Positions 1 to 64,000 of a DNA stretch of 64,000 bases are shown here, piece after piece. Made by a program: the position numbers and the translations under genes. Each line of letters opens with the position of its first letter. Positions within the stretch are counted from its first letter, which is position 1. The DNA lies in contig MPNJ01000003.1 in assembly GCA_002238965.1 (NCBI GenBank), positions 1-64,000 of the forward strand, written 5' to 3'. A model generated the notes under the pieces. The model saw nothing but the letters and a program-made list of their open reading frames with translations, did no database searches and was not told where the DNA came from. The stretch is from Nitrospinae bacterium bin107 (GTDB taxonomy: Bacteria; UBA8248).

Positions 1-187
1 CAGTTATATGCGACGAGCGAACCATCGAGCTCGCCGGGCCGATTCGGACCCGACCCGCGCATCTCCATACGGGCCCGCGGCCAGGATGAAGCGCCGCAAC
101 CAAGAGGCCGAATGTACGACTGAGCCGGACCGCTTTGCGCCGAACCACTCCAAAAAACCGCTTGCATTCTGAGGGGGCGTCCATGTA

Positions 188-207
188 CGCATATATGCGG
201 CCCCTAC
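188..207 (-). repeat. REP palindrome, ATATAT type
   Basis: The 12-base palindrome CGCATATATGCG is followed by GGCCCCTAC, so on the minus strand it begins with GTAG. This is the GTAG head plus palindrome layout of REP sequences mobilised by RAYT transposases. The same core occurs at 6893, 53973, 54336, 57579 and 57622. Confidence 0.75.
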
Positions 208-277
208 ACACAAATTGACATCCTGACCCAACGAGGGGCGTGTCGAAGCCCGATAGGAGGACAGGCACGGAGGCCTC

Positions 278-304
278 GGACAGGCGCAGGAGCCTGTCCG
301 CTAC
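278..304 (-). repeat. REP-like hairpin, GGACAGGC type
   Basis: GGACAGGC and GCCTGTCC form an 8-bp stem around a 6-base loop, followed by G and CTAC. It matches other hairpins with a constant CTAC(G) tail at 14877, 15394, 15455, 16425 and 49591. Confidence 0.65.
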
Positions 305-419
305 AAAACCATCGCACCCACCCGCGCCGCTCGGAATTCCTCTCAGCAGCCGCTTGAACCTCCATACCGCACGGAGCCGGAACAGGCTCTTCCAACAACA
401 CCCCAGACGAACGATTCGA

Positions 420-1946
420 TCAGGCGGAAGTGCCTGCGCGGGAAACCCTGAATTTGAAGATCATCGGCACGAGCGGCAGGACGAACAAGACGGCGGAAAG
501 CATCATCAAAGCCGCGGCAATCGGGTGGCCTGCGAAATCGAAAAAGATTCCGGGGCTCCCGTGGCTCATGATCATGCTCTGGCGGAAGGTGCGCTCCGTC
601 AAACCTCCGAGGACCAAAGCCAGCACCATCGGGGCGAGGGGATAGTCGAGTTTGCGGAAAATGTAGCCGACAGCGCCGAATATGAACATCAGATACACGT
701 CGAACATATCCTGCGTCGGCGAGAATCCGCCCACCGCGCAGACGACCAAAATGATCGGGGCCAGAATCGTCATGGGCATCCGGAGCATCCAGATGAAGAG
801 GGGAACGGCGAAAATGGCGACGATGACCGCCATCGTGTTCGCGATGTAGAGGCTCCCCGTAAGGCCCCAGACGAACTCCGCGTTTTCGACGAACAGACGG
901 GGACCCGGCACGAGCCCCCATACGAACAAGGCGCCGAGCATCACCGCCGTGGTCGGGGAACCGGGAATGCCCAGCGTCAGCATGGGGAGCATCGAGCCCG
1001 TGCTCGCCGCGTTGTTGGCGCACTCGGGCGCGGCGACCCCCTCGATGGTTCCCTTGCCGAATTCCTCCGGTTTTTTCGCAAACCGCTTCGCAATGCTGTA
1101 GCTCATGAAACTCGCCGGCGTGGCGCCCGCGGCGGGGAGCATGCCGACGAAAAATCCCAGGAAAGAACCTCGCAAAATGGTGGGGGTGTATTGCGTGAGG
1201 TTCTTGAGTGTCGCGAAGATTTCTTTGATGCCGAGTTTCGCCTGGTATCTCTCTTTCGTCTTGAACCCTTCTTCGAGGGTGTAGAAAATTTCCCCGACGC
1301 CGTAGATGCCGATGGCCAGCACGAGGAAATTGATGCCGTGATAGAAGCCCGTGATGCCTCCGAAAATCAGGCGCGGCGAGCCGCTCACGATGTCGGTGCC
1401 CACGGTGGACATGAGCAGGCCGATCATGGTGGCGATAATGGTTTTGAGGGGGCTTTCCCCGCCCAGTCCCGCGAAGGTCGCGTACGCCAGGAGCACGACG
1501 GCGAATTCTTCGGGCGGGCCGAAGCGCAAGGCGAACTCGGCCAGGGGCGGGGCGAAGAAGGTAAACAGGACGATGGATATCGTCCCGCCGATGAAACTGG
1601 CCACCGCGGCCGTAACAAGGGCATCGGCGGCTTTCCCCCTTCTCGCCAGCGGGTAACCGTCGAAAGTGGTCGCGACGGCCGTGGAGGCTCCCGGGATGTT
1701 CAGCGTGATGGAGCTGATGGCGCCGCCGTACATGGCGCCGTAATAGATGGCGGCCAGGAAGATGATGGCGCTCGTGGGTGGAACGGCGAACGTGATGGGC
1801 AGGAGGATGGCGACGCCGTTCACCGAACCCAGCCCGGGCATCGCGCCGATGGCCACGCCCAGGACGACGCCGAACAGCGCCATCAAGAGATTTTGCGGCG
1901 AGAGCGCAATGCCCAGCCCGTAGAATAGATTACCGAGAATTTCCAA
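420..1946 (-). CDS. tctA: Tripartite tricarboxylate transporter, large permease TctA
   Basis: This is the large membrane subunit of a TctABC secondary transporter, which imports carboxylates delivered by the periplasmic binding protein. The 508-residue length is normal for the family and the protein is almost entirely hydrophobic, about 11-12 membrane spans. Near residue 35 it has the family pattern AMPGLGSVNGVAILLP, and near the middle GSMLPMLTLGIPGSPTTAV. The start is TTG with AAGGG nine bases upstream. It is the last gene of tctC-tctB-tctA on the minus strand. The substrate cannot be read from the sequence. Confidence 0.95.
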   Translation of the reverse strand: MEILGNLFYGLGIALSPQNLLMALFGVVLGVAIGAMPGLGSVNGVAILLPITFAVPPTSAIIFLAAIYYGAMYGGAISSITLNIPGASTAVATTFDGYPLARRGKAADALVTAAVASFIGGTISIVLFTFFAPPLAEFALRFGPPEEFAVVLLAYATFAGLGGESPLKTIIATMIGLLMSTVGTDIVSGSPRLIFGGITGFYHGINFLVLAIGIYGVGEIFYTLEEGFKTKERYQAKLGIKEIFATLKNLTQYTPTILRGSFLGFFVGMLPAAGATPASFMSYSIAKRFAKKPEEFGKGTIEGVAAPECANNAASTGSMLPMLTLGIPGSPTTAVMLGALFVWGLVPGPRLFVENAEFVWGLTGSLYIANTMAVIVAIFAVPLFIWMLRMPMTILAPIILVVCAVGGFSPTQDMFDVYLMFIFGAVGYIFRKLDYPLAPMVLALVLGGLTERTFRQSMIMSHGSPGIFFDFAGHPIAAALMMLSAVLFVLPLVPMIFKFRVSRAGTSA

Positions 1947-2027
1947 TGTATTCGGCCCTTAGGACGAAACTTGCCCCCACGACTACAGCAATTTCCCTGA
2001 ACTATGGGCAAAGTAAACGGTGAATAA

Positions 2028-2519
2028 TCAGTTCCAGTAAAACAGAAACTCCGCATATCCCTTCGGCAAAGGGATAATCAGGAATTTCTCGAAAATGTAA
2101 TACACCACGACCGGGACGCCTACCGATACGCCGACGCTCGTTCTGAGATTGTGCCCCCCGACCAGGAACAAACAATAAAAGATGAAAAGAGCCGCCGAGA
2201 AATACACCGAGATAATGCCGATCAAGAGAATCATGATCATGCCGGGCAGGCCGACCCGCAAGAGATCACCCAGACCCTCCCGGCTCATGAAGACCCCTGC
2301 ATCACTGGCAGATGATTTATCCCGACGAGCGGAAACCAGCGACTGAATCAATACCATCAACGACACGACGGCGATTCCCAAAGAGAGCCAGAAGGGGAGA
2401 AATCCCCCTCCTGGCCCTTCTTTCGGTAGAATGCCGACGGGTAGTTCCGTAGATTTCCAGGCGACGCCGAGGCTGACGAGAATCAGCCCGATGGCGACTA
2501 TCCTATCCGCCCGCTGCAT
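2028..2519 (-). CDS. tctB: Tripartite tricarboxylate transporter, small permease TctB
   Basis: This is the small membrane subunit that partners TctA. It has 163 residues with four predicted membrane segments: one after the start (VAIGLILVSLGVAW), one near residue 45, and two in the C-terminal half. The family is poorly conserved, so the call rests on length, topology and position between tctC and tctA. A GGAGA ribosome site lies 9 bases before the ATG. It follows tctC by 17 bases, consistent with one operon. Confidence 0.88.
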   Translation of the reverse strand: MQRADRIVAIGLILVSLGVAWKSTELPVGILPKEGPGGGFLPFWLSLGIAVVSLMVLIQSLVSARRDKSSASDAGVFMSREGLGDLLRVGLPGMIMILLIGIISVYFSAALFIFYCLFLVGGHNLRTSVGVSVGVPVVVYYIFEKFLIIPLPKGYAEFLFYWN

Positions 2520-2536
2520 CTAAATTCTTCTCCAGG

Positions 2537-3541
2537 CTAATTCTTCAGCAAACCCATACCCATGAGCAGCTTCTTGTGCTTGGCGTCCTCGGAGGCGAAG
2601 AACTTGCCCAGCGGGGAGCCAGTCAGACAAGCGCGATTCAGCGCCTTCTTTTGCGTATAGGTTTTCCATTCCCCGGAAGCGCACAACTTGGCGAATAAAT
2701 CGCTATACCATTTCAGGGCATCCTTGGGGATGCCGCCGGGCGCGGTGATGCTGCGCTGCATGAAATACACGAGTTGCGGCTGGCCCATTTCCTTGAAAGT
2801 GGGCACTTCCTTGAACGCAGGAATGCGCTCAGGCGTCAACGCGGCTATCGGCCGCATTTTGCCGGGGTAGTGCGGCAGACCCTCGGAGGGGTTGTTCACC
2901 GTCGAGTCGACGTGTCCGCCGGCGAGGTTTTTCGCCACGGTGCCGCCGCCCCGGAAGGGCACGTAGGTGATCATGCCTTTCAGGCCGTAGGCCTGCATGA
3001 GCATGTTGGTGACGAGCTGGTCTTCCTGCATTTTGCCCGTGCCGCCCATGGTCCACTTGCCTTTTTTGGCTTTCACGGCCTTCACGAAATCATCCATGTT
3101 CTTGATTCCCGATTTCGGATTGACCCAAAGCAGGAACGTGTCCATGGCCAGGCGGTAGACCGGCGTGAGTTTCGTATAGTTCACCGGCAGCTTCCGCAGG
3201 GCGGGCGTGGTGAAGAAGCTGTTGAGCGTCACGAGAATGACGTGGGGATTTCCTTTTTTCGAGAGCAGGTAGAGCATCGCCTCGGCGCCCGAGCCGCCTT
3301 TCTTGTTGATCGGCACCAGGGGCTGCGGCGACCATTTGTTCTGGGTGACGATTTTCTGCATGAGGCGGGCGATGCGGTCCGCGCCGCCTCCTTTACCCGC
3401 CATGATGACGAACTCGATCGGCCGCGTCGGCTTCCATGCAGCAAGGGCCTGTGTGGTCCCCAGCGCAACGACGATGAACAAAGTCAGCGCGAGGGTGAGG
3501 AACGGAATAGCGCGTCTTGATGCTTTCAGCGATTTCATCAT
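2537..3541 (-). CDS. tctC: Tripartite tricarboxylate transporter substrate-binding protein (TctC/Bug family)
   Basis: This is the periplasmic solute receptor of the TctABC system. A signal peptide covers about residues 1-35 (basic start, then ALTLFIVVALGTTQALA). The mature part starts with KPTRPIEFVIMAGKGGGADRIAR, the Bug-family first strand and ligand-binding loop. The length of 334 residues is typical. GGAGGG sits just before two consecutive ATG codons; spacing favours the second (3538), the first being listed here. It is first in the tctCBA operon. Bug proteins bind varied carboxylates and the ligand is unknown. Confidence 0.93.
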   Translation of the reverse strand: MMKSLKASRRAIPFLTLALTLFIVVALGTTQALAAWKPTRPIEFVIMAGKGGGADRIARLMQKIVTQNKWSPQPLVPINKKGGSGAEAMLYLLSKKGNPHVILVTLNSFFTTPALRKLPVNYTKLTPVYRLAMDTFLLWVNPKSGIKNMDDFVKAVKAKKGKWTMGGTGKMQEDQLVTNMLMQAYGLKGMITYVPFRGGGTVAKNLAGGHVDSTVNNPSEGLPHYPGKMRPIAALTPERIPAFKEVPTFKEMGQPQLVYFMQRSITAPGGIPKDALKWYSDLFAKLCASGEWKTYTQKKALNRACLTGSPLGKFFASEDAKHKKLLMGMGLLKN

Positions 3542-3801
3542 ATTCCCTCCTTTTTGTGCTGCGGAATGTTGTGCCTGTTACAGCGAAAACGATTCCATCA
3601 TCAGTTGATGACTGAAAAAAACGATTTCACCACTCTTGCCAACGGCGGAACTTCTCGAAAAGCAATCTTTCATTACGGCTGTGAATCCATGAATATTACC
3701 ACGAAGCAACACGCTTCTCAATAATACGATTTTCGCCCATGGGCGGGAAATTGGAGGAAATTGCATTATTCGCGCCGTATGAAGCGGAAAATGGACAGCC
3801 A

Positions 3802-4245
3802 TCAGATTTCTTCGATATCTTCTCTCGACTCGAAATCCCGGACGGCGCAGCGGATGTAGGGAGGCACGCGGACGGGCTTCTGCGTTTCCTTGTCGATGAT
3901 CACATAGGCCGTCTGCGACCTGGCGACGAAGCGTTCCGACTCGGCCTCGTAGATCTCATAATCCATCCTGATACTCGAGTTCCCGATCTCGTAAATGCGC
4001 GCGTAGACTTTCAGCACCTCGTCGAAATGCGCAGGCGCCAGAAACTGGAGCGAGGCGTCGACGATGACGATGTCGTACCCCCGCTCGAGCATGTCGAAAT
4101 ACGGAACGCCGATGGTGCGCAGGTAGTCCATCTGCGCGGTGTCGACGTAGAGGAGGTAGTTGGCGTTGAACACCACGCCCTGGAGGTCGGTCTCGCCGAA
4201 GCGTACGCGCATTTCACTCTTGTAGTTGTATTGATCTTTCGGCAT
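3802..4245 (-). CDS. Acyl-CoA thioesterase, YbgC/FadM hot-dog family
   Basis: A small hot-dog-fold thioesterase of 147 residues, the usual size. The family signature is in the N-terminal part: MRVRFGETDLQGVVFNANYL, with the conserved Asp of the catalytic loop followed by the Val/Asn/Tyr helix start. Enzymes of this group hydrolyse acyl-CoA or 4-hydroxybenzoyl-CoA esters. It is divergent from moeA, with a 140-base gap. The substrate cannot be assigned. Confidence 0.88.
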   Translation of the reverse strand: MPKDQYNYKSEMRVRFGETDLQGVVFNANYLLYVDTAQMDYLRTIGVPYFDMLERGYDIVIVDASLQFLAPAHFDEVLKVYARIYEIGNSSIRMDYEIYEAESERFVARSQTAYVIIDKETQKPVRVPPYIRCAVRDFESREDIEEI

Positions 4246-4385
4246 AGGGCATTTCTAATGAAAAAAACTGATATTCGCAAACCCGCGCTTGCCAATTGAT
4301 GCCGCCTTCGGCTTGTTCCCTGATTGGCGTCGGTTATAATGGCGTCCGTGATGGCGAGCCCAGCTTCAAGCATTCGGAGCCTTTG

Positions 4386-5654
4386 ATGATCAGCGTGGAA
4401 GAAGCCCGGAACTCGATACTGGAGATGATCCACCCGATGGGACGCGAGCGGGTGGGCCTGCTCGATTGCCCGGGCAGGGTGCTGGCCGAGGACGTGCAAT
4501 CCTCACGGCCGGTTCCGCCCTGGAACAACTCGGCGATGGACGGCTACGCCCTGCGCGCGGAAGACGTCCGCGGCGCGAGCCGGGAGACGCCCAGGACGCT
4601 GAAGGTGGTCGAGGAGATTCAGGCGGGCGTCATGGCGAGCCGCACCCTCGGTCCTGGCGAGGCCATCAAGATCATGACGGGCGCGCCCATTCCCGATGGC
4701 GCGGACGCCGTCGTGCTCGTCGAGGAGACGGAGAGAACCTCCGAGGAGGATGTCCAGATATTCCTCGCCGTGCGCGAGGGAGAAGCCATCCGTCTCGCGG
4801 GTGAGGACGTGAAGCCGGGCGAAACCGTTCTCTCGCACGGCACCCGCCTGGGTGCGGCTTCCGCAGGCATGCTGGCGAACATCGGCCGGGCGAGGGTGTA
4901 CGTCTATCAAAAACCGAAAGTGGCCATCCTGGCGACCGGAGAGGAACTGGTTGACCTGGGCGACGCCCCCGGCGTCGGGCAGATATTCAACTCCAACTCC
5001 TACGCTCTCGCCGCACAGGTGCAGGAAGCCGGCGGAGAGCCGATTCTCCTGGGCATCGCCCGCGACAACGCCGAAGACCTGACCCGCCACATCAACGACG
5101 GCCTGGCCGCCGATTTGCTTATCACGAGCGGCGGCGTGTCGGTGGGGGATTTCGACCTGGTGAAGTCCACGCTGGGCGGGCTGGGGAACGACATGCGCTT
5201 CTGGCGCGTGCGCATGAAGCCGGGCAAACCGATGGCGTTCGGCGTCCTGAACGGCAAGCCTGTGTTCGGCCTGCCGGGGAATCCCGTCTCCACAATGGTG
5301 AGTTTCGAGTTGTTCGTGCGGCCCTCACTCTTGAAGATGCAGGGCCATGAAAATCTCTTCCGCACGACCGTGGAGGCGCGCCTCCTGCACCCGCTCACGA
5401 AATCCCCCGAGCGGCGCCACTACGTCCGCTCCTTCGTCCACCGGGACGGGGAGGAATTTGTCGTTCAGGCCATCGAAGCGCAGGGCTCCAACATCCTGCA
5501 TTCCATGGTGCGGGCGAACGCCCTGGTCGTGTTCCCCGAATACGAGACCGAACTCGCCGCCGGGAGCCGCGTAAAAGTCATCTTGCTGGGGGAGACGCCC
5601 TCGGAAAAACCCGAGCACATCGAGGCGGCTACCCCGGAACGGGTGCACTCCTGA
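4386..5654 (+). CDS. moeA: Molybdopterin molybdotransferase MoeA
   Basis: MoeA inserts molybdate into adenylated molybdopterin, the last common step of molybdenum cofactor synthesis. Visible motifs are PPWNNSAMDGYA (about 44-55), IMTGAPIPDGADAVV, LATGEELVDLG, SGGVSVGDFD and KPGKPMAFG followed by GLPGNPVS. The length of 422 residues fits. I chose ATG 4386 because GGAG precedes it at good spacing; an upstream extension to 4296 adds only non-conserved residues. mobA follows directly, so the pair makes guanylylated cofactor. Confidence 0.95.
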   Translation: MISVEEARNSILEMIHPMGRERVGLLDCPGRVLAEDVQSSRPVPPWNNSAMDGYALRAEDVRGASRETPRTLKVVEEIQAGVMASRTLGPGEAIKIMTGAPIPDGADAVVLVEETERTSEEDVQIFLAVREGEAIRLAGEDVKPGETVLSHGTRLGAASAGMLANIGRARVYVYQKPKVAILATGEELVDLGDAPGVGQIFNSNSYALAAQVQEAGGEPILLGIARDNAEDLTRHINDGLAADLLITSGGVSVGDFDLVKSTLGGLGNDMRFWRVRMKPGKPMAFGVLNGKPVFGLPGNPVSTMVSFELFVRPSLLKMQGHENLFRTTVEARLLHPLTKSPERRHYVRSFVHRDGEEFVVQAIEAQGSNILHSMVRANALVVFPEYETELAAGSRVKVILLGETPSEKPEHIEAATPERVHS

Positions 5655-5697
5655 ACAAACAGCTTCCTGACTATCGCCTCCTACCGGGGCATAGCGC

Positions 5698-6321
5698 GTG
5701 AGCAACAAAGCAGCGACCAAGCTGCCGTATTCCGCCGCCATCCTGGCGGGCGGCAGAAGCCGCCGCATGGGCCGGGACAAATCCATGATGGAGATAGGCG
5801 GAGTTCCAATTATCAGGCGCATCGCGGACACTCTAGGCGATATTTTTCCTGAAATCCTCATTATCGCAAACGAAAAAGAACAGTATGAGCGGATGGGTCT
5901 CGACGTGGTCGGAGATATCCATCCCGGCAACGACTCGCTGGGCGGCCTGCATACGGCCGTGGCGAAAGCGCAAGGCTCGCACGTCTTCGTGGCGGGATGC
6001 GACATGCCGCTGCTCAGGCCCGAACTCATTTACGGCCTCGCCTCGATGGTGGAGGACTGGGACGTGGTGATACCCATGAAGGACGATTACCCCGAGCCGC
6101 TCTGCGCTTTCTACGGAAAAAAATGCGAGTTTCCCGTCTTAGAGTCCATTTCGGCTGGGCGTCTCAAGATGATAGGGTTTCACGAGCAAGTGCGCGTGAG
6201 GCGGGTGGAAGAGGCGGCCTGGAGGGCTTGGGATCCCGAGGGAGCGTCTTTTCTGAACGCGAACACACCGGAAGAATTCGAAAAAATAAAAACCATCTCG
6301 ATGAGGGGAGAGCCGAAATGA
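5698..6321 (+). CDS. mobA: Molybdenum cofactor guanylyltransferase MobA
   Basis: MobA transfers GMP to molybdopterin to give the MGD form used by DMSO-reductase-family enzymes such as formate dehydrogenases. The N-terminal nucleotide-binding signature AAILAGGRSRRMGRDKSMMEI is at residues 11-31 and the metal-site motif GCDMPLL is near residue 100. It has 207 residues and a GTG start. It lies 43 bases after moeA and its stop overlaps the next start (ATGA), so the three genes appear translationally coupled. Confidence 0.93.
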   Translation: MSNKAATKLPYSAAILAGGRSRRMGRDKSMMEIGGVPIIRRIADTLGDIFPEILIIANEKEQYERMGLDVVGDIHPGNDSLGGLHTAVAKAQGSHVFVAGCDMPLLRPELIYGLASMVEDWDVVIPMKDDYPEPLCAFYGKKCEFPVLESISAGRLKMIGFHEQVRVRRVEEAAWRAWDPEGASFLNANTPEEFEKIKTISMRGEPK

Positions 6322-6776
6322 GCATCGCCGAGCGAATGAATGAACTGGGAATCGAATTGCCTGATGCGCCTGCGCCCGTCGGGGCGTATGTGCCATACGT
6401 CATATCCGGATCCCTGATGTTCATATCAGGCCAGATCCCCATCAGGGACGGCGCGATGATTTACGAGGGGAAAGTGCCGCTCGACGTCTCCATCGAGCAG
6501 GGGCAGGAATGCGCCGCGCTCTGTTTTCTGAACGCCATCGCGCAGGCGAAAGCGGCTCTCGGCGATCTGGAGCGCGTGGAGAGAATCGTGCGAATGACGG
6601 GCTACGTGGCCGTTGCAGCCGATTTCACCGCGCAGCCCCTCATCGTGAACGGGGCGTCCAATCTGGCCGCCGAGATTTTCGGGGACAAGGGCTTGCACGC
6701 CAGAGTGGCGGTGGGCGTGGCGGAGTTGCCATTAGGAGCGCCGGTAGAGCTCGAGGCCATACTTGAGGTGAAGTGA
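6318..6776 (+). CDS. RidA/YjgF-family protein
   Basis: A 152-residue member of the RidA (YjgF/YER057c/UK114) superfamily. Archetypes hydrolyse reactive enamine/imine intermediates, but subfamilies vary. The N-terminal half has YVISGSLMFISGQIP, and the C-terminal half the characteristic ARVAVGVAELPLGAPVELEA, including the conserved Arg. The start ATG at 6318 overlaps the mobA stop; a longer in-frame extension back to 5997 lies inside mobA and is not real. Confidence 0.9.
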   Translation: MSIAERMNELGIELPDAPAPVGAYVPYVISGSLMFISGQIPIRDGAMIYEGKVPLDVSIEQGQECAALCFLNAIAQAKAALGDLERVERIVRMTGYVAVAADFTAQPLIVNGASNLAAEIFGDKGLHARVAVGVAELPLGAPVELEAILEVK

Positions 6777-6825
6777 GCCAGATGGTGCAATAGGGGGAGC
6801 GATTACAGCGGGTGTGATTGGTTGT

Positions 6826-6856
6826 GTAGGTAGCGCTCCCTTGTTGGGAGCGCTAC
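6826..6856 (+). repeat. GTAG-headed perfect hairpin
   Basis: GTAG (6826-6829) is followed by GTAGCGCTCCC, TTGTT and GGGAGCGCTAC, an 11-bp perfect stem. An imperfect related piece lies just upstream near 6795. The head plus hairpin layout is REP-like. A terminator for the mobA/ridA operon is less likely because no T-run follows. Confidence 0.6.
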
Positions 6857-6916
6857 AGATATGCGGCCCATGGTCGGCAGGCGTAAAAAGCAGGGTCGCA
6901 TATATGCGACCCCTAC
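6857..6916 (-). repeat. Degenerate REPIN, ATATAT type
   Basis: The 20-base perfect palindrome GGGTCGCATATATGCGACCC at 6893-6912 is followed by CTAC. Read on the minus strand, the region (GTAG, palindrome, a spacer ending TTTTTACGCCTGC, then a decayed second arm) matches the intact REPIN at 57575-57645, including its spacer. Confidence 0.7.
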
Positions 6917-7069
6917 AATTTCACATCTGTTGAACCGAATCACGAAATCAGGATTTTTTTAACAGCAAATAAGAGCAGCAAATATCTACTCACGCTTACA
7001 AAGACCGGGCTTCTCTGTATAATCTTGCAGGATAACAAGTCGCCTGCGAAACAAAATGGTGGGGGTTCT

Positions 7070-8491
7070 ATGAATTATCGCTTCATCCTGTCAATGCTGT
7101 TGATGTTGTTCGTGAGCTCCGCCGCGCCTGCGCAGGCGAACCCTGGCATCGACTATATGCGAAAGATCGAGGGGGCGTTCACGCAGATCGCGGAAAGCGT
7201 GAAGCCGACGGTGGTAAGCATACGAGCGGAGAGAAAAAAGGGAACAATCCAGCAGACTCCCCGGTCGCCCCATCCAAACATGCCGCTGTTCTCCTCCGGG
7301 TCAGGCGTCATCATCGACCCGGCCGGATATATTCTCACGAACAACCACGTGGTCAGTAATACGCGGAGACTGCGCGTGCGCCTTTGGGATGAGTCCGCCC
7401 ATTGGGCGAAAGTCGTCGGCACGGACCGGTATACGGATCTCGCGCTGATCAAGATCAACCCGCACCGCAAGCTGCCGGTGGCGAAGTTCGGGGATTCCGA
7501 CAAAGTGAAGGTGGGCCAGTGGTCGATAGCCGTGGGCGATCCATTCGGCATTACGAGAACGTTCACGGTAGGCGTCGTGAGCGGGATGGGGCGCAGCGGC
7601 GTCGGCGTCGCGCGATATGAGCATTTCATCCAGACGGACGCCGCCATCAACCGGGGCAACAGCGGCGGGCCCCTTGTGAATATCGACGGGCAGGTCATCG
7701 GCATCAACACGGCGATTCCGGCTCCCGGCAGCGGGCTCGGGTTCGCCATTCCCGTCAACATGGCGAAAGACGTCATCAAATACCTGAGAAGAAGCGGAAA
7801 TTTCCCGCGCGGTTATCTGGGCGTGAGCATTCAGCCGGTCAGCCAGGACATGGCCTACCTGCTGGGGCTCTCCGGAGCGAAAGGCGCGCTCGTGGGTTCT
7901 CTGCTGAAGGACGGCCCGGCGGAGGGAGCGGGCATCCGCATGGGCGACGTGATCGTCCGCCTCGGCGGAACGCGCGTCGTGGATACGGCACATCTCCAGC
8001 GTCTCGTGGGCTGGACGCCGCCGGGAGATGCCGTGGCGGTGGAAGTCGTGCGAAACGCCCAGAGAAAAAAATTCATGGTCAAGCTGGTCCGTCTGCCTGA
8101 GCAGGAAACGGCCAACGCAAAGGCGCAGCCGAGCGAAATCGATGAACCCGAGACCAGGAAGAATTACGGCGTGGCGCTTGAGAACCTGACCGACGAGCTG
8201 AAGGAGAAAGGCAAGCTGGAGACGGACGGCGGCGTATATATCAGCGACGTGGAAGAGGGCAGCAGGGCCTATTACGACGGCTTGCGCGAGGGCATGGTGA
8301 TACGCGGACTGACCTATCGTCTGCCCGGAAACGGGAAAACGCCCATCCGCGTCTCGATAGAAAAACTCGAAGACGTCGAAGCATTGCTGAAAAAAATTCC
8401 CGCGGGCGCGAACGTCCTGGGACAGGTCGTGCGCGGAACAGACCGCGGGGAGCGGACTTTCTTTGCCGTCCTCCACGGATTTCGACGCTAG
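7070..8491 (+). CDS. Periplasmic serine protease, HtrA/DegP family
   Basis: Envelope protein quality-control protease. The 473-residue product has a signal peptide (about 1-23, ending APAQA) and a trypsin-like domain with the triad His93 (NNHVV), Asp123 (YTDLALI) and Ser198 (GNSGGP). A first PDZ domain starts near residue 245 (YLGVSIQPV). The remaining 150 residues contain a second, weaker PDZ-like region (GVYISDVEEGSRAYYDGLREG). ATG 7070 was chosen over TTG 7025 because GGTGGGGG precedes it and the signal peptide starts there. The DUF3179 gene follows within 40 bases. Confidence 0.93.
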   Translation: MNYRFILSMLLMLFVSSAAPAQANPGIDYMRKIEGAFTQIAESVKPTVVSIRAERKKGTIQQTPRSPHPNMPLFSSGSGVIIDPAGYILTNNHVVSNTRRLRVRLWDESAHWAKVVGTDRYTDLALIKINPHRKLPVAKFGDSDKVKVGQWSIAVGDPFGITRTFTVGVVSGMGRSGVGVARYEHFIQTDAAINRGNSGGPLVNIDGQVIGINTAIPAPGSGLGFAIPVNMAKDVIKYLRRSGNFPRGYLGVSIQPVSQDMAYLLGLSGAKGALVGSLLKDGPAEGAGIRMGDVIVRLGGTRVVDTAHLQRLVGWTPPGDAVAVEVVRNAQRKKFMVKLVRLPEQETANAKAQPSEIDEPETRKNYGVALENLTDELKEKGKLETDGGVYISDVEEGSRAYYDGLREGMVIRGLTYRLPGNGKTPIRVSIEKLEDVEALLKKIPAGANVLGQVVRGTDRGERTFFAVLHGFRR

Positions 8492-8528
8492 CCCCAATGG
8501 GTTCTGGCCGCCAGAGGAGAGCGCTTTC

Positions 8529-9611
8529 ATGCCTCAGATGAGAAGCATTCTTGTCGCCTTGCTGGTTCTCGCCTTTCCGGTACTCTCGGGCGCGAGTCCT
8601 GAAACCGAGATTCGCACACTGCTGCCGAAAGACGGCATACCCGCCATCGATGCGCCGGAATACGCGAGCGTGAAAGACGCCAAGAGGTTCATGCAGCCGG
8701 ACGAGATGGTGATCGGCATCAACATCAAGGGGGAGAAGCGGGCCTATTCCGTCCCCCTGCTCAGCTCGCACGAGATCGTGAACGACGTGGTGGGCGGGAG
8801 CGCCGTCTCCGTTACCTGGTGACCGCTCTGCTATTCGGCCATCGTGTATGACCGTAACCTGGACGGGGAAAAACTCAGCTTCGGCGTTTCGGGAAAACTC
8901 TGGAAGAACGTGCTCATCATGTACGACCGACAGACGGACTCGCTCTGGAGCCACCTGACGGGCGAGGCCGTTATCGGTCCGCTCAAGGGCAAGCGCCTGA
9001 AGACGTTCCCCGCCGCCATGATGCGCTATTCCGAATGGACGCAGCTCTATCCCGATACACTGGTGCTGAAGAAGAAGTTGAAGGGCATGGGGGGCATGTT
9101 CCGCAGCTCCTCGAGGGACCCGTATGAGGGGTATTACTACAGTTCGCAGACGGGCGTGATCCCCGAGAAATACCGCGACAACCGCCTGCACCCGAAAACC
9201 CTGCTGGTGGCCCTTGCGCTCGATTCCCCGAAAGAGAAAGGGGAGCAAGTATCCAAGGTGTATCCTTTCGCGGATTTGAACCGCGCGGGCGTCGTGAACG
9301 ACCGCTTCGCCGGACGGGACGTTCTGGTCACCTACTGCGAGGGGGCGGGTACGGGGGTCGTTTTCGACCGCGTGTTGGAGGGCAAGACGCTGGAGTTCGA
9401 ACTCATTGCGAGCGAGGGCGCGAAAGGCGCCGCCGCCTGCCGGTTCATGAAGGACAAGAAAACGGGTTCGCTCTGGCAGCGCCTGACAGGCATGGCCGTC
9501 GATGGGCCGATGAAGGGCGCCAAGTTGAACCAGCTATCCACGACGCTCGCGTTCTGGTTCGGCTGGAAGGATTATTATCCAAAAAGCGAGATATACCGCC
9601 ACCCGAAATAG
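8529..9611 (+). CDS. DUF3179-family exported protein, candidate selenoprotein (in-frame TGA at 8820)
   Basis: Reading through TGA at 8820-8822 gives a 360-residue protein in one frame; without readthrough the gene is split into 8529-8822 and 8823-9611. Residues 1-23 look like a signal peptide (MPQMRSILVALLVLAFPVLSGA). The TGA falls where DUF3179 proteins have the first Cys of VTYCPLC: here VTW-U-PLCYSAIVYDR (U98, C101), giving a U-x-x-C pair. The second half repeats the motif as VTYCEGAGTGVVFDR, with Cys270 aligned to U98. Flanking sequence (VNDVVGG upstream, FGVSGKLWKN and MYDRQTDSLWSHLTGEA downstream) is intact. Start ATG has GAGGAG upstream. The biochemical role of DUF3179 is unknown to me; a redox role is inferred from UxxC. 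A simple nonsense mutation is the alternative. Confidence 0.75.
8834..8856 (+). promoter_or_regulatory. Candidate bacterial SECIS hairpin
   Basis: Starting 12 nt after the TGA, UUCGGCCAU can pair with AUGACCGUA around the loop CGUGU (8843-8847). There are seven base pairs with two internal mismatches. The small apical loop with G in its second position, 21-25 nt downstream of the TGA, fits the published bacterial SECIS pattern. Hairpins of this size also arise by chance, so this is supportive rather than decisive. Confidence 0.45.
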
Positions 9612-9631
9612 CCGCACTGCTTGAGGGGTTG

Positions 9632-9687
9632 TGTTGAAAAAGTCGCCGATAAATCAGAGTTCGACGCGACCTACGAGAAGCAAGAGA
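9632..9687 (+). repeat. Dispersed repeat, copy 1 (TGTTGAAAAAGTC type)
   Basis: It begins TGTTGAAAAAGTC and continues through AGAGTTCGACGCGACC. A diverged copy in the same orientation lies at 53881-53935 (TGTTGAAATAGTCC, then GAGAGTTCGACGTGACCG). Short pieces of the same start recur near 9708 and, inverted, near 9960, 15140 and 49870. Confidence 0.6.
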
Positions 9688-9745
9688 ATCACTCCCCCTT
9701 GAGGGGTCTGTTGAAAAAGTCCCACAGAGGGAGCGCACTGAATTT

Positions 9746-9908
9746 CACTCCCCCCTTGAGGGGGAGTCAGTGAACTGAGGGCGTAAGCCCGAAAGTGAAC
9801 TGGTGGGGGGTATAACTCGGAGTGGCGATAAAACGCATTTCACCCCCCACCGAATCGGCCTTCGCATAAACCGCTCGGCCTCTTCGACTCCCCCTCAAGG
9901 GGGGAGTG
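9746..9908. repeat. MITE-like element with perfect 22-bp terminal inverted repeats
   Basis: The ends of this 163-bp element are exact reverse complements over 22 bp (CACTCCCCCCTTGAGG at the left). Each end is itself nearly palindromic. The interior has no ORF. A second copy is at 14928-15111; the shared interior includes GAACTGAGGGCGTAAGCCC and CGATAAAACGCATTT-like stretches. Confidence 0.8.
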
Positions 9909-10040
9909 GTTGTTGGGGGGCTCTGCAAGGGGAGAATGTTTTGGCGCGATCCATAAGGGGTTTTTCAACAGCCCCTTGTTGTGCGGCTCACATAAAACGC
10001 GTACACACCACTCACCGCCCTTGGTTAAGGAATCAGAAAT

Positions 10041-10811
10041 TTGAACCCCATCATATTCGAAATCGGACCGTTCGCGCTGCGCTGGTACGGACTCATGTAC
10101 GTCACCGCCGTGCTGGCCGGCGTCTGGCTGGTGAGGCGAGAAGTAGCGCGCAAGGGGATGCCCATTACGCCCGATGAGGTGATGAACTTCGGGCTCCTCG
10201 TCATGTTCGCAGGCATCCTGGGCGGCAGAATGTATTATGTACTCTTCAATTGGGAATTCTACCAGGACGCCTTATGGGAGGTCTTCGCCATCTGGAAAGG
10301 GGGTCTCGCCATACACGGCGGCCTCGTGGGCGGCGTGCTGGCCGGCTATCTGTATCTCAAGAACCACGCCGTATCCACCTGGGAGTTCGCCGACGCGGTG
10401 GCGCCCGCCATCATGCTCGGCCAGGTGTTCGGGCGGTTCGGCAACTTCATGAACGGCGACGCGCACGGCGTGCCGACGACGATGCCCTGGGGCGTGGAGT
10501 TTCCGATGACATCCATCGCGGGCCGGGAATTCCCCGGACAGGCGACGCACCCCGTGATGATATACGAGCTTCTCCTGAACCTCGTATGGTTCTTCATTTT
10601 AAGAAGATTGAGGCTTACGAACCACAAGCCGGGCTTCATCTTCTGCCTCTATTTCGTCCTCTACTCCTTCGGACGCGCCGCGGTGAGCGGCTTTCGGGCG
10701 GACAGCCTCTGGTTCGGTCCAATGCGCGCCGCATATCTCGCGAGCGCCGTGCTCATCGTCGTGTTCGGGGCGATCATCGTGCGGTGGCGGATGTGGGAAA
10801 GGGAGGGGTAG
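10041..10811 (+). CDS. lgt: Prolipoprotein diacylglyceryl transferase Lgt
   Basis: Lgt transfers diacylglycerol from phosphatidylglycerol to the lipobox Cys of prolipoproteins in the inner membrane, the first step of lipoprotein maturation. The 256-residue protein has about seven membrane segments. Family motifs are IHGGLVGGVLAGY near residue 93 and GRFGNFMNGDAHG near residue 132, the latter carrying the essential Arg and Asn of the Lgt signature. The start is TTG with AAGGA nine bases upstream. It stands alone between a repeat field and an AT-richer patch. Confidence 0.95.
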   Translation: MNPIIFEIGPFALRWYGLMYVTAVLAGVWLVRREVARKGMPITPDEVMNFGLLVMFAGILGGRMYYVLFNWEFYQDALWEVFAIWKGGLAIHGGLVGGVLAGYLYLKNHAVSTWEFADAVAPAIMLGQVFGRFGNFMNGDAHGVPTTMPWGVEFPMTSIAGREFPGQATHPVMIYELLLNLVWFFILRRLRLTNHKPGFIFCLYFVLYSFGRAAVSGFRADSLWFGPMRAAYLASAVLIVVFGAIIVRWRMWEREG

Positions 10812-10950
10812 GGGTCGTAGCCTTCGCTCGTCGTTCGGGCGAAAGCGCTGCCTTCTTCCGATTTGCACTTAAAGTACAAAAGAAACTATATGGCTGTTCA
10901 GACAAATTCTTCATTGACCCCAAAACAGGCACAAAGATATAACCAAAGTC

Positions 10951-12906
10951 ATGAGAGCTACATCCATTCTTCATGCCACTGTATTCATTGCTGTGATTAT
11001 TCTCTTACCAAGCCCCGTCTTGGGAACATCAGCGAAGGATGTCTTTTCTAAAGTCTTCACCTCGGTAGTAGTTGTGCTCGCAATGGATAAACGCGGCGAC
11101 ACAATAGCCCAAGGTAGCGGTGTAGTTGTTGGTGAATATGAAGTCGTCACCAATTGCCATGTGCTGGAAAAAGCAAAAAATTTAATGGTGCGCCAAGCGT
11201 CTGACTGGTCTGGTGGCAAGGGTTACCGGATGTCAGCGTTCTTACTTGCGCGTAACGACGAGCGCGACCTGTGCTTGCTGTTCGTAGGCGAATTACCCAT
11301 ACCCCCGGTTGCTCGACCGGCTCGCCTGGGAGCGGCGAAAAAATTGTCAATAGGTGAGGAGGTGTATGCGGTCGGTGCGCCCGCCGGACTGGAATTGTCA
11401 TTGTCACGTGGGGTCGTATCGCAATTAAGAGGCGTGTTTGGCAAGCGATTTGCGCCCTTGCTTCAGACCGATGCAGCAATCTCTCCGGGTTCGTCAGGTG
11501 GCGGACTCTTTAATCAAGCCGGCGAACTGGTGGGAATCACGACTTTCAAGTGGCGGGGTGAGAACTTGAACTTCGCCATACCGTCGGAGTGGGTAAAACA
11601 ATTACAAACGCAAGGACGAGTAAAGCTAATCAAGGCGAAGGGGAGAGCTACGTGCACCACGAAACCGACATACGAGTGTGTCATGGGCCTTGCTTTGCAT
11701 GCAGCAAACAGCGAGGAGTTCTTCCCGATTCGCGCCAAGCGATTACAAGATATCGCCGCCGTGCAAATGGAAATTGGGGATATTCAGGGGGCTCAACAGA
11801 CACTCGCCGCAGCTACGCGTGCTGCTAGCTCAAGAGATGTTTTCATTGGAACTCTGAGCGATATCGAAACATTCGCTAATATATTCATCGCGCAGACCAA
11901 AATAGGAGATTTGCAAGCCGCAGACCAAACAGCCATGGCACTTACCAAGGCTGTTAACGCTAGTTCATTTCACAGTCGGGCAAAGGCCTATTTAGCCTCC
12001 GCACAGGCGAAAACAGCAAGAATTAGTAATGCAATACAACTTGCCTCACGAATTAAAGGAACGCCCCGCAGTAGAGCACTAGCTGACATAGCCCAAGCAC
12101 AGGCAGAATCCGGAGACATTGCTACAGCTATGGAAACGGCAATGAGTATCGGTGATGATTCCCACCGAAATAGGGCTTTGCTTATGGTTTCCGATGCCCA
12201 AGCGCGAGTGGGCAACTTTGAAGATGCAAGGATAACGGTGAGAGAAATTGGTGATGCGGCGGGCCGTCAAGCTGGATTTTTGCGAATCGCTGGCTGGCAA
12301 TTGGTAGCTGGTCATATAGAAGCCGCAGAGCGAACGATGATACTTGTCTCTGCTTCAGGCCTATTCGACGGCTGGTTCCATATGCTTTTGTCTACAATCC
12401 AAGCGAAGAAAGGTAATTTCACTGCTGCAATCACCATGGCAGATAGTTTGCCCCGTGATCAGAATGGTAGTGCAATCCGCATCGCATTACTCAACGAGAT
12501 TGCCGTCATGCAGGCCGGAGCGGGGAAAGCGTTGGACGCCAAACGGACTTTGGCCGACGCTCTTAGGATTGCCCACGGTAGGGGTGATGCCAAGGGTCGT
12601 ACTGTGTTGTTGAGCACTATAGCAGCTGCGCAGTCCAAAGCAGGCTACACAGAAGCCGCCAAGCAGACGTTTGCTCAAGCTATCGTGGCTTTCGAGAACG
12701 TCCGTGAAAAGTTTGCTTACTTGAGAGTGGAGATTGCCCAGATGCAGGCTAAAGCCGGTTTTTTCGAGGATGCGGTAAAAACTGCGCTCAGCATTGGTGG
12801 CTTGCTCAAAGTAAAGTATCGTGTCGAAGCGTTGGTGACTATTGCGCGGTATCTGGCAGGAAAGCCCCCGCCGCCTTTTTGGGATCCAAGAAGGTCTAAT
12901 TTTTAA
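10951..12906 (+). CDS. Secreted trypsin-like protease with C-terminal helical repeats
   Basis: A 651-residue protein with a signal peptide (about 1-25). The trypsin-like domain follows at about 30-215, with complete triad His70 (TNCHV), Asp106 (ERDLCLL) and Ser182 (SPGSSGGG). The rest, from about residue 240, is built of roughly eleven 30-35-residue helical units of the form A-x-A-Q-A-K-x-G-D-x-x-x-A-x-x-T, for example IAQAQAESGDIATAMETA and IAQMQAKAGFFEDAVKTA. They resemble TPR/Sel1-type solenoids. The gene is AT-richer than lgt and codon use differs from neighbours, suggesting transfer. The role is unknown: perhaps a periplasmic protease with a built-in protein-binding platform. Confidence 0.85.
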   Translation: MRATSILHATVFIAVIILLPSPVLGTSAKDVFSKVFTSVVVVLAMDKRGDTIAQGSGVVVGEYEVVTNCHVLEKAKNLMVRQASDWSGGKGYRMSAFLLARNDERDLCLLFVGELPIPPVARPARLGAAKKLSIGEEVYAVGAPAGLELSLSRGVVSQLRGVFGKRFAPLLQTDAAISPGSSGGGLFNQAGELVGITTFKWRGENLNFAIPSEWVKQLQTQGRVKLIKAKGRATCTTKPTYECVMGLALHAANSEEFFPIRAKRLQDIAAVQMEIGDIQGAQQTLAAATRAASSRDVFIGTLSDIETFANIFIAQTKIGDLQAADQTAMALTKAVNASSFHSRAKAYLASAQAKTARISNAIQLASRIKGTPRSRALADIAQAQAESGDIATAMETAMSIGDDSHRNRALLMVSDAQARVGNFEDARITVREIGDAAGRQAGFLRIAGWQLVAGHIEAAERTMILVSASGLFDGWFHMLLSTIQAKKGNFTAAITMADSLPRDQNGSAIRIALLNEIAVMQAGAGKALDAKRTLADALRIAHGRGDAKGRTVLLSTIAAAQSKAGYTEAAKQTFAQAIVAFENVREKFAYLRVEIAQMQAKAGFFEDAVKTALSIGGLLKVKYRVEALVTIARYLAGKPPPPFWDPRRSNF

Positions 12907-12957
12907 TGTTTGTGTCGAGACGCACATAAAATCGGAAATTTTTCAGGTTGAAATGCA

Positions 12958-13440
12958 ATGACCCAGATGGCTCATGACATTCATTGTATTGCGCTAAGGC
13001 AACTTGAAACCGCCCTTTGTCTCTATCGTGATGAAAAGGATTACTATTCAGTCATCACATTGGCGGGTGCTGCTGAGGAGGTGTTCGGAAAGCTCCTGAA
13101 GGAAGATAATCCCGAGAACGCTTTGGATTCCATTAAGAAAGGTGGGGCGGCGATACACGAGGCGCTTTTTGAAGAAGACATCCCTGAAAAGGAGATTAGC
13201 GACAGGGCAAACTGGGTACGGAATTTACTCAAGCATTGGAGTCCGAGTCAGCCTAAAGTTTTTGAGTTCGATGCACCGGAGGAAGCCAAGGACATGCTGT
13301 CTCGCGCTATCGACAACTACTTTGTGCTAACTGGTAGTCTCACACGCGCGATGGAGCGGTTCCAAGACATGCATGTTCAAGATAACCCAGAGATTCGACA
13401 ATGTTTCAATGTAGATGGGGGATCTGATTTATGTCGATAA
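12958..13440 (+). CDS. HEPN-like protein with R-x4-H motif
   Basis: A 160-residue all-helical protein. The N-terminal pattern (ALRQLETALCLYRDEKDYYSVITLAGAAEEVFGKLL) resembles HEPN domains, and R88-NLLK-H93 matches the R-x4-6-H signature of catalytic HEPN ribonucleases. It overlaps the next gene by 10 bases, so the two are probably translationally coupled. Base composition matches the AT-richer accessory patch. Possible roles are a toxin-like RNase or half of a HEPN pair; neither is proven. The family call is by pattern only. Confidence 0.65.
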   Translation: MTQMAHDIHCIALRQLETALCLYRDEKDYYSVITLAGAAEEVFGKLLKEDNPENALDSIKKGGAAIHEALFEEDIPEKEISDRANWVRNLLKHWSPSQPKVFEFDAPEEAKDMLSRAIDNYFVLTGSLTRAMERFQDMHVQDNPEIRQCFNVDGGSDLCR

Positions 13441-13970
13441 CTGAACAAGATCGTTCTTACATTGTTTGGCAGAACAGAGCATTTTACTTTTACGTCGCTG
13501 CACGCGCATGCTTCCATAAAGGTTTTGATCCTCCCGCTGTCTCTCTTTCGCAGCAATGCATTGAACAACTTATGAAAGCGACGCTTATATGGTGGGATTC
13601 TTCGTTTAAGCCTAAGAAACTTGGTCACGATCTTGAAAAGATGTCCCAATTAATACAAGTGAAAGTCCAAAATCAAGGCGACTTTAAGGTCCCGGGATAT
13701 CTTTGTGATGGAAAATATCAATCCCTTTCAAGATATCCTGCACCCGGCGGCCAAGGCTATGGGATTTCCGGTACCCTAATCTCTGGTGTCGATTGCCTTT
13801 TCGCCGACCTTGTCGAGATGGTCTCTTTCCAATTCAACAGCGAATTGATTCGTACACTTAAGCAAAAGCGGACACACGAAAACTGGTATTTCGATCTTGA
13901 ACTACACAATGGGCAGATGGATCGTTTGCGAAAACATGTGCTTCCCCTTCGTTCACAACCCCATGCATAA
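13431..13970 (+). CDS. HEPN-like domain protein
   Basis: A 179-residue protein. Residues 20-75 have the helical layout of HEPN domains: AARACFHKGFDPPAVSLSQQCIEQLMKATLIW, then HDLEKM, like the common A-x-x-l-x-x-q-x-x-E-x-x-x-K-a and HdL patterns. No clear R-x4-6-H motif is present, unlike its upstream partner. Its ATG lies inside the end of the upstream gene. The pair could be a toxin-antitoxin-like unit or a heteromeric complex; this is inference. Confidence 0.65.
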   Translation: MSITEQDRSYIVWQNRAFYFYVAARACFHKGFDPPAVSLSQQCIEQLMKATLIWWDSSFKPKKLGHDLEKMSQLIQVKVQNQGDFKVPGYLCDGKYQSLSRYPAPGGQGYGISGTLISGVDCLFADLVEMVSFQFNSELIRTLKQKRTHENWYFDLELHNGQMDRLRKHVLPLRSQPHA

Positions 13971-14040
13971 TGAGTTTTATCTCGGACGCGACAATCCATC
14001 CTTCATCACTTGAGTTTCACCCTGTGAGACTATTTAAGTT

Positions 14041-14062
14041 CACTCCCCCCTTGAGGGAGAGT
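14041..14062 (+). repeat. Solo terminal repeat of the 9746-type element
   Basis: CACTCCCCCCTTGAGGGAGA closely matches the left end of the inverted-repeat element at 9746. The rest of the element is not recognisable downstream, so this is a remnant or solo end. It closes the accessory patch on its right side. Confidence 0.6.
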
Positions 14063-14223
14063 CACAGAGTCCGAACCCTTGGGCGAAGGCCGATGTGGGA
14101 GCGGGAGGGGTAGGGGGTTTCAAAAAATTTGCGGATTATCGCCCGCTTATAATTGACCGACTGGACAAATTTGTGGGATATTTTCTTTACCAATAAATGA
14201 GACCATGAAAGGAGATGCCGAGG

Positions 14224-14439
14224 ATGCAGGTTTTTGTAGCCTCCAACATCTCTGACCCGGCGCTGGCAAGAATAAAACTGGAACAACTCGATGGGAGGAT
14301 TGATAAAATAGACGAGCGGTTGCGCATTGTTGAAAACAAGATTAGCAAGGCCATGGGTTGGGGAACGGCGATGTTCCTCTTGTTGGTTGTGATTCAAGTT
14401 GTATTGAAGTTTGCAAACATCTCAATTTCCATCGATTAA
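14224..14439 (+). CDS. Small coiled-coil membrane protein
   Basis: A 71-residue protein with a charged coiled-coil segment (ARIKLEQLDGRIDKIDERLRI, about 14-35) followed by one membrane helix (GWGTAMFLLLVVIQVVLKF, about 45-63). I start it at ATG 14224 because GGAG lies nine bases upstream; ATG 14215 is too close to that site. No family is recognised. Such proteins are often accessory membrane anchors. Confidence 0.6.
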   Translation: MQVFVASNISDPALARIKLEQLDGRIDKIDERLRIVENKISKAMGWGTAMFLLLVVIQVVLKFANISISID

Positions 14440-14602
14440 ACCGCAATTCTCGTCAACCGTATCTGAAGCATTTCCCGAGTCGTGGATATAAGTACCTTCG
14501 AAATTTCGCATTGAGGAATCACGTACCCATCCTTCGTTCGGAAAACTACAATTCTTCCTGATTCAGTCCCGATTGACGCCCATCCGTGAGTGGTTTTGCT
14601 TG

Positions 14603-14752
14603 CGCCATCATTCCGGCGCATACCGGAATCCATTGTTTTTGACTTTTCGTCTTGGTTATTAGCCTTTTCCCATCCGATCGGAAAGAACATAAAAGGCCGG
14701 ACCACCTTATCCTCATCGGCTCTGGATTCCGGCATTCGCCGGAATGACGACG
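14603..14752. repeat. Inverted pair of ATTCCGG hairpins (MITE-like)
   Basis: Left arm TCATTCCGG..CCGGAATCCA (about 14603-14635) and right arm GGATTCCGGC ATTC GCCGGAATGACG (about 14722-14752) are inverted copies of each other. They enclose about 90 bp without an ORF. Hairpins of this kind resemble the ATTCC..GGAAT repeats common in proteobacteria, such as dRS3-like units. A further single copy is at 15178-15212. Confidence 0.65.
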
Positions 14753-14770
14753 ATGCAGAACTCAATTGCA

Positions 14771-14796
14771 GGGACAGGTCGCGACCTGTCCCTACG
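14771..14796 (-). repeat. REP-like hairpin with CTACG tail
   Basis: A perfect palindrome, GGACAGGTCGCGACCTGTCC plus one flanking pair, followed by TACG. On the minus strand it begins with GTAG. The same core is at 15394. Confidence 0.7.
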
Positions 14797-14876
14797 GGTT
14801 CGTTATATTACCGGGATGTTCACAGGGGCGTCGCCTTTCCCCAAGGTTGTCCCTGCGCGGTCAGGCGAAAGCCCTC

Positions 14877-14903
14877 GGACAGGCACGGGGGCCTGTCCCT
14901 ACG
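14877..14903 (-). repeat. REP-like hairpin with CTACG tail
   Basis: An 8-bp stem GGACAGGC/GCCTGTCC around ACGGGG, then CTACG. It is identical over 27 bases to the copy at 49591-49617, over 34 kb away. Confidence 0.75.
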
Positions 14904-14927
14904 CCATAAACATTAGTGGGCATATTT

Positions 14928-15111
14928 CACTCCCCCCTTGAGGGTCTGGCTTCCCGAGGGGAAAGCCAGACAGTGAACTGAGGGCGTAAGCCCGAAAGTG
15001 AACTGGTGGGGGGTATGATTCAGAATGGCAATAAAACGCATTTTACCCCCCACCGATTCAGCCTTCGCAAATTTCGCTCGGCTTCATCGACTCCCCCTCA
15101 AGGGGGGAGTG
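14928..15111. repeat. MITE-like element, second copy of the 9746 type
   Basis: It aligns with 9746-9908 along the whole length and ends with the same right terminal repeat. Its left terminal repeat is interrupted at about 14945-14970 by a small hairpin insertion (TCTGGCTT..AAGCCAGA). Both copies are followed by a related module that ends GGGGTTTTTCAACA(G/A)CCCC. Confidence 0.8.
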
Positions 15112-15177
15112 AAAATTAGCGCGCTCATTCGATGGGGTTTTTCAACAACCCCCTCAAGGGGGAGTGAATTTGCTTCT

Positions 15178-15212
15178 GGTCGTCATTCCGGCGAAAGGCG
15201 GAATCCAGGGCC
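15178..15212 (+). repeat. ATTCCGGC hairpin, single copy
   Basis: CGTCATTCCGGCGAAAGGCGG continuing to AATCCAG. It has the same orientation as the left arm at 14603. A decayed inverted partner may start near 15294. Confidence 0.6.
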
Positions 15213-15393
15213 GATAAGATGGTTATGATGAGGCATTTCATTTCCTCAATCATTCGCAGGGAGTGCCAGCAAAAAACATAAGGCAAAGCACTTGGATTCC
15301 GCGATCCCTCCTTCCTTGATTGGAATCGACTCCGGAGTGAAGTATTGCCGGGACATAATTGTCCGCCGAGGGCAGGGATGCGAAGGAGAAATT

Positions 15394-15418
15394 GGACAGG
15401 TCGCGACCTGTCCCTACG
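15394..15418 (-). repeat. REP-like hairpin with CTACG tail
   Basis: The perfect 20-base palindrome GGACAGGTCGCGACCTGTCC is followed by CTACG, as at 14771. Confidence 0.7.
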
Positions 15419-15454
15419 CCCCCTATCCTCTCTCACGGAAACTTTTCACGTTTC

Positions 15455-15481
15455 GGGCGGGCACAGAGGCCCGCCCCTACG
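15455..15481 (-). repeat. REP-like hairpin with CTACG tail, variant stem
   Basis: GGGCGGGC/GCCCGCCC around ACAGAG, then CTACG. Stem bases differ from GGACAGGC/GCCTGTCC on both sides while pairing, loop size and tail are kept, which is evidence of selection on the hairpin. Confidence 0.7.
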
Positions 15482-15609
15482 CAATGCGGCAATCCCTCCA
15501 TTCAAGGAAAATTTTCACCCGATGCCGGGAGATTTATGGAGCGCTCTCGGGTAGAATCGCGCCATTCAATTTCCAACCAATCACTCGATTCAAAGTGGAG
15601 AGCAAAGAC

Positions 15610-16326
15610 ATGGGAATTCGCATCGTGGATCTGTCGCAGGAGATTTATGACGGGATGCCCGTTTATCCGGGCCACCAGCGGACGGGGGTTTTCCCGAACA
15701 AAACGCACGCAGAGACGGCCAAGGCGTATGCGAATTCGCCATCGGGCCATACCTCGACGACGAACTGCCTCGTGATGAGCGACCACGGCCCCACGCACGT
15801 GGACGCCTTCTACCACATCGACAAGGACGGGGAGACGATCGACCAGTTGGGCCTCGAGTGGTTCTACAACGAGGCGATCTGCCTTGACCTCTCCAAATTC
15901 TGCAACACCGAGGACTGGATGGAGCCTGCGGACCTGGAAGAGGCGTGTGCGAAGGCGGGACTCGAGGTGCCGGAGAAAGGCAGCGTGCTCATCTGGACGG
16001 GCCACTACGAGGCGAATTACGGCGGGGATTTTCATACCTGGCTGCACGTCTACCCCGGTCTGAGCGAGGCCGCGACGATATGGCTGGCGGACAGGGGCTG
16101 CATCAACGTGGGCATCGATTCGCCGAGCGTGGATTCCTCCCAGGCCTTCCGCGACAAGGGCTACTGGGCGCACAAGGCCTGCCGGGAGCGCAAGGTGCTG
16201 AACGTGGAGAACCTGGCGAATCTGAAGGAAGTGGTGAACACGAAGTTCTTCTTCTCGTGCCTGCCGCTCAACATACGGGGCGGAACGGGCTCGCCCGTGC
16301 GCGCCGTGGCGATTTATCACGAGTAG
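15610..16326 (+). CDS. Cyclase / kynurenine formamidase-like hydrolase
   Basis: A 238-residue member of the metal-dependent cyclase family (Pfam Cyclase; includes bacterial kynurenine formamidase). The N-terminus has VDLSQEIYDGMPVYPGH, and the metal-binding signature appears as SDHGPTHVDAFYH (about 57-69), the family's HxGTHxDxxxH pattern with P for G. I chose ATG 15610, which has GGAG upstream; the open frame extends back to 15292 through repeat DNA and is not coding there. It stands alone between two repeat fields. The substrate is unknown; some members open cyclic amides or esters. Confidence 0.88.
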   Translation: MGIRIVDLSQEIYDGMPVYPGHQRTGVFPNKTHAETAKAYANSPSGHTSTTNCLVMSDHGPTHVDAFYHIDKDGETIDQLGLEWFYNEAICLDLSKFCNTEDWMEPADLEEACAKAGLEVPEKGSVLIWTGHYEANYGGDFHTWLHVYPGLSEAATIWLADRGCINVGIDSPSVDSSQAFRDKGYWAHKACRERKVLNVENLANLKEVVNTKFFFSCLPLNIRGGTGSPVRAVAIYHE

Positions 16327-16354
16327 GGGGGGGTACAACGAGCAAGGGCGAATT

Positions 16355-16384
16355 GCAGTGACAACCCTTCCGGGTTGTCACTGC
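16355..16384 (+). repeat. Perfect 13-bp hairpin after the cyclase gene
   Basis: GCAGTGACAACCC, loop TTCC, GGGTTGTCACTGC. The stem is strong enough for a terminator, but no T-run follows, so it may act as a transcript 3'-end stabiliser or be another repeat. Confidence 0.55.
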
Positions 16385-16424
16385 GCCCGTGGTTGTCCGA
16401 ACCCTGGGGTGTCCCTATTCGTAA

Positions 16425-16451
16425 GGACAGGTACAGGGGCCTGTCCCTACG
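16425..16451 (-). repeat. REP-like hairpin with CTACG tail
   Basis: GGACAGG/CCTGTCC around an 8-base loop, then CTACG. Confidence 0.65.
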
Positions 16452-16995
16452 TTTCGAAATCGAATCCCTAGTTTTCTTAGCGCTGCCCCTATTAGGGTCG
16501 CTCTGGAGCCGCAACCCCGTACGGCCTCTGCCGCGCATTTCCCCGCATTTTCGAGGATTCTTTGCTGCGCCTGCGCGCTATCCTCCAGAAAACCCCTCCA
16601 AGAAGGCAGGTGGAGGGGGCAGGGTGGTCGGAGTTGGCGAATCCGCGCAGTCTTCATGAGGAACAAGTGATGGGAAAGGCGATTTCAGGCGTTGATTTCA
16701 TCAATGCGAAACGGGCGAATTTCTCGCGCTATCCGTACGCCGGCAACGCGGATATGGCGGCGAAGCTCTCAGGCCCCCTCGCTGAAGCGCCAACGGCAAT
16801 CGCTCCTTCACCAGTCGCGATTGAACTGAAAAATAAGATAAATTCAGATAAATATCGATAAATTCCCGAAAATGTTTATGGATCAACAAATTTCGTATGC
16901 GACATATTATTATAATGATATCAGGATATATTAAAGTAACACATTAGATAATTATCGAAATTTATCGAATTAAAAAAGTTATTGGCGACCACGCA

Positions 16996-17050
16996 ATTGC
17001 CCGCATTTGCGCGCATCGAAGTCCTCTCCTCGCACGCATCCATCCGGCTG
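16996..17050. repeat. GCATTTGCGCGCAT repeat region, copy 1
   Basis: Contains CCCGCATTTGCGCGCAT and CACGCATCCA. The same two words occur in the other order at 43154-43190. Both sites adjoin AT-rich sequence with GATAAATTC-like words, suggesting a decayed shared element. Confidence 0.45.
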
Positions 17051-17210
17051 CCCGGCGGGTGGCTCTCCTCCAGAACCAAGGCGCCGCCTCCCGATTGCGC
17101 GCTCCGCTTCGAGGGGATATTATCCGGTGCACATCATAGCGGCTCGATAAGGATCCAGGGCTCCGGGGATACCCTTGCCTAGCGGCGCGGCACATCAACA
17201 GGGGATGTAT

Positions 17211-18386
17211 ATGGACTTCACACTCACTCCCGAACAGGAACAGCTCCAGAAGACGGCGCACGACTTCGCCGCGCAGGAAATACGCCCCGTCGCGGCGGCG
17301 CTCGACAGGGAACCCGACCCGATGAAGCGCTTCCCCTGGGAGGTGCTGGAGAAAGCCAGCAAGCTGGGTCTGAGGACCCTGGCGCTTCCCGAGGATATGG
17401 GCGGGCCGGGATGCGACACCCTCACGCTGTGCCTCGTGGGCGAGGAACTCGCCTGGGGCGACATGGGCACGGCCATCACCCTCGATCAGGACTGGAAAAT
17501 CACCCATCTGTTCGAGAAACTGGCGAATGAAGAACAGAAGGCGCGATTCCGGAAATCCTTCCAGGAAGACCACCAGTTTCACCTGGCCGTCGGGATGACG
17601 GAGGAAACCGCCGGTTCGGACAACATCATCCCCTACAACAGCCCCGACGCCGGCGTGCGTACGTCCGCCGTGCGCGAGGGCGATGGCTGGATAGCCAACG
17701 GGAAGAAGCGTTACATCAGCAACGGGGGGATCGCAAAACTGTGCATCGTCGCCATGCGGACGGACCCGACGAAAGGCGTGGCGGAAGGCATGACGTATTT
17801 CATCATCACGCCGGATATGGAAGGTTTCCGCTACGGAAAAATTCACGACAAAATGGGGCAGCGATTGTCCCTGAACGCGGAACTCATTTTTGAGAATTGC
17901 AGGATACCGGATGAAAACCGCGTCACGGAAGTGAACCGCGCCATGGAGGCGCGCCGGTTGTTCTTCCCCGGCTCGAACATCGAAGCCGCCGCCACCGTTC
18001 TCGGCACCGCCAGAGCGGCCTATGAAGACGCCTTGGCGCACGCCCGGAGCCGGGTTCAGGGGGGCAAGCCGATCATCGAGCATCAGGCGATCGGCTTTAT
18101 GCTGGCCGATTGTTTCGCCGAGTACGAAGCGAGCAAGCGCTTGCTCCACTACGCCGCTTGGACAATGGGCCAGAAGGGCCTCTATGACCCCAAGATGGGT
18201 TTCATGACCAAGTGTTTCGTGTCCGAATCCTCGTACCGGGTCGCAACGCGCGCACTGGAAGTCTGGGGCGGCACCGGTTACATGACGGATGCGCCGATGG
18301 AGAAATACCTGAGAGATGTGACCAGTTTCCTGCATTCCGACGGAACGAACCAGGTGATGCGCATTCGTTCCATGAAGTTTTTATAG
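17211..18386 (+). CDS. Acyl-CoA dehydrogenase family protein
   Basis: A flavoprotein that dehydrogenates acyl-CoA at the alpha-beta bond. The 391-residue length is usual. The N-terminal helical domain starts MDFTLTPEQEQLQKTAHDFA. The FAD/acyl-binding segment MTEETAGSDN (about 129-138) replaces the canonical TEPxAGSD. Near the C-terminus is ALEVWGGTGYM followed by MEKYLRDV. ATG 17211 is preferred over ATG 17205 because AGGGG spacing fits. It is the first of a run of same-strand catabolic genes to 21708. Confidence 0.9.
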   Translation: MDFTLTPEQEQLQKTAHDFAAQEIRPVAAALDREPDPMKRFPWEVLEKASKLGLRTLALPEDMGGPGCDTLTLCLVGEELAWGDMGTAITLDQDWKITHLFEKLANEEQKARFRKSFQEDHQFHLAVGMTEETAGSDNIIPYNSPDAGVRTSAVREGDGWIANGKKRYISNGGIAKLCIVAMRTDPTKGVAEGMTYFIITPDMEGFRYGKIHDKMGQRLSLNAELIFENCRIPDENRVTEVNRAMEARRLFFPGSNIEAAATVLGTARAAYEDALAHARSRVQGGKPIIEHQAIGFMLADCFAEYEASKRLLHYAAWTMGQKGLYDPKMGFMTKCFVSESSYRVATRALEVWGGTGYMTDAPMEKYLRDVTSFLHSDGTNQVMRIRSMKFL

Positions 18387-18396
18387 CGGAGACGAA

Positions 18397-19485
18397 ATGA
18401 CGAAATTAGCCATACGCGCACTGGAGGCGATACCTCTCAAAGTACCCCTCAAAAAAACTTTTCAAAGCTCGCTCGGTGTGTATACCCACCTCGACGTCGT
18501 GGTGGTGCAAATGCATACCGAAGACGGGCCGAGCGGCACGGGTTTCACGATGGGGCTGGGGGGTGAGGGCGGCGTCGCCATGCTGCCTTATATCGAAAAA
18601 GAATTGGCGCCACTGGCAATCGGGCAAGACGCCCTGGCCCCCGAAGCGCTTTGGAATCGCATGTGGGCGCCGAACAAGGCGAGGATGCGCGGTGGCTTGG
18701 GCTTGTATTCCCTATCCGCGGTGGATATCGCCTGCTGGGATATCGTTGCGAAGTTTGCTGGTCTGCCGCTAAACCGCCTGTTGGGCGGATTTCGCCAACA
18801 TGTGCCCGTTTACGGGAGCGGAGGCTGGCATACGCTCCCGGATTCAGAACTGCTCGAAGAAGCCCAGGAGGCCGCCTCGCTCGGCATGAGTGGCTATAAA
18901 CTCAAAATCGGCACGCCGCGCGACCCTGAGCGACTCGATTTCTTAAGAAAAAATATGGGCGATGATTTCATACTCTATTGCGACGCGAACCAGAACTACA
19001 ACGTGCGCGAGGCGGTGGAGGTTTCATCCATGCTGGCGGAATACGGCGTTGCCTGGTTCGAAGAGCCCGTGCTGGCCGATTGCGTTGATGATCTCGCAGA
19101 GGTGGCGGAGAAAAGCATGGTGCCCACCGCAGCGGGTGAAAACGCCTACATGCGCTGGGGATTCCGAGAAATATGCGAGCGGCGGGCGGTGGGTTTTCTG
19201 CAGCCCGATGTTTGCCGCTGCGGCGGGGTGACGGAGTTCATCAAAATTGCGCATTTAGCCGATGCCTTCAATATTTCACTGAGCAGTCATCTGGCCCATG
19301 AGTTGTCGGTCAGCCTCGTGGGCGCAACGCCCAGGGGCTATATGGTGGAATACATGGAATTCTTCTCGCCGGATGATTTTACGCAAGATTTCACCGTGCG
19401 CGATGGGCACATCAATGTCCCCGAAGCGCCCGGCCACGGAGTGGAATTCACACCGGATGCCATAGAGCGCTACCAAGTTTCCTGA
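18397..19485 (+). CDS. Enolase-superfamily enzyme, mandelate racemase/muconate lactonising type
   Basis: The 362-residue protein has the capping domain plus barrel of the family. The KxK motif is Lys168-Leu-Lys170 (YKLKIG). Metal ligands fit Asp196 (DANQN), Glu222 or 223 (WFEEP) and Glu248 (AAGEN). The Asp271 (QPDVCRCGG) and His298 (SSHLAHE) acid-base dyad is that of the mandelate racemase subgroup. Such enzymes racemise or dehydrate hydroxy/sugar acids; the substrate is not readable. It lies 10 bases after the acyl-CoA dehydrogenase. Confidence 0.9.
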   Translation: MTKLAIRALEAIPLKVPLKKTFQSSLGVYTHLDVVVVQMHTEDGPSGTGFTMGLGGEGGVAMLPYIEKELAPLAIGQDALAPEALWNRMWAPNKARMRGGLGLYSLSAVDIACWDIVAKFAGLPLNRLLGGFRQHVPVYGSGGWHTLPDSELLEEAQEAASLGMSGYKLKIGTPRDPERLDFLRKNMGDDFILYCDANQNYNVREAVEVSSMLAEYGVAWFEEPVLADCVDDLAEVAEKSMVPTAAGENAYMRWGFREICERRAVGFLQPDVCRCGGVTEFIKIAHLADAFNISLSSHLAHELSVSLVGATPRGYMVEYMEFFSPDDFTQDFTVRDGHINVPEAPGHGVEFTPDAIERYQVS

Positions 19486-19517
19486 ATTTCCAAGAATCAT
19501 TTTGCTAGGAGATAGGC

Positions 19518-20444
19518 ATGAGACTGTTGTCATACGAATACAGAGGGCTTGAGAGAGTCGGCGTGTACGTTGGGGAGAAAATTGCTCACCTGTCGCGTCT
19601 TGCTGGCATATTGGGTAAAAAAGAACTTGCTTTCGGCAGTATGATAGAACTCATAAATGCATGGGAAACGCATAGCCCTGCGTTACATGATTTGATTGAA
19701 CAGGCCGAAGCGAATGCGGGAGATTTGGCGCCCGTCCTCATGGCGCCCGAAGATGTGCATCACATATCCCCGATTCCCCATCCGCCCAAACATGTTCTCT
19801 GCATGGGTCTCAATTATCAGGATCATGTAAACGAGGGATTGCAAGCAAAGGATGTGCAAACGGCAAGGGTTGAACTCGACCATCCCATATTCTTCACCAA
19901 GGCCCAGAGCACTCTCATCGGACACAATGAAGGCATACCGGCACATCGGGTGACGGAAAAGCTCGATTATGAAGCTGAAATCGCTGTCATCATCGGCAAA
20001 AAGGGAAAAAACATACCTCAAGACAAGGCCTACGAACACGTTTTCGGCTATTGCTGCGCTAACGATATCTCAGCGAGAGATATTCAAAGGCGCCACAAGC
20101 AGATATTCAAAGGCAAGACCCTCGACGGCACATGTCCGCTTGGGCCATACATCGTCCCCAAAGAGGACTATGGTGACCCGATGAACCAGACCATAAAAAG
20201 CTGGGTAAATGGCGAAGCACGCCAGGATTCAAACACGAACATGATGATTCACGATATTCCGTCGATGATCTCGGTACTTTCAGAAGGTTTCACCCTGGAG
20301 CCGGGCGATATCTTTTTGACAGGCACGCCTTCAGGCGTAGGCTACGCACGTGCAACGCCTTCGTTTCTCACGCCGGGTGATGTGGTGGAAGTGGAAGTCG
20401 GTGGACTCGGCCGACTGCGCAACGAAATTATAGAAGCGGACTAG
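19518..20444 (+). CDS. Fumarylacetoacetate hydrolase-family protein
   Basis: A 308-residue FAH-family enzyme, which cleaves or decarboxylates beta-diketo acids or hydrates dienoates in aromatic and sugar-acid breakdown. Motifs: KHVLCMGLNYQDHVNEG, the metal Glu pair in LDYEAEIAVIIGKKGKNI, CCANDISARDIQRR, and the C-terminal TGTPSGVGYAR. An AGGAG site precedes the ATG. It is the third gene of the catabolic run. Confidence 0.92.
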   Translation: MRLLSYEYRGLERVGVYVGEKIAHLSRLAGILGKKELAFGSMIELINAWETHSPALHDLIEQAEANAGDLAPVLMAPEDVHHISPIPHPPKHVLCMGLNYQDHVNEGLQAKDVQTARVELDHPIFFTKAQSTLIGHNEGIPAHRVTEKLDYEAEIAVIIGKKGKNIPQDKAYEHVFGYCCANDISARDIQRRHKQIFKGKTLDGTCPLGPYIVPKEDYGDPMNQTIKSWVNGEARQDSNTNMMIHDIPSMISVLSEGFTLEPGDIFLTGTPSGVGYARATPSFLTPGDVVEVEVGGLGRLRNEIIEAD

Positions 20445-20478
20445 CTGATTTTGGGCGTTATCCCTGGGAGAATGAGTG

Positions 20479-20874
20479 ATGAGCGAAGAGTTTTACCCAC
20501 CAGCAATTCGGCGCGGCGATACACAATACGGAGAAGGTTACACGGAAAAACTATTTGGTCGGTTGAATAAACTCGACCCTGACTTCTCCATGATGTTCCA
20601 GCGTTTCGTTCACGGGGGGCTGTATGATCGCGATGTTCTCCCACACAAGACGAGAGAGTTTTGTGCTTTGGCGGCGTTATGTGTTACTGGCCGTTTCAAC
20701 CAGATGCGTTCTCATTTCACGGCTGCGAGAAGCTACGGTGCAACAGACAAAGAAATCATGGAAGTGATTTTCCAGATGTCGCCATATAGCGGTGTTCCCG
20801 CCGTCCTGGAAAGCCTCCGGGTGTTTGAGGATTGGTTGGAATCGGGAGGCGCGATGACAGGGTATGGGAAGTAG
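20479..20874 (+). CDS. Carboxymuconolactone decarboxylase-family protein
   Basis: A 131-residue helical protein of the CMD/AhpD fold. Features are KLDPDFSMMFQRFVHGGLYDR, LPHKTREFCALAALCVTGRFNQMRSHF and the C-terminal EIMEVIFQMSPYSGVPAVLESL. The redox CxxC of AhpD-type members is absent, so a decarboxylase-like or unassigned role is likelier. ATG 20479 has GGGAG eight bases upstream; GTG 20476 is the alternative. The next gene starts 3 bases after its stop. Confidence 0.88.
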   Translation: MSEEFYPPAIRRGDTQYGEGYTEKLFGRLNKLDPDFSMMFQRFVHGGLYDRDVLPHKTREFCALAALCVTGRFNQMRSHFTAARSYGATDKEIMEVIFQMSPYSGVPAVLESLRVFEDWLESGGAMTGYGK

Positions 20875-20877
20875 GCG

Positions 20878-21708
20878 ATGCTTTCACCTTTGGCAAGGGA
20901 ACGCGGCCTTAAAGGGAGGGTAGCGCTCATCACCGGCGCTGGAGGTGGAATAGGTCGAGGAATCGCTCGATGCCTGGCGGAAGAGGGTGTCCATTTAGCA
21001 CTAGCCGATATTTCAAAATCCGGTGCTGAGGCAGCAGCGGAAGAAATAAGAAAATTCGACGTGAACATCATTCCATACGTCCTTGATGTGACAGATAAGA
21101 GTCAATGCGCAGACATCGTAGATGCAACCAATAATGAAATGGGCAGCTTAGATATTGTGGTCAACAATGCAGGTGTCATAGGCGGAGCAGATTTCAAGCT
21201 AGGTATGCCTCTATCCGACATCAATGAAGACGACTGGGATGACACCTATAACGTCAACGTCAAAGGTGTCTTTTTGCTGTGTCAAGCATCGCTTGAAAAG
21301 ATGAAGGGGAAAGGTTGGGGACGTATCATCAATATTTCCTCGCGAGCTGGACGTGATGGCCGCGAAACCATACCCCATTACAGCGCGAGCAAAGCGGCGG
21401 TAATTATTTTTACCCAAGCGCTCGCGCGCGAAGTAGCTCGAGCAGGAATTACGGTGAACGCTGTTTGTCCAGGTCTGATTTGGAGCGCAATGTGGGAACA
21501 GTTGGCCGGTCAGTTCAGAAAAAAATTTCCAATTTTCAAAGGAAAAACTGCCAGAGAAGTTTTCGAGCATTTTGTGGAACAAACACCTATGGGAGTCGAG
21601 CAATCGACTGAAGATATCGGGCGTGCGGTCGCCTTTTTAGCGAGCGATGATGCGAAAACTATTACGGGCCAAGCTATTCTGGTCGACTCAGGAGCTGTCA
21701 TGCATTGA
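20878..21708 (+). CDS. Short-chain dehydrogenase/reductase
   Basis: A 276-residue NAD(P)-dependent SDR. The cofactor motif TGAGGGIGRGIA lies near residue 20, NNAG near 98, and catalytic Ser in INISSRAG and Tyr/Lys in HYSASKAAV are all present. The C-terminus has the usual SDDAKTITGQAILVDSG. It closes the five-gene catabolic run and probably oxidises or reduces a hydroxy/keto intermediate. Confidence 0.92.
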   Translation: MLSPLARERGLKGRVALITGAGGGIGRGIARCLAEEGVHLALADISKSGAEAAAEEIRKFDVNIIPYVLDVTDKSQCADIVDATNNEMGSLDIVVNNAGVIGGADFKLGMPLSDINEDDWDDTYNVNVKGVFLLCQASLEKMKGKGWGRIINISSRAGRDGRETIPHYSASKAAVIIFTQALAREVARAGITVNAVCPGLIWSAMWEQLAGQFRKKFPIFKGKTAREVFEHFVEQTPMGVEQSTEDIGRAVAFLASDDAKTITGQAILVDSGAVMH

Positions 21709-21871
21709 ATTTGATTTAATGGATTTCAACTGCTTCTCGTTCTAAATCTTAGTTTGACTTGTTTCCGCAGCCTTGTTAGTTTGTTCTATCTATTACAAGT
21801 GAGTGACTGGGGTAACACTTGCTTTCATTTACAAAATAAACATGTCAGCAAGTTCCTGGGAGGTGTACCCC

Positions 21872-22777
21872 ATGCGCAAGAAGTACACCATTGTGGTGAT
21901 ACCAAGCAATTCCAGCAAAACCCGCCGCCTCAGTATCACGAGGGCAATGTTGATCCTGTTGGTTTTTGGGCTTTGTTCTCTCGCAGGAACAACGCTTTAC
22001 CTAGCACAAGAGAGAGTTCATACAGCAAGGCATTTGGCTAAACTCTCCCCTCTGGAAAATCAAAACCAAACACAAAAAGAACTTCTCGAAAAATTCAATG
22101 CCAAGCTCCAATCCCTAGACAACAACCTGATACAACTCAAGCAACAAGAAGAAAAACTTCGAATCATGGCCTCGCTGAAACCGGGCAAAGAAAAAGACGA
22201 CTTGGGAGTAGGAGGTGTCTCAAAAGATGCGCTTCCTGAAGGCCTGGAGAAACTTGCCCCGTCTGAACAAAGATTTATTCGGAGATTAAATCGTCAATTC
22301 CAGGACATCGAAAAGCGCACCACCGAACAGGAAAGCGCGTTCAAAGACCTATTGAGAGCGTTCCGCGACAGAAGTATCTTGCTTGCCCACACACCTTCCA
22401 TATGGCCTGTGAAGGGTTGGCTTTCATCCAGCTTCGGCTACAGGCGCTCTCCATTTACAAATCGACGAGAATTTCATGCTGGAATTGATATCGTCGCAAG
22501 GGAAGGAACCTCCATATTCGCCCCAGCAGATGGCGTTGTTATTAGCGATAGAAGAGCGGTAGGTTATGGCAAAATTCTTAAAATTCAGCACATGCAGGGT
22601 ATCGTTACTTCATTTGCTCACAATAGCGTGCATTTAGTGAAAGTCGGGCAACGCATACGGAGAGGCGACATCATTGCCAAAGTCGGTTCCACAGGCAGGT
22701 CCACAGGACCACATCTTCACTATGAAGTCAGAATAAATGGAGTCGCAATCAATCCAAGACTATATATTGTCGAGTAA
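21872..22777 (+). CDS. Membrane-anchored M23 peptidoglycan endopeptidase
   Basis: A 301-residue protein with one N-terminal membrane helix (about 25-45), a coiled-coil stalk (about 60-165) and a C-terminal LytM/M23 domain. All zinc ligands are present: His202 and Asp206 (HAGID) and His283 of HLH (281-283), with His250 nearby. It should be an active periplasmic cell-wall hydrolase. ATG 21872 has GGGAGG upstream; the open frame to 21803 adds nothing conserved. secA follows after 115 bases. Confidence 0.9.
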   Translation: MRKKYTIVVIPSNSSKTRRLSITRAMLILLVFGLCSLAGTTLYLAQERVHTARHLAKLSPLENQNQTQKELLEKFNAKLQSLDNNLIQLKQQEEKLRIMASLKPGKEKDDLGVGGVSKDALPEGLEKLAPSEQRFIRRLNRQFQDIEKRTTEQESAFKDLLRAFRDRSILLAHTPSIWPVKGWLSSSFGYRRSPFTNRREFHAGIDIVAREGTSIFAPADGVVISDRRAVGYGKILKIQHMQGIVTSFAHNSVHLVKVGQRIRRGDIIAKVGSTGRSTGPHLHYEVRINGVAINPRLYIVE

Positions 22778-22891
22778 ATAAAATCCCAGCAACCCGCCTG
22801 AAGATTCAGCTTTTTCTCCCTAATACAGCATGGTAGTCTATATATGCGCAAAGGTAGCTTGTACGCCTTCATCCCAATGGAGATGTGATTG

Positions 22892-25711
<2,820 letters not shown>

Positions 25712-25826
25712 CGCTTACATCTACATAATTGGCATGTAACAACTAATGTTTCCATTCAGGCGATGGATTCGTTAGCTTGCGTCCAATAGAGAATGAAAAA
25801 TTTTCTCCAATCGTGAAGGTACAACC

Positions 25827-26840
25827 ATGAAATTCGGCATCATGCTCAGAGGTCAATTCACCTTGGAAGATGATATGCGATCTCGGTTCCATGAATTGAT
25901 GGAACAAGCAAGAAGGGCCCAAGAATTAGGATTTGTTTCGATTACCAAAGGAAACCACTATAGCGCATATCCACTTCAGGATTTCCAGCAATTACCTTTT
26001 CTCGCTCGTATCAGTGCTGAAGCGCCAAAACTGCGTCTTAATGCCGGCATTGTACTCCTGTCTCTCCACAAGCCAATGGATATCGCCGAGCAGTTGGCAA
26101 CCATTGACGTGATGTCAAACGGGAAGCTCATATTTGGTGCCGGGCTTGGCTATCGTGAAGTGGAATTCAGGGGATTCGGCACAACGCAAAAGGAGAGGGT
26201 AAAGCGACTCGAGGAAAACCTGGAGGCCATCAAGCGACTATGGTCAGAAGAGAAAGTGTCGATGAAAGGATCACACTTCGAGCTCATCGAAGCATCTTGT
26301 CCTATGAAACCTGTTCAGAAACCACATCCGCCCATCTGGATCGGAGCGAACAGCGACGCTGGCATACGCCGCGCAGCCAGGCTAGGGGATTGTTATTACG
26401 TAAATCCACACAATCGCCTCGACACCACAAAGCGCCAGATAGAGCTTTACCGCCAGACTCTCGATAAAATCGGGAAACCCTTCCCTGAAGAATTTCCGAT
26501 GCGTCGGGAGGTGTTCGTCGCAAAAGACCGTTCAGAAGCCATTCGGCTCAGCAGGCCTTATCTTGAGATTAAATATCGGGAATACCACCGTTGGGGCCAA
26601 GACAAGGCCATGCCCAAAGGAGATGACGATCTGGGGCAGCAGTTCGATGATTTATTGGAGGACAGGTTCATCCTTGGTTCGCCAGACGAAGTGGCAGAAG
26701 GGATATTGGAACTGGCAGATCTCGGTATTAATCACCTCATCATGAGCATTCAATGGCCGGGGATGCCTCAACCTCTCGTTTTGGAAACGATGCAGATGAT
26801 GGCAGAAGAAGTGTATCCAAAAGTTCTGCAGGGAGTATAG
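25827..26840 (+). CDS. LLM-class flavin-dependent oxidoreductase
   Basis: A 337-residue luciferase-like monooxygenase-fold enzyme using FMN or F420. Visible features are the N-terminal strand MKFGIMLRGQF, LGFVSITKGNHY, the core ATIDVMSNGKLIFGAGLGYREVEFRGFG, and KPHPPIWIGANSDAGIRRAARLGD. The next gene starts 5 bases after its stop, so the two probably form an operon. The substrate is unknown. Confidence 0.9.
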   Translation: MKFGIMLRGQFTLEDDMRSRFHELMEQARRAQELGFVSITKGNHYSAYPLQDFQQLPFLARISAEAPKLRLNAGIVLLSLHKPMDIAEQLATIDVMSNGKLIFGAGLGYREVEFRGFGTTQKERVKRLEENLEAIKRLWSEEKVSMKGSHFELIEASCPMKPVQKPHPPIWIGANSDAGIRRAARLGDCYYVNPHNRLDTTKRQIELYRQTLDKIGKPFPEEFPMRREVFVAKDRSEAIRLSRPYLEIKYREYHRWGQDKAMPKGDDDLGQQFDDLLEDRFILGSPDEVAEGILELADLGINHLIMSIQWPGMPQPLVLETMQMMAEEVYPKVLQGV

Positions 26841-26844
26841 TGAA

Positions 26845-28302
26845 GTGTCACCAACGCCTAGTGAAACATTGTGCCAATTTTCCCATGACTTGGCATTTTA
26901 TGACATCCCTACCGCAGTAGTTCACAAAGCGAAATTATTGATCCTTGATTTTCTAGGGATTGCTCTTGCAGCTTGTTCCATGGAAATTGACAAACCCTTG
27001 CGTGCAATGGCGATAGCTATGACGGGGAATATTCCGGCCACAGAAAACACCTCTTATGATTCGGGACCTTGCAGCACTATAGGAGAGAAGTATCGAATGC
27101 CCGCGGCCACCGCAGCTTTTTTGAATGGTGCTCTGGGTCATTCACTCGATTTTGACGATACACACGCAAAATCAATCATTCACACAGCAGCGCCTGTCGT
27201 GCCAGCGGCTTTCGCAGGAGCAGAAGTATTCCAGAAAAAAGGACAAGATATGATTCGAGCATGCGCGGCCGGGTTCGAATCGGAAATTAGAATAGGGTTA
27301 GCTGCTCCAGGTAAATTTCATGCCCGCGGTTTCCATATGACCGCAATAGCCGGCACTTTTGGCGCCGCCATAGCCTATGCGCTTCAAAGTGGGCTAAGCG
27401 CCGAAAGAATGAACTGGTCACTTGGTATATGTGGAAGCATGGCTGCCGGGCTCTTTGAATATTTGGAAAACGGGAGTCCAGTAAAGGCGCTTCATCCCGG
27501 TTGGGCGGCGCATGGCGGTATTTGTTCCACGATTCTCGCAGACAATGACTTCTCCGGTCCACAAACTGTTCTTGAGGGCAGATTCGGCTTGCTGAAGAGC
27601 CACTTAGGTGATGAAGAATTCGAAGTAGAAGCACTTACACGAGGGCTGGGTGAAATCTGGGAAACCTTGGCCACAGGCTTCAAGCCCTATCCTTGCGGCC
27701 ATGTGATTCATTCGTTTTTGGATGCCGGATTGCGCCTCAAAGAACGTGAAAAAATACATCACGCCAAAATTAAAAACATCGTTTGTCATGCAGCCAAGGG
27801 GGCAATCGACCTGGTGCTTGATCCGATAGAGGTAAAGCGAAAACCTCGTGGTGAATACGACGCAAAATTCTCTTTGCCTTATTGTTTGGCGAGTATTTTT
27901 GTGAGGGGTAGGTGTGGAGTAGAAGATTTCGATAAACGCGCGATTGAAGACTCCACAGTATTAGCACTGGCGAATAAGGTTTCTTTTGCTCAAGATGATT
28001 CACAGGATTTTCCGAGATTTTTCCCCGGGGTTGTTGAAGTTCGTCTTGATGATGGGAGCACGTTTTTCGAGGAGGAAAAACATCAAAGAGGGTGCCCAGA
28101 AAATCCATTCACTGACGATGATGTTTATGAGAAATTCAAGGACAATGCCCAGCGCAGTCTCTCATCTGTAGAGGCAGATAATTTGAAGGCGATGGTGATG
28201 AGCCTCGAGGATTTGGAGGACGTAAATGGTATAGGTGAATTGTTAAGAAGTGCAACTAATCATAGAGTGGATCCTCGATCACTGTTACAAAATCCGGCAT
28301 AA
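26845..28302 (+). CDS. MmgE/PrpD-family protein
   Basis: A 485-residue member of the family that includes 2-methylcitrate dehydratase PrpD and cis-aconitate decarboxylase. The diagnostic stretch LGHSLDFDDTHAKSIIHTAAPVVPAA lies at about 95-120, with YPCGHVIHSFLDA in the second half. The start is GTG with GGGAG upstream. Its end overlaps the end of the convergent ABC ATPase gene by 47 bases. Many family members outside PrpD have unknown substrates. Confidence 0.9.
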   Translation: MSPTPSETLCQFSHDLAFYDIPTAVVHKAKLLILDFLGIALAACSMEIDKPLRAMAIAMTGNIPATENTSYDSGPCSTIGEKYRMPAATAAFLNGALGHSLDFDDTHAKSIIHTAAPVVPAAFAGAEVFQKKGQDMIRACAAGFESEIRIGLAAPGKFHARGFHMTAIAGTFGAAIAYALQSGLSAERMNWSLGICGSMAAGLFEYLENGSPVKALHPGWAAHGGICSTILADNDFSGPQTVLEGRFGLLKSHLGDEEFEVEALTRGLGEIWETLATGFKPYPCGHVIHSFLDAGLRLKEREKIHHAKIKNIVCHAAKGAIDLVLDPIEVKRKPRGEYDAKFSLPYCLASIFVRGRCGVEDFDKRAIEDSTVLALANKVSFAQDDSQDFPRFFPGVVEVRLDDGSTFFEEEKHQRGCPENPFTDDDVYEKFKDNAQRSLSSVEADNLKAMVMSLEDLEDVNGIGELLRSATNHRVDPRSLLQNPA

Positions 28303-29329
28303 TGCGGAACCTGATCTCTTCACCTACATCTACCCTTAGATTAGGGTGTACACGCATTTTCAGCCGGTGTCCCTTGCCTATTTCATCGATTATTTCGACT
28401 TCCAACGAGATTGATTGTCCCACATAGCGAATAGTACAAACCTTCGCCCCAAAGGGACCGTTTTGGTCGATTTCAAAACTCTCAGGCCTGACGGATATAA
28501 AAGCATCCGTGCCGAATTCGAGGTTTCGCATGGAGAGACATGGAACTGGCCCAATGCTCGTCATCACCTCATCATAACCGGCCGATAAAACGATACCTTG
28601 TAAAATATTTGTCTGTCCGACAAAACGAGCAGCGAATTCCGTAGCGGGGAATTGGTAAATTTCACGAGGCGAGCCGCCTTGTTCAACTTTTCCATTTCGC
28701 ATGATTAAAATATGGTCGGCCATATACATCGCTTCTTGCGGATCATGAGTGACCATTAACGTGGTAACACCCATTTGCTTAATCAATTTCAGCGTATCTT
28801 CGCGCACCTGGACTCGCAGGTTGATGTCAAGCCCGGAAAATGGTTCATCCAAAAGCAGAAGCCGAGGGAGAGGCGCCAATGCCCGAAGCAGGGCAACGCG
28901 CTGTTGCTGGCCTCCTGAAAGGGTATGGGGGTAAGCATCTGTTAATTCTACGATATCCATTTGGATCATGGTTCTTTGTATTTCAGCCATTATTTCTGGT
29001 GAAGGCTTATTGAAGCCGAAGGTGATGTTTTGCAATACATTCAAGTGGGGGAAGAGAGCATAATCCTGAAACATGAACCCCACATTTCTCATTTCCGGAG
29101 GCGTCTCAATTCCACTTGCGGGATCGGATATCACATTTTCGTCGAGGCGAATCCTTCCAGATTGCAGAGAAGTCAGCCCAGCCACCAAACGCAATAATGT
29201 CGTCTTGCCACATCCAGAAGGCCCCAGCAGGCACGCAACCTCACCCTCTTCGACAGTCAAGGATAAGTATTCGATTACTCCTTTGTCGCCATATGAATGT
29301 GAAATTTTTTCAATATCGAGTTTGGCCAT
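28256..29329 (-). CDS. Ferric-iron ABC transporter ATP-binding protein (FbpC-like)
   Basis: A 357-residue ABC ATPase. Walker A GPSGCGKTT is near residue 39, signature LSGGQQQRVALLRAL near 138 and Walker B LLLLDEPFSGLD near 158, followed by the switch His (MVTHDPQEAMYMAD). A C-terminal TOBE-like domain fills residues 240-357. It is the last gene of the regulator-SBP-permease-ATPase series on the minus strand. Iron specificity is inferred from the partner binding protein and regulator. Confidence 0.92.
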   Translation of the reverse strand: MAKLDIEKISHSYGDKGVIEYLSLTVEEGEVACLLGPSGCGKTTLLRLVAGLTSLQSGRIRLDENVISDPASGIETPPEMRNVGFMFQDYALFPHLNVLQNITFGFNKPSPEIMAEIQRTMIQMDIVELTDAYPHTLSGGQQQRVALLRALAPLPRLLLLDEPFSGLDINLRVQVREDTLKLIKQMGVTTLMVTHDPQEAMYMADHILIMRNGKVEQGGSPREIYQFPATEFAARFVGQTNILQGIVLSAGYDEVMTSIGPVPCLSMRNLEFGTDAFISVRPESFEIDQNGPFGAKVCTIRYVGQSISLEVEIIDEIGKGHRLKMRVHPNLRVDVGEEIRFRIMPDFVTVIEDPLYD

Positions 29330-29343
29330 TTAGAGCATGAACC

Positions 29344-31038
29344 TCATTTTCCAGCTCCAGGGCGCGCGTCTCGAATGGTGCGGCTCAAATAAACGACGGG
29401 CAATAACCCTGCCGCAACGATACTCAAAGAGCCAAGAGCGCTTTCTTCTAATAGTTCATCTGTGGCCAGTTGGTGGACTTGCGTTGCCAGCGTTTCAAAA
29501 TTAAACGGACGCAATATGATCGTCATTGGGAGTTCTTTCATCGTATCAACAAAAACCAAAATCGCTGCCGCCAGGATACCCCCACGGATCATAGGTATGT
29601 GAATACGCTTGAGGGTTCTAGCAGGCCCCAGACCCAGCGTTCGAGCGGCGCCATCCATGTTGGGCGTAATTCTCATCAGGCTGGCTTCCATCGTGCCGTA
29701 GGATAGCGCCAAAAACCGCGCCAGATATCCGTAACTAACGGCTGTGATCGTGCCGCTAAAGAACAAGCCTGATGAGATGCCAAAAGTATTGTTGAGAAAC
29801 CCTTGGATAAAAACATCCATCTTACCCATGGGAATCAGGACCCCGACGGCGAGAACCGCACCGGGCACGGCATATCCGATACTGGCGAACCGGGCAGTCG
29901 ATTTCAGCAACTTGTTATCCTTCAGGCGCACAGCATACGCAAGATAAATACCAGCCACTACGGATAAAGTTGCACTGAGGGTTGATAAGACGAGGCTATT
30001 TGAAAGAATGGAATAAAAATCACGTGAAATGCTTTCTTCATAAAAGCCCCATGCGTAATAGCCTAAAATACATGATGGCACTATGAAGCCGAACCCGATC
30101 GGCAACAAACAGAAGCTTACCGCGCACAACATCTTTATGCCTCGTAATTGGTAACTTGGGAGGGCTTGAAATTTAGTGGAAGTGTTAAAATATCTTTGAT
30201 TGCTGCGCGATTTTCTCTCCGCCCACAAAAGAAGCAAGACAAAACAAAGAGCGACAACGGCAAGTTGAGCAGCGCCTGATAGATTATTCATGTTAAGCCA
30301 CACGTCAAAGATTCCAGCCGTGAGCGTCTCAACTGCAAAGAAATCAACCGTCCCAAAGTCATTCAAGGCTTCCATCAGAACCAGACTCACGCCGATGATC
30401 AGCGATGGTCGTGCCGAGGGCAGGGCGATGGAAAAAAAACTTTGCCATGCGGTTTTGCCCAAAGTTCTGCTCACCTCCAATATGCAAACCGATTGCTGCA
30501 CAAAAGCGACGCGCGCGAGCAGGTAGACATAAGGGTAAAGCGTGACTGTCATCACAAAAATTGCGCCGCCGAGAGAACGTATCTCCGGAAACCAGTAGTC
30601 TCGACTTGATTCCCACCCAAAGATAGCTCGCAATAACGTCTGCACCGGGCCCGCATACTCAAAAACGTCGGTATACACATAGGCCACAACATACGCGGGC
30701 ATCGCCAGGGGCAGGAGGAGCGCCCATTCAAATATTCGTCGTCCCGGGAATCGGCAAAGAGTCACCAACCAAGCGGTGCCGGCTCCGATGAGCAACGTAC
30801 CTATGCCTACTCCCAGCATCAGTCCGATGGTGGTAATCACATAGCGTGACAATACAGTTGTGAGCAGGTGATGCCAGATGTCACCACTAGGCTGCAGGGC
30901 GAGATAGCTTACCGATAGAAGAGGAGCCGCAATGAACAATGCGAGCAGAAGGGTTCCAATCGTCCAGAAATCTACTTGAAACCTTTTAGCCAAACGCCTA
31001 GGGAAGGCTACTATGTTTAATCCAGCACCTGCACTCAT
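29344..31038 (-). CDS. Ferric-iron ABC transporter permease (FbpB-like)
   Basis: A 564-residue fused permease with about 12 membrane helices and two ABC-permease core domains. EAA-type loops are visible: ASRTLGKTAWQSFFSIALPSARPSLIIG in the first half (EVSRTLGKT) and GAARTLGLGPARTLKRIHIPMIRGG in the second. This doubled form is typical of FbpB/SfuB iron transporters. It sits 14 bases before the ATPase gene. Confidence 0.92.
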   Translation of the reverse strand: MSAGAGLNIVAFPRRLAKRFQVDFWTIGTLLLALFIAAPLLSVSYLALQPSGDIWHHLLTTVLSRYVITTIGLMLGVGIGTLLIGAGTAWLVTLCRFPGRRIFEWALLLPLAMPAYVVAYVYTDVFEYAGPVQTLLRAIFGWESSRDYWFPEIRSLGGAIFVMTVTLYPYVYLLARVAFVQQSVCILEVSRTLGKTAWQSFFSIALPSARPSLIIGVSLVLMEALNDFGTVDFFAVETLTAGIFDVWLNMNNLSGAAQLAVVALCFVLLLLWAERKSRSNQRYFNTSTKFQALPSYQLRGIKMLCAVSFCLLPIGFGFIVPSCILGYYAWGFYEESISRDFYSILSNSLVLSTLSATLSVVAGIYLAYAVRLKDNKLLKSTARFASIGYAVPGAVLAVGVLIPMGKMDVFIQGFLNNTFGISSGLFFSGTITAVSYGYLARFLALSYGTMEASLMRITPNMDGAARTLGLGPARTLKRIHIPMIRGGILAAAILVFVDTMKELPMTIILRPFNFETLATQVHQLATDELLEESALGSLSIVAAGLLPVVYLSRTIRDARPGAGK

Positions 31039-31101
31039 GCCATCCCTGCCACAAGACTTACTTCAAGTAATCGCCTCTCGGAATCTCTTGATAAACAAAG
31101 A

Positions 31102-31148
31102 CCCCAAAAGCCTTTGTATCTGTAACCAGAATACTAAGACTTTTGGGG
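31102..31148 (-). terminator. Hairpin between iron-binding protein and permease genes
   Basis: CCCCAAAAG and CTTTTGGGG form a 9-bp perfect stem about 30 bases apart. On the minus strand it is followed by TCTTTGTTT. It probably acts as a leaky terminator that lowers permease/ATPase expression relative to the binding protein, common in ABC operons. Confidence 0.6.
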
Positions 31149-31163
31149 CCTAGATACTAGCTG

Positions 31164-32234
31164 CTAATTACTGGGACTGAAGTTGTTGTAATCTACCTTG
31201 TCCACCAGTTTGGAGGCGATAGCCCGCTTATTCGCCACTTTGGCCAAATTGATTGTATCGGCCTTGAATTTTCCCCATGAATAGACGAGTGGGTGGGTCT
31301 TCACGCCCTTTTTCAACGGATATTCATAATTCTGCTCGGCGTAGAGTTTCTGCGCGTATTCGCCACTCAAGTACTCGATGAGGCGAACCGCGTTTTTCCG
31401 GTTTTTCGCATGCTTGGCAACGGCGGCGCCGCTGATGTTGACGTGCGCGCCCCTGTCCTTTTGATTCGGAAATACGATGTATACGGCTTTCGCCCATTCT
31501 CTTTGAACTTTCTTTTTCTTGTTGGTTGCCATTTTCGCCATGTAATACGTATTGGCCAAAGCGAGATCGCATTCACCTGCATGAATGGCTTTCGCTTGCG
31601 CACGATCGTTGCCGCTGGGCTTACGGGCGAGGTTGGACTTGAGGGCCATCAACCATTTCTTGGCTTTCGCTTCGCCCGAGTGTGCCACTATGGAAGCGAA
31701 CAAGGATACGTTGTAAACGTGTTTTCCCGAACGCGTACAAATTCTGCCTTTCCATTTGGGGTCGGCCAGATCCTCATAGCGGGTGATTGCTCCCGGCTTT
31801 ACGCGCTTTTTGCTGGCATAGATGACGCGTCCGCGCAGCGTGAGACCAAACCAGTGGCCTTTTGGATGTCGATAGGAGGAGGGGATATTCTGCTCCAATA
31901 CTTTCGACTGCACGGGCTGCAGCAATCCCGCCTTATCCATGTCGTGGAGACGACCAATGTCCACAGTCAACACGGCATCTGCCGCCCCTGGTGTCGCCTT
32001 GATTTTCTCGAGCATACCTTTTTTCGCAAAAACGATATTGGTCTTGATGCCCGTTTTTTCAGTGAACGCTTTCAGAATCGGCTTGATGAGAAAAGGCTGC
32101 CGATAAGAATAGAGGTTTACGACCTCTTCGGCGTTGGCCGTGGTCTTGCCCAATGCCAGAATAGCCAAGATGACGAACATGGAAATTCCAACGTACATCC
32201 TCGTACACTTTGCTCGGTTTAGTGCTGCAAACAT
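31164..32234 (-). CDS. Ferric-iron ABC transporter substrate-binding protein (FbpA/FutA-like)
   Basis: A 356-residue periplasmic receptor with signal peptide (about 13-35, ending TTANA) and mature start EEVVNLYSYRQPFLIKPIL. The adjacent tyrosines Tyr230-Tyr231 (LANTYYMAKM) match the iron-coordinating pair of FbpA/FutA proteins, and Tyr42/Tyr44 are near the N-terminus as in those families. It lies between the regulator gene upstream and the permease downstream. Confidence 0.9.
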   Translation of the reverse strand: MFAALNRAKCTRMYVGISMFVILAILALGKTTANAEEVVNLYSYRQPFLIKPILKAFTEKTGIKTNIVFAKKGMLEKIKATPGAADAVLTVDIGRLHDMDKAGLLQPVQSKVLEQNIPSSYRHPKGHWFGLTLRGRVIYASKKRVKPGAITRYEDLADPKWKGRICTRSGKHVYNVSLFASIVAHSGEAKAKKWLMALKSNLARKPSGNDRAQAKAIHAGECDLALANTYYMAKMATNKKKKVQREWAKAVYIVFPNQKDRGAHVNISGAAVAKHAKNRKNAVRLIEYLSGEYAQKLYAEQNYEYPLKKGVKTHPLVYSWGKFKADTINLAKVANKRAIASKLVDKVDYNNFSPSN

Positions 32235-32325
32235 AAGTTCCGTCTCCTGTGTAGCGTAGCGGCCATTTGGCGGGGTTACGTGAAGTTGGCTTCAGGGTGA
32301 GCCGGGGCACACAAACCCGTAAATT

Positions 32326-32880
32326 TCAGACTCGTCTTTTTGATTGTTTTATTTTTTGGGACATATCGTCGAAATCGATGACGCTGATGTCGCAGTGGTA
32401 AGAACATGTCGGGCACGTATCGACACTCTCGCACGAGCGGCGAAACTGATGGAATTTCTCCAGGATTTCCTGATTACCGTGCTCTTCGAAAAAGCGCAGG
32501 AGATCCAGAAACCGGTCTATGGAGTTGCCGCTCACGTAATGCTCCATCACGCAGGCGTCGACAAAGGCTTGTTCTTCTTCTACTCCCAATACGTCTATGA
32601 GGAAGTGCATTAGGATAGAGAATTTGCCCGATACGCTCTTAGCCCGTTTAGCGCCTTCTTCCGTTAAAAGAATGCTTTCGTAGACACGATGAGATACCAG
32701 TCCATTGGAGCGGAGTGTCTTTACGGCGGCAGAAACGGCCGGTTTCGCCACACCCAGCATGGAGGCGATATCCGTTACGCGCGCGTAACCTTTACTCTCC
32801 TGAAGGTCGAATATGGCGCGAAGATAATGTTCCAGACTGGGCGAAAGAGAACCGCGCGAATGTTGTGGCTGTGGAGTCAT
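32326..32880 (-). CDS. DtxR/MntR-family metal-dependent repressor
   Basis: A 184-residue regulator. The winged helix-turn-helix covers about residues 12-75 (SPSLEHYLRAIFDLQESKGYARVTDIASMLGVAKPAVSAAVKTLRSNGLV), followed by the dimerisation/metal domain with LGVEEEQAFVDACVMEHYVS (Glu/Cys/His ligands). In place of an SH3-like domain it has a Cys-rich stretch SCESVDTCPTCSYHCD (about 148-163). It heads the ferric ABC genes on the same strand and probably represses them, and itself, when metal is plentiful. Confidence 0.9.
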   Translation of the reverse strand: MTPQPQHSRGSLSPSLEHYLRAIFDLQESKGYARVTDIASMLGVAKPAVSAAVKTLRSNGLVSHRVYESILLTEEGAKRAKSVSGKFSILMHFLIDVLGVEEEQAFVDACVMEHYVSGNSIDRFLDLLRFFEEHGNQEILEKFHQFRRSCESVDTCPTCSYHCDISVIDFDDMSQKIKQSKRRV

Positions 32881-32900
32881 AGTTTAAATCCCTTTGGAAA

Positions 32901-32949
32901 TTGAATATTCAATTGTTGTGGTTAGGCAATAATGTTAATCACAATTAAC
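32901..32949. promoter_or_regulatory. Inverted repeats upstream of the DtxR-type regulator
   Basis: Two palindromes lie 21 to 54 bases before the regulator start: TTGAATATTCAA (32901-32912, perfect) and GTTAATCACAATTAAC (32934-32949, 6-bp arms, 4-base spacer). Their position and symmetry suit a DtxR/MntR-type autoregulatory operator. No promoter boxes could be fixed with certainty. Confidence 0.45.
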
Positions 32950-33048
32950 AATGTTGCAAAGTATTTACCGATTGTCAATATAGAAATGGGAAATTTTTCG
33001 AATTATTTTGCAGATATTCAATGCAGGGTAAAAAAATTACAAATCTGA

Positions 33049-33993
33049 CTATCTCGCTTCTTGCAATAAAGGTTGAATAGCGCCCCTTACACCCGCCCAT
33101 TCTCCCAATTTGCCCAAAACTACTTTTGATGAACTGCTCGATTGTTCGAAAGACCTCTCCTCCCAAGCCATCCGGGCAGTTGGCAGGAAATGTTCTTTCG
33201 CGTTCACCAGCCCTCCCACGAGAACGATTCTTTCCGGATTCAGCAAATTCATGATGTTGGCGATTCCAATTCCGAGCGCATAACCGCCATTTTCCCAGAT
33301 TGTTCTTGCTTCAAGGTTCCCGGAGTCAGCCAGTTCGGATAAGCTTGCAGGTGAAATTTTATCAATCAACCCGATAGCGGAATCCGGGTATCGTTCCGTA
33401 TGGTTCCTGGCGTCTCTTTCCAGAGCCCAGCCCGAAAAATAAGCTTCCAGGCACCCGCGGGAGCCACAAGTACACGGCTTGCCGTTTGATTCGATTGCCA
33501 TGTGGCCGATTTCTCCCGCCATTCCAGATGCCCCCCCCCAGATTTCTCCATTTTGCACAAATCCTCCTCCCACACCGGTGCCTAGCGTGAGAATGAACAT
33601 GCTCTCGCATCCTACGCCCGCGCCAGCGAAAAATTCCCCCAAGGCAGCGGCATTCGCATCGTTCATCATCTGTGGCGGAATAGGGGAGAAGGAATCTTCC
33701 AACATCCCGAGAAGGGGAACTCCACAAAGAGCGGGCAAGTTGGGAGAGTCGATTACTTTGCCGGCATCCAGGTCCAGAACGCCTGCAACAGCAACCCCGA
33801 TGCCTTTGAGATGTTTATTCGAAGAGAGGGATTTTGTGGCATCCTTGAATAAATCGAGGTAATCTTCCGGCCTAAGACACCGCTGCGTATCCATGGAGCA
33901 GCGCTCTTGTAATTCTCCATCCAAACCGAATGATGATGCCTTGAGAAAAGAACCCCCGAGATCGAAGCCAACATAGATTTCGTTGCCGGGCAA
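33049..33993 (-). CDS. ROK-family sugar kinase/regulator-type protein
   Basis: A 314-residue ROK protein without an N-terminal DNA-binding domain, so a kinase (glucokinase or N-acyl-hexosamine kinase type) is likely. The ATP-binding start is YVGFDLGGSFLKASSFG. Other motifs are NDANAAALGEF, LGTGVGGGFV and EIGHMAIESNGKPCTCGSRGCLEAYFSG, whose His and three Cys form the ROK zinc site. It runs on the minus strand, after (upstream of) the DtxR-type gene by 168 bases. Confidence 0.92.
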   Translation of the reverse strand: MPGNEIYVGFDLGGSFLKASSFGLDGELQERCSMDTQRCLRPEDYLDLFKDATKSLSSNKHLKGIGVAVAGVLDLDAGKVIDSPNLPALCGVPLLGMLEDSFSPIPPQMMNDANAAALGEFFAGAGVGCESMFILTLGTGVGGGFVQNGEIWGGASGMAGEIGHMAIESNGKPCTCGSRGCLEAYFSGWALERDARNHTERYPDSAIGLIDKISPASLSELADSGNLEARTIWENGGYALGIGIANIMNLLNPERIVLVGGLVNAKEHFLPTARMAWEERSFEQSSSSSKVVLGKLGEWAGVRGAIQPLLQEAR

Positions 33994-34086
33994 TTGTCAA
34001 AACCTCAGCTCAGCCGAATTGTTGCTTTGTTTATCTGCCGTGCAGAATGCACCTGTAATGGGAATGAAAGTCGATTCAGTTCTTTT

Positions 34087-34857
34087 TCATTCATAGGCCC
34101 AGGCCGTGGAGCCGACTGCTTTAGCGAAGCGGTCATATTTCTCAGCAGACGAAACCCTGGGGACATCGCCTTTGAATTCGACTCTCGCAAAATAGCTCTC
34201 TGCATGAGAAAGCGTATCGTCCGTATCTATCATCAACGCGATGCCGCCAACATCGGGCGCCTCAGAACCAAAAACCCTAAAATAATCATCCATCACATTG
34301 CGTTTTTCGGTTATCCATCTGCCGAGATTTTCTATGCCGCTTCTGACCACGATATAATGGACCATCGGGTTTTTACGACTTCTCAGTATCGACCCTTCAG
34401 GCGCACTCGTATCCCAGACGTAACCAATCAGTCGGCTATTGAGAAAACTGGGGAACCGGGGAAATACGACATAAATACCAGCCGCCTGGTCATCAGATTC
34501 AACATTCCTCGCATCCGCGCCCTTGGGGAGTTTCGTTACTTTCCATTTCCATGAAAGAACCGGAAACTTCTTGAGATCCAGTTTGACTTCCCGGTAAATA
34601 GAAACAGACGCATTTTCGCTTCTCATGCGAAGCACTTTCGCATGTCTGTTGTAATCCCGGATCAGTCGAACATCGGCCTTTCCATGCCATACCTTGAGTG
34701 CCCACCCTTTTGGCAATTGGTCGGAATTGTTCTGAGCCGGACTCAAGGCGAAGTCCGTCACGATCATATTTCCCTTCTGGGCATACGCATGGCCAGGCAG
34801 TTGGATGGCCGCAAATATCGCCAGTGCGGCGAAAATAGCCGGATGGATATACTTCAT
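34087..34857 (-). CDS. DUF3047-family exported protein
   Basis: A 256-residue protein with a signal peptide (about 1-26, ending GHAYAQ). The body matches DUF3047 features: LKKFPVLSWKWKVTKLPKGADAR, DDQAAGIYVVFPRFPSFLNSRLIGYVWD and GGIALMIDTDDTLSHAESYFARVEF. DUF3047 has no established function; the fold resembles carbohydrate-binding jelly rolls. It has no obvious functional link to its neighbours. Confidence 0.85.
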   Translation of the reverse strand: MKYIHPAIFAALAIFAAIQLPGHAYAQKGNMIVTDFALSPAQNNSDQLPKGWALKVWHGKADVRLIRDYNRHAKVLRMRSENASVSIYREVKLDLKKFPVLSWKWKVTKLPKGADARNVESDDQAAGIYVVFPRFPSFLNSRLIGYVWDTSAPEGSILRSRKNPMVHYIVVRSGIENLGRWITEKRNVMDDYFRVFGSEAPDVGGIALMIDTDDTLSHAESYFARVEFKGDVPRVSSAEKYDRFAKAVGSTAWAYE

Positions 34858-34928
34858 CAGTATGTCCTATGGATTTCTCAACGATTGGGCGAACCGCGCT
34901 ATCACGGATAACCGCTGAGAGTTAGGCG

Positions 34929-36296
34929 TTAACAGCAATTCACTAACAAAATTACCAAATCCATTACATTGGTTCCGCTTGATCCGGTGTATACACAAGC
35001 TCTCCGGCGGCGGAGGAAATCGTGGCTGTTATTATCGCGCAAATGTGCATAAGGGTCAAGCCTTTGATTTTGTGCTGTTTTAGCTGTTTTGCCATCGACG
35101 ATCGCACCTGCGGCATCAGTTGGCCCGTCTTTTCCATCGGTGCCCGCAGCGAGAAGGCAGATGTTCTCATGGCCGCCAATCTCAATGGCGAAAGACAGAG
35201 CGAGTTCCTGGCACCTGCCACCCACACCATTTCCCAACACTCTTACTGTTGTTTCGCCGCCATACAGAAGGCATTGAGGTGAGTTTTTTTTGCGTGAATT
35301 GTCTAAAATCCCTTTGGCGTCTTCCGCGATAGATTTACCCGCGTCTTTGGCTTCGCCGCTGAGAGAATCGGATTGCACCTTCACGCTGTAGCCCATGGAT
35401 TTGGCTTTTTCGTATGCGGCTTTGATGGCGATTTTGTTGTTTGCCACTACATGGTGGCTCACACGACTGAATATCTTGTCTCCCGGAACAGGGGTATCTG
35501 GGATATCTCGCCGGCAACCAGCTTCAATCCTTTTTTTGATTGCTTCTGGCATATCACGGAACACACCGTAGCGCTGCAAGTACGCTTTAGCCTGAGAGAA
35601 CGTGGTCGAATCACCGGAAGCAGGACCTGAGCCAATCACATCCAGGGGGTCACCAATCACGTCCGATACGAGAAGAACGATCATACGGGCAGGGAATACT
35701 GTTCGGGCCAGATTACCGCCTTTAAGCTCGGACAAGTGTTTGCGCACGCAATTGAGAGCTTCTATTGGGGCGCCTGCTAGCAGCAGAGAATTCGTGACGG
35801 ATTGTTTATCCTCGAGAGAAATTCCGGGCGCAGGTGCGGGCATCAGAGCTGAGCCTCCACCGGATAACAGGAATATCACCATATCCTCTTTCCGAGCGCC
35901 GGCAGCCAATTTTTCTATTTTCCGGGAGGCTTCCAAACCTGAGCTGTCGGGTACAGGGTGCGAAGCTTCGAGAATTTCAATGGATCTACACCTTTCGCCA
36001 TAGCTATATTGGGTGACGACGGCGCCACCATCAATTCGATTTCCGAGACGCCGCTCAACCGCACGCGCCATTTGAGAGCTCGCCTTTCCCGCGCCTAAAA
36101 CGAGTATTCTCCCCGTCTCATTTAGGGATATTTTTTGTTTGCCCAAAATGAGAAAATCATTGTCCTTATCCTTTTCGACTTTCATATAACGATAAACAGC
36201 TTCACCTGCATGAACGGCATTTAATCCGGCCCGGAAGATGGCGCGCGCCTCTCTTTTTAGGGATCTTCTGCGTTTTGATTGCATATTTCGAGTCAT
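34929..36296 (-). CDS. Glycerate 2-kinase, GckA/MOFRL family
   Basis: A 455-residue kinase of the GckA (glycerate kinase type-2) family, which phosphorylates D-glycerate. Motifs: GRILVLGAGKASSQMARAVE, LLSGGGSALMPAP, NCVRKHLSELKGGNLA, SDVIGDPLDVIGSGP, GGETTVRVLG and near the end LLAAGTDGKDGPTDAAGA. Residues encoded at 34986-35015 read LRRRRACVYT, whereas the next frame there reads SAAGELVYT, the expected family sequence; the frame is restored at GTNVMDLVILL. This looks like a compensated pair of small indels. The start at 36296 is uncertain; ATG 36284 is an alternative. Confidence 0.88.
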   Translation of the reverse strand: MTRNMQSKRRRSLKREARAIFRAGLNAVHAGEAVYRYMKVEKDKDNDFLILGKQKISLNETGRILVLGAGKASSQMARAVERRLGNRIDGGAVVTQYSYGERCRSIEILEASHPVPDSSGLEASRKIEKLAAGARKEDMVIFLLSGGGSALMPAPAPGISLEDKQSVTNSLLLAGAPIEALNCVRKHLSELKGGNLARTVFPARMIVLLVSDVIGDPLDVIGSGPASGDSTTFSQAKAYLQRYGVFRDMPEAIKKRIEAGCRRDIPDTPVPGDKIFSRVSHHVVANNKIAIKAAYEKAKSMGYSVKVQSDSLSGEAKDAGKSIAEDAKGILDNSRKKNSPQCLLYGGETTVRVLGNGVGGRCQELALSFAIEIGGHENICLLAAGTDGKDGPTDAAGAIVDGKTAKTAQNQRLDPYAHLRDNNSHDFLRRRRACVYTGSSGTNVMDLVILLVNCC

Positions 36297-36413
36297 CTCA
36301 TCGATCGGTGAACAATATATGGGTGATGCTTCGCCCTTTGCCTTGATTCGATGTAATCTTGACTTTACATGAATCCAGTTATTCTTTCCTGGCAGAAAAG
36401 TAAAGGAGAAGGA

Positions 36414-37418
36414 GTGGCAAGTGTTGGAATAATCGCGAACCCGCAATCAGGTAAAGACATCCGGAGGCTGGTGGCGCTGGCAAGTTCTTTCAGTAACAAC
36501 GAAAAGGTTTTGATGCTTCGCCGAGTGATGGCGGGGATTTCTGCAATTGGACTGGATAATATCCTGATGTTCAATGATCTCGGTTCCCTGGGCGCTGTCG
36601 CTGTGGATGGGTTTCGTCATGAGAACAAAAACCCGAAAGTGCAACTCTTTGAAGTGGATGCCAGTGGAGAAACGGCTGACTCCACCAAAGCGGCTTGCAA
36701 ACTCGCTGAACTGGGCGTTCGATGTATCATTGTTCTCGGAGGGGATGGCACTTGTCGCGCTGTCGCCAAAGGGTGCAGCAAAATTCCCCTGATCCCTTTA
36801 TCCACTGGGACGAACAATGCCTTTCCGTTTTCCTGGGAAGGAACTGTGGCCGGTATGGCCGCGGCTTTTTATGCCCTTCACCCAAGAGTATATGGAAGCG
36901 AGAAAAAAGTGACGAAACAGCTTCATGTGAGCCTTGATGGCAAATCCGAAAGTGCCCTGGTTGATATCGCTATCATCAAGGAATCATTCTATGGGGCGCG
37001 TGCAGTCTGGGACATCAGGCGCGTGGACTCGGTGGCGCTGACCAGAAGCGAGCCCGGGCGTTTGGGGCTGTCTTCACTAGGTGCGAGTTTGCGTCCGATT
37101 GATTCGAATGAACCAGTGGGATTGTGGTTGAAACTGGGGGCGAAGAGCAAATCCAATCAATGCGTTATTTCGGCAATCGGACCTGGGCAGGTTGCTTCCG
37201 CCAAGGTATTGGAACACAAGGTCGTCAAACTTGGAGAAACCATAAAATATCGAGCACCAGATGTTCGCGTGCTGGCCTTCGATGGGGAACGGGAATACTT
37301 GTTAAGTAAGAGGGAAGAAATAGAAATAACGCTGGAACTCGATGGGCCTGCGATACTGAACGTTCCTGCGATATTGAAAAAGGCGGCCATCCGAGGCGAT
37401 CTTCAAACGAAGAATTGA
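36414..37418 (+). CDS. ATP-NAD kinase-like protein, AcoX type
   Basis: A 334-residue protein of the NAD kinase/diacylglycerol kinase fold. It starts VGIIANPQSGKDIRRLVA and carries the hallmark LGGDGTCRAVAKG near residue 118 and PLSTGTNNAFP near 140. Length and pattern fit the AcoX group seen in acetoin-type gene clusters, whose reaction is not established. GTG 36414 is preferred (GGAGAAGGA directly upstream) over ATG 36369. It is divergent from the glycerate kinase, with a shared 117-base promoter region. Confidence 0.8.
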   Translation: MASVGIIANPQSGKDIRRLVALASSFSNNEKVLMLRRVMAGISAIGLDNILMFNDLGSLGAVAVDGFRHENKNPKVQLFEVDASGETADSTKAACKLAELGVRCIIVLGGDGTCRAVAKGCSKIPLIPLSTGTNNAFPFSWEGTVAGMAAAFYALHPRVYGSEKKVTKQLHVSLDGKSESALVDIAIIKESFYGARAVWDIRRVDSVALTRSEPGRLGLSSLGASLRPIDSNEPVGLWLKLGAKSKSNQCVISAIGPGQVASAKVLEHKVVKLGETIKYRAPDVRVLAFDGEREYLLSKREEIEITLELDGPAILNVPAILKKAAIRGDLQTKN

Positions 37419-37469
37419 CGTCTTTGAAAGACTTTTCACCCCTGGAGGGGAAGAAAATTTTTTCTATAG

Positions 37470-37498
37470 TTGACAAAAGAAGGCCAAGTGTCTATTTT
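37470..37498 (+). promoter_or_regulatory. Sigma-70-type promoter before the Gld-like ABC operon
   Basis: A perfect -35 box TTGACA (37470-37475), 17-base spacer and -10 box TATTTT (37493-37498). Transcription would begin at or just inside the CIRCE-like repeat that follows. Confidence 0.65.
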
Positions 37499-37503
37499 TA
37501 TTT

Positions 37504-37530
37504 TTGGCACTCAGCGCTATCGAGTGCCAA
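37504..37530. promoter_or_regulatory. CIRCE-like HrcA operator
   Basis: TTGGCACTC, nine bases, GAGTGCCAA: a perfect 9-bp inverted repeat with the exact spacing of CIRCE (TTAGCACTC-N9-GAGTGCTAA). The single difference per arm is compensated on the other arm. It overlaps the start of transcription expected from the promoter at 37470, the usual arrangement for HrcA repression. Confidence 0.75.
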
Positions 37531-37696
37531 GGCATTGATAAATAAAGAATTTAACGGGTTATCCTGTTCATCTCAGAAGTTTCGGGATGTTTTTTTTACA
37601 CAAATGTATCGGTCAACTTGATATCTGAAAAGTGAAGAACGGCTTTGGCACCATTGTGGCGAATGATTTTGGATAGCATTTTTTAGGGAGTTCTTC

Positions 37697-38677
37697 GTGA
37701 TTCGAGTTGAGAACCTTACAAAATATTACGGTAATCTCCGTGGTGTGACGGATATATCCTTTCGAGTCGAAGAAGGTGAGGTGCTCGGTTTTCTTGGGCC
37801 CAATGGCGCCGGAAAATCTACGACCATGCGCATTTTGACGGGGTATATGCCTCCAAACTCAGGTTCCGCCTGGGTGGCTGACATCAATGTCTCGGAATCA
37901 CCGCTGGAAGCCCAGAAAAATCTCGGATATCTCCCGGAAACCAATCCGTTATACACAGAGATGACCGTTAGAGCCTATTTGAATTTTGTTGCATCCATGA
38001 AAGGTATGAGCGGGACGGATAAAGAAGCCGGCATTCGGAGGGTTGTCGGCAGTTGCGGCCTCGAGGATGTCGCCCACCGCCTCATCGGCAATCTCTCCAA
38101 AGGATATCGTCAGCGTGTCGGATTGGCGCAGGCAATGGTGAACGACCCGCCTGTGTTGATTCTTGATGAACCCACATCAGGCCTCGACCCGGCTCAGATT
38201 GTGGAAATCCGGAATTTGATTTCTGAACTCAAGGGCAACCGAACCCTTATTCTAAGCACGCATATTCTTCCTGAAGTAAACATGGTTTGCGATCGGGTTG
38301 TCATCATCCACCAGGGCCGGATAGCTGCCGAGGGAGCTCTCGATACGCTGGCGGCAGACATGCAGTCCGACTCGATGATACGCATTTCGGCAGTCGGAGT
38401 CACCGACGCGCTGTCCGGTAAAATGAAAATGGTATCAGGGGTTGAACGCGTAGAACTTGTAGGTACTTCAACTGGAGAGGAAGCGCATTTCGATGTGCAC
38501 GCCAAAGGCGGTGATGACATTCGCTCTGACTTGGTTGCCGCTGTTTTCGCGGCGGAGGGGAAACTGACTGAAATTCGCAAGATGAGGCTTACGCTGGAAG
38601 ACCTTTTTGTTCGTATCGTGAGTGGAGAGCAGAAACACGATGAGGAAACTGTTGATGAGGAACCTGTAAATGCATAA
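37697..38677 (+). CDS. ABC transporter ATP-binding protein, GldA-like
   Basis: A 326-residue ABC ATPase. Walker A GPNGAGKST is near residue 37, signature LSKGYRQRVGLAQAM near 137 and Walker B VLILDEPTSGLDP near 155, with switch His in LSTHIL. About 90 further residues form the C-terminal regulatory domain. It resembles GldA and related DrrA/NosF-type exporters' ATPases. GTG start with TAGGGAG upstream. Its stop overlaps the next start, giving a four-gene operon to 42998. Confidence 0.9.
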   Translation: MIRVENLTKYYGNLRGVTDISFRVEEGEVLGFLGPNGAGKSTTMRILTGYMPPNSGSAWVADINVSESPLEAQKNLGYLPETNPLYTEMTVRAYLNFVASMKGMSGTDKEAGIRRVVGSCGLEDVAHRLIGNLSKGYRQRVGLAQAMVNDPPVLILDEPTSGLDPAQIVEIRNLISELKGNRTLILSTHILPEVNMVCDRVVIIHQGRIAAEGALDTLAADMQSDSMIRISAVGVTDALSGKMKMVSGVERVELVGTSTGEEAHFDVHAKGGDDIRSDLVAAVFAAEGKLTEIRKMRLTLEDLFVRIVSGEQKHDEETVDEEPVNA

Positions 38678-39446
38678 CACCTTTTACATATGCCGACGCG
38701 AACTAACCTCGTTTTTCTTCTCGCCTATCGCTTATGTCATCCTTGCCGCATGGACGGTATTGATGGGATTCTTCTATTCTGGCGCTTTTCTCTCCTACGC
38801 CGTCGTATCAATGCAATTGGCCAGAAATCCCCAGGCGGCAGCTCAATACAACATCACGCCGACTTCCGCTGTTCTGGAACCGGTTTTTTCCAGCGTCACC
38901 GTGATTCTCTTGTTCGTCGCTCCGTTGCTTACAATGCGCCTGTTCAGTGAAGAGAAAAAACAGGGCACCATAGAGCTGATGCTCACCTTCCCACTGCGCA
39001 ACGGCCAATTATTCGCCGGCAAGTATCTCTCCGTTTTATTCATCTATTTGATAATGCTGGCAATTACTATCGTATATCCGATTATTCTGAGTGCTTTCGT
39101 CAAGGTGGATTGGACCATCGTTTCCTCGGCCTATCTGGGAATGGTATTGACGGGCATGGCGTTCCTTTCCGTTGGGCTTTTGGCCAGTTCATGGACCTCG
39201 AACCAGATCGTCGCAGCCATGCTTGCCTTCATGATCCTTCTCGCAACTTTCCTGGTGGAAGCGCTCGCAATATCGGCCGGGGAGCCGTTATCTTCGATAC
39301 TCAGGCATCTTTCATTGGGCATGCATTTGCGAAATTTCATTCGAGGCATCGTCGATACGCGCGACGTTATTTATCTCATCAACATCAACCTCTTATGTGG
39401 TTTCCTCGTGCTCAGATCACTTGAATACTATAGGTGGAGAGGGTAG
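38670..39446 (+). CDS. ABC transporter permease, GldF-like (ABC-2 type)
   Basis: A 258-residue ABC-2-type permease with six membrane segments. It begins NTFYICRRELTSFFFSPIAYVI, the GldF-like opening, and includes the conserved LTMRLFSEEKKQGTIELMLTFPL loop. It overlaps the ATPase gene by 8 bases. Homologues sit with GldG-type proteins in gliding Bacteroidetes and also in many non-gliding bacteria, so gliding is not implied. Confidence 0.9.
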   Translation: MHNTFYICRRELTSFFFSPIAYVILAAWTVLMGFFYSGAFLSYAVVSMQLARNPQAAAQYNITPTSAVLEPVFSSVTVILLFVAPLLTMRLFSEEKKQGTIELMLTFPLRNGQLFAGKYLSVLFIYLIMLAITIVYPIILSAFVKVDWTIVSSAYLGMVLTGMAFLSVGLLASSWTSNQIVAAMLAFMILLATFLVEALAISAGEPLSSILRHLSLGMHLRNFIRGIVDTRDVIYLININLLCGFLVLRSLEYYRWRG

Positions 39447-39450
39447 GAAC

Positions 39451-41139
39451 TTGGAAAACAGAAATCTTTACTTGTTCATCGCCTCAGCCGCCTTATTGCT
39501 GATTGGCATATCCGGCTGGGCCGGGCATGACCAGTTTTCGGAACCTCCCCGATGGGCTTTCGCCATTATCGCCCTGGGAATTGTTTGTTTCGTTTATACG
39601 GTGTGGATATCCCGGCGCGAACTCCAGGGCGGCATTCGGCTCCGCTCTACCAGAACGGGCATACAGGTCGCGCTCATGATCGTTGTGGTGACCTCTATTT
39701 TGGTCATCGTTGAACTCGTGAGCGTCAAATACTTCAAGCGTTGGGACGTCACTCCTGGAAACTTCTACAGCTTGTCCGCGAAAACCATCAATCTGTTGAA
39801 AAAGCTCGATAGAGAAAAGAAGCGAATCGAGATCATTGCCTTTACACGCAAACTTGAAGAACCTGCTGTAACGGAAATTTTGGAGCAATATAAACGGGCA
39901 TCGAAACAAATCTCTTTCCGGTTTTTGAACCTCGACGCCTCCCCGCGCACCGCCAAGAAATATGACGCAGACGCTTATGGCACATTGGTCGTGATTCACC
40001 ATTTCGACAAAGAGCAAATCGAGAAACAGAACAAATCGAACTCCGCCGACCAGGAGAAGAAACCGACCTTCAGATCGGAAAAGATATTCAATCTTTCGGA
40101 AAACGCGATCGCCAATGCGATTCTGAAAACCATCCAATCCGAGCAGAAACGCGTATATTACCTCACGGGCCATGGAGAACGACTTTTCACGGGTCAGGGA
40201 CGCGAGGCGATGAAGGCGCTGGCCATCGGTATGAGGGATGACAACTACCAGGTAGATGAACTTCTGCTGCTCAGGAAAAAGGGCGTGCCTCAAAATACCA
40301 GCATGCTGATTATCGCGGCGCCCCAAAAAGAGTTGGAAGAAGCTGAAGTCAAGTATATCGACGATTACATCAAATCCGGCGGAAAACTTCTTGTTTTCCT
40401 GGAACCCGGAATGAAGCCGGGGCGCCTTACAGCGCTGTTGGAGAGATACGGATTTGAAATTCCCGAATCTTTCGTCGTCGACCCCGAATCGGTGCGCTAT
40501 GAGTTGGCGGGCGGAAATATAATCACGCCGTTCGCCGTTAACTATGGGTTGCACGAAATCACCAGGCAATTAAAGGGTTTCGCTACGGTATTTCCAACGG
40601 TGAGGAAGGTATCCGCCAAGGGTCTGCCCAAGGCGGGGCTGCACTCAGAGGAACTGGTCAGGACGGGTCCCGGAAGTTTTACAGTCGAGGAGATATCGAT
40701 CCAGAACGGGCAACTTCACTTCGACCCGAAAACCAAGAAAGATGGTCCCGTGCCGATTGGCGCCGCTGTCACGGTTACGCTGGATCTTTACAAACTTGCG
40801 CAAGGGCAGGGGGCTGCAGACGATGCTAAAACACCAGCCTCCCAGAAGAAAACGAACGAGAAAAACGAGGCTAAAATTGTCGTTTTCGGGGATGCCGATT
40901 TCGCGAGCGATGCTTTCATCGGGGCGCAAGGCAACGGGAATCTTGTGTTTAATTCCGTGAACTGGCTCGGCGGCGAGAAAGACCTGATCACCATTCGTCC
41001 GAAAAGCCGTACGGGCGAACCTCTCGTGCTGGCCGGCGGGGAGGGGCGGTTCGTTCACTTGTTCACTGTCTGGGTCATGCCGTTGTTCATCATCCTCATC
41101 GGAGCCGCCGTCTACGTCAGGAGAAGGCAACTGCGGTGA
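39451..41139 (+). CDS. GldG-family ABC auxiliary membrane protein
   Basis: A 562-residue protein with N-terminal membrane helices (about 8-25, 33-52 and 70-90), a large extracytoplasmic region and a final membrane helix (LFTVWVMPLFIILIGAAVYVRRRQ). The soluble part has the GldG/IFT52-like pattern VTPGNFYSLSAKTINLLKKL, RVYYLTGHGER and YIDDYIKSGGKLLVFLEPG. I start at TTG 39451 (GTAGGA upstream), five bases after the permease stop. Likely an accessory subunit of the ABC complex. Confidence 0.88.
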   Translation: MENRNLYLFIASAALLLIGISGWAGHDQFSEPPRWAFAIIALGIVCFVYTVWISRRELQGGIRLRSTRTGIQVALMIVVVTSILVIVELVSVKYFKRWDVTPGNFYSLSAKTINLLKKLDREKKRIEIIAFTRKLEEPAVTEILEQYKRASKQISFRFLNLDASPRTAKKYDADAYGTLVVIHHFDKEQIEKQNKSNSADQEKKPTFRSEKIFNLSENAIANAILKTIQSEQKRVYYLTGHGERLFTGQGREAMKALAIGMRDDNYQVDELLLLRKKGVPQNTSMLIIAAPQKELEEAEVKYIDDYIKSGGKLLVFLEPGMKPGRLTALLERYGFEIPESFVVDPESVRYELAGGNIITPFAVNYGLHEITRQLKGFATVFPTVRKVSAKGLPKAGLHSEELVRTGPGSFTVEEISIQNGQLHFDPKTKKDGPVPIGAAVTVTLDLYKLAQGQGAADDAKTPASQKKTNEKNEAKIVVFGDADFASDAFIGAQGNGNLVFNSVNWLGGEKDLITIRPKSRTGEPLVLAGGEGRFVHLFTVWVMPLFIILIGAAVYVRRRQLR

Positions 41140-42998
41140 ACCCCAAGAAAAATCTCATATTACTACTCGTTTTGATCATCCTTGGTAGCGCGTATTACGT
41201 CTACGGCGTGAAATGGGCGTCCGAGGAGCGCGCCGCCGAAGAGCGCAAGGTCAAACTCCTGAAAGGAATTGACGAAAAGGCGCTGATCAGAATTGACGTA
41301 ACGAGAGAAGAAGAACCATACCAAATCATCCGGACGGAGAAAGGGTGGCGTTTCGTGAAACCCGTCGATGCCGCCGTCGATTCGGATGAAATCGAGAAAC
41401 TACTCGAAGCGGCGACGAAACTCCGCGAGCGCCGGCGCATCGGAAACGTAAAAGACAGGACAGAGTTTGGAATGGACAAGCCCAGGATGAAAATCACCTT
41501 TGGGCTGAAAGACAAGGAAGATGTTTCCATCGAGATTGGCGATAGAACCCCCACGCGCGAATTTCGATATGCCTCGGTAGCAAAGAATCCTGAAATCTTT
41601 ACCCTCCAGCTTTCCGACATCGCCAAATTCGATAAAACAGTGTTCAGCATACGGGATAGGTCGATTGTCCCGGTGATGCCCGAAAGCGCGAATAAGGTGA
41701 TCGTCGAGCCTCAGGATGGAGGCGAATACACCGTTGTCCGCAAGAGCAAAGATGAATGGGCGCTCGTGAAACCCATCCAGGACAGGGCCGACGCCATCGA
41801 TTCCGAGGGCATTGTCTCTACCCTCAGATGGGACAAGGTGCAAAGATTCGTTGATGAAGCACCAAAGAATCTCGCCCCTTATGGTCTGGATAAACCCGGA
41901 CTCACGGTGCGCATTTTCACCGAGGACAATGACAAGCCTGCAGACGGGGTTATCCTGGGCAGCAGAAAAGTGGAAGCGCCGGAGCCGAAGAGCGGCAAGA
42001 AAAAACCAAAAGCATATTACTACGCCAGGAGGCTCTCCGGCGGCCCCGTGATGCTCATCAATGAGAAAACGGTCAAGGAATTGCCTAAATCCGTATTTTC
42101 GCTAAGGCACAAGACTGTCATCGATTATGATGTCGACCACATCACGCGCGTTCTGGTTGAATCGAAATCTCAAAAAATAGACATCGTCCGAAAAGCGAAA
42201 AAGAAGTGGGACCTCCACGTCACTACGGCGGATGGGAAGAAAGAGAAACTCATCGGTCGCCACAAGCACGTGGACGACCTCTTGTGGGACATCAAGTGGA
42301 GCAATTCGATTGACTATGTGGATGACCCCGGGAGCGACCTGTCGAAATACGGCCTTGCGCGGGCGGTCGGTAAGGGCGCGCCGCTTCGCTTCACCCTCTG
42401 GCTGAAGAAGAAAGAAGATTCGCCTGTAGAGGATAAGTCTTTGATTATCGGGCGTTTTCTGGAAAAGAAGAAGAGAGCCTACGGCCGGATCGATGGGGAG
42501 AAACGCCTGTTCGCCATCAAGAAAGAAGACTATGACAAGCTCACGAAAACGCCCTATTTCCTGAGCGAGCGGCGACTGCTCCTGTACGCGAAAGACGAGG
42601 AAATTACGGAAGTTACGGCGCGCTTCCCGGATAAATTCTCCATGAAGCTCGAGCGCTTCGGCGATACCTGGCGGTTCCTCTCCCCAGAGGGCAGGGAGGC
42701 CGAGCCCGGCAACGTGAACGATCTGGTAGGCGCCCTCAGGGATTTCGAGCGGGAAGGGGAGGCTGAACCCGGCGAAGCGCCTGATTTCAAAGACTTTATC
42801 GTCGAACTCTCGGGCCGGGACATCCGCCACGGCGAGTGGGGCCCGTTCCGCTTCGCTGGCAAGGAAGGCTCTGAGTTCATGTACATGCGAGAGGGCGGAA
42901 AGACCTACCGCATCACCAAGAAATGGAATGAAGATAAGCTTCCCAAGTCCTTGAAAGACTGGGAGAAAGAGAAAAAAGCCGACGACGGTTCCGCATAG
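41136..42998 (+). CDS. DUF4340-domain membrane-anchored protein
   Basis: A 620-residue protein with one N-terminal membrane helix (about 4-23, NLILLLVLIILGSAYYVYG). The long soluble part has repeated DUF4340-like modules: e.g. YQIIRTEKGWRFVKPVDAAV, YTVVRKSKDEWALVKPIQDR and repeated GMDKP/GLDKP turns. Its GTG start overlaps the GldG-like stop (GTGA). DUF4340 proteins regularly follow GldA/F/G-like sets; the function is unknown. Confidence 0.88.
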   Translation: MNPKKNLILLLVLIILGSAYYVYGVKWASEERAAEERKVKLLKGIDEKALIRIDVTREEEPYQIIRTEKGWRFVKPVDAAVDSDEIEKLLEAATKLRERRRIGNVKDRTEFGMDKPRMKITFGLKDKEDVSIEIGDRTPTREFRYASVAKNPEIFTLQLSDIAKFDKTVFSIRDRSIVPVMPESANKVIVEPQDGGEYTVVRKSKDEWALVKPIQDRADAIDSEGIVSTLRWDKVQRFVDEAPKNLAPYGLDKPGLTVRIFTEDNDKPADGVILGSRKVEAPEPKSGKKKPKAYYYARRLSGGPVMLINEKTVKELPKSVFSLRHKTVIDYDVDHITRVLVESKSQKIDIVRKAKKKWDLHVTTADGKKEKLIGRHKHVDDLLWDIKWSNSIDYVDDPGSDLSKYGLARAVGKGAPLRFTLWLKKKEDSPVEDKSLIIGRFLEKKKRAYGRIDGEKRLFAIKKEDYDKLTKTPYFLSERRLLLYAKDEEITEVTARFPDKFSMKLERFGDTWRFLSPEGREAEPGNVNDLVGALRDFEREGEAEPGEAPDFKDFIVELSGRDIRHGEWGPFRFAGKEGSEFMYMREGGKTYRITKKWNEDKLPKSLKDWEKEKKADDGSA

Positions 42999-44057
42999 GA
43001 TTCACACCCTCCGGTACCCCTCGCAAGTCGGCGGAACCTGAAATTCCGCAACACCAAAGCGTCAGCTCATCGTTTCATGCTCTACTTCTTATTTATCAAT
43101 CATATATGACGTATACCTGGAATTGTGTTTAGTAAAATATCCCGCCGGTTTCGCGCACGCATCCACCCGCATTTGCGCGCATTTGCCGTCATCGTCCAGG
43201 TCGCAGCTTATGGCAGAATTCCCCTGAGTCGCGACCCCGTTGCGTCTTGTCCCTGATAATTAATTGTCGGAAATTTACGGAAAAACCCTGTGAATTTATC
43301 TAATTTTATTGATATTTTCAGAAGTTCCACAGACCTGAGCGCGTCGAATCGCTCCGTCATCACACATGCAGGCGTATCGGGGCTGATGACAGTGAGTGCG
43401 CCTTCAACTCCGAGTGAAGAAGATCGGCTCTTGCCGGAAAAGATCAATCACGACTGATGAAGAAGTGGTCTGCGTGGCGGAAGAGGAATCGTTTGCCGAT
43501 CGTGAGTGGCTGCGGTTTTCATAACGCTCCGTATTGCCGGTCCGTATTCTCCCTCCCCGCGCAAATGAGAACACTCCCTTTTCCGTGCGGAGTTTCTCGT
43601 CCGTTCCGCCGAAAAGCCATAACGCCAGCCGCGAACTACTGCCTCCACCTTGAGCCGCTCCCTCCCCGGTTCAGGGCTTGTTTACGTCCGAAAGTTTCCG
43701 CCTTGTGCGAATGCGGCGTTTGTGGCTATCATTTTCGCATCACGAGGGGAGCTACCCAACAGAACAGACGGGAAACGACCTGACAGTACAGACGGGAAGG
43801 GAACGATCTCATCCGGCGGCTCGCTCGCAGCCGCAAGGAAGCTCATCCATACCAACTGTCCCCTTGACGGAAGTTTTCCGCAAGACAATCGAAAGCGCGC
43901 ATACGTTTGCGCCCGGGGCTTCGCCGCCGCGCAGCATAGCCGGTCTTTGAGAACGCGCGCGGTAAGAAGTGTGCTTGCCGGGACGCTTACTGCTCGTGGC
44001 GATGGCTGCCTCGGAACGGGCGGCTGCCGGTCAGGCGAAAACGTCAGGGGGGAGAAC
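42999..44057. other. Gene-free region, about 1.06 kb
   Basis: No credible gene. It contains a GCATTTGCGCGCAT repeat near 43154-43190 and an AT-rich segment (43250-43330) resembling the one near 16850. The remaining GC-rich part has short open frames without recognisable motifs; it may be decayed coding DNA. Confidence 0.55.
43154..43190. repeat. GCATTTGCGCGCAT repeat region, copy 2
   Basis: Shares CACGCATCCA and CCCGCATTTGCGCGCAT with 16996-17050. Read in reverse complement, the following AT-rich stretch and a CAGTCGTGATTGA word near 43440 also recall positions 16810-16860. Confidence 0.45.
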
Positions 44058-45455
44058 ATGAGGTCGCATCCGGACGCACGGGAAATCATTATCGTAGGGG
44101 CAGGCGCCGCAGGCCTGGCCGCCGCGTGGACACTCGAATCGCGCCGCCGACATGGCAACTACCGGGTCCAGATACTGGAAGCCTCGGAGAGGATTGGCGG
44201 TCGCATGTTTTGCGAGGAGGTCGACGGCTTTCAGGTGTACGGCGGCGCCAGCGTCATCCACGAGTCATTCGCAACCGTCAGGGAAATGGCGCGTGCGCTG
44301 GACGTGGAGCTCCACCCGAGTCCCGGCAAGAAAGGTGCGCAGAGTTTCGCTGGCGGACGATTCTGGAGCCTGTATGTGGGGGGGGCGCTGAAGCAGAAGC
44401 TGGAAAGCCTCCGCACCATGTTTTTCTCGCCGCAGAATTCGCTGAGGGGCATGTGGGAGATGGCGCGCCTTTTCGCGAAGCTGAGGAAACACAGCGATGA
44501 ACTCGACTTCGAGGACCACACTCGGATCTTCGACCTGGACACGGGGGAGAGTTTCGCCGAATTTGCCCGCACCAATAACCTGAACCGATATCTGAAGCAC
44601 GGCGGGGAACTGGACATCAACTGCTTCACGGGGGGCAGTCCCGAGCAGGTGGGGGCTGCGTATGGAATGGCGCTGCTATGGCTCTGGACCTTCAATCAGG
44701 CAGAGCGCAGCTATCTGCCTAAGCAGGGGGTCGCTACATTCGCCAAGGCTCTAACCGATACCGTTGCAGACTCCATCCGTGTCGCCACGCCGGTCGAACG
44801 AATCCTCACCGAGGCCGGGGCGGCAAGGGGTGTCGTCACGGCAAGTGGAGAAGAAATCCGTGCGGACGCGGTCATTTGCGCAACCACGTCCTCGACCGCC
44901 GCGCGCATCATCCCGGACCCGGCGGTTCGGGAGGTGCTGGAGCGTGTCACCTACAGTTCATGCTGCAATGTAGCGTTCGGCCTGGATGTGAACATCCTGC
45001 CGGAGGATTGCCATGCGGCCCTTTTCCCCCAGGGTTCGCAGACGTTTCTGACCATGGTCACCAATCTGGCGGGCCTCACCCCTGAAGCGGCGCCACCCGG
45101 GAAGACCCTTGTTCACGCGCTGGTGATAGACGAACACGCAAGAGAGTTGTTCACCTGCAATGACGATGAGGTCCTGCGCCGTGTCATGGGTGAAATGCGC
45201 CGGTTCTTTCGGGCAATGCCCGAACAACCCGTTTTCGGGAAGGTGTACCGATGGCCGGAAGCCATATGTCTGATGCCCGGCGGAATGCTCAGGGAGATGC
45301 ATGAGATGCGTACCCGGCTCCCGGACCGTATAGGGGGGTTGTTCGTTGCCGGCGACTACACACGGCTGCCTTCCCTGAATGGCGCAATGAAAAGCGGTGT
45401 GGAAGCCGCCGAGGACAGCCTGGCGTATCTGGAAAACCCGCGCTTGCACCGTTGA
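44058..45455 (+). CDS. FAD-dependent amine oxidase/protoporphyrinogen oxidase-like protein
   Basis: A 465-residue flavoprotein. The N-terminal dinucleotide-binding motif is IIIVGAGAAGLAAAWTLE, followed by the GG motif ASERIGGRM. The C-terminal FAD motif is GGLFVAGDYTRLPSLNGAMKSGVEAAED, typical of the amine oxidase/NAD(P)-binding Rossmann-like family. ATG 44058 follows AGGGGGGAG; the long upstream open frame to 43650 has no conserved content. Substrate unknown. The neighbouring minus-strand gene ends 26 bases away. Confidence 0.88.
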   Translation: MRSHPDAREIIIVGAGAAGLAAAWTLESRRRHGNYRVQILEASERIGGRMFCEEVDGFQVYGGASVIHESFATVREMARALDVELHPSPGKKGAQSFAGGRFWSLYVGGALKQKLESLRTMFFSPQNSLRGMWEMARLFAKLRKHSDELDFEDHTRIFDLDTGESFAEFARTNNLNRYLKHGGELDINCFTGGSPEQVGAAYGMALLWLWTFNQAERSYLPKQGVATFAKALTDTVADSIRVATPVERILTEAGAARGVVTASGEEIRADAVICATTSSTAARIIPDPAVREVLERVTYSSCCNVAFGLDVNILPEDCHAALFPQGSQTFLTMVTNLAGLTPEAAPPGKTLVHALVIDEHARELFTCNDDEVLRRVMGEMRRFFRAMPEQPVFGKVYRWPEAICLMPGGMLREMHEMRTRLPDRIGGLFVAGDYTRLPSLNGAMKSGVEAAEDSLAYLENPRLHR

Positions 45456-45481
45456 AGGTGGCGGATTGCCGCGCCTGTGGT

Positions 45482-46885
45482 TTACCGGAACGAATCGAAC
45501 GATGGCGACTTGCTCCAGCCGCCGCGTTCCTCCTCCAGGGCGTGGGCCATTCTGAACAGCGCGGCCTCGCTGAAATTCGGCCCGACCAGCTGCACCGCGA
45601 GCGGCAGCCCGTCTCCCGAAAACCCGCAGGGCAGGGATATCGCCGGTGCGCCCAGGGTGTTGACCCAGCGCGTGAAGCGCGTGAGCGTGGGAATCAGCCC
45701 CTCGGCTTCTGAGCGCGCCTGCGCGTGTGAGGGCGCGGGAGTGGGCGTCGTCGGCCCGGCCAGCGCGTCCACGGCGGAGAACACCTCCCTCTCGTAGCGG
45801 CGGATCAACTCCTCGCGCCTGGCGAGTGCTGCGTGATATTCAGCCGATTGGACCCCGCGCCCGGCTTCCAGGCGCGCCAGAATTTCGGGCGTCACCTGGT
45901 CTTCGTACTCCTCCAGTCGCTCGCCGTGTATCATCAGCGCCTCGTATTTGAAGATCGTGTTGGCGAGTTCTTCGAGTTCTTCCGTATGAGGAGGGGGCAT
46001 TGGTGCGAGACGCGCGCCCAGGCGTTCGAGCGCTTCGCATATTTCTCCATATGCCGCTCGCACCTCCCCGGATGCGCCGCTCAATTCTTCGCCTCCCAGA
46101 ACACCCACGCGCATGCCCTCGACGCTCTCTCCGAGCGCCCGGGTGTAATCGGGGACTGGCCGCGCGCTTGCACTCGCATCCAGGGGGTCGGCGCCCGCGA
46201 TGGCGGAGAGCACCAGCGCGTTGTCCGCCACCGTTCGCGTGAGCGGGCCGAAAGTGTCGAGCGTCCAGGAGAGCGGCATCCCCCCATGCCGGCTCACGCG
46301 GCCGTTCGTGGGTTTCAGGCCCACCACGCCGCAAAACGCCGCCGGCAGCCGGATGGAGCCGCCCGTATCCGTGCCGATCGCCGCCAGCGCCAACCCGCCG
46401 GCCACCGCGCAGCCCGACCCGCTGCTCGACCCTCCCGTGACATAACCCTGCTTCCAGGGGTTCTGCGGGTCTCCGAAATGCTTGTTCCGCCCCGTCGGTC
46501 CCATGGCGAGTTCCGCCATGTTGAGTTTCCCCATGTTGACGGTCCCGGCCTCATCGAGCCGTTTCCAGACGCTCGATACCGCGTCCTGGGGCGGGTCGTC
46601 ATCGAACATCACGCTTCCGCAGGTCGTGGGAGTCCCCGGAATGTGGCAGAGGTCCTTGTAGGCCACGGGAACCCCGTCGAGGGGCCCGAGTTCATCGCCG
46701 AAGCGGAACCTTCGCTCGGATTCCCGCGACTCTCTGCGCAACTCTCTCTCGCTGACGTGTAAAAAGGCCCTCAGGTGGAGATTCCACTCTTTGATGCGGG
46801 CGAGGGCGTCTTCAGCGACTTCGACGGGCGAGACTTCACCGGCGCGGTAGGCATCCCTCAGCGCCGTGATCGTCCAGTCGTTCAT
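45482..46885 (-). CDS. Amidase signature-family enzyme
   Basis: A 467-residue amidase. The Ser-cisSer-Lys triad is visible as Lys in VAYKDLCHIPGTPTTCGS (near 79), cis-Ser in GGSSSGSGCAVAGGLA and nucleophile Ser in GTDTGGSIRLPAAFCGVVGLKP (near 178). It resembles GatA and stand-alone amidases; no gatB/gatC lies nearby, so a catabolic amidase is likelier. The DinB-like gene lies upstream on the same strand, 34 bases away. Confidence 0.9.
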   Translation of the reverse strand: MNDWTITALRDAYRAGEVSPVEVAEDALARIKEWNLHLRAFLHVSERELRRESRESERRFRFGDELGPLDGVPVAYKDLCHIPGTPTTCGSVMFDDDPPQDAVSSVWKRLDEAGTVNMGKLNMAELAMGPTGRNKHFGDPQNPWKQGYVTGGSSSGSGCAVAGGLALAAIGTDTGGSIRLPAAFCGVVGLKPTNGRVSRHGGMPLSWTLDTFGPLTRTVADNALVLSAIAGADPLDASASARPVPDYTRALGESVEGMRVGVLGGEELSGASGEVRAAYGEICEALERLGARLAPMPPPHTEELEELANTIFKYEALMIHGERLEEYEDQVTPEILARLEAGRGVQSAEYHAALARREELIRRYEREVFSAVDALAGPTTPTPAPSHAQARSEAEGLIPTLTRFTRWVNTLGAPAISLPCGFSGDGLPLAVQLVGPNFSEAALFRMAHALEEERGGWSKSPSFDSFR

Positions 46886-46919
46886 TGGTGGGTTCTGCGG
46901 AAGGGTGCGGCCGGGGGCA

Positions 46920-47474
46920 TCATCCGCTGCCCGGGTAGCCCGGAGCCTGGAGGACGCGCGTCATCTGGTCCTGATGGAGAAAATCGTGCGTGCCCGAATA
47001 GACGATGCGGTCGTATATGTTGAGGTCGCCGTAGCGGAAATGTTTATGCGTTAAGCGGCTCATGTCGGTGCTCCGGTGGGGGAGCATCATCTGGTGAACC
47101 GCCTCCCGGTTGGGCATGAGCCTGGTTATCATGTCACCGAATTCGCCTTCGCCCTTCGGGATGAGGAAATCGGGCGCCGGAACCCGGCCCTGCTCCCTGC
47201 GCCTGAGCGCCTCCCGGCTCATCTTCTGGGGGTTCTCGGGCCCCGTATCCCACGACCCGGACTCCACCGCCTCCGCGAGACTCTTTTCGAGGGAGCGCGC
47301 GTAATAATTGTCCGTCAAGAGCATGTGCTCGAGGTTCTCATGCAGGGACCATTCGCCGTCGGGAGGCCGCCAGTGCACGTGGGCGGTTTCGATGCCTTCC
47401 AGAAAGGCGATCAGGTTTCTTCTGTCATTGAAAGCCGAGTCGAAGGCCTCATCGAACATCTCTTCTGGAGTCAT
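46920..47474 (-). CDS. DinB-family protein
   Basis: A 184-residue four-helix protein of the DinB/YfiT superfamily. Candidate metal-binding His residues occur in WSLHENLEHMLL (about 43-53) and HDFLHQDQM near the C-terminus. Members include thiol-dependent transferases and hydrolases; the specific role cannot be given. It lies in a same-strand run with the amidase and the dehydrogenase. Confidence 0.85.
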   Translation of the reverse strand: MTPEEMFDEAFDSAFNDRRNLIAFLEGIETAHVHWRPPDGEWSLHENLEHMLLTDNYYARSLEKSLAEAVESGSWDTGPENPQKMSREALRRREQGRVPAPDFLIPKGEGEFGDMITRLMPNREAVHQMMLPHRSTDMSRLTHKHFRYGDLNIYDRIVYSGTHDFLHQDQMTRVLQAPGYPGSG

Positions 47475-47539
47475 TGCCGGTATCCTTCATGTCAAGATGG
47501 CAAGTGTTCTGATCCAATCGTAATTTTCTGAGGAGGGAC

Positions 47540-48448
47540 TCAGGACGCCCGCCCTGCGCCGGGAGAGCGCACCTCGATATCCAGCCATTCCTCCCAGAGC
47601 TTGATGAGCGAGGCGTATTCTTCGGCCCCGTATCCTTTCTGTATCGCCATCTCATATACGTGATGCGTCGCGCTGGCGATGAAGGTGGGAACGCGGAGTT
47701 CACGGGCCAGTTCGAGGCACAGGTCGGAATCTTTCGTCGCGAGGTCGGTCGTCATCCCGGGCGTGAACTCTCCCGGCAGGATGTGCTTTCTGAGCCTGTC
47801 CTCCACCTGGCGGCTGCGGCCCGAACTGACGGCGATGACGTCGCAGAGCAGGTCGGGGTCGGCGCCCGCCGCGACGCCCAAGGCCATGGCCTCGGTCAAG
47901 GCCGCGAGGTTCACGTGCGAGAGCATGTTGTTCACGACCTTGAACAGCATGCCCATGCCCGAAGCGCCGCAATGAAAGACGTTTTTTCCGAAACACTCGA
48001 GAAGGGGCTTGAGCCTTTCGAACCCCGCCTCGCCGCCGCCCACCATCAGCGTGAGCGTGCCGGCCCTGGCTCCCTGCACGCCGCCGCTCACGGCGGCATC
48101 CATCAGTTCGGCCCCTTGCGCTTTTACCTGTGGGGCAAGCTCCTTGATGAGGGAAGGGGAGACGGTGCTCGTCTCGGCCAGGAGCGCGCCGTCTCGCGCG
48201 CCCGCCAGGATTCCCTCCTCACCCAGAATCACTTCGCGCGATATGTTGGGGTGCGGCAAGGACGTGAAAATAACTTCTGAGCGGGAGGACACGTCCGCCG
48301 GGCTGCGTCCGGCGCGCGCGCCTTTTCTCTCGGCATCCAGCGTGGCTTCCTCTCGAACGTCGTAAGCCGTTACCTCATGACCGGCCCCGATAAGGTGGGC
48401 GCAAATCTCGCTTCCCATCCTCCCCAGGCCGATGAAACCAAGCTCCAC
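47540..48448 (-). CDS. NAD(P)-dependent beta-hydroxyacid dehydrogenase
   Basis: A 302-residue enzyme of the 3-hydroxyisobutyrate/tartronate-semialdehyde/6-phosphogluconate dehydrogenase group. The Rossmann motif is LGFIGLGRMGSEICAHLIGAG at the start, the substrate motif DAAVSGGVQGARAGTL near 120, and the catalytic Lys lies in MGMLFKVVNNML. GTG 48448 has GAGGAGG seven bases upstream; the open frame further upstream reads into the tRNA gene and is not coding. Confidence 0.9.
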   Translation of the reverse strand: MELGFIGLGRMGSEICAHLIGAGHEVTAYDVREEATLDAERKGARAGRSPADVSSRSEVIFTSLPHPNISREVILGEEGILAGARDGALLAETSTVSPSLIKELAPQVKAQGAELMDAAVSGGVQGARAGTLTLMVGGGEAGFERLKPLLECFGKNVFHCGASGMGMLFKVVNNMLSHVNLAALTEAMALGVAAGADPDLLCDVIAVSSGRSRQVEDRLRKHILPGEFTPGMTTDLATKDSDLCLELARELRVPTFIASATHHVYEMAIQKGYGAEEYASLIKLWEEWLDIEVRSPGAGRAS

Positions 48449-48499
48449 CTTTCGCCTCCTCGCCGGATACGCTGTCCACTCTTCACGAAAGAATATAAA

Positions 48500-48576
<77 letters not shown>

Positions 48577-48697
48577 ACCGAAAGAATTGTTCCGCGCAAA
48601 AGGCCCGGGCGCGACAGGGATGGCGTGTCGAACCGATCCGGGTTTTTGGCGAAAGTAATATCACAAGCTATTTAGTAAGGCTTAAGCGTGGCTTACG

Positions 48698-49381
48698 TCA
48701 AGGGCTTCGCGTCACCGAAGCCGGGGAAATGTATTTGTCCCGGAAACGGCGTTTTGAAGAGGAGGAATTTCCGGTAAGGGGAATGGGGGAGAAGAGGCTG
48801 GGTATCCGGGGGTCGCCGCTATACATGGTGGCGATCCGGTGGCCCCCCGTTTTCGATACCGTGGTGCGCGTCATCTCGCGCAACGGGACGGCCTGACCGC
48901 CGACAAGCAGGCGCATTCGTCCTTTCTTGAGGAATACGGTGGTGAAGCGGTCATAGGCTTTCAGGGCGAATTCAACTCCCTTGCCGCGCAATTCTCCCGC
49001 AGGCGTCACCACGCTCAGGCTCAACCCGCAGGAAGCCTTGTAGCACTTCACCGTGCCCCTGTTCAGTTTCGCCGAATACGTGCCGCCCCGCCTCAGGCCC
49101 ACCAATTGAAAGGAAGTGTTCGGCTCCACCAGGAGCCGGCAACCCGGGCGACGCCGGAAATGAATCAGCGCACGCGAACGCGCGCTCGTCACGATGTGAT
49201 CGCCCGGGAGCATCAAACGCCGACCCCTGAAGGAAACTTTTTTCCCGCGCGAGAAAACGATGTGGGGTTGGCCGGAGATTGCTCTCATTTCGACGAGGAA
49301 TTTATCTTCTGCGAGGGCGGAGGAAACGACGCACAGGGGGAGCAGATGTATCCCGAGAATCAGGATTTTGAATCTGATCAT
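48698..49381 (-). CDS. FecR-like domain exported protein
   Basis: A 227-residue protein with a signal peptide (about 1-24, ending SSALA). The body follows the FecR pattern: VEMRAISGQPHIVFSRG, RLMLPGDHIVTSARSRALIHF, VEPNTSFQLV and LNRGTVKC, then LSLSVVTPAGELRGKGVEFALKA. There is no membrane helix after the signal and no sigma-factor gene nearby, so it is probably a periplasmic FecR-domain protein rather than a classical anti-sigma factor. Confidence 0.75.
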   Translation of the reverse strand: MIRFKILILGIHLLPLCVVSSALAEDKFLVEMRAISGQPHIVFSRGKKVSFRGRRLMLPGDHIVTSARSRALIHFRRRPGCRLLVEPNTSFQLVGLRRGGTYSAKLNRGTVKCYKASCGLSLSVVTPAGELRGKGVEFALKAYDRFTTVFLKKGRMRLLVGGQAVPLREMTRTTVSKTGGHRIATMYSGDPRIPSLFSPIPLTGNSSSSKRRFRDKYISPASVTRSP

Positions 49382-49590
49382 GTCATCCCCGTGGAGAAGC
49401 GGCAAAGCGGCAGACCTCTTAAGAATATGTAAAGCATTTTCTGGAGATTTGCAAGTTCCCTAACTACCGGAAAAGCAACCACATCCCGAACTTCGGGCCA
49501 GAGGGGGGGGGAGCGCTTGGTTGTCGTTCTGCAAGAGGGGTGGTTCTGCTGCCTGGAGATTTTGCAGGAGACCCGTAGTTGTCCTTTATC

Positions 49591-49667
49591 GGACAGGCAC
49601 GGGGGCCTGTCCCTACGCCTCGTTTCGAACGCGGGGTTTTCGTAGGGGCGGCCCCCCGTGGCCGCCC
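49591..49667. repeat. Inverted pair of REP-like hairpins
   Basis: Left hairpin GGACAGGC-ACGGGG-GCCTGTCC plus CTACG (49591-49617); right hairpin CGTAG plus GGGCGGCC-CCCCGT-GGCCGCCC (49641-49667). The loops are reverse complements and the heads point towards each other, about 23 bases apart. Different stems with the same loop and tail show one structural family. Confidence 0.7.
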
Positions 49668-49830
49668 GCGCCGGAGGGTTGAATCCTTCAGCCGCTCCGC
49701 TCGCCCTCCCTCGGCGTGAAGCCAACCCCCTGATCCCTTTGCGAAGGGGTAAAGGCAACGTCCCCTCAAAGGAGAGGGTGGCAGAAAAGCCCCCTTGCCA
49801 AGGAGTATTGAAAAAGCCTTTGTCCATTGG

Positions 49831-49846
49831 TTTTCCAGTCGAGAGG
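49831..49846 (+). repeat. Shared 16-base word, copy 1
   Basis: TTTTCCAGTCGAGAGG recurs exactly at 51941-51956; both sit among CTTGCCAAGG/CTTGGCAGGG-like words before a TATTGAAAAAG or TTTCCCAACAA unit. Confidence 0.5.
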
Positions 49847-50005
49847 GGCGTCTTCTCTATCCCCGAAAAGGGGGCTTTTTCAACATCCCCATGAGGGGAA
49901 AGTGATTTTACAAACCGAGGCGGAGTGGCAAATAAGAGGGGAGTGTATCTGTTGCTTCTCGTAGAACGCGTTGAAGCATTCTTTATCAGGAGTTTTCGAC
50001 ACCTC

Positions 50006-50488
50006 CTATATGAGCGGGTCTCGGCGCGTCGTGATGACGCCGGTCCGCATCCCCGCCGTGTGCAATCCGCCCCGCAGGCGGCCGTGTTCGATCTTCATGC
50101 ATTTGTCCATGACGACGAGGAGCCCTGCGCTTTGCGCGCGGGCGGCCTCGGCCTCGTTCACCACTTCGAATTGCAGCCACAGCGATTTCGCGCCGACGGC
50201 TATCGCTTCATCGACCACTTCTGAAATTTCATCCGGCCTGCGAAACACGTCCACCACTTCGGGAGGGTCGGGTATCGACGCGACGTCCGGGTAGGATTTC
50301 TGCCCCAGTATCTGCTCGTACCTCGGGTTCACCGGAATGACGTCGTAGCCCATCCTCTGGAGGTAGTACCCGACGAAATAGCTGGGTCTCGATTCGTTCG
50401 CCGAAAGCCCCACCATCGCCACGCGGCGGTGATTCCGCAGGATGCGGCGAATCGTGCGCGGGTTCTGGTATTCGGGGAATCCCGTCAT
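50006..50488 (-). CDS. CoA-binding-domain protein, YccU-like
   Basis: A 160-residue Rossmann-fold CoA-binding protein. It has [33 protein letters not shown] (about 23-55), then [21 protein letters not shown] and [33 protein letters not shown], the YccU-type ending. Its ATG overlaps the stop of the O-acetylhomoserine sulfhydrylase gene, so the two are coupled. This pairing is common in genomes; the function is not established. A long frame joining this gene to upstream sequence is antiparallel noise within the sulfhydrylase gene. Confidence 0.9.
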
Positions 50489-51804
50489 TTGCTCGCCGTC
50501 GCCGCATCGAGGGCCTGGTCCAGGTCCCACAGAATGTCGTCGATGTGTTCGAGGCCCACCGATATCCGGATGAGGTCGGGCGTGAGGTTCCCCGCCTTCA
50601 TGTCCTCCTCGCTCAACTGGGCGTGCGTCGTGGAAGCCGGGTGGATGATGAGGCTCTTCGCGTCGCCCACGTTCGCGAGATGGCTGTGCAGCTGAAGGGC
50701 GTTGATGAAGCGGACGGCCGCCTCGAATCCGCCCTGGACGCCGAAGGAAAAGACGGCGCCCTGGCCGTTCGGCAGATATTTTTTCGCCCGCTCGTGCTCG
50801 GGGTTGTCCGCCAGTCCGGGGTAGTTCACGAAACTGATGCGCGCGTCCCGTGCGAGATAATCGGCCACCTTCTGCGCGTTCTCGCAGTGACGCTCCATGC
50901 GCAGGCTCAGTGTTTCCAGCCCATGGGCCATCAGAAATCCGTTGAACGGGCTCAGGCACGACCCGATGTCGCGCAGGCTCTCCGCGCGCGCCTTCATGAG
51001 GAAGCCCAATTCGCCGAAGGTCTCGAAGAAGCGCAGTCCATGATAGCCCGGAGAGGGGTCGACCATGCCGGGGAACTTCCCGTTCGCCCAGTCGAAGCGG
51101 CCCGAATCCACGATGACGCCGCCGATGCTCGTGCCGTGCCCGTCGATGAATTTCGTGGCCGAATGCAGAACGATGTCCGCTCCCCACTCGATGGGGCGGC
51201 AGAGGTAGGGAGTCGCAAAAGTGTTGTCCACGACGAGGGGGACCCCCGCATCGCTCGCAATTTTCGCCAGGGCCTCCAGATCGGCGACGTTGGTGGCCGG
51301 ATTCCCTATCGTTTCGCAGTAGATGACGCGCGTTTTCTCCGTCACCGCGGCCCGGAAATCTTCCGGCCGCGTCGGGTCGACGAATGTCGTGTTGATGCCG
51401 AGTTTTCTGAGCGTGATGTCGAACTGCGTGTACGTGCCCCCGTAGAGGGCGGCGGAAGAAACGATTTCATCCCCCGGGTTCGTCAGGGTGAACAGCGCGA
51501 TGAACTGGGCGGCCTGTCCCGAGGCCGTCGCGAGCCCGCCGACGCCTCCCTCGAGAGCCGCGATGCGCTCCTCGAAGACGCTCGTGGTGGGGTTTCCGAT
51601 GCGCGTGTAGACGTACCCGTAATCCTGCAGGGCGAAGAGACCCGCGGCGTGTTCGTCGTCGTCGAAAACGAAACCGGTGGATTGGTAGATCGGCACGGCC
51701 CTGGCGCCGGTGGCGGGGTCGGGCCGCGCGCCCGCATGGAGGGCGTTGGTGTCGAAGTGAAACGCTCTCGGGGCCGTTTCCTCGGGTCTGGAATCCTCGT
51801 TCAT
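50485..51804 (-). CDS. O-acetylhomoserine sulfhydrylase / aminocarboxypropyltransferase (copy 1)
   Basis: A 439-residue PLP enzyme of the Cys/Met metabolism family. It makes homocysteine or methionine precursors from O-acetylhomoserine and sulfide or methanethiol. Features: [72 protein letters not shown] and the PLP-lysine motif [16 protein letters not shown]. The C-terminal [13 protein letters not shown] is typical. A paralogue lies at 54674. No riboswitch was recognised upstream. Confidence 0.93.
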
Positions 51805-52105
51805 GTGCGCTCCTTGAAAAATGGCATGGTTTCGGTTTTGTAATCTCTACGATTCATTAAAGCAAGCGACGGCCTCCAAGAAAAGGCCCCACCAGGAGGT
51901 TGCTGAATTTCCCCCTGACAGGGGGGGTAGGGGGGGTTGCTTTTCCAGTCGAGAGGCATCGCCGTTATCTCCCTTGGCAGGGGTCTTTCCCAACAACCCC
52001 GCAAGAAGGTGAATACTCCCCGGCGGCGTTGATTTTCTCTCCCCGGCTACACCATAATCCGGGTTCGTGATGAATGCGCCCGCCCCGCACGCCCATTGAA
52101 AGACC
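51805..52105. other. Intergenic region with repeat remnants
   Basis: About 300 bases between two divergent genes. It holds the word TTTTCCAGTCGAGAGG at 51941-51956 (shared with 49831) and a TTTCCCAACAACCCCGC unit resembling the TTTTTCAACA repeats. No gene or clear promoter boxes could be fixed. Confidence 0.5.
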
Positions 52106-52861
52106 ATGGCTCGAATACTTCTTTGTAATGATGACGGCATCGATTCGGAAGGCCTGCGCGCCCTCTACGCGGCCCTCGCTCCGCTGGGGGAGTTGATCGT
52201 CGTGGCGCCGGACAGGGAACAGAGCGCGGCGGGACACTCCCTGAGCCTGCACCGTCCCCTGCGCATCAACGAGCTGGAGCACAACTGGTTCTCCGTGGAC
52301 GGTACGCCGACGGATTGCGTGAATCTCGCCTTGAACGGCCTGTTCAAGAACGAACACCCCGACATGCTCGTCTCCGGTATCAACCGGGGCGGAAACCTGG
52401 GCGACGACATCACCTATTCGGGAACCGTGGCCGCCGCGATGGAGGCCACCCTCCTGGGGCTTCCTGCGGTGGCGGTCTCCCTCGCCCACGAGGACGGGGA
52501 GACGCTCCGCTTCGATTTGGCGAAAAAAGTTGCGCGCGCCGGCGCGCGGGAAGTATTATCCCGGGGGCTGGAGCCGGGCGTTCTGCTGAACATCAACGTC
52601 CCGAACATACCTCCGAAACAGTGCAGGGGAGAGCGGATCACCCGTCAGGGCAAGCGCGTCTACGAGGAAGCCATCGTGGAAAAACTGGACCCGCGCGGGC
52701 GTGAGTATTACTGGATAGGGGGAGGCAGCCTGCGGTGGAAGGATGAGCCCGACACGGACTTCGAGGCGATTTCAAACCACCAGGTCTCCATCACCCCCCT
52801 CCGGCTGGATCTCACGGACTACGACGCGATGAAAGGGCTGGAATCTTGGCGTTTTCATTAA
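52106..52861 (+). CDS. surE: 5'-nucleotidase SurE
   Basis: SurE dephosphorylates nucleoside monophosphates and is linked to stationary-phase survival. The 251-residue product has the metal-binding start ARILLCNDDGIDSEGLRALYAAL, VVAPDREQSAAGHSLSL and SGINRGGNLGDDITYSGTVAAAMEA. It overlaps pcm by 16 bases, the widespread surE-pcm arrangement. In many Proteobacteria nlpD follows; here a LysM/M23 lipoprotein gene lies about 5 kb downstream instead. Confidence 0.95.
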   Translation: MARILLCNDDGIDSEGLRALYAALAPLGELIVVAPDREQSAAGHSLSLHRPLRINELEHNWFSVDGTPTDCVNLALNGLFKNEHPDMLVSGINRGGNLGDDITYSGTVAAAMEATLLGLPAVAVSLAHEDGETLRFDLAKKVARAGAREVLSRGLEPGVLLNINVPNIPPKQCRGERITRQGKRVYEEAIVEKLDPRGREYYWIGGGSLRWKDEPDTDFEAISNHQVSITPLRLDLTDYDAMKGLESWRFH

Positions 52862-53526
52862 ACGGAAGAAGAGAGGACCGCTGGCGGCGCGCACGCGAGG
52901 ATATGGTGGCCAGGCAAATCGTAGCCCGCGGGATCGCGGACGCGCGCGTGCTCGATGCCCTGCGCGAGGTGCCGAGGCATCATTTCGCGCCCGAGATATT
53001 TCGCGAAACCGCCTACGCCGACAAGGCGCTGCCCATCGGGCACGGACAGACCATCTCCCAGCCCTATATGGTGGCGGCCACGCTCGAGGCTCTTGAACTC
53101 CGGGGCGGAGAGAAGGTGCTTGAGATCGGAGCGGGTTCGGGGTACCTTACCGCGCTTCTGGGGAGGCTCGCGGGTTCCGTCCGCGCGATCGAGCGGGTGC
53201 CGGAGCTTGCGACGAGAGCCAGGGAGCGGCTTGATTCTTTCGGCTTGACGAATTATATGCTCTGGACGGCGGACGGCACTTATGGCTGGCCGGATGAGGC
53301 GCCTTTCGACGTCATCGTGAGCGCGGCGTCCGCGCCCAGCGTGCCTGCGCCGTGGATGCAGCAGACAGCCCCCGGCGGGCGCATCGTCATGCCCCTGGGG
53401 GAGGGGGAGAAGCAGACCCTCGTACGATACCGTGTCTCGGGATCGGGTGAGATACCTGCCCCCGAGGAGCTGGTGAACTGCGTTTTCGTGAAACTGGTGG
53501 GAAAATACGGCTGGGAGAAACCATAG
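52846..53526 (+). CDS. pcm: Protein-L-isoaspartate O-methyltransferase Pcm
   Basis: Pcm methylates isoaspartyl residues in damaged proteins using SAM. The 226-residue protein has MVARQIVARGIADARVLDALREVPRHHF, ADKALPIGHGQTISQPYMVA and the SAM-binding loop VLEIGAGSGYLTALL. The start is TTG inside the end of surE. ATG 52903 would cut the usual N-terminal helix, so TTG is preferred. Confidence 0.94.
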   Translation: MAFSLNGRREDRWRRAREDMVARQIVARGIADARVLDALREVPRHHFAPEIFRETAYADKALPIGHGQTISQPYMVAATLEALELRGGEKVLEIGAGSGYLTALLGRLAGSVRAIERVPELATRARERLDSFGLTNYMLWTADGTYGWPDEAPFDVIVSAASAPSVPAPWMQQTAPGGRIVMPLGEGEKQTLVRYRVSGSGEIPAPEELVNCVFVKLVGKYGWEKP

Positions 53527-53560
53527 GCGGGTGTCGAATCCGCCGTCTCACGGCTTGTGT

Positions 53561-53637
<77 letters not shown>

Positions 53638-53880
53638 TTTTCTCATCGCTTTCCTAATTAGACCCAAGTCCCTTATACATCCGTTCCGGAGGTTGCTTGC
53701 CTCCGAATAATTTCACCCAATACTTTTTTTATAATACTGACAAATCATATTTATTCAATCATATATATAATATATTATATAATGCACATTAGCTTATTTT
53801 GCTGTGCAATGGATACTAGATCACGCAAGTATTGCACAACAGGAGAATAGCCGCGCCTCTGCAGTCTCCCGATGATGGGT

Positions 53881-53935
53881 TGTTGAAATAGTCCGGTTTT
53901 CGAGAGTTCGACGTGACCGACGAAAAGAAAAGCAA
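53881..53935 (+). repeat. Dispersed repeat, copy 2 (TGTTGAAATAGTCC type)
   Basis: A diverged copy of 9632-9687; the best-kept word is GAGTTCGACG(C/T)GACC. It lies just outside the upstream REP of the RAYT gene. Confidence 0.55.
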
Positions 53936-53968
53936 CTTCCTCACCGTTCGGGTGCGTAATGTTCTTGT

Positions 53969-53992
53969 GTAGGGGACGCATATATGCGTCCC
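53969..53992 (+). repeat. REP palindrome upstream of the RAYT gene
   Basis: GTAG followed by the perfect 20-base palindrome GGGACGCATATATGCGTCCC. Inverted relative to the copy inside the RAYT gene at 54336-54359. Confidence 0.85.
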
Positions 53993-54067
53993 GTTCTAAG
54001 GTTAAATATAATCATGTAAACGGTTGTGCCGCCGAACGGATAAATGGGAAGAGGTACCCCTCGAGAA

Positions 54068-54601
54068 ATGGAATCCAGAAAGGCAAACAGGCTTCAAGAA
54101 CGTGATTATTCCCGACATGGATACTATTTCGTGACAATCTGCACGCGGAATCACACCCGTTGTTTCGGCGAGGTCCTGGACGAAAAAATGCGGTTGAATG
54201 CAACCGGAATGATTGCGCAAGAACGTTGGCTGGCAATTCCCGGTCATTTTCCGAATACGGACATTGATGAATTCATCGTGATGCTGAACCATATACATGG
54301 GGTATTGATCATCGGTGGCGATAACAACTCCGAGCGGGACGCATATATGCGTCCCCTACAATCGAAGCGACAAAACGTCGACCGCTCGAAAATGTATCTT
54401 TCGAAAATCATCCAGGGGTTCAAGTCATCCGTAACCCGAAACGTGCGAAAACGCCGGGGCAAGAACGCTTTCGGGTGGCAACGCTCGTTTTACGACCACG
54501 TCATCCGCAATGAAGAAAACCTGAACCGCATCCGGGAATACATTCGAAACAATCCGCTGAAATGGGAGTTCGACAGGTACAACAGCGCACCCCGCCTCTA
54601 A
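54068..54601 (+). CDS. REP-associated tyrosine transposase (RAYT)
   Basis: A 177-residue Y1/HUH-type transposase of the IS200-related RAYT group, which cuts single-stranded REP hairpins. Features: RDYSRHGYYFVTICTRNH near the start, the HUH motif His75-Ile-His77 (LNHIHGVLII) and the C-terminal block FYDHVIRNEENLNRIREYIRNNPLKW with candidate catalytic Tyr142. Residues 90-98 (RDAYMRPLQ) are encoded by a REP palindrome lying inside the gene, in the variable loop after the HUH strand. ATG 54044 is an alternative start. It appears intact and may be active. Confidence 0.92.
   Translation: MESRKANRLQERDYSRHGYYFVTICTRNHTRCFGEVLDEKMRLNATGMIAQERWLAIPGHFPNTDIDEFIVMLNHIHGVLIIGGDNNSERDAYMRPLQSKRQNVDRSKMYLSKIIQGFKSSVTRNVRKRRGKNAFGWQRSFYDHVIRNEENLNRIREYIRNNPLKWEFDRYNSAPRL
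54336..54359 (-). repeat. REP palindrome inside the RAYT coding sequence
   Basis: The same 20-base palindrome as at 53973, followed by CTAC. It is in frame and keeps the transposase open. With 53969-53992 it forms an inverted pair around the upstream region and the first half of the gene. Confidence 0.85.
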
Positions 54602-54625
54602 AAACGGCCCCCGCACCCAAAAAAA

Positions 54626-54650
54626 GAGGCGCCCCGGTGAGGGACGCCTC
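54626..54650. terminator. Bidirectional intrinsic terminator
   Basis: GAGGCG and CGCCTC form a GC-rich stem. On the plus strand CTTTTCGTTT follows; on the minus strand TCTTTTTTT follows. It separates the convergent RAYT and O-acetylhomoserine sulfhydrylase genes, and the minus direction is the stronger. Confidence 0.8.
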
Positions 54651-54673
54651 CTTTTCGTTTCTCGTACGATGCG

Positions 54674-55978
54674 CTATGCGGCGTCCAGGGCCTGCTCCAG
54701 ATCGGCGATGATGTCGTCGATGTGCTCGATGCCGATGGAAAGCCGCACGTAGCCCGGCGTCACGCCCGTCTGCTCCTGCTCCTCGGAGCTGAGCTGGGAG
54801 TGCGTGGTGCTCGCCGGGTGGATGGCGAGGCTTTTCGAATCGCCGATGTTCGCCACATGGTAGAACATCTTGAGCGCGTTGATGAAGTTCTGGCCCGCCT
54901 CGAAGCCGCCGGTGAGGTCGATTCCGACCAGGCCGCCGTAGCCGCCCTTGAGATACGTGTCGGCGCGCTGGCGGAACTCACCGTCCATGAGGCCGGGGTA
55001 AATCGTGGTGTTCACCTTGGGGTGGGCGTTCAGGTATTCCGCGGCGGCGGCGGCGTTCTGGCAATGACGCTCCATCCGCAGGGGCAGGGTTTCCAGGCCT
55101 TGTAAGAACAGGAAGGTGTTGAAGGGGCTCATCGCCTGGCCGGAGTCGCGCAGGAGCGTGACGCGCGCCTTGATGATGTAGGCGATGGGGCCGAGCGGTT
55201 TGACGGCTTGGGACCACACGGCGCCGTGGTAGCTCGGGTCCGGCTGGTTGAGGTAGGGCTGCCTCTCGGGGTGCGCCTCCCAGTCGAAGTTGCCCGCGTC
55301 GATGATGATGCCGCCGATGGAGTTGCCGTGCCCGCCGATGTATTTCGTGCAGGATGAGGCGATGACGGCCGCGCCGTGCTCGAAGGGCTTGCAGAGGCCA
55401 TGGGCCGCCGTGTTGTCCATGATGAGGGGAATCCCCAGCTCACGACCGAGGTCGGAGACTTCCCTTATCGGGAAAACGTGCAGCTTCGGGTTCGGCAGCG
55501 TCTCGGCGTAGTAGGCGCGCGTCTTGTCGTCCGTCGCTTTGACGAAATTCTCAGGCTCCCCCGGGTCCACGAATCGGCACTCGATCCCGATGTCCTCCAG
55601 CTGATTCGCGAAGAGGTTCCACGTGCCGCCGTAGAGGTCCGTCGAACTCACGATGTTGTCCCCGGCGCGCGCCACGTTCATCACCGCCATCATCGAGGCC
55701 GACTGGCCCGAGGAGACCGCGAGGCCGCCGACGCCGCCTTCGAGCGCCGCCAGGCGTTTTTCCAGCACGTCGTTCGTCGGGTTCATGATTCGCGTGTAGA
55801 TGTTGCCGAGCTCCTTCAGCGCGAAAAGATCGGCCGCGTGGTCCGTGCTGTCGAACTGGTAGGAGGACGTCTGGTAGATCGGTACGGCCACGGCGTTCGT
55901 AGTGGGGTCCTTGCGGTATCCGGCGTGAAGAACGATGGTTTCGTTGTTGCTGAGTTCCAGCTCTGTTTCCACTGTCAT
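54674..55978 (-). CDS. O-acetylhomoserine sulfhydrylase / aminocarboxypropyltransferase (copy 2)
   Basis: A 434-residue PLP enzyme homologous to the gene at 50485. It has TIVLHAGYRKDPTTNAVAVPIYQTSSYQF, YTRIMNPTNDVLEKRLAALEGG, MDNTAAHGLCKPFEHGAAVI and the PLP-lysine motif SSCTKYIGGHGNSIGG. The two copies differ throughout, so they are old paralogues, perhaps one using sulfide and the other methanethiol; this is inference. It ends 24 bases from a strong terminator. Confidence 0.93.
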   Translation of the reverse strand: MTVETELELSNNETIVLHAGYRKDPTTNAVAVPIYQTSSYQFDSTDHAADLFALKELGNIYTRIMNPTNDVLEKRLAALEGGVGGLAVSSGQSASMMAVMNVARAGDNIVSSTDLYGGTWNLFANQLEDIGIECRFVDPGEPENFVKATDDKTRAYYAETLPNPKLHVFPIREVSDLGRELGIPLIMDNTAAHGLCKPFEHGAAVIASSCTKYIGGHGNSIGGIIIDAGNFDWEAHPERQPYLNQPDPSYHGAVWSQAVKPLGPIAYIIKARVTLLRDSGQAMSPFNTFLFLQGLETLPLRMERHCQNAAAAAEYLNAHPKVNTTIYPGLMDGEFRQRADTYLKGGYGGLVGIDLTGGFEAGQNFINALKMFYHVANIGDSKSLAIHPASTTHSQLSSEEQEQTGVTPGYVRLSIGIEHIDDIIADLEQALDAA

Positions 55979-56270
55979 TCCAATAACCCTCTTTTTCGAA
56001 AAGAAAAGATATCGTCAGGGATGCGAGATGACTCGCATGAACTTCCCAACCCCTGCTGTTCTGGAAAAACAAAAACGAGAATCTACACAAAATCAATGGA
56101 TTCGGCAAATACAATCGGGGAAAAATCACTTTATCGGAGATCGCCGGAAGCGGTTGACCCGGAATAGCCCCTGGCCCGAAGATAGCCCGCTGAATCCGGC
56201 GTCATATCAACTTGGAACAGGCGAGGGCAAATCTCGCCCCACCACCCATACGAAAGGAGAAGGTAGCGGC

Positions 56271-57458
56271 ATGAGAAGACAGGCGTCACGCGCGAATCAG
56301 AACTGGATTTTCGACAATTTCCTCAAACTCTCCGACAACGAGGACGTTCTCCACCCCGGCATCATGGGCACGCGCTATGAGCGGGGTTTCCGGCACCAGG
56401 ACCTCGAAGCCGTCTACTCGAAGGTCTCGGGCAGGCGCTCCATCCCCCTCCTGTGGGGCAAGCAGGCCGCACTTCAGGAGCAGAAGGCGATAGCGGCCGA
56501 GGAGGCGGGAAACCTCGTGACCGCCGCCATGCACTACAACCGCGCGGGCCTTTGCTACGGACGCGGCCAGCACCTCATCCCCGTCGATGGACACCCGCGC
56601 AAGAAGGAATACTACGCGGGCGTCTCGCGCTGCTTCGACAAGATGCGCGAAGTCAGGGGCGGCGACATCCAGAAGCACCAGGTGGAATTCGACCCCGGCA
56701 AGAACGCCTATTTCTATTTCTGGCCTGCGGAGGGGGAAGGGCCGAAACCCACCGTGCTCCTCATCCCCGGCATGGACATGATCAAGGAAGACGGCCTCTT
56801 GCCCTACAACAACTGGTTCCATGCGCGCGGCATGAACTTCGCCATCATGGACGGGCCGGGGCAGGGCGAGTGCAATATCAACCAGGTGTGGGTGGATCAC
56901 CACAACTACGCGCGCGCGGGCAGCAAGGTCATCGACTGGCTCACCGCGCGCAACGAGGTGGATTCCTCCAGAGTCGGCATCATGGGCATGAGCATGGGCA
57001 GCCGCTGGACGGTGGAAATCGCCGCCCAGGACGAGCGCGTCAACACCGTCGTCGGCCAGATGGCGAACGTGGGTCCTTCGGACATCATCTTCAACCAGGC
57101 CCAGCCCAACTTCAAGCGCATCTACATGTACATGACGAACATCCTGGATGAGGATGCGTTCGACGAATTCGTCGAGGAGCGCGACAGCATCTGGCTGCCC
57201 CTGGTGGGCAAGATGAAGTCGAACTACCTCCTCGTGGCGGGCGACATGGACGAGCTCTGCACGCCGGACGACATCGACGCCTTCTTCTCGCACCTCACCT
57301 GCCCGCGCGAGCTCTGGTTGTATGAGGGCGTCTTCCATCCCATGGGCGAGGTCGCGGCGGACATGTACCCCGCCATCGCGGACTGGATGCTGCACTCGCT
57401 GAACAACGGCCTGCCGGCGGACCACAACAAGCGGGTGATCGTTCCCGAGGGAGGCTAA
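56271..57458 (+). CDS. Alpha/beta hydrolase, FrsA/DUF1100-like
   Basis: A 395-residue alpha/beta hydrolase with a roughly 150-residue helical N-terminal part, as in FrsA-like esterases and 2,6-dihydroxypseudooxynicotine hydrolase-type C-C hydrolases. The nucleophile elbow is GMSMGSRW (Ser241). Acid and base candidates are in AGDMDELCTPDD and GVFHPMGE. ATG 56271 has AAAGGAGAAGG upstream; the longer open frame back to 55935 overlaps the divergent gene's promoter region. Confidence 0.87.
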   Translation: MRRQASRANQNWIFDNFLKLSDNEDVLHPGIMGTRYERGFRHQDLEAVYSKVSGRRSIPLLWGKQAALQEQKAIAAEEAGNLVTAAMHYNRAGLCYGRGQHLIPVDGHPRKKEYYAGVSRCFDKMREVRGGDIQKHQVEFDPGKNAYFYFWPAEGEGPKPTVLLIPGMDMIKEDGLLPYNNWFHARGMNFAIMDGPGQGECNINQVWVDHHNYARAGSKVIDWLTARNEVDSSRVGIMGMSMGSRWTVEIAAQDERVNTVVGQMANVGPSDIIFNQAQPNFKRIYMYMTNILDEDAFDEFVEERDSIWLPLVGKMKSNYLLVAGDMDELCTPDDIDAFFSHLTCPRELWLYEGVFHPMGEVAADMYPAIADWMLHSLNNGLPADHNKRVIVPEGG

Positions 57459-57840
57459 GGCGCAGCCGCAGACCCTTTAAGAGGGGGTTATCGACAAACC
57501 CCTCGTCGGGGGTATCGCCTTTACCCCCTGGCAAGTGGTTGTTGGAAAAGCCAGAGGGGATAATTTGTTGCTGTGTAGGGGTCGCATACATGCGACCCTG
57601 CCTTTTACGCCTGCGGACAATGGGACGCATATATGCGTCCCCTACAAACCAAATTCGATTGATGAGGGTTTTCCAACTATCCTCAGGGCGGCGCTTTTAT
57701 CCCCTGACAAGAAGAACAGGTATGTGGGACGCAAGGCCTGATGAAAATATTTCACTGAGGCCGTCGCGCACCGCCACTTGACGAGACGCGCTCGCTCGAT
57801 AGAATCAGGAAGTCTGAATTCCGCCCCGGGATAATTTCTG
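57459..57840. other. Gene-free region with intact REPIN
   Basis: About 380 bases. It contains a TTGTTGGAAAAGCC unit near 57538 and the REPIN at 57575-57645; no ORF is convincing. Confidence 0.65.
57575..57645. repeat. REPIN: two inverted REPs
   Basis: GTAG plus GGGTCGCATACATGCGACCC (57575-57598), a 23-base spacer containing TTTTACGCCTGC, then GGGACGCATATATGCGTCCC plus CTAC (57622-57645). Outward GTAG heads around a short spacer is the REPIN layout. The spacer also occurs in the decayed copy at 6857-6916. Confidence 0.85.
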
Positions 57841-58290
57841 ATGCGAACCATCATCGGCGTCATCGGCGATTCCGACCCCGACCCCGAAACGGCCGCTCTG
57901 GCCGAGGAGGCGGGCGCCGAGATTGCGCGCGCGGGCGCCGTACTTGTATGCGGCGGGCTGGGCGGCGTCATGCAGGCCGCGGCGCGCGGAGCGAAAGGAG
58001 CGGACGGCCTCACCGTGGGCGTCCTGCCCACCTACGAGCCTGAGTCCGCCAACCCGTTCATCGACATTCCCGTCGTCACCGGAATGGGACACGCCCGGAA
58101 CGTCATCATCGCGGCGACGGCCCACGCGCTCATCGCCATGTCGGGCGCGCACGGCACCCTCTCTGAAATCGCTATCGGCCTCAAGCTCGGCAAGCGGGTC
58201 GTCTCGCTGGGACGCGACGAAAGCCCTGCGGGAGTCGTCGCAGCGCCCAACGCCCGGGAGGCCGTGCGGATGGCCCTGGGCGACGCATGA
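57841..58290 (+). CDS. TIGR00725-type Rossmann-fold protein (LOG/DprA-like)
   Basis: A 149-residue protein of the SLOG superfamily. It begins IIGVIGDSDPDPETAALAEE, then GAVLVCGGLGGVMQAAARGAKGADGLTVGVLP and ALIAMSGAHGTLSEIAIGLKLGKRVVSLG. The nucleotide-binding GG(x)GG-type and GxGT-type loops (GGLGG and SGAHGT) match the family, whose exact role is undefined. Its stop overlaps the ATG of the next open frame. Confidence 0.85.
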   Translation: MRTIIGVIGDSDPDPETAALAEEAGAEIARAGAVLVCGGLGGVMQAAARGAKGADGLTVGVLPTYEPESANPFIDIPVVTGMGHARNVIIAATAHALIAMSGAHGTLSEIAIGLKLGKRVVSLGRDESPAGVVAAPNAREAVRMALGDA

Positions 58291-58355
58291 GGGACGGCAT
58301 GGATTTGCCCGTATCAAGCATTTCGCGCGCATCGGGTTTTTGGAGACGGCGTTCC

Positions 58356-59186
58356 ATGTGGCGTAGAGGATGCCTCCTCTTTCTCTGCTTTCTCACCGGC
58401 TGCGCTTTCGTCGCGCCCCCGGTAGCGCCGCCCACGAAAAGCAGCCGCGAGGTCGGCGGGGTCCACCACATCGTCAAGCGCGGCGAGAACCTCTGGCGCA
58501 TCGGGCGCGCCTATGGCGTGGAGGTCGAGCAGATCGCCGTCCTGAACGGCATCGGCAACCCCGACCGCATCGAGATAGGCGTGCGGCTCTTCATCCCCGG
58601 GGCGAGAACCGTCCGCCTTGTCCGGAAGAACGTCAGTGCCACGCCGCCCGAACGCCGTCCGCGCTGGGCGGCGCCTCTGCCCCGCAAGTCACCGCCGCGC
58701 CGCAAGACGTATTCAAAACCGGCCCGGAAACCATCCGGAAAGTCGAAGAACACGACTCGTACGCACCGCCCGAAGAACCGGAAGCCGGCGTACCGCAGGG
58801 CGCGCGGCAAAGGCCCGAAATTCTCATGGCCCCTGCAGGGACGCCTGATTCGCCGCTTCAAGAGTAGTGGCAGCCACAAGGCGGACGGCATCCTCATCGC
58901 CGCACGCGAACGCGCCCAGGTTCGCGCCGCCGCCTCCGGCCGCGTCATTTTTTCTGATTTCGGGCCCGGAAACATGGGGCGCCTCATCATCCTGCGCCAC
59001 CACGGGGGCGAGTATCACTCCATCTACGCCAACGTCGCCGAGAACCTCGTGCGCAAGGGGCAGAGCGTCTCGCGCGGCGCGCCCATCGCCCTTACGGGCC
59101 GCACGCCGCGCTTCCGGACCGCGCGCCTTCATTTCGAGATCCGCCATCGCACGCGGCCGCGGAACCCGCTGTCCTACCTGCCATAA
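58356..59186 (+). CDS. LysM and degenerate M23 domain lipoprotein, NlpD-like
   Basis: A 276-residue lipoprotein with lipobox LTGC (Cys16), one LysM domain (HHIVKRGENLWRIGRAYGVEV onward, about 36-82), a basic linker rich in Arg, Lys and Pro, and a C-terminal LytM-type domain. The zinc site is broken: the HxH near the end reads RLH, and no His replaces the usual YAH. It is therefore probably an amidase activator like EnvC/NlpD rather than an active peptidase. ATG 58356 gives a clean signal peptide; the frame is open from ATG 58287. Confidence 0.85.
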   Translation: MWRRGCLLFLCFLTGCAFVAPPVAPPTKSSREVGGVHHIVKRGENLWRIGRAYGVEVEQIAVLNGIGNPDRIEIGVRLFIPGARTVRLVRKNVSATPPERRPRWAAPLPRKSPPRRKTYSKPARKPSGKSKNTTRTHRPKNRKPAYRRARGKGPKFSWPLQGRLIRRFKSSGSHKADGILIAARERAQVRAAASGRVIFSDFGPGNMGRLIILRHHGGEYHSIYANVAENLVRKGQSVSRGAPIALTGRTPRFRTARLHFEIRHRTRPRNPLSYLP

Positions 59187-59341
59187 ATTTCAGGCAGGCG
59201 TCGTGGTGACATACCGGGAAGGGAATGCTATCTAGGGTTCGCTTGTCCACTGGATAAGAAACCGACGAAAGGGCCGCGACGCACCCGGCAGGGAACATCA
59301 AGAAGAATCAAGAGTTCACACATCCACGAGGGGTAGATTTC

Positions 59342-59869
59342 ATGTCCGACATCAATCAGCTTCTGGCGCACATTCGCGACGTGCCCGATTTCCCCAAAGA
59401 GGGGATTTTGTTCAAGGACATCACGCCCATGTTCCAGAACCCCCAGGCCTTCCAGAAGGCGGTGGACATGGCGGCGGAGCCTCTGATGGGTGAGGGCATC
59501 GACGTCGTCCTGGGCGTCGAGGCGCGCGGCTTCATCATCGGAGCGCCCATCGCCTATAAACTCGGCGCGGGCTTCGTGCTGGTGAGAAAAGCGGGAAAAC
59601 TTCCCTGGGAGAAAACCCAAGCGACGTATGATCTCGAATACGGTACCGATACGCTCGAAATTCACAAAGACGCCATCGCGCCCGGCGACCGGGTGCTCAT
59701 CGCCGACGACGTGCTCGCCACCGGCGGCACCGCCACCGCCTGCATATCCCTCGTGGATTCGCTGGGCGGGAGCATCCACGGCTTTTCCTTCCTCATCGAA
59801 CTCGCGTTCCTGAACGGACGCGACAAGCTCGCTCCACACCCCGTGCGCTCTTTGATACGATACGACTGA
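59342..59869 (+). CDS. apt: Adenine phosphoribosyltransferase Apt
   Basis: Apt salvages adenine to AMP using PRPP. The 175-residue protein has IRDVPDFPKEGILFKDITPMFQ at the start, LGVEARGFIIGAPIAYKLG, the flexible loop KLPWEKTQATYDLEYGTDTLEIH and the PRPP motif RVLIADDVLATGGTATA (near 118). AGGGG-like ribosome site precedes the ATG. tRNA-Arg follows after 28 bases. Confidence 0.96.
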   Translation: MSDINQLLAHIRDVPDFPKEGILFKDITPMFQNPQAFQKAVDMAAEPLMGEGIDVVLGVEARGFIIGAPIAYKLGAGFVLVRKAGKLPWEKTQATYDLEYGTDTLEIHKDAIAPGDRVLIADDVLATGGTATACISLVDSLGGSIHGFSFLIELAFLNGRDKLAPHPVRSLIRYD

Positions 59870-59897
59870 CGCGCGCCTCACCGAGCCGCGCAACCAT

Positions 59898-59974
59898 GCC
59901 CCCGTAGCTCAGCAGGATAGAGCGCCGGATTCCTAATCCGTAGGCCGCAGGTTCGAGTCCTGCCGGGGGTACCA
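59898..59974 (+). tRNA. tRNA-Arg (anticodon CCT)
   Basis: A 77-base cloverleaf with encoded CCA. Acceptor GCCCCCG pairs with CGGGGGT (one G-U). Anticodon stem CCGGA/TCCGT (one A-T, last pair imperfect) encloses TTCCTAA, anticodon CCT. T-arm GCAGGTTCGAGTCCTGC. AT-rich accessory DNA begins directly after it. Confidence 0.95.
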
Positions 59975-60097
59975 CGCTCAAATCCACTTGTCCATTTGAC
60001 GAGATATAGGCGGAGTGAACGTCGCCACAAGGCGAGAAAATCTATTCCGAAAGGGTAAGGGGGCAGAAAAAGAAGCGTTATTCCCTAGCATGAAACC

Positions 60098-60625
60098 TTA
60101 TTTTTTCTTGCGGCACGCTTCATCGTTTACACGGAGAAATTCAATTAAGAAATCATCTACAACCCCGGTCAGGTTCGACATGATATACTTACGCGCTTTG
60201 ACACCTCCGATGGTATGCGTTTTCCACCATTTCTCGCCATGCGTTCCGAGAAACCCATTTGACCATGTTGTTACATAGCCGAAGCCCTGAGTGTAAAACC
60301 GATCGAAAACGGCTTTATTAAGCAATATAGATATGGAAAAAGCCACACCAGAAACACGCACTTCGATTCTTAAATAGGAATTGGCTATCTTGTTGCTATA
60401 TAAACGAGCCGCCCGCAGGCGATTTTCTGCAACTTTCTTGATGGATTCTTTGGTGAGGCCGAGCTTTAATACATCTTTACTCAATTCTCCCACAAGAAGA
60501 CTCATCGGCTCGCAATTTGTGAATAACTGAAAATGGATGATCTCATTCAGGGTCTGCTGTTGTGCAAAGGAGTGTGTTGTCATCAGGCAGAAAAAAGTCA
60601 CCACACCCAAAATGATTCGTTTCAT
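60098..60625 (-). CDS. Hypothetical exported protein
   Basis: A 175-residue protein with a clear signal peptide (MKRIILGVVTFFCLMTTHSFA). The mature part begins QQQTLNEIIHFQLFTNCEPMSLLVGELSKD and has aromatic-rich stretches (YTQGFGYVTTWSNG), ending in a basic tail. No family is recognised. It lies in the AT-rich block after tRNA-Arg. Confidence 0.7.
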   Translation of the reverse strand: MKRIILGVVTFFCLMTTHSFAQQQTLNEIIHFQLFTNCEPMSLLVGELSKDVLKLGLTKESIKKVAENRLRAARLYSNKIANSYLRIEVRVSGVAFSISILLNKAVFDRFYTQGFGYVTTWSNGFLGTHGEKWWKTHTIGGVKARKYIMSNLTGVVDDFLIEFLRVNDEACRKKK

Positions 60626-60716
60626 AGCATTTTTCCATGAAATGAAGAAATTTATGGACTTGTCACCAATATAAATGTTTTCTTTTCTTTGAGCGATAGC
60701 TGGGCGTAATCTCGTT

Positions 60717-60761
60717 GCCGTTCACGGCGCAGGATTCGAGAAAAACTCCCCGATGGGTGTA
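60717..60761 (+). repeat. 45-base direct repeat, left copy
   Basis: CCGTTCACGGCGCAGGATTC, then GAGAAAAACTCCCCGATGGG. It resembles 61599-61643 in the same orientation at roughly three quarters of positions with one indel. The two copies flank the hypothetical gene at 60830-61606. Confidence 0.5.
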
Positions 60762-60829
60762 GGCCGCAATCTTCTCGGAGAAAAAATCTCATAGGGCATG
60801 TTTCTTGCGCCGGCATCTGACTTCGTCCA

Positions 60830-61606
60830 TTATTCATGTTTAATGAAACTGCGAATTTTAGCTAACTGTGCACGGAGTTCGCATTTCTCATCATCTGACA
60901 AATGCCTGAAAGGATAAGGGTCCTTTACAATCATATCGAAAATATCGAGTACATCTTTCATTCGTTCCTTTATGAAATCGAATTCAATACTCCAACCACA
61001 TGGGGAAAAATGAACAAATTGGTTACGAAGTAAATTGTTATATTCCTTAAATGATTCCTTTTGCTGGACAGTAATCAAAATAGGCCCACCGGCTTCTTCG
61101 AGACGCATTTCCTGACAACCTAACCTGTCGAGCAAATCGAGTGGGGAGGCGACCCACATCTTCGGATGGCGATCTTTCTTTTTTTTAATCCGCTTTCTCG
61201 AAAAGCCGAATTCGTCAACGCCATCTGGAATATATTCAATTTCTCCCCTCCTATCTCTCTCATACCATTCTCGCCACTTCATGGCATCTTTTTCATCTAA
61301 CGCACCTCGCAACTCTGATCCAGACAAATGGCAGACCATCGCACCCTGAAATGCACTGTGGAGCGACAAAATAGCCCATTTCCATGCACCTTTTGATCGT
61401 TCGGTTTGTTGTAAACTCATTGCGCATTGTTCTAGGGATGCTAATACATCTTGACGCTCATCTACCCTCAAGTAATCACTCATCCGCAGAATTCTCCCAA
61501 GAATTGATCCTGCATCGTCCGTTTTCTGTCCATATGCCCTAGCGTAATTCTGGCAGCTAAAATTGTTGCCAATGTAATCTAAAGGTTTTGTTTCGTCGCC
61601 GTACAC
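60830..61606 (-). CDS. Hypothetical protein
   Basis: A 258-residue, largely charged and helical protein with a basic run (RKRIKKKKDR, about 144-153) and no membrane segment. The start is uncertain: ATG 61606 lies inside the right-hand direct repeat, and an internal ATG (MSDYLRVDERQDV, about residue 43, near 61480) may be the true start. No family is recognised. Confidence 0.6.
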   Translation of the reverse strand: MYGDETKPLDYIGNNFSCQNYARAYGQKTDDAGSILGRILRMSDYLRVDERQDVLASLEQCAMSLQQTERSKGAWKWAILSLHSAFQGAMVCHLSGSELRGALDEKDAMKWREWYERDRRGEIEYIPDGVDEFGFSRKRIKKKKDRHPKMWVASPLDLLDRLGCQEMRLEEAGGPILITVQQKESFKEYNNLLRNQFVHFSPCGWSIEFDFIKERMKDVLDIFDMIVKDPYPFRHLSDDEKCELRAQLAKIRSFIKHE

Positions 61607-61643
61607 GACGCAGGACGCGAGAAATACATCTCTGATGGAAGTA
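61599..61643 (+). repeat. 45-base direct repeat, right copy
   Basis: CCGTACACGACGCAGGACGC, then GAGAAATACATCTCTGATGG; see the left copy at 60717. Confidence 0.5.
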
Positions 61644-61727
61644 CAATTCCCACGGGATAATAGGCCTCAAGAGTGAGGTAAGGGCTGATTTGAGTGGGCG
61701 TACTTTACGCCAAGGGGGAGTAGGGCA

Positions 61728-62302
61728 ATGGAAGATGAAATAAAATATTCGCAAGCTCCAATAGATGCCAAAAAACCTTTGATGAATTTATTAACAAATT
61801 GAAATCGGAGGTCCGCAAGGATGAATTGGCCTCTAGAAATATGTTCATGCGTAACCTCGTTTACATGAATGGCGGTGCTTTGGTGGCCTTATTGGGTGCC
61901 ATGGCTGAAAACACAAATAATGTTGCTTGGTCTTTTTTTCCAATGGTCTTTTTTTCTTTTGGCCTTACCCTTGGTGCACTCCTCAATGGCATGGTCTATC
62001 GCCAAATGTATAAGCAACAAAAGGCAATCAATATATTCCACGCACTTGTTGTGGAAGATGAGATTAATTTTAGAAATATCGATGACGAAGTTGACAATAT
62101 TTTCAGCGGAGATTCGCAAAGAGAGGACCGTCAATTTCGGGTAGGCGTTGCAGGTCTTGTATTTTTCATTTTGGGGTGCATTTTAGTTTTCATTCTTGGG
62201 GCTGTTTCACTTGGGATTATTCCAGCCATCTTCGAATGGCTCCAAAACTACACAATAGAAGCAAGAAACCCGCTATTCATGTGGGACAAAGTGTGGGTAT
62301 GA
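61728..62302 (+). pseudogene. Hypothetical membrane protein with 1-base frameshift near the start
   Basis: ATG 61728 has a strong ribosome site (GGGGGAG) and opens MEDEIKYSQAPIDAKK, but hits a stop at 61800. Shifting frame at the six-A run (61770-61775) gives KTFDEFINKLKSEVRKDELASRNMF and stays open to 62302. One A more in the run would restore a single frame of about 191 codons. The main part has four membrane segments in two pairs with a soluble segment between. Either a sequencing/assembly slip, a recent mutation or slippage may explain this. Without the shift, only weak TTG or internal starts such as TTG 61799 remain. Confidence 0.65.
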
Positions 62303-62393
62303 GTTTGATTCTTTTCTCAAATACAAAAATAAATTATATAAGTTATGATTCATTCTGAATCCTGCCAGAGCACCAGCCTGAAACCCAATACCC

Positions 62394-62687
62394 TCAAGTC
62401 CACCAGTCGACTGCGTAGGAACCGGCGAAGATAAGAGCGCCGAGGCCCAGCAAACCGACGGCCGGCTTCGTCGCGCCGATGGAGAGCGCCCCCAGTGCGC
62501 CGCAGAGCATCAGAGCGCCCGTACCCCACATGACCTTCACGACGATCGCCTTGGCGTCAATGACGTTCAAGGGTCTGTCGTCGCCGGAATCATCTGCGGG
62601 CTTCACTTCGGTTGTTCCTCCGCATGCGGGGCAGGCATCACAGCCGGATATTTCAGCCCCGCATTCAGGGCAATGCGTCTCGGCCAT
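62394..62687 (-). CDS. Small zinc-ribbon membrane protein
   Basis: A 97-residue protein with an N-terminal zinc ribbon, CPECGAEISGCDACPACGG, followed by two membrane helices (about 55-72 and 76-92). ATG 62687 has GGAAG upstream; the longer open frame upstream has no conserved content. No specific family or role is recognised. Confidence 0.7.
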   Translation of the reverse strand: MAETHCPECGAEISGCDACPACGGTTEVKPADDSGDDRPLNVIDAKAIVVKVMWGTGALMLCGALGALSIGATKPAVGLLGLGALIFAGSYAVDWWT

Positions 62688-62887
62688 GGCGTCTTCCTTC
62701 CTGAAACGGATGGCTGATAAGTGGCATTCGTAATGAGAGCGGGATTCTCTCACAAGGCGGGGGAAGGGGAAACGCGCCTGCAATTTCTCCTCCAGGAAGA
62801 CGCCCGCGCTTTTCGCCTTCGCGCGCCGTGTGTGATGATGGACGGGTTCATCCTGCTCACCAATAAAGCGAATGAGGAGCAACTGTC

Positions 62888-63805
62888 GTGCAATATGATA
62901 TCGACCCCGAACGCGTCGTCATAACGGAGCCCGTGCCGGGTTCCGAATACCCGGTTCACCTGATGTACGTCGAACTGCTCGACGGCGTCTATGCGCCGGT
63001 AGGTCTGAGGACGCCCGGTGGCGCCGGGCCGCACCCAACCGTATTGCTCGGGCGGGGGAACGGCGGGGGCGGCATGGCCTGGGTGCGCGAGGCGACCCGG
63101 AACATGGGCTGCATACAGGAGCGCCTGCTCGCGGCGGGCTACGCCTGCGCCTGGCTGAGATACCGCGCAGAAGTCGAGCTCGGCTACAACAACGGCGGCC
63201 GCCTCGTCGAGGACATCCGGCAGGGCCGCCAGCTCCTGAACCGGTCACCGCTCGAGTATGAAGACGAGATCGCGATCATCGAATACATGAAGACGCTGCC
63301 CGGGGTGAACGGGGAGCGCATCGGCCTGATGGGCGTGAGCCACGCGGGCGAGATGATTCTCAAGCTCACATCTGAATACGGCGGCGCGCGCGCCTGCGTG
63401 GCCTGCGAACCGGCCTCCCATGAATTCCTGGACTTAGCGCCGGACGATACCGCCTTCGTGAACGAGGAGACGCAGCTCAGAAACATCGAGGGCATGATGA
63501 TGCAGGAGGTCGAGAAGGTGAGGGCGCGCATCAACGAAGAACTGGCGCTCAGGAGGATAAGGAGTATTGAAACGCCGATTCTCATCATGGGCCGGGATGA
63601 GGATCACTTGCAGGGCATCTTTCGCGCCACGTACGATCTGATGGTGGAGGCGGGGAGGGACGTCGAGTGGGCCTCATACGATCACCCGATGCACGGCTAC
63701 ATCTATCCCGAGCGGGGAGAGAACGGAGAATACGCCGTCGATGACACTCAGGAGGCGGCGATTGCGAAGTGCATCGCCTACTTGGACAAATACATGAAGA
63801 ACTGA
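62888..63805 (+). CDS. Alpha/beta hydrolase (dienelactone hydrolase/acetyl xylan esterase-like)
   Basis: A 305-residue alpha/beta hydrolase. The nucleophile is Ser151 in MGVSHAGEM; acid and base candidates are in GRDEDHLQGIF and YDHPMHGYIYPER. An oxyanion-type segment PTVLLGRGNGGGGMAW lies near 50-65. The start is GTG with GAGGAG upstream. No signal peptide. Substrate unknown. Confidence 0.85.
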   Translation: MQYDIDPERVVITEPVPGSEYPVHLMYVELLDGVYAPVGLRTPGGAGPHPTVLLGRGNGGGGMAWVREATRNMGCIQERLLAAGYACAWLRYRAEVELGYNNGGRLVEDIRQGRQLLNRSPLEYEDEIAIIEYMKTLPGVNGERIGLMGVSHAGEMILKLTSEYGGARACVACEPASHEFLDLAPDDTAFVNEETQLRNIEGMMMQEVEKVRARINEELALRRIRSIETPILIMGRDEDHLQGIFRATYDLMVEAGRDVEWASYDHPMHGYIYPERGENGEYAVDDTQEAAIAKCIAYLDKYMKN

Positions 63806-63813
63806 GCTATACT

Positions 63814-64000
63814 ATGGCTCATCAACGCGCCGTGAGCACGAGACGTTCCCGAACATCCGCCTTGACGCCGGACACAGAAGCCATGAAATCCCAGACGAGA
63901 ATTTTCTCATGTCTTGTGGATGACTTTCTGAAAACCGATTCGCTCATCGTTCCGACTACGGAGAATCTCAGGCTGGTCATTTCCCGCATGGCGGAGAGGA
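63814..64000 (+). CDS. Partial gene running off the right edge, unknown product
   Basis: Open from ATG 63814 (or ATG 63883, MKSQTRIFSCLVDDFL) to the window end with no stop. It starts 8 bases after the hydrolase stop. The visible 62 residues show no recognisable family. Confidence 0.5.
   Translation, partial: MAHQRAVSTRRSRTSALTPDTEAMKSQTRIFSCLVDDFLKTDSLIVPTTENLRLVISRMAER

Follow-up and report, generated by a model that had tools for sequence, protein, structure and literature searches.

The window, by which we mean the whole stretch of 64,000 nucleotides analysed from Nitrospinae bacterium bin107, contains on its plus strand a DUF3179 gene whose reading frame is interrupted by one in-frame TGA. 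The frame runs from 8529 to 9611 and encodes 360 residues; its single internal stop, the TGA at 8820–8822, falls at residue 98 in the context SVTW-U-PLCYSAIVYDR, giving the motif VTW-U-PLC. A plain ORF listing splits this gene in two, at 8463–8822 and 8844–9611. The features of the locus are as follows.

7025–8491, plus strand: trypsin-PDZ protease (HtrA/Deg type), upstream neighbour (domain search; adjoins the gene in relatives)
8529–9611, plus strand: predicted DUF3179 selenoprotein gene, 360 aa with the TGA as Sec (translation; PF11376, 310.3 bits)
8529–8594, plus strand: putative signal peptide, residues 1–22 (by eye; pLDDT below 50 at residues 1–20)
8727–9038, plus strand: domain 1, residues 67–170, predicted Rieske-type sandwich (structure model)
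8769–8771, plus strand: codon for His81, nearly invariant, 17 residues N-terminal of Sec (alignment)
8820–8822, plus strand: TGA, putative Sec98 (translation, relatives, alignment)
8829–8831, plus strand: TGC, Cys101, the likely partner of Sec98 in UPLC (translation, alignment)
8836–8854, plus strand: SECIS-like hairpin of seven positions, paired save for one C-A mismatch, with loop CGUGU at 8843–8847 (covariation, frozen synonymous sites; weak when taken alone)
9246–9557, plus strand: domain 2, residues 240–343, predicted Rieske-type sandwich and repeat of domain 1 (model, self-alignment)
9336–9338, plus strand: TGC, Cys270, domain-2 counterpart of Sec98 (profile alignment)
10041–10811, plus strand: prolipoprotein diacylglyceryl transferase (Lgt), downstream neighbour (domain search; adjoins the gene in relatives)

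Translated through the TGA, the protein matched PF11376 (DUF3179) with 310.3 bits against a cut-off of 27, which places it in that family; PF11376 was the sole Pfam family at E up to 1, and a search of NCBIfam to the same limit found nothing. An earlier note on this DNA had described the frame as continuous on both sides of the TGA, had placed the TGA at the first Cys of the family motif VTYCPLC and had matched Cys270, in the second half of the protein, to the TGA residue. All three observations were borne out: there is no other internal stop, Cys homologues have the first Cys of CPLC at the position of the TGA residue, and the profile alignment sets Cys270 opposite it. TGA codons with at least 60 open codons on each side number 24 on the plus strand of the window, that of this gene included, and 30 on the minus strand. 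Six of those frames were scanned in Pfam and one gave hits, to amine oxidase and related FAD domains, which end at residue 598, before the TGA at codon 611.

The protease adjoins the gene in the related loci L017–L023, and Lgt does likewise except in L018, where the flank is short. Neither was found beside the gene in L024, L025, L042 and L043, or in the distant loci L041, L063, L078, L081, L087, L098 and L105, among which some flanks are short. The hydrophobic N terminus of the protein, together with these neighbours, fits an exported protein. Between the gene and Lgt, at 9620–9800, the sequences cttgaggggt and tgttgaaaaagtc each occur twice by eye, giving this interval a repeat-like appearance.

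Eleven related loci were found in named genome contigs. Ten cover the site; TGA is present in nine and TGC in L026, the most distant of them. This sharing of TGA by nine of ten argues that its presence is not due to chance. The earlier note had named other stops in close relatives as evidence against a selenoprotein, and the nine closest loci covering the site carry the same TGA with no other stop within the gene. Within the host phylum, a DUF3179 match was obtained in 15 of 18 genomes, and 18 matches cover the N-terminal half, 15 of them with one TGA, placed in each case at the site by profile alignment, although these counts are not independent since the members of the phylum are related. 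The three N-terminal matches without TGA are paralogues in one genome, G014, which has TGA copies too. In a wider sample of 386 genomes, 65 have DUF3179; 50 of these lie outside the phylum, and 15 of the 50 have TGA at the site.

Where TGA is absent, the site usually codes for Cys. The 66 filtered alignment rows for domain 1 have TGA at the site in 33 cases, TGC in 20 and TGT in 13, so that the alignment of homologues around codon 98 that had been proposed in the earlier note did find TGA or TGC/TGT in other genomes. An in-frame UGA with conserved coding sequence on either side, and Cys homologues at its position, are both expected of a bacterial selenoprotein gene, and both were found here. 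Cys occupies +3 in 52 of the 66 rows and His occupies −17 in 61; among the 33 TGA rows, ten have a residue other than Cys at +3. The row filter was made by hand and misplaced two domain-1 rows, L083 (TGT) and L092 (TGA, Ala at +3); adding them gives 68 rows, 34 with TGA, 11 of which lack Cys at +3.

In some DUF3179 members (L096, L097, L099, L101, L104 and L108) the Sec/Cys site is occupied by Ser, Asn or Asp, which suggests that these are paralogues of changed function. Other loci, L111–L116 (in genomes G207, G344, G115 and G062), are short DUF3179 forms with open frames of 156–277 aa and TGA at the site; having Val, Ile, Gln or Glu at +3, they lack the Cys partner there. Further stops occur in some distant TGA matches, for example in G062 and on contig G207:C85. 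A search of viral contigs for relatives gave seven pattern matches, none of which was confirmed.

The hairpin lies 16–34 nt after the T of the TGA. Its five-base loop is mostly CGUGU in the family, with GGUCU or AGUUU in some members; such loops would be targets of SelB, by analogy with the Escherichia coli fdhF element. Taken in this gene alone the signal is weak: the stability of the hairpin is unexceptional (−3.4 kcal/mol, z −0.23), the segment of 57 nt that begins at 8814 adopts another fold when folded alone and gives no signal (z +1.67), and an Rfam scan of 8700–9000 found nothing. Support for it comes from the family. Among 13 TGA sequences (that of the window's gene, those of 11 loci in phylum genomes and L025), codons +3 to +8 were the same in 371 of 402 comparisons in which the residue is shared (0.92); in the 22 other bins of six codons this proportion ranged from 0.40 to 0.76.

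Covariation was assessed in 33 TGA sequences, L050 having been dropped from an initial 34 because it is cut by a contig end. In these sequences 77.9% of hairpin cells are paired as compared with 70.0% in shuffles, and covariation is 0.314 as compared with 0.181, values reached by none of 500 shuffles in either case. Both sides have changed in five of the seven pairs (3.0 in shuffles; 9 of 500 as high), while further pair types are no better than shuffles (9 versus 8.0; 106 of 500). Sliding the register by 1–3 bases reduces pairing to 26–43%; slid by −4, it still pairs 3.88 of 6, against 4.55.

No such signal was found in 18 Cys sequences, where 42.9% of cells are paired and 41.8% in shuffles. 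These 18 had been picked by hand, and the count was therefore repeated with all 34 Cys rows: the mean is 2.88 of seven pairs, as compared with 5.45 in the TGA rows (n = 33), and it is 3.0 in the 11 rows whose site holds another residue and 3.36 in the 42 remaining rows, mostly domain 2. Pairing is poor in a few TGA rows, L041 and L063 forming one pair of seven and L067, L115 and L118 three, although in L118 all pairs form at a shift of one base downstream. Among the rows with Ser, L096 has six pairs and L110 five; the six that remain in L096 perhaps reflect a recent loss of Sec. Covariation in the TGA rows, and the absence of a maintained hairpin in the Cys rows, back the selenocysteine reading of the earlier note and point to a SECIS stem-loop 3′ of the UGA in the family, weak though it is in this gene alone.

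The genome from which the window comes (4.37 Mb in 60 contigs) has the machinery for selenocysteine insertion. The search for selA, selB, selC and selD suggested in the earlier note found all four: a tRNA-Sec (75.9 bits, anticodon tca), selA (576 bits), selB (385.7 bits), which lies on the same contig as selA at a distance of about 0.9 kb, and selD (333.9 bits). Absence of selB and tRNA-Sec had been put forward as grounds for rejecting a selenoprotein; both are present. The selD gene (L032, G000:C32:206681-207643) itself holds an in-frame TGA, and Sec-containing SelD proteins are known.

The machinery and the TGA also occur together across genomes. Where the site holds TGA, 28 of 29 genomes carry a tRNA-Sec match scoring 54 bits or higher, as compared with 15 of 30 whose site could be read and is not TGA (Fisher p 6e-5), and outside the phylum 14 of 15 do so as compared with the same 15 of 30 (p 0.007); the 54-bit limit was set after matches of 43–52 bits proved common. 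By this limit G048, whose selB scores 370.6 bits, is scored as having no tRNA-Sec, its best match reaching 50.3 bits. Six of the 65 genomes (G002, G023, G135, G247, G293 and G302) were left out of the table, their domain-1 site being uncovered or their domain doubtful; if the doubtful G247 and G302, which have tRNA-Sec, are counted as non-TGA, that class becomes 17 of 32. For selB, 26 of the 29 TGA genomes and 15 of the 30 non-TGA genomes exceed the cut-off.

The TGA genomes without selB are G001, G009 and G207. The first two have tRNA-Sec, G001 with selA and G009 without. In G207, which is listed as 98% complete, no selA, selB or tRNA-Sec was detected, the best tRNA-Sec-like match scoring 39.9 bits. 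Its four DUF3179 genes (L106, L111, L112 and L116) have TGA at the site and a hairpin with six of seven pairs each. Since selB and tRNA-Sec adjoin in G056 and G333, the absence of a single stretch could perhaps account for the gap, and G207 is a useful exception.

The claim of the earlier note that this is a Sec-containing DUF3179 is thus supported by the sel machinery, by the same TGA in relatives and by the covarying hairpin. We conclude that the internal TGA is almost certainly read as selenocysteine and that 8529–9611 is, by the sequence tests run, a genuine selenoprotein gene; gene, machinery and hairpin are all documented at that level. This corrects the gene model in a lineage where ordinary ORF calling yields two fragments.

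The protein is built of two repeated halves (30% identity over 138 columns, E 2e-20). A model of the full protein, built with 11 sequences, has a pLDDT of 84.6, and that of domain 1 alone 91.1. In Foldseek searches of the PDB the best rows were Rieske ferredoxins for the full model (E 0.012) and NirD for domain 1 (E 0.11); no row fell below 0.001 in either search, and the lower rows for both models were unrelated proteins at low probability. A second structure comparison, which re-ranks Foldseek's own matches only, gave Z up to 8.8 for the whole model, mostly through domain 2 (204 chains with Z of at least 2), and up to 8.2 for domain 1 (172 chains). In these comparisons, which rest on predicted models, every one of the 50 entries listed is a Rieske-fold protein, either by its name or, for some such as NirD, subunit B of arsenite oxidase and respiratory supercomplex chains, because we take it to be one. 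By the caveat of the tool itself a Z near 8 may reflect a common arrangement only, but the listed rows are unanimous and cover the domain almost completely, which speaks for a closer resemblance. The DUF3179 protein therefore probably folds, as modelled, like a Rieske protein.

The cluster ligands of Rieske proteins, Pfam family PF00355, lie in the motif CxH ... CxxH. No CxH occurs anywhere in the DUF3179 protein (Cys/Sec at 98, 101, 270 and 304; His at 81, 142, 221 and 358). An hhalign comparison with six Rieske domains of the same genome scored 9.65, below the median of 11.0 for 60 column shuffles, and hmmsearch of PDB sequences returned six weak rows, five of them haemoglobins, with a best E of 0.24 and no Rieske protein. 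Because it has neither the CxH motif nor sequence-profile similarity, we do not file the protein as a Rieske protein; hhalign and Pfam showed no sequence homology to that group.

That Sec98 might be a cluster ligand was also considered, and we reject it. The interval His81-x16-Sec98-x2-Cys101 does resemble the CxH-x15-17-CxxH of Rieske ligands. On the aligned ranges, however, residues 33–132 of the domain-1 model span chain residues 2–96 of the ferredoxin 4p1b, and Sec98 (model residue 63) corresponds to about 27–32, well N-terminal of positions 45, 47, 64 and 67, which we take to be the ligands. The ranges for domain 2 place Cys270 similarly, at 23–32 of 1vm9. In the models the Sec/Cys centre would accordingly lie near residues 27–35 of Rieske ferredoxins. 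We know of no thiol chemistry on a Rieske-fold scaffold.

In the mechanism that we favour, SelB and Sec-tRNA-Sec would recognize the mRNA hairpin at 8836–8854, and the UGA at 8820–8822 would be decoded as selenocysteine to yield a 360-residue exported protein. This protein would comprise two repeats, each a predicted Rieske-type β-sandwich without iron–sulphur ligands. Sec98 in domain 1 and Cys101 of UPLC would most likely form a selenenylsulphide/selenol-thiol centre, performing thiol-disulphide or peroxide-type redox chemistry outside the cytoplasm. We hold this explanation as a whole, from hairpin-directed decoding to an exported Sec98/Cys101 redox protein built of repeats without cluster ligands, with high confidence. 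Its product is most likely an exported, cluster-free selenothiol oxidoreductase, the redox chemistry being suggested by Sec/Cys exchange and by a UxxC motif that lacks its Cys in ten of the 33 TGA rows. More tentatively, and with rather less than even confidence, we propose that DUF3179 is a distinct branch of the Rieske fold, cluster-free and with its domain duplicated, in which an exported selenothiol oxidoreductase has its Sec/Cys redox centre elsewhere on the sandwich.

Sec98 and Cys101, with His81 near in sequence, might instead bind a soft metal, making the protein an exported metal-binding or metal-sensing domain. UxxC and CxxC motifs bind metals too, many Rieske-fold proteins are metal proteins, and the His at −17 is almost always kept. 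Nevertheless, the TGA rows without Cys at +3 would be left with one soft ligand, and in other members the site itself is Ser, Asn or Asp; we consider metal binding unlikely, and prefer thiol redox chemistry.

The alternatives to selenocysteine decoding fare considerably worse. Were the TGA a true stop, the locus would be a split or decaying gene encoding a 97-residue fragment, perhaps with a restart at GTG 8844, where the second ORF begins. Such a gene is hard to reconcile with a TGA shared by relatives as distant as L025 (52% identity), with purifying selection 3′ of the TGA (dN/dS 0.063–0.142 over 10 pairs, using the window locus and the four closest loci), with nearly frozen synonymous sites and a covarying hairpin, or with the sel genes of this genome, and we regard it as highly improbable. 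We give equally little credence to insertion of another amino acid, Trp or Cys, through a changed code or leaky read-through, for which G207, with TGA in four DUF3179 genes and no sel genes detected, is the point in favour. In the window's genome the upstream MoeA ends in TGA at 5652–5654, and therefore TGA still works there as a stop; moreover, Trp97, immediately before the TGA, is encoded by TGG, and tRNA-Sec and selB are present. A one-base sequencing or assembly error, for which nothing counted, is more improbable still, because relatives in separate assemblies of several species carry the same TGA. Selenocysteine is thus the reading we retain.

Whether Sec members of this family had been catalogued was left open in the earlier note, and they have: tables in PMC9312934 and PMC13188914 include DUF3179 among the selenoprotein families, with the motif UxxC/T, PMC9312934 crediting it to Zhang and Gladyshev (2007) from an Olavius algarvensis symbiont, and among the plasmid records listed 4 of 20 are named ‘DUF3179 domain-containing (seleno)protein’. 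A table in PMC9230427 merely lists a DUF3179 gene of an Idiomarina strain. In the two selenoprotein tables the family stands under its DUF name, the entries giving no function, SECIS or fold. Searches of the literature collection used here found no paper pairing DUF3179 with Rieske and none pairing selenoprotein with Nitrospin.

The gene described here belongs to the same family (PF11376) as those tabulated selenoproteins and has the same Sec motif, UxxC. It differs from the Olavius-symbiont example in host lineage, its nearest named relatives being Nitrospinota and Tectomicrobia assemblies. The Cys-form DUF3179 proteins of bacteria and haloarchaea are also of this family and, in the bacterial rows examined, share the VTYCPLC site, but they have TGC or TGT in place of TGA and do not keep the hairpin. 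Its sequence supports the locus well as a selenoprotein gene; the family is one already known for selenoproteins, the lineage has been little studied, and the insertion mechanism would be the standard one. The predicted fold resembles that of NirD and Rieske ferredoxins (PDB 3c0d, 4aiv, 2qpz and 1vm9), NirD 3c0d matching the domain-1 model with Z 8.2 (rmsd 3.7, 98 aligned) and Rieske 2qpz the domain-2 model with Z 8.8 (rmsd 3.4, 93 aligned), but here there is no CxH and no profile similarity. What is new is this predicted Rieske-type fold without the Rieske ligand motif, a first hint, from models, of the architecture of the family. Together with the covarying SECIS and the Sec, Cys, Ser, Asn and Asp variants it provides concrete leads on DUF3179, and the fold assignment is what a specialist would wish to test.
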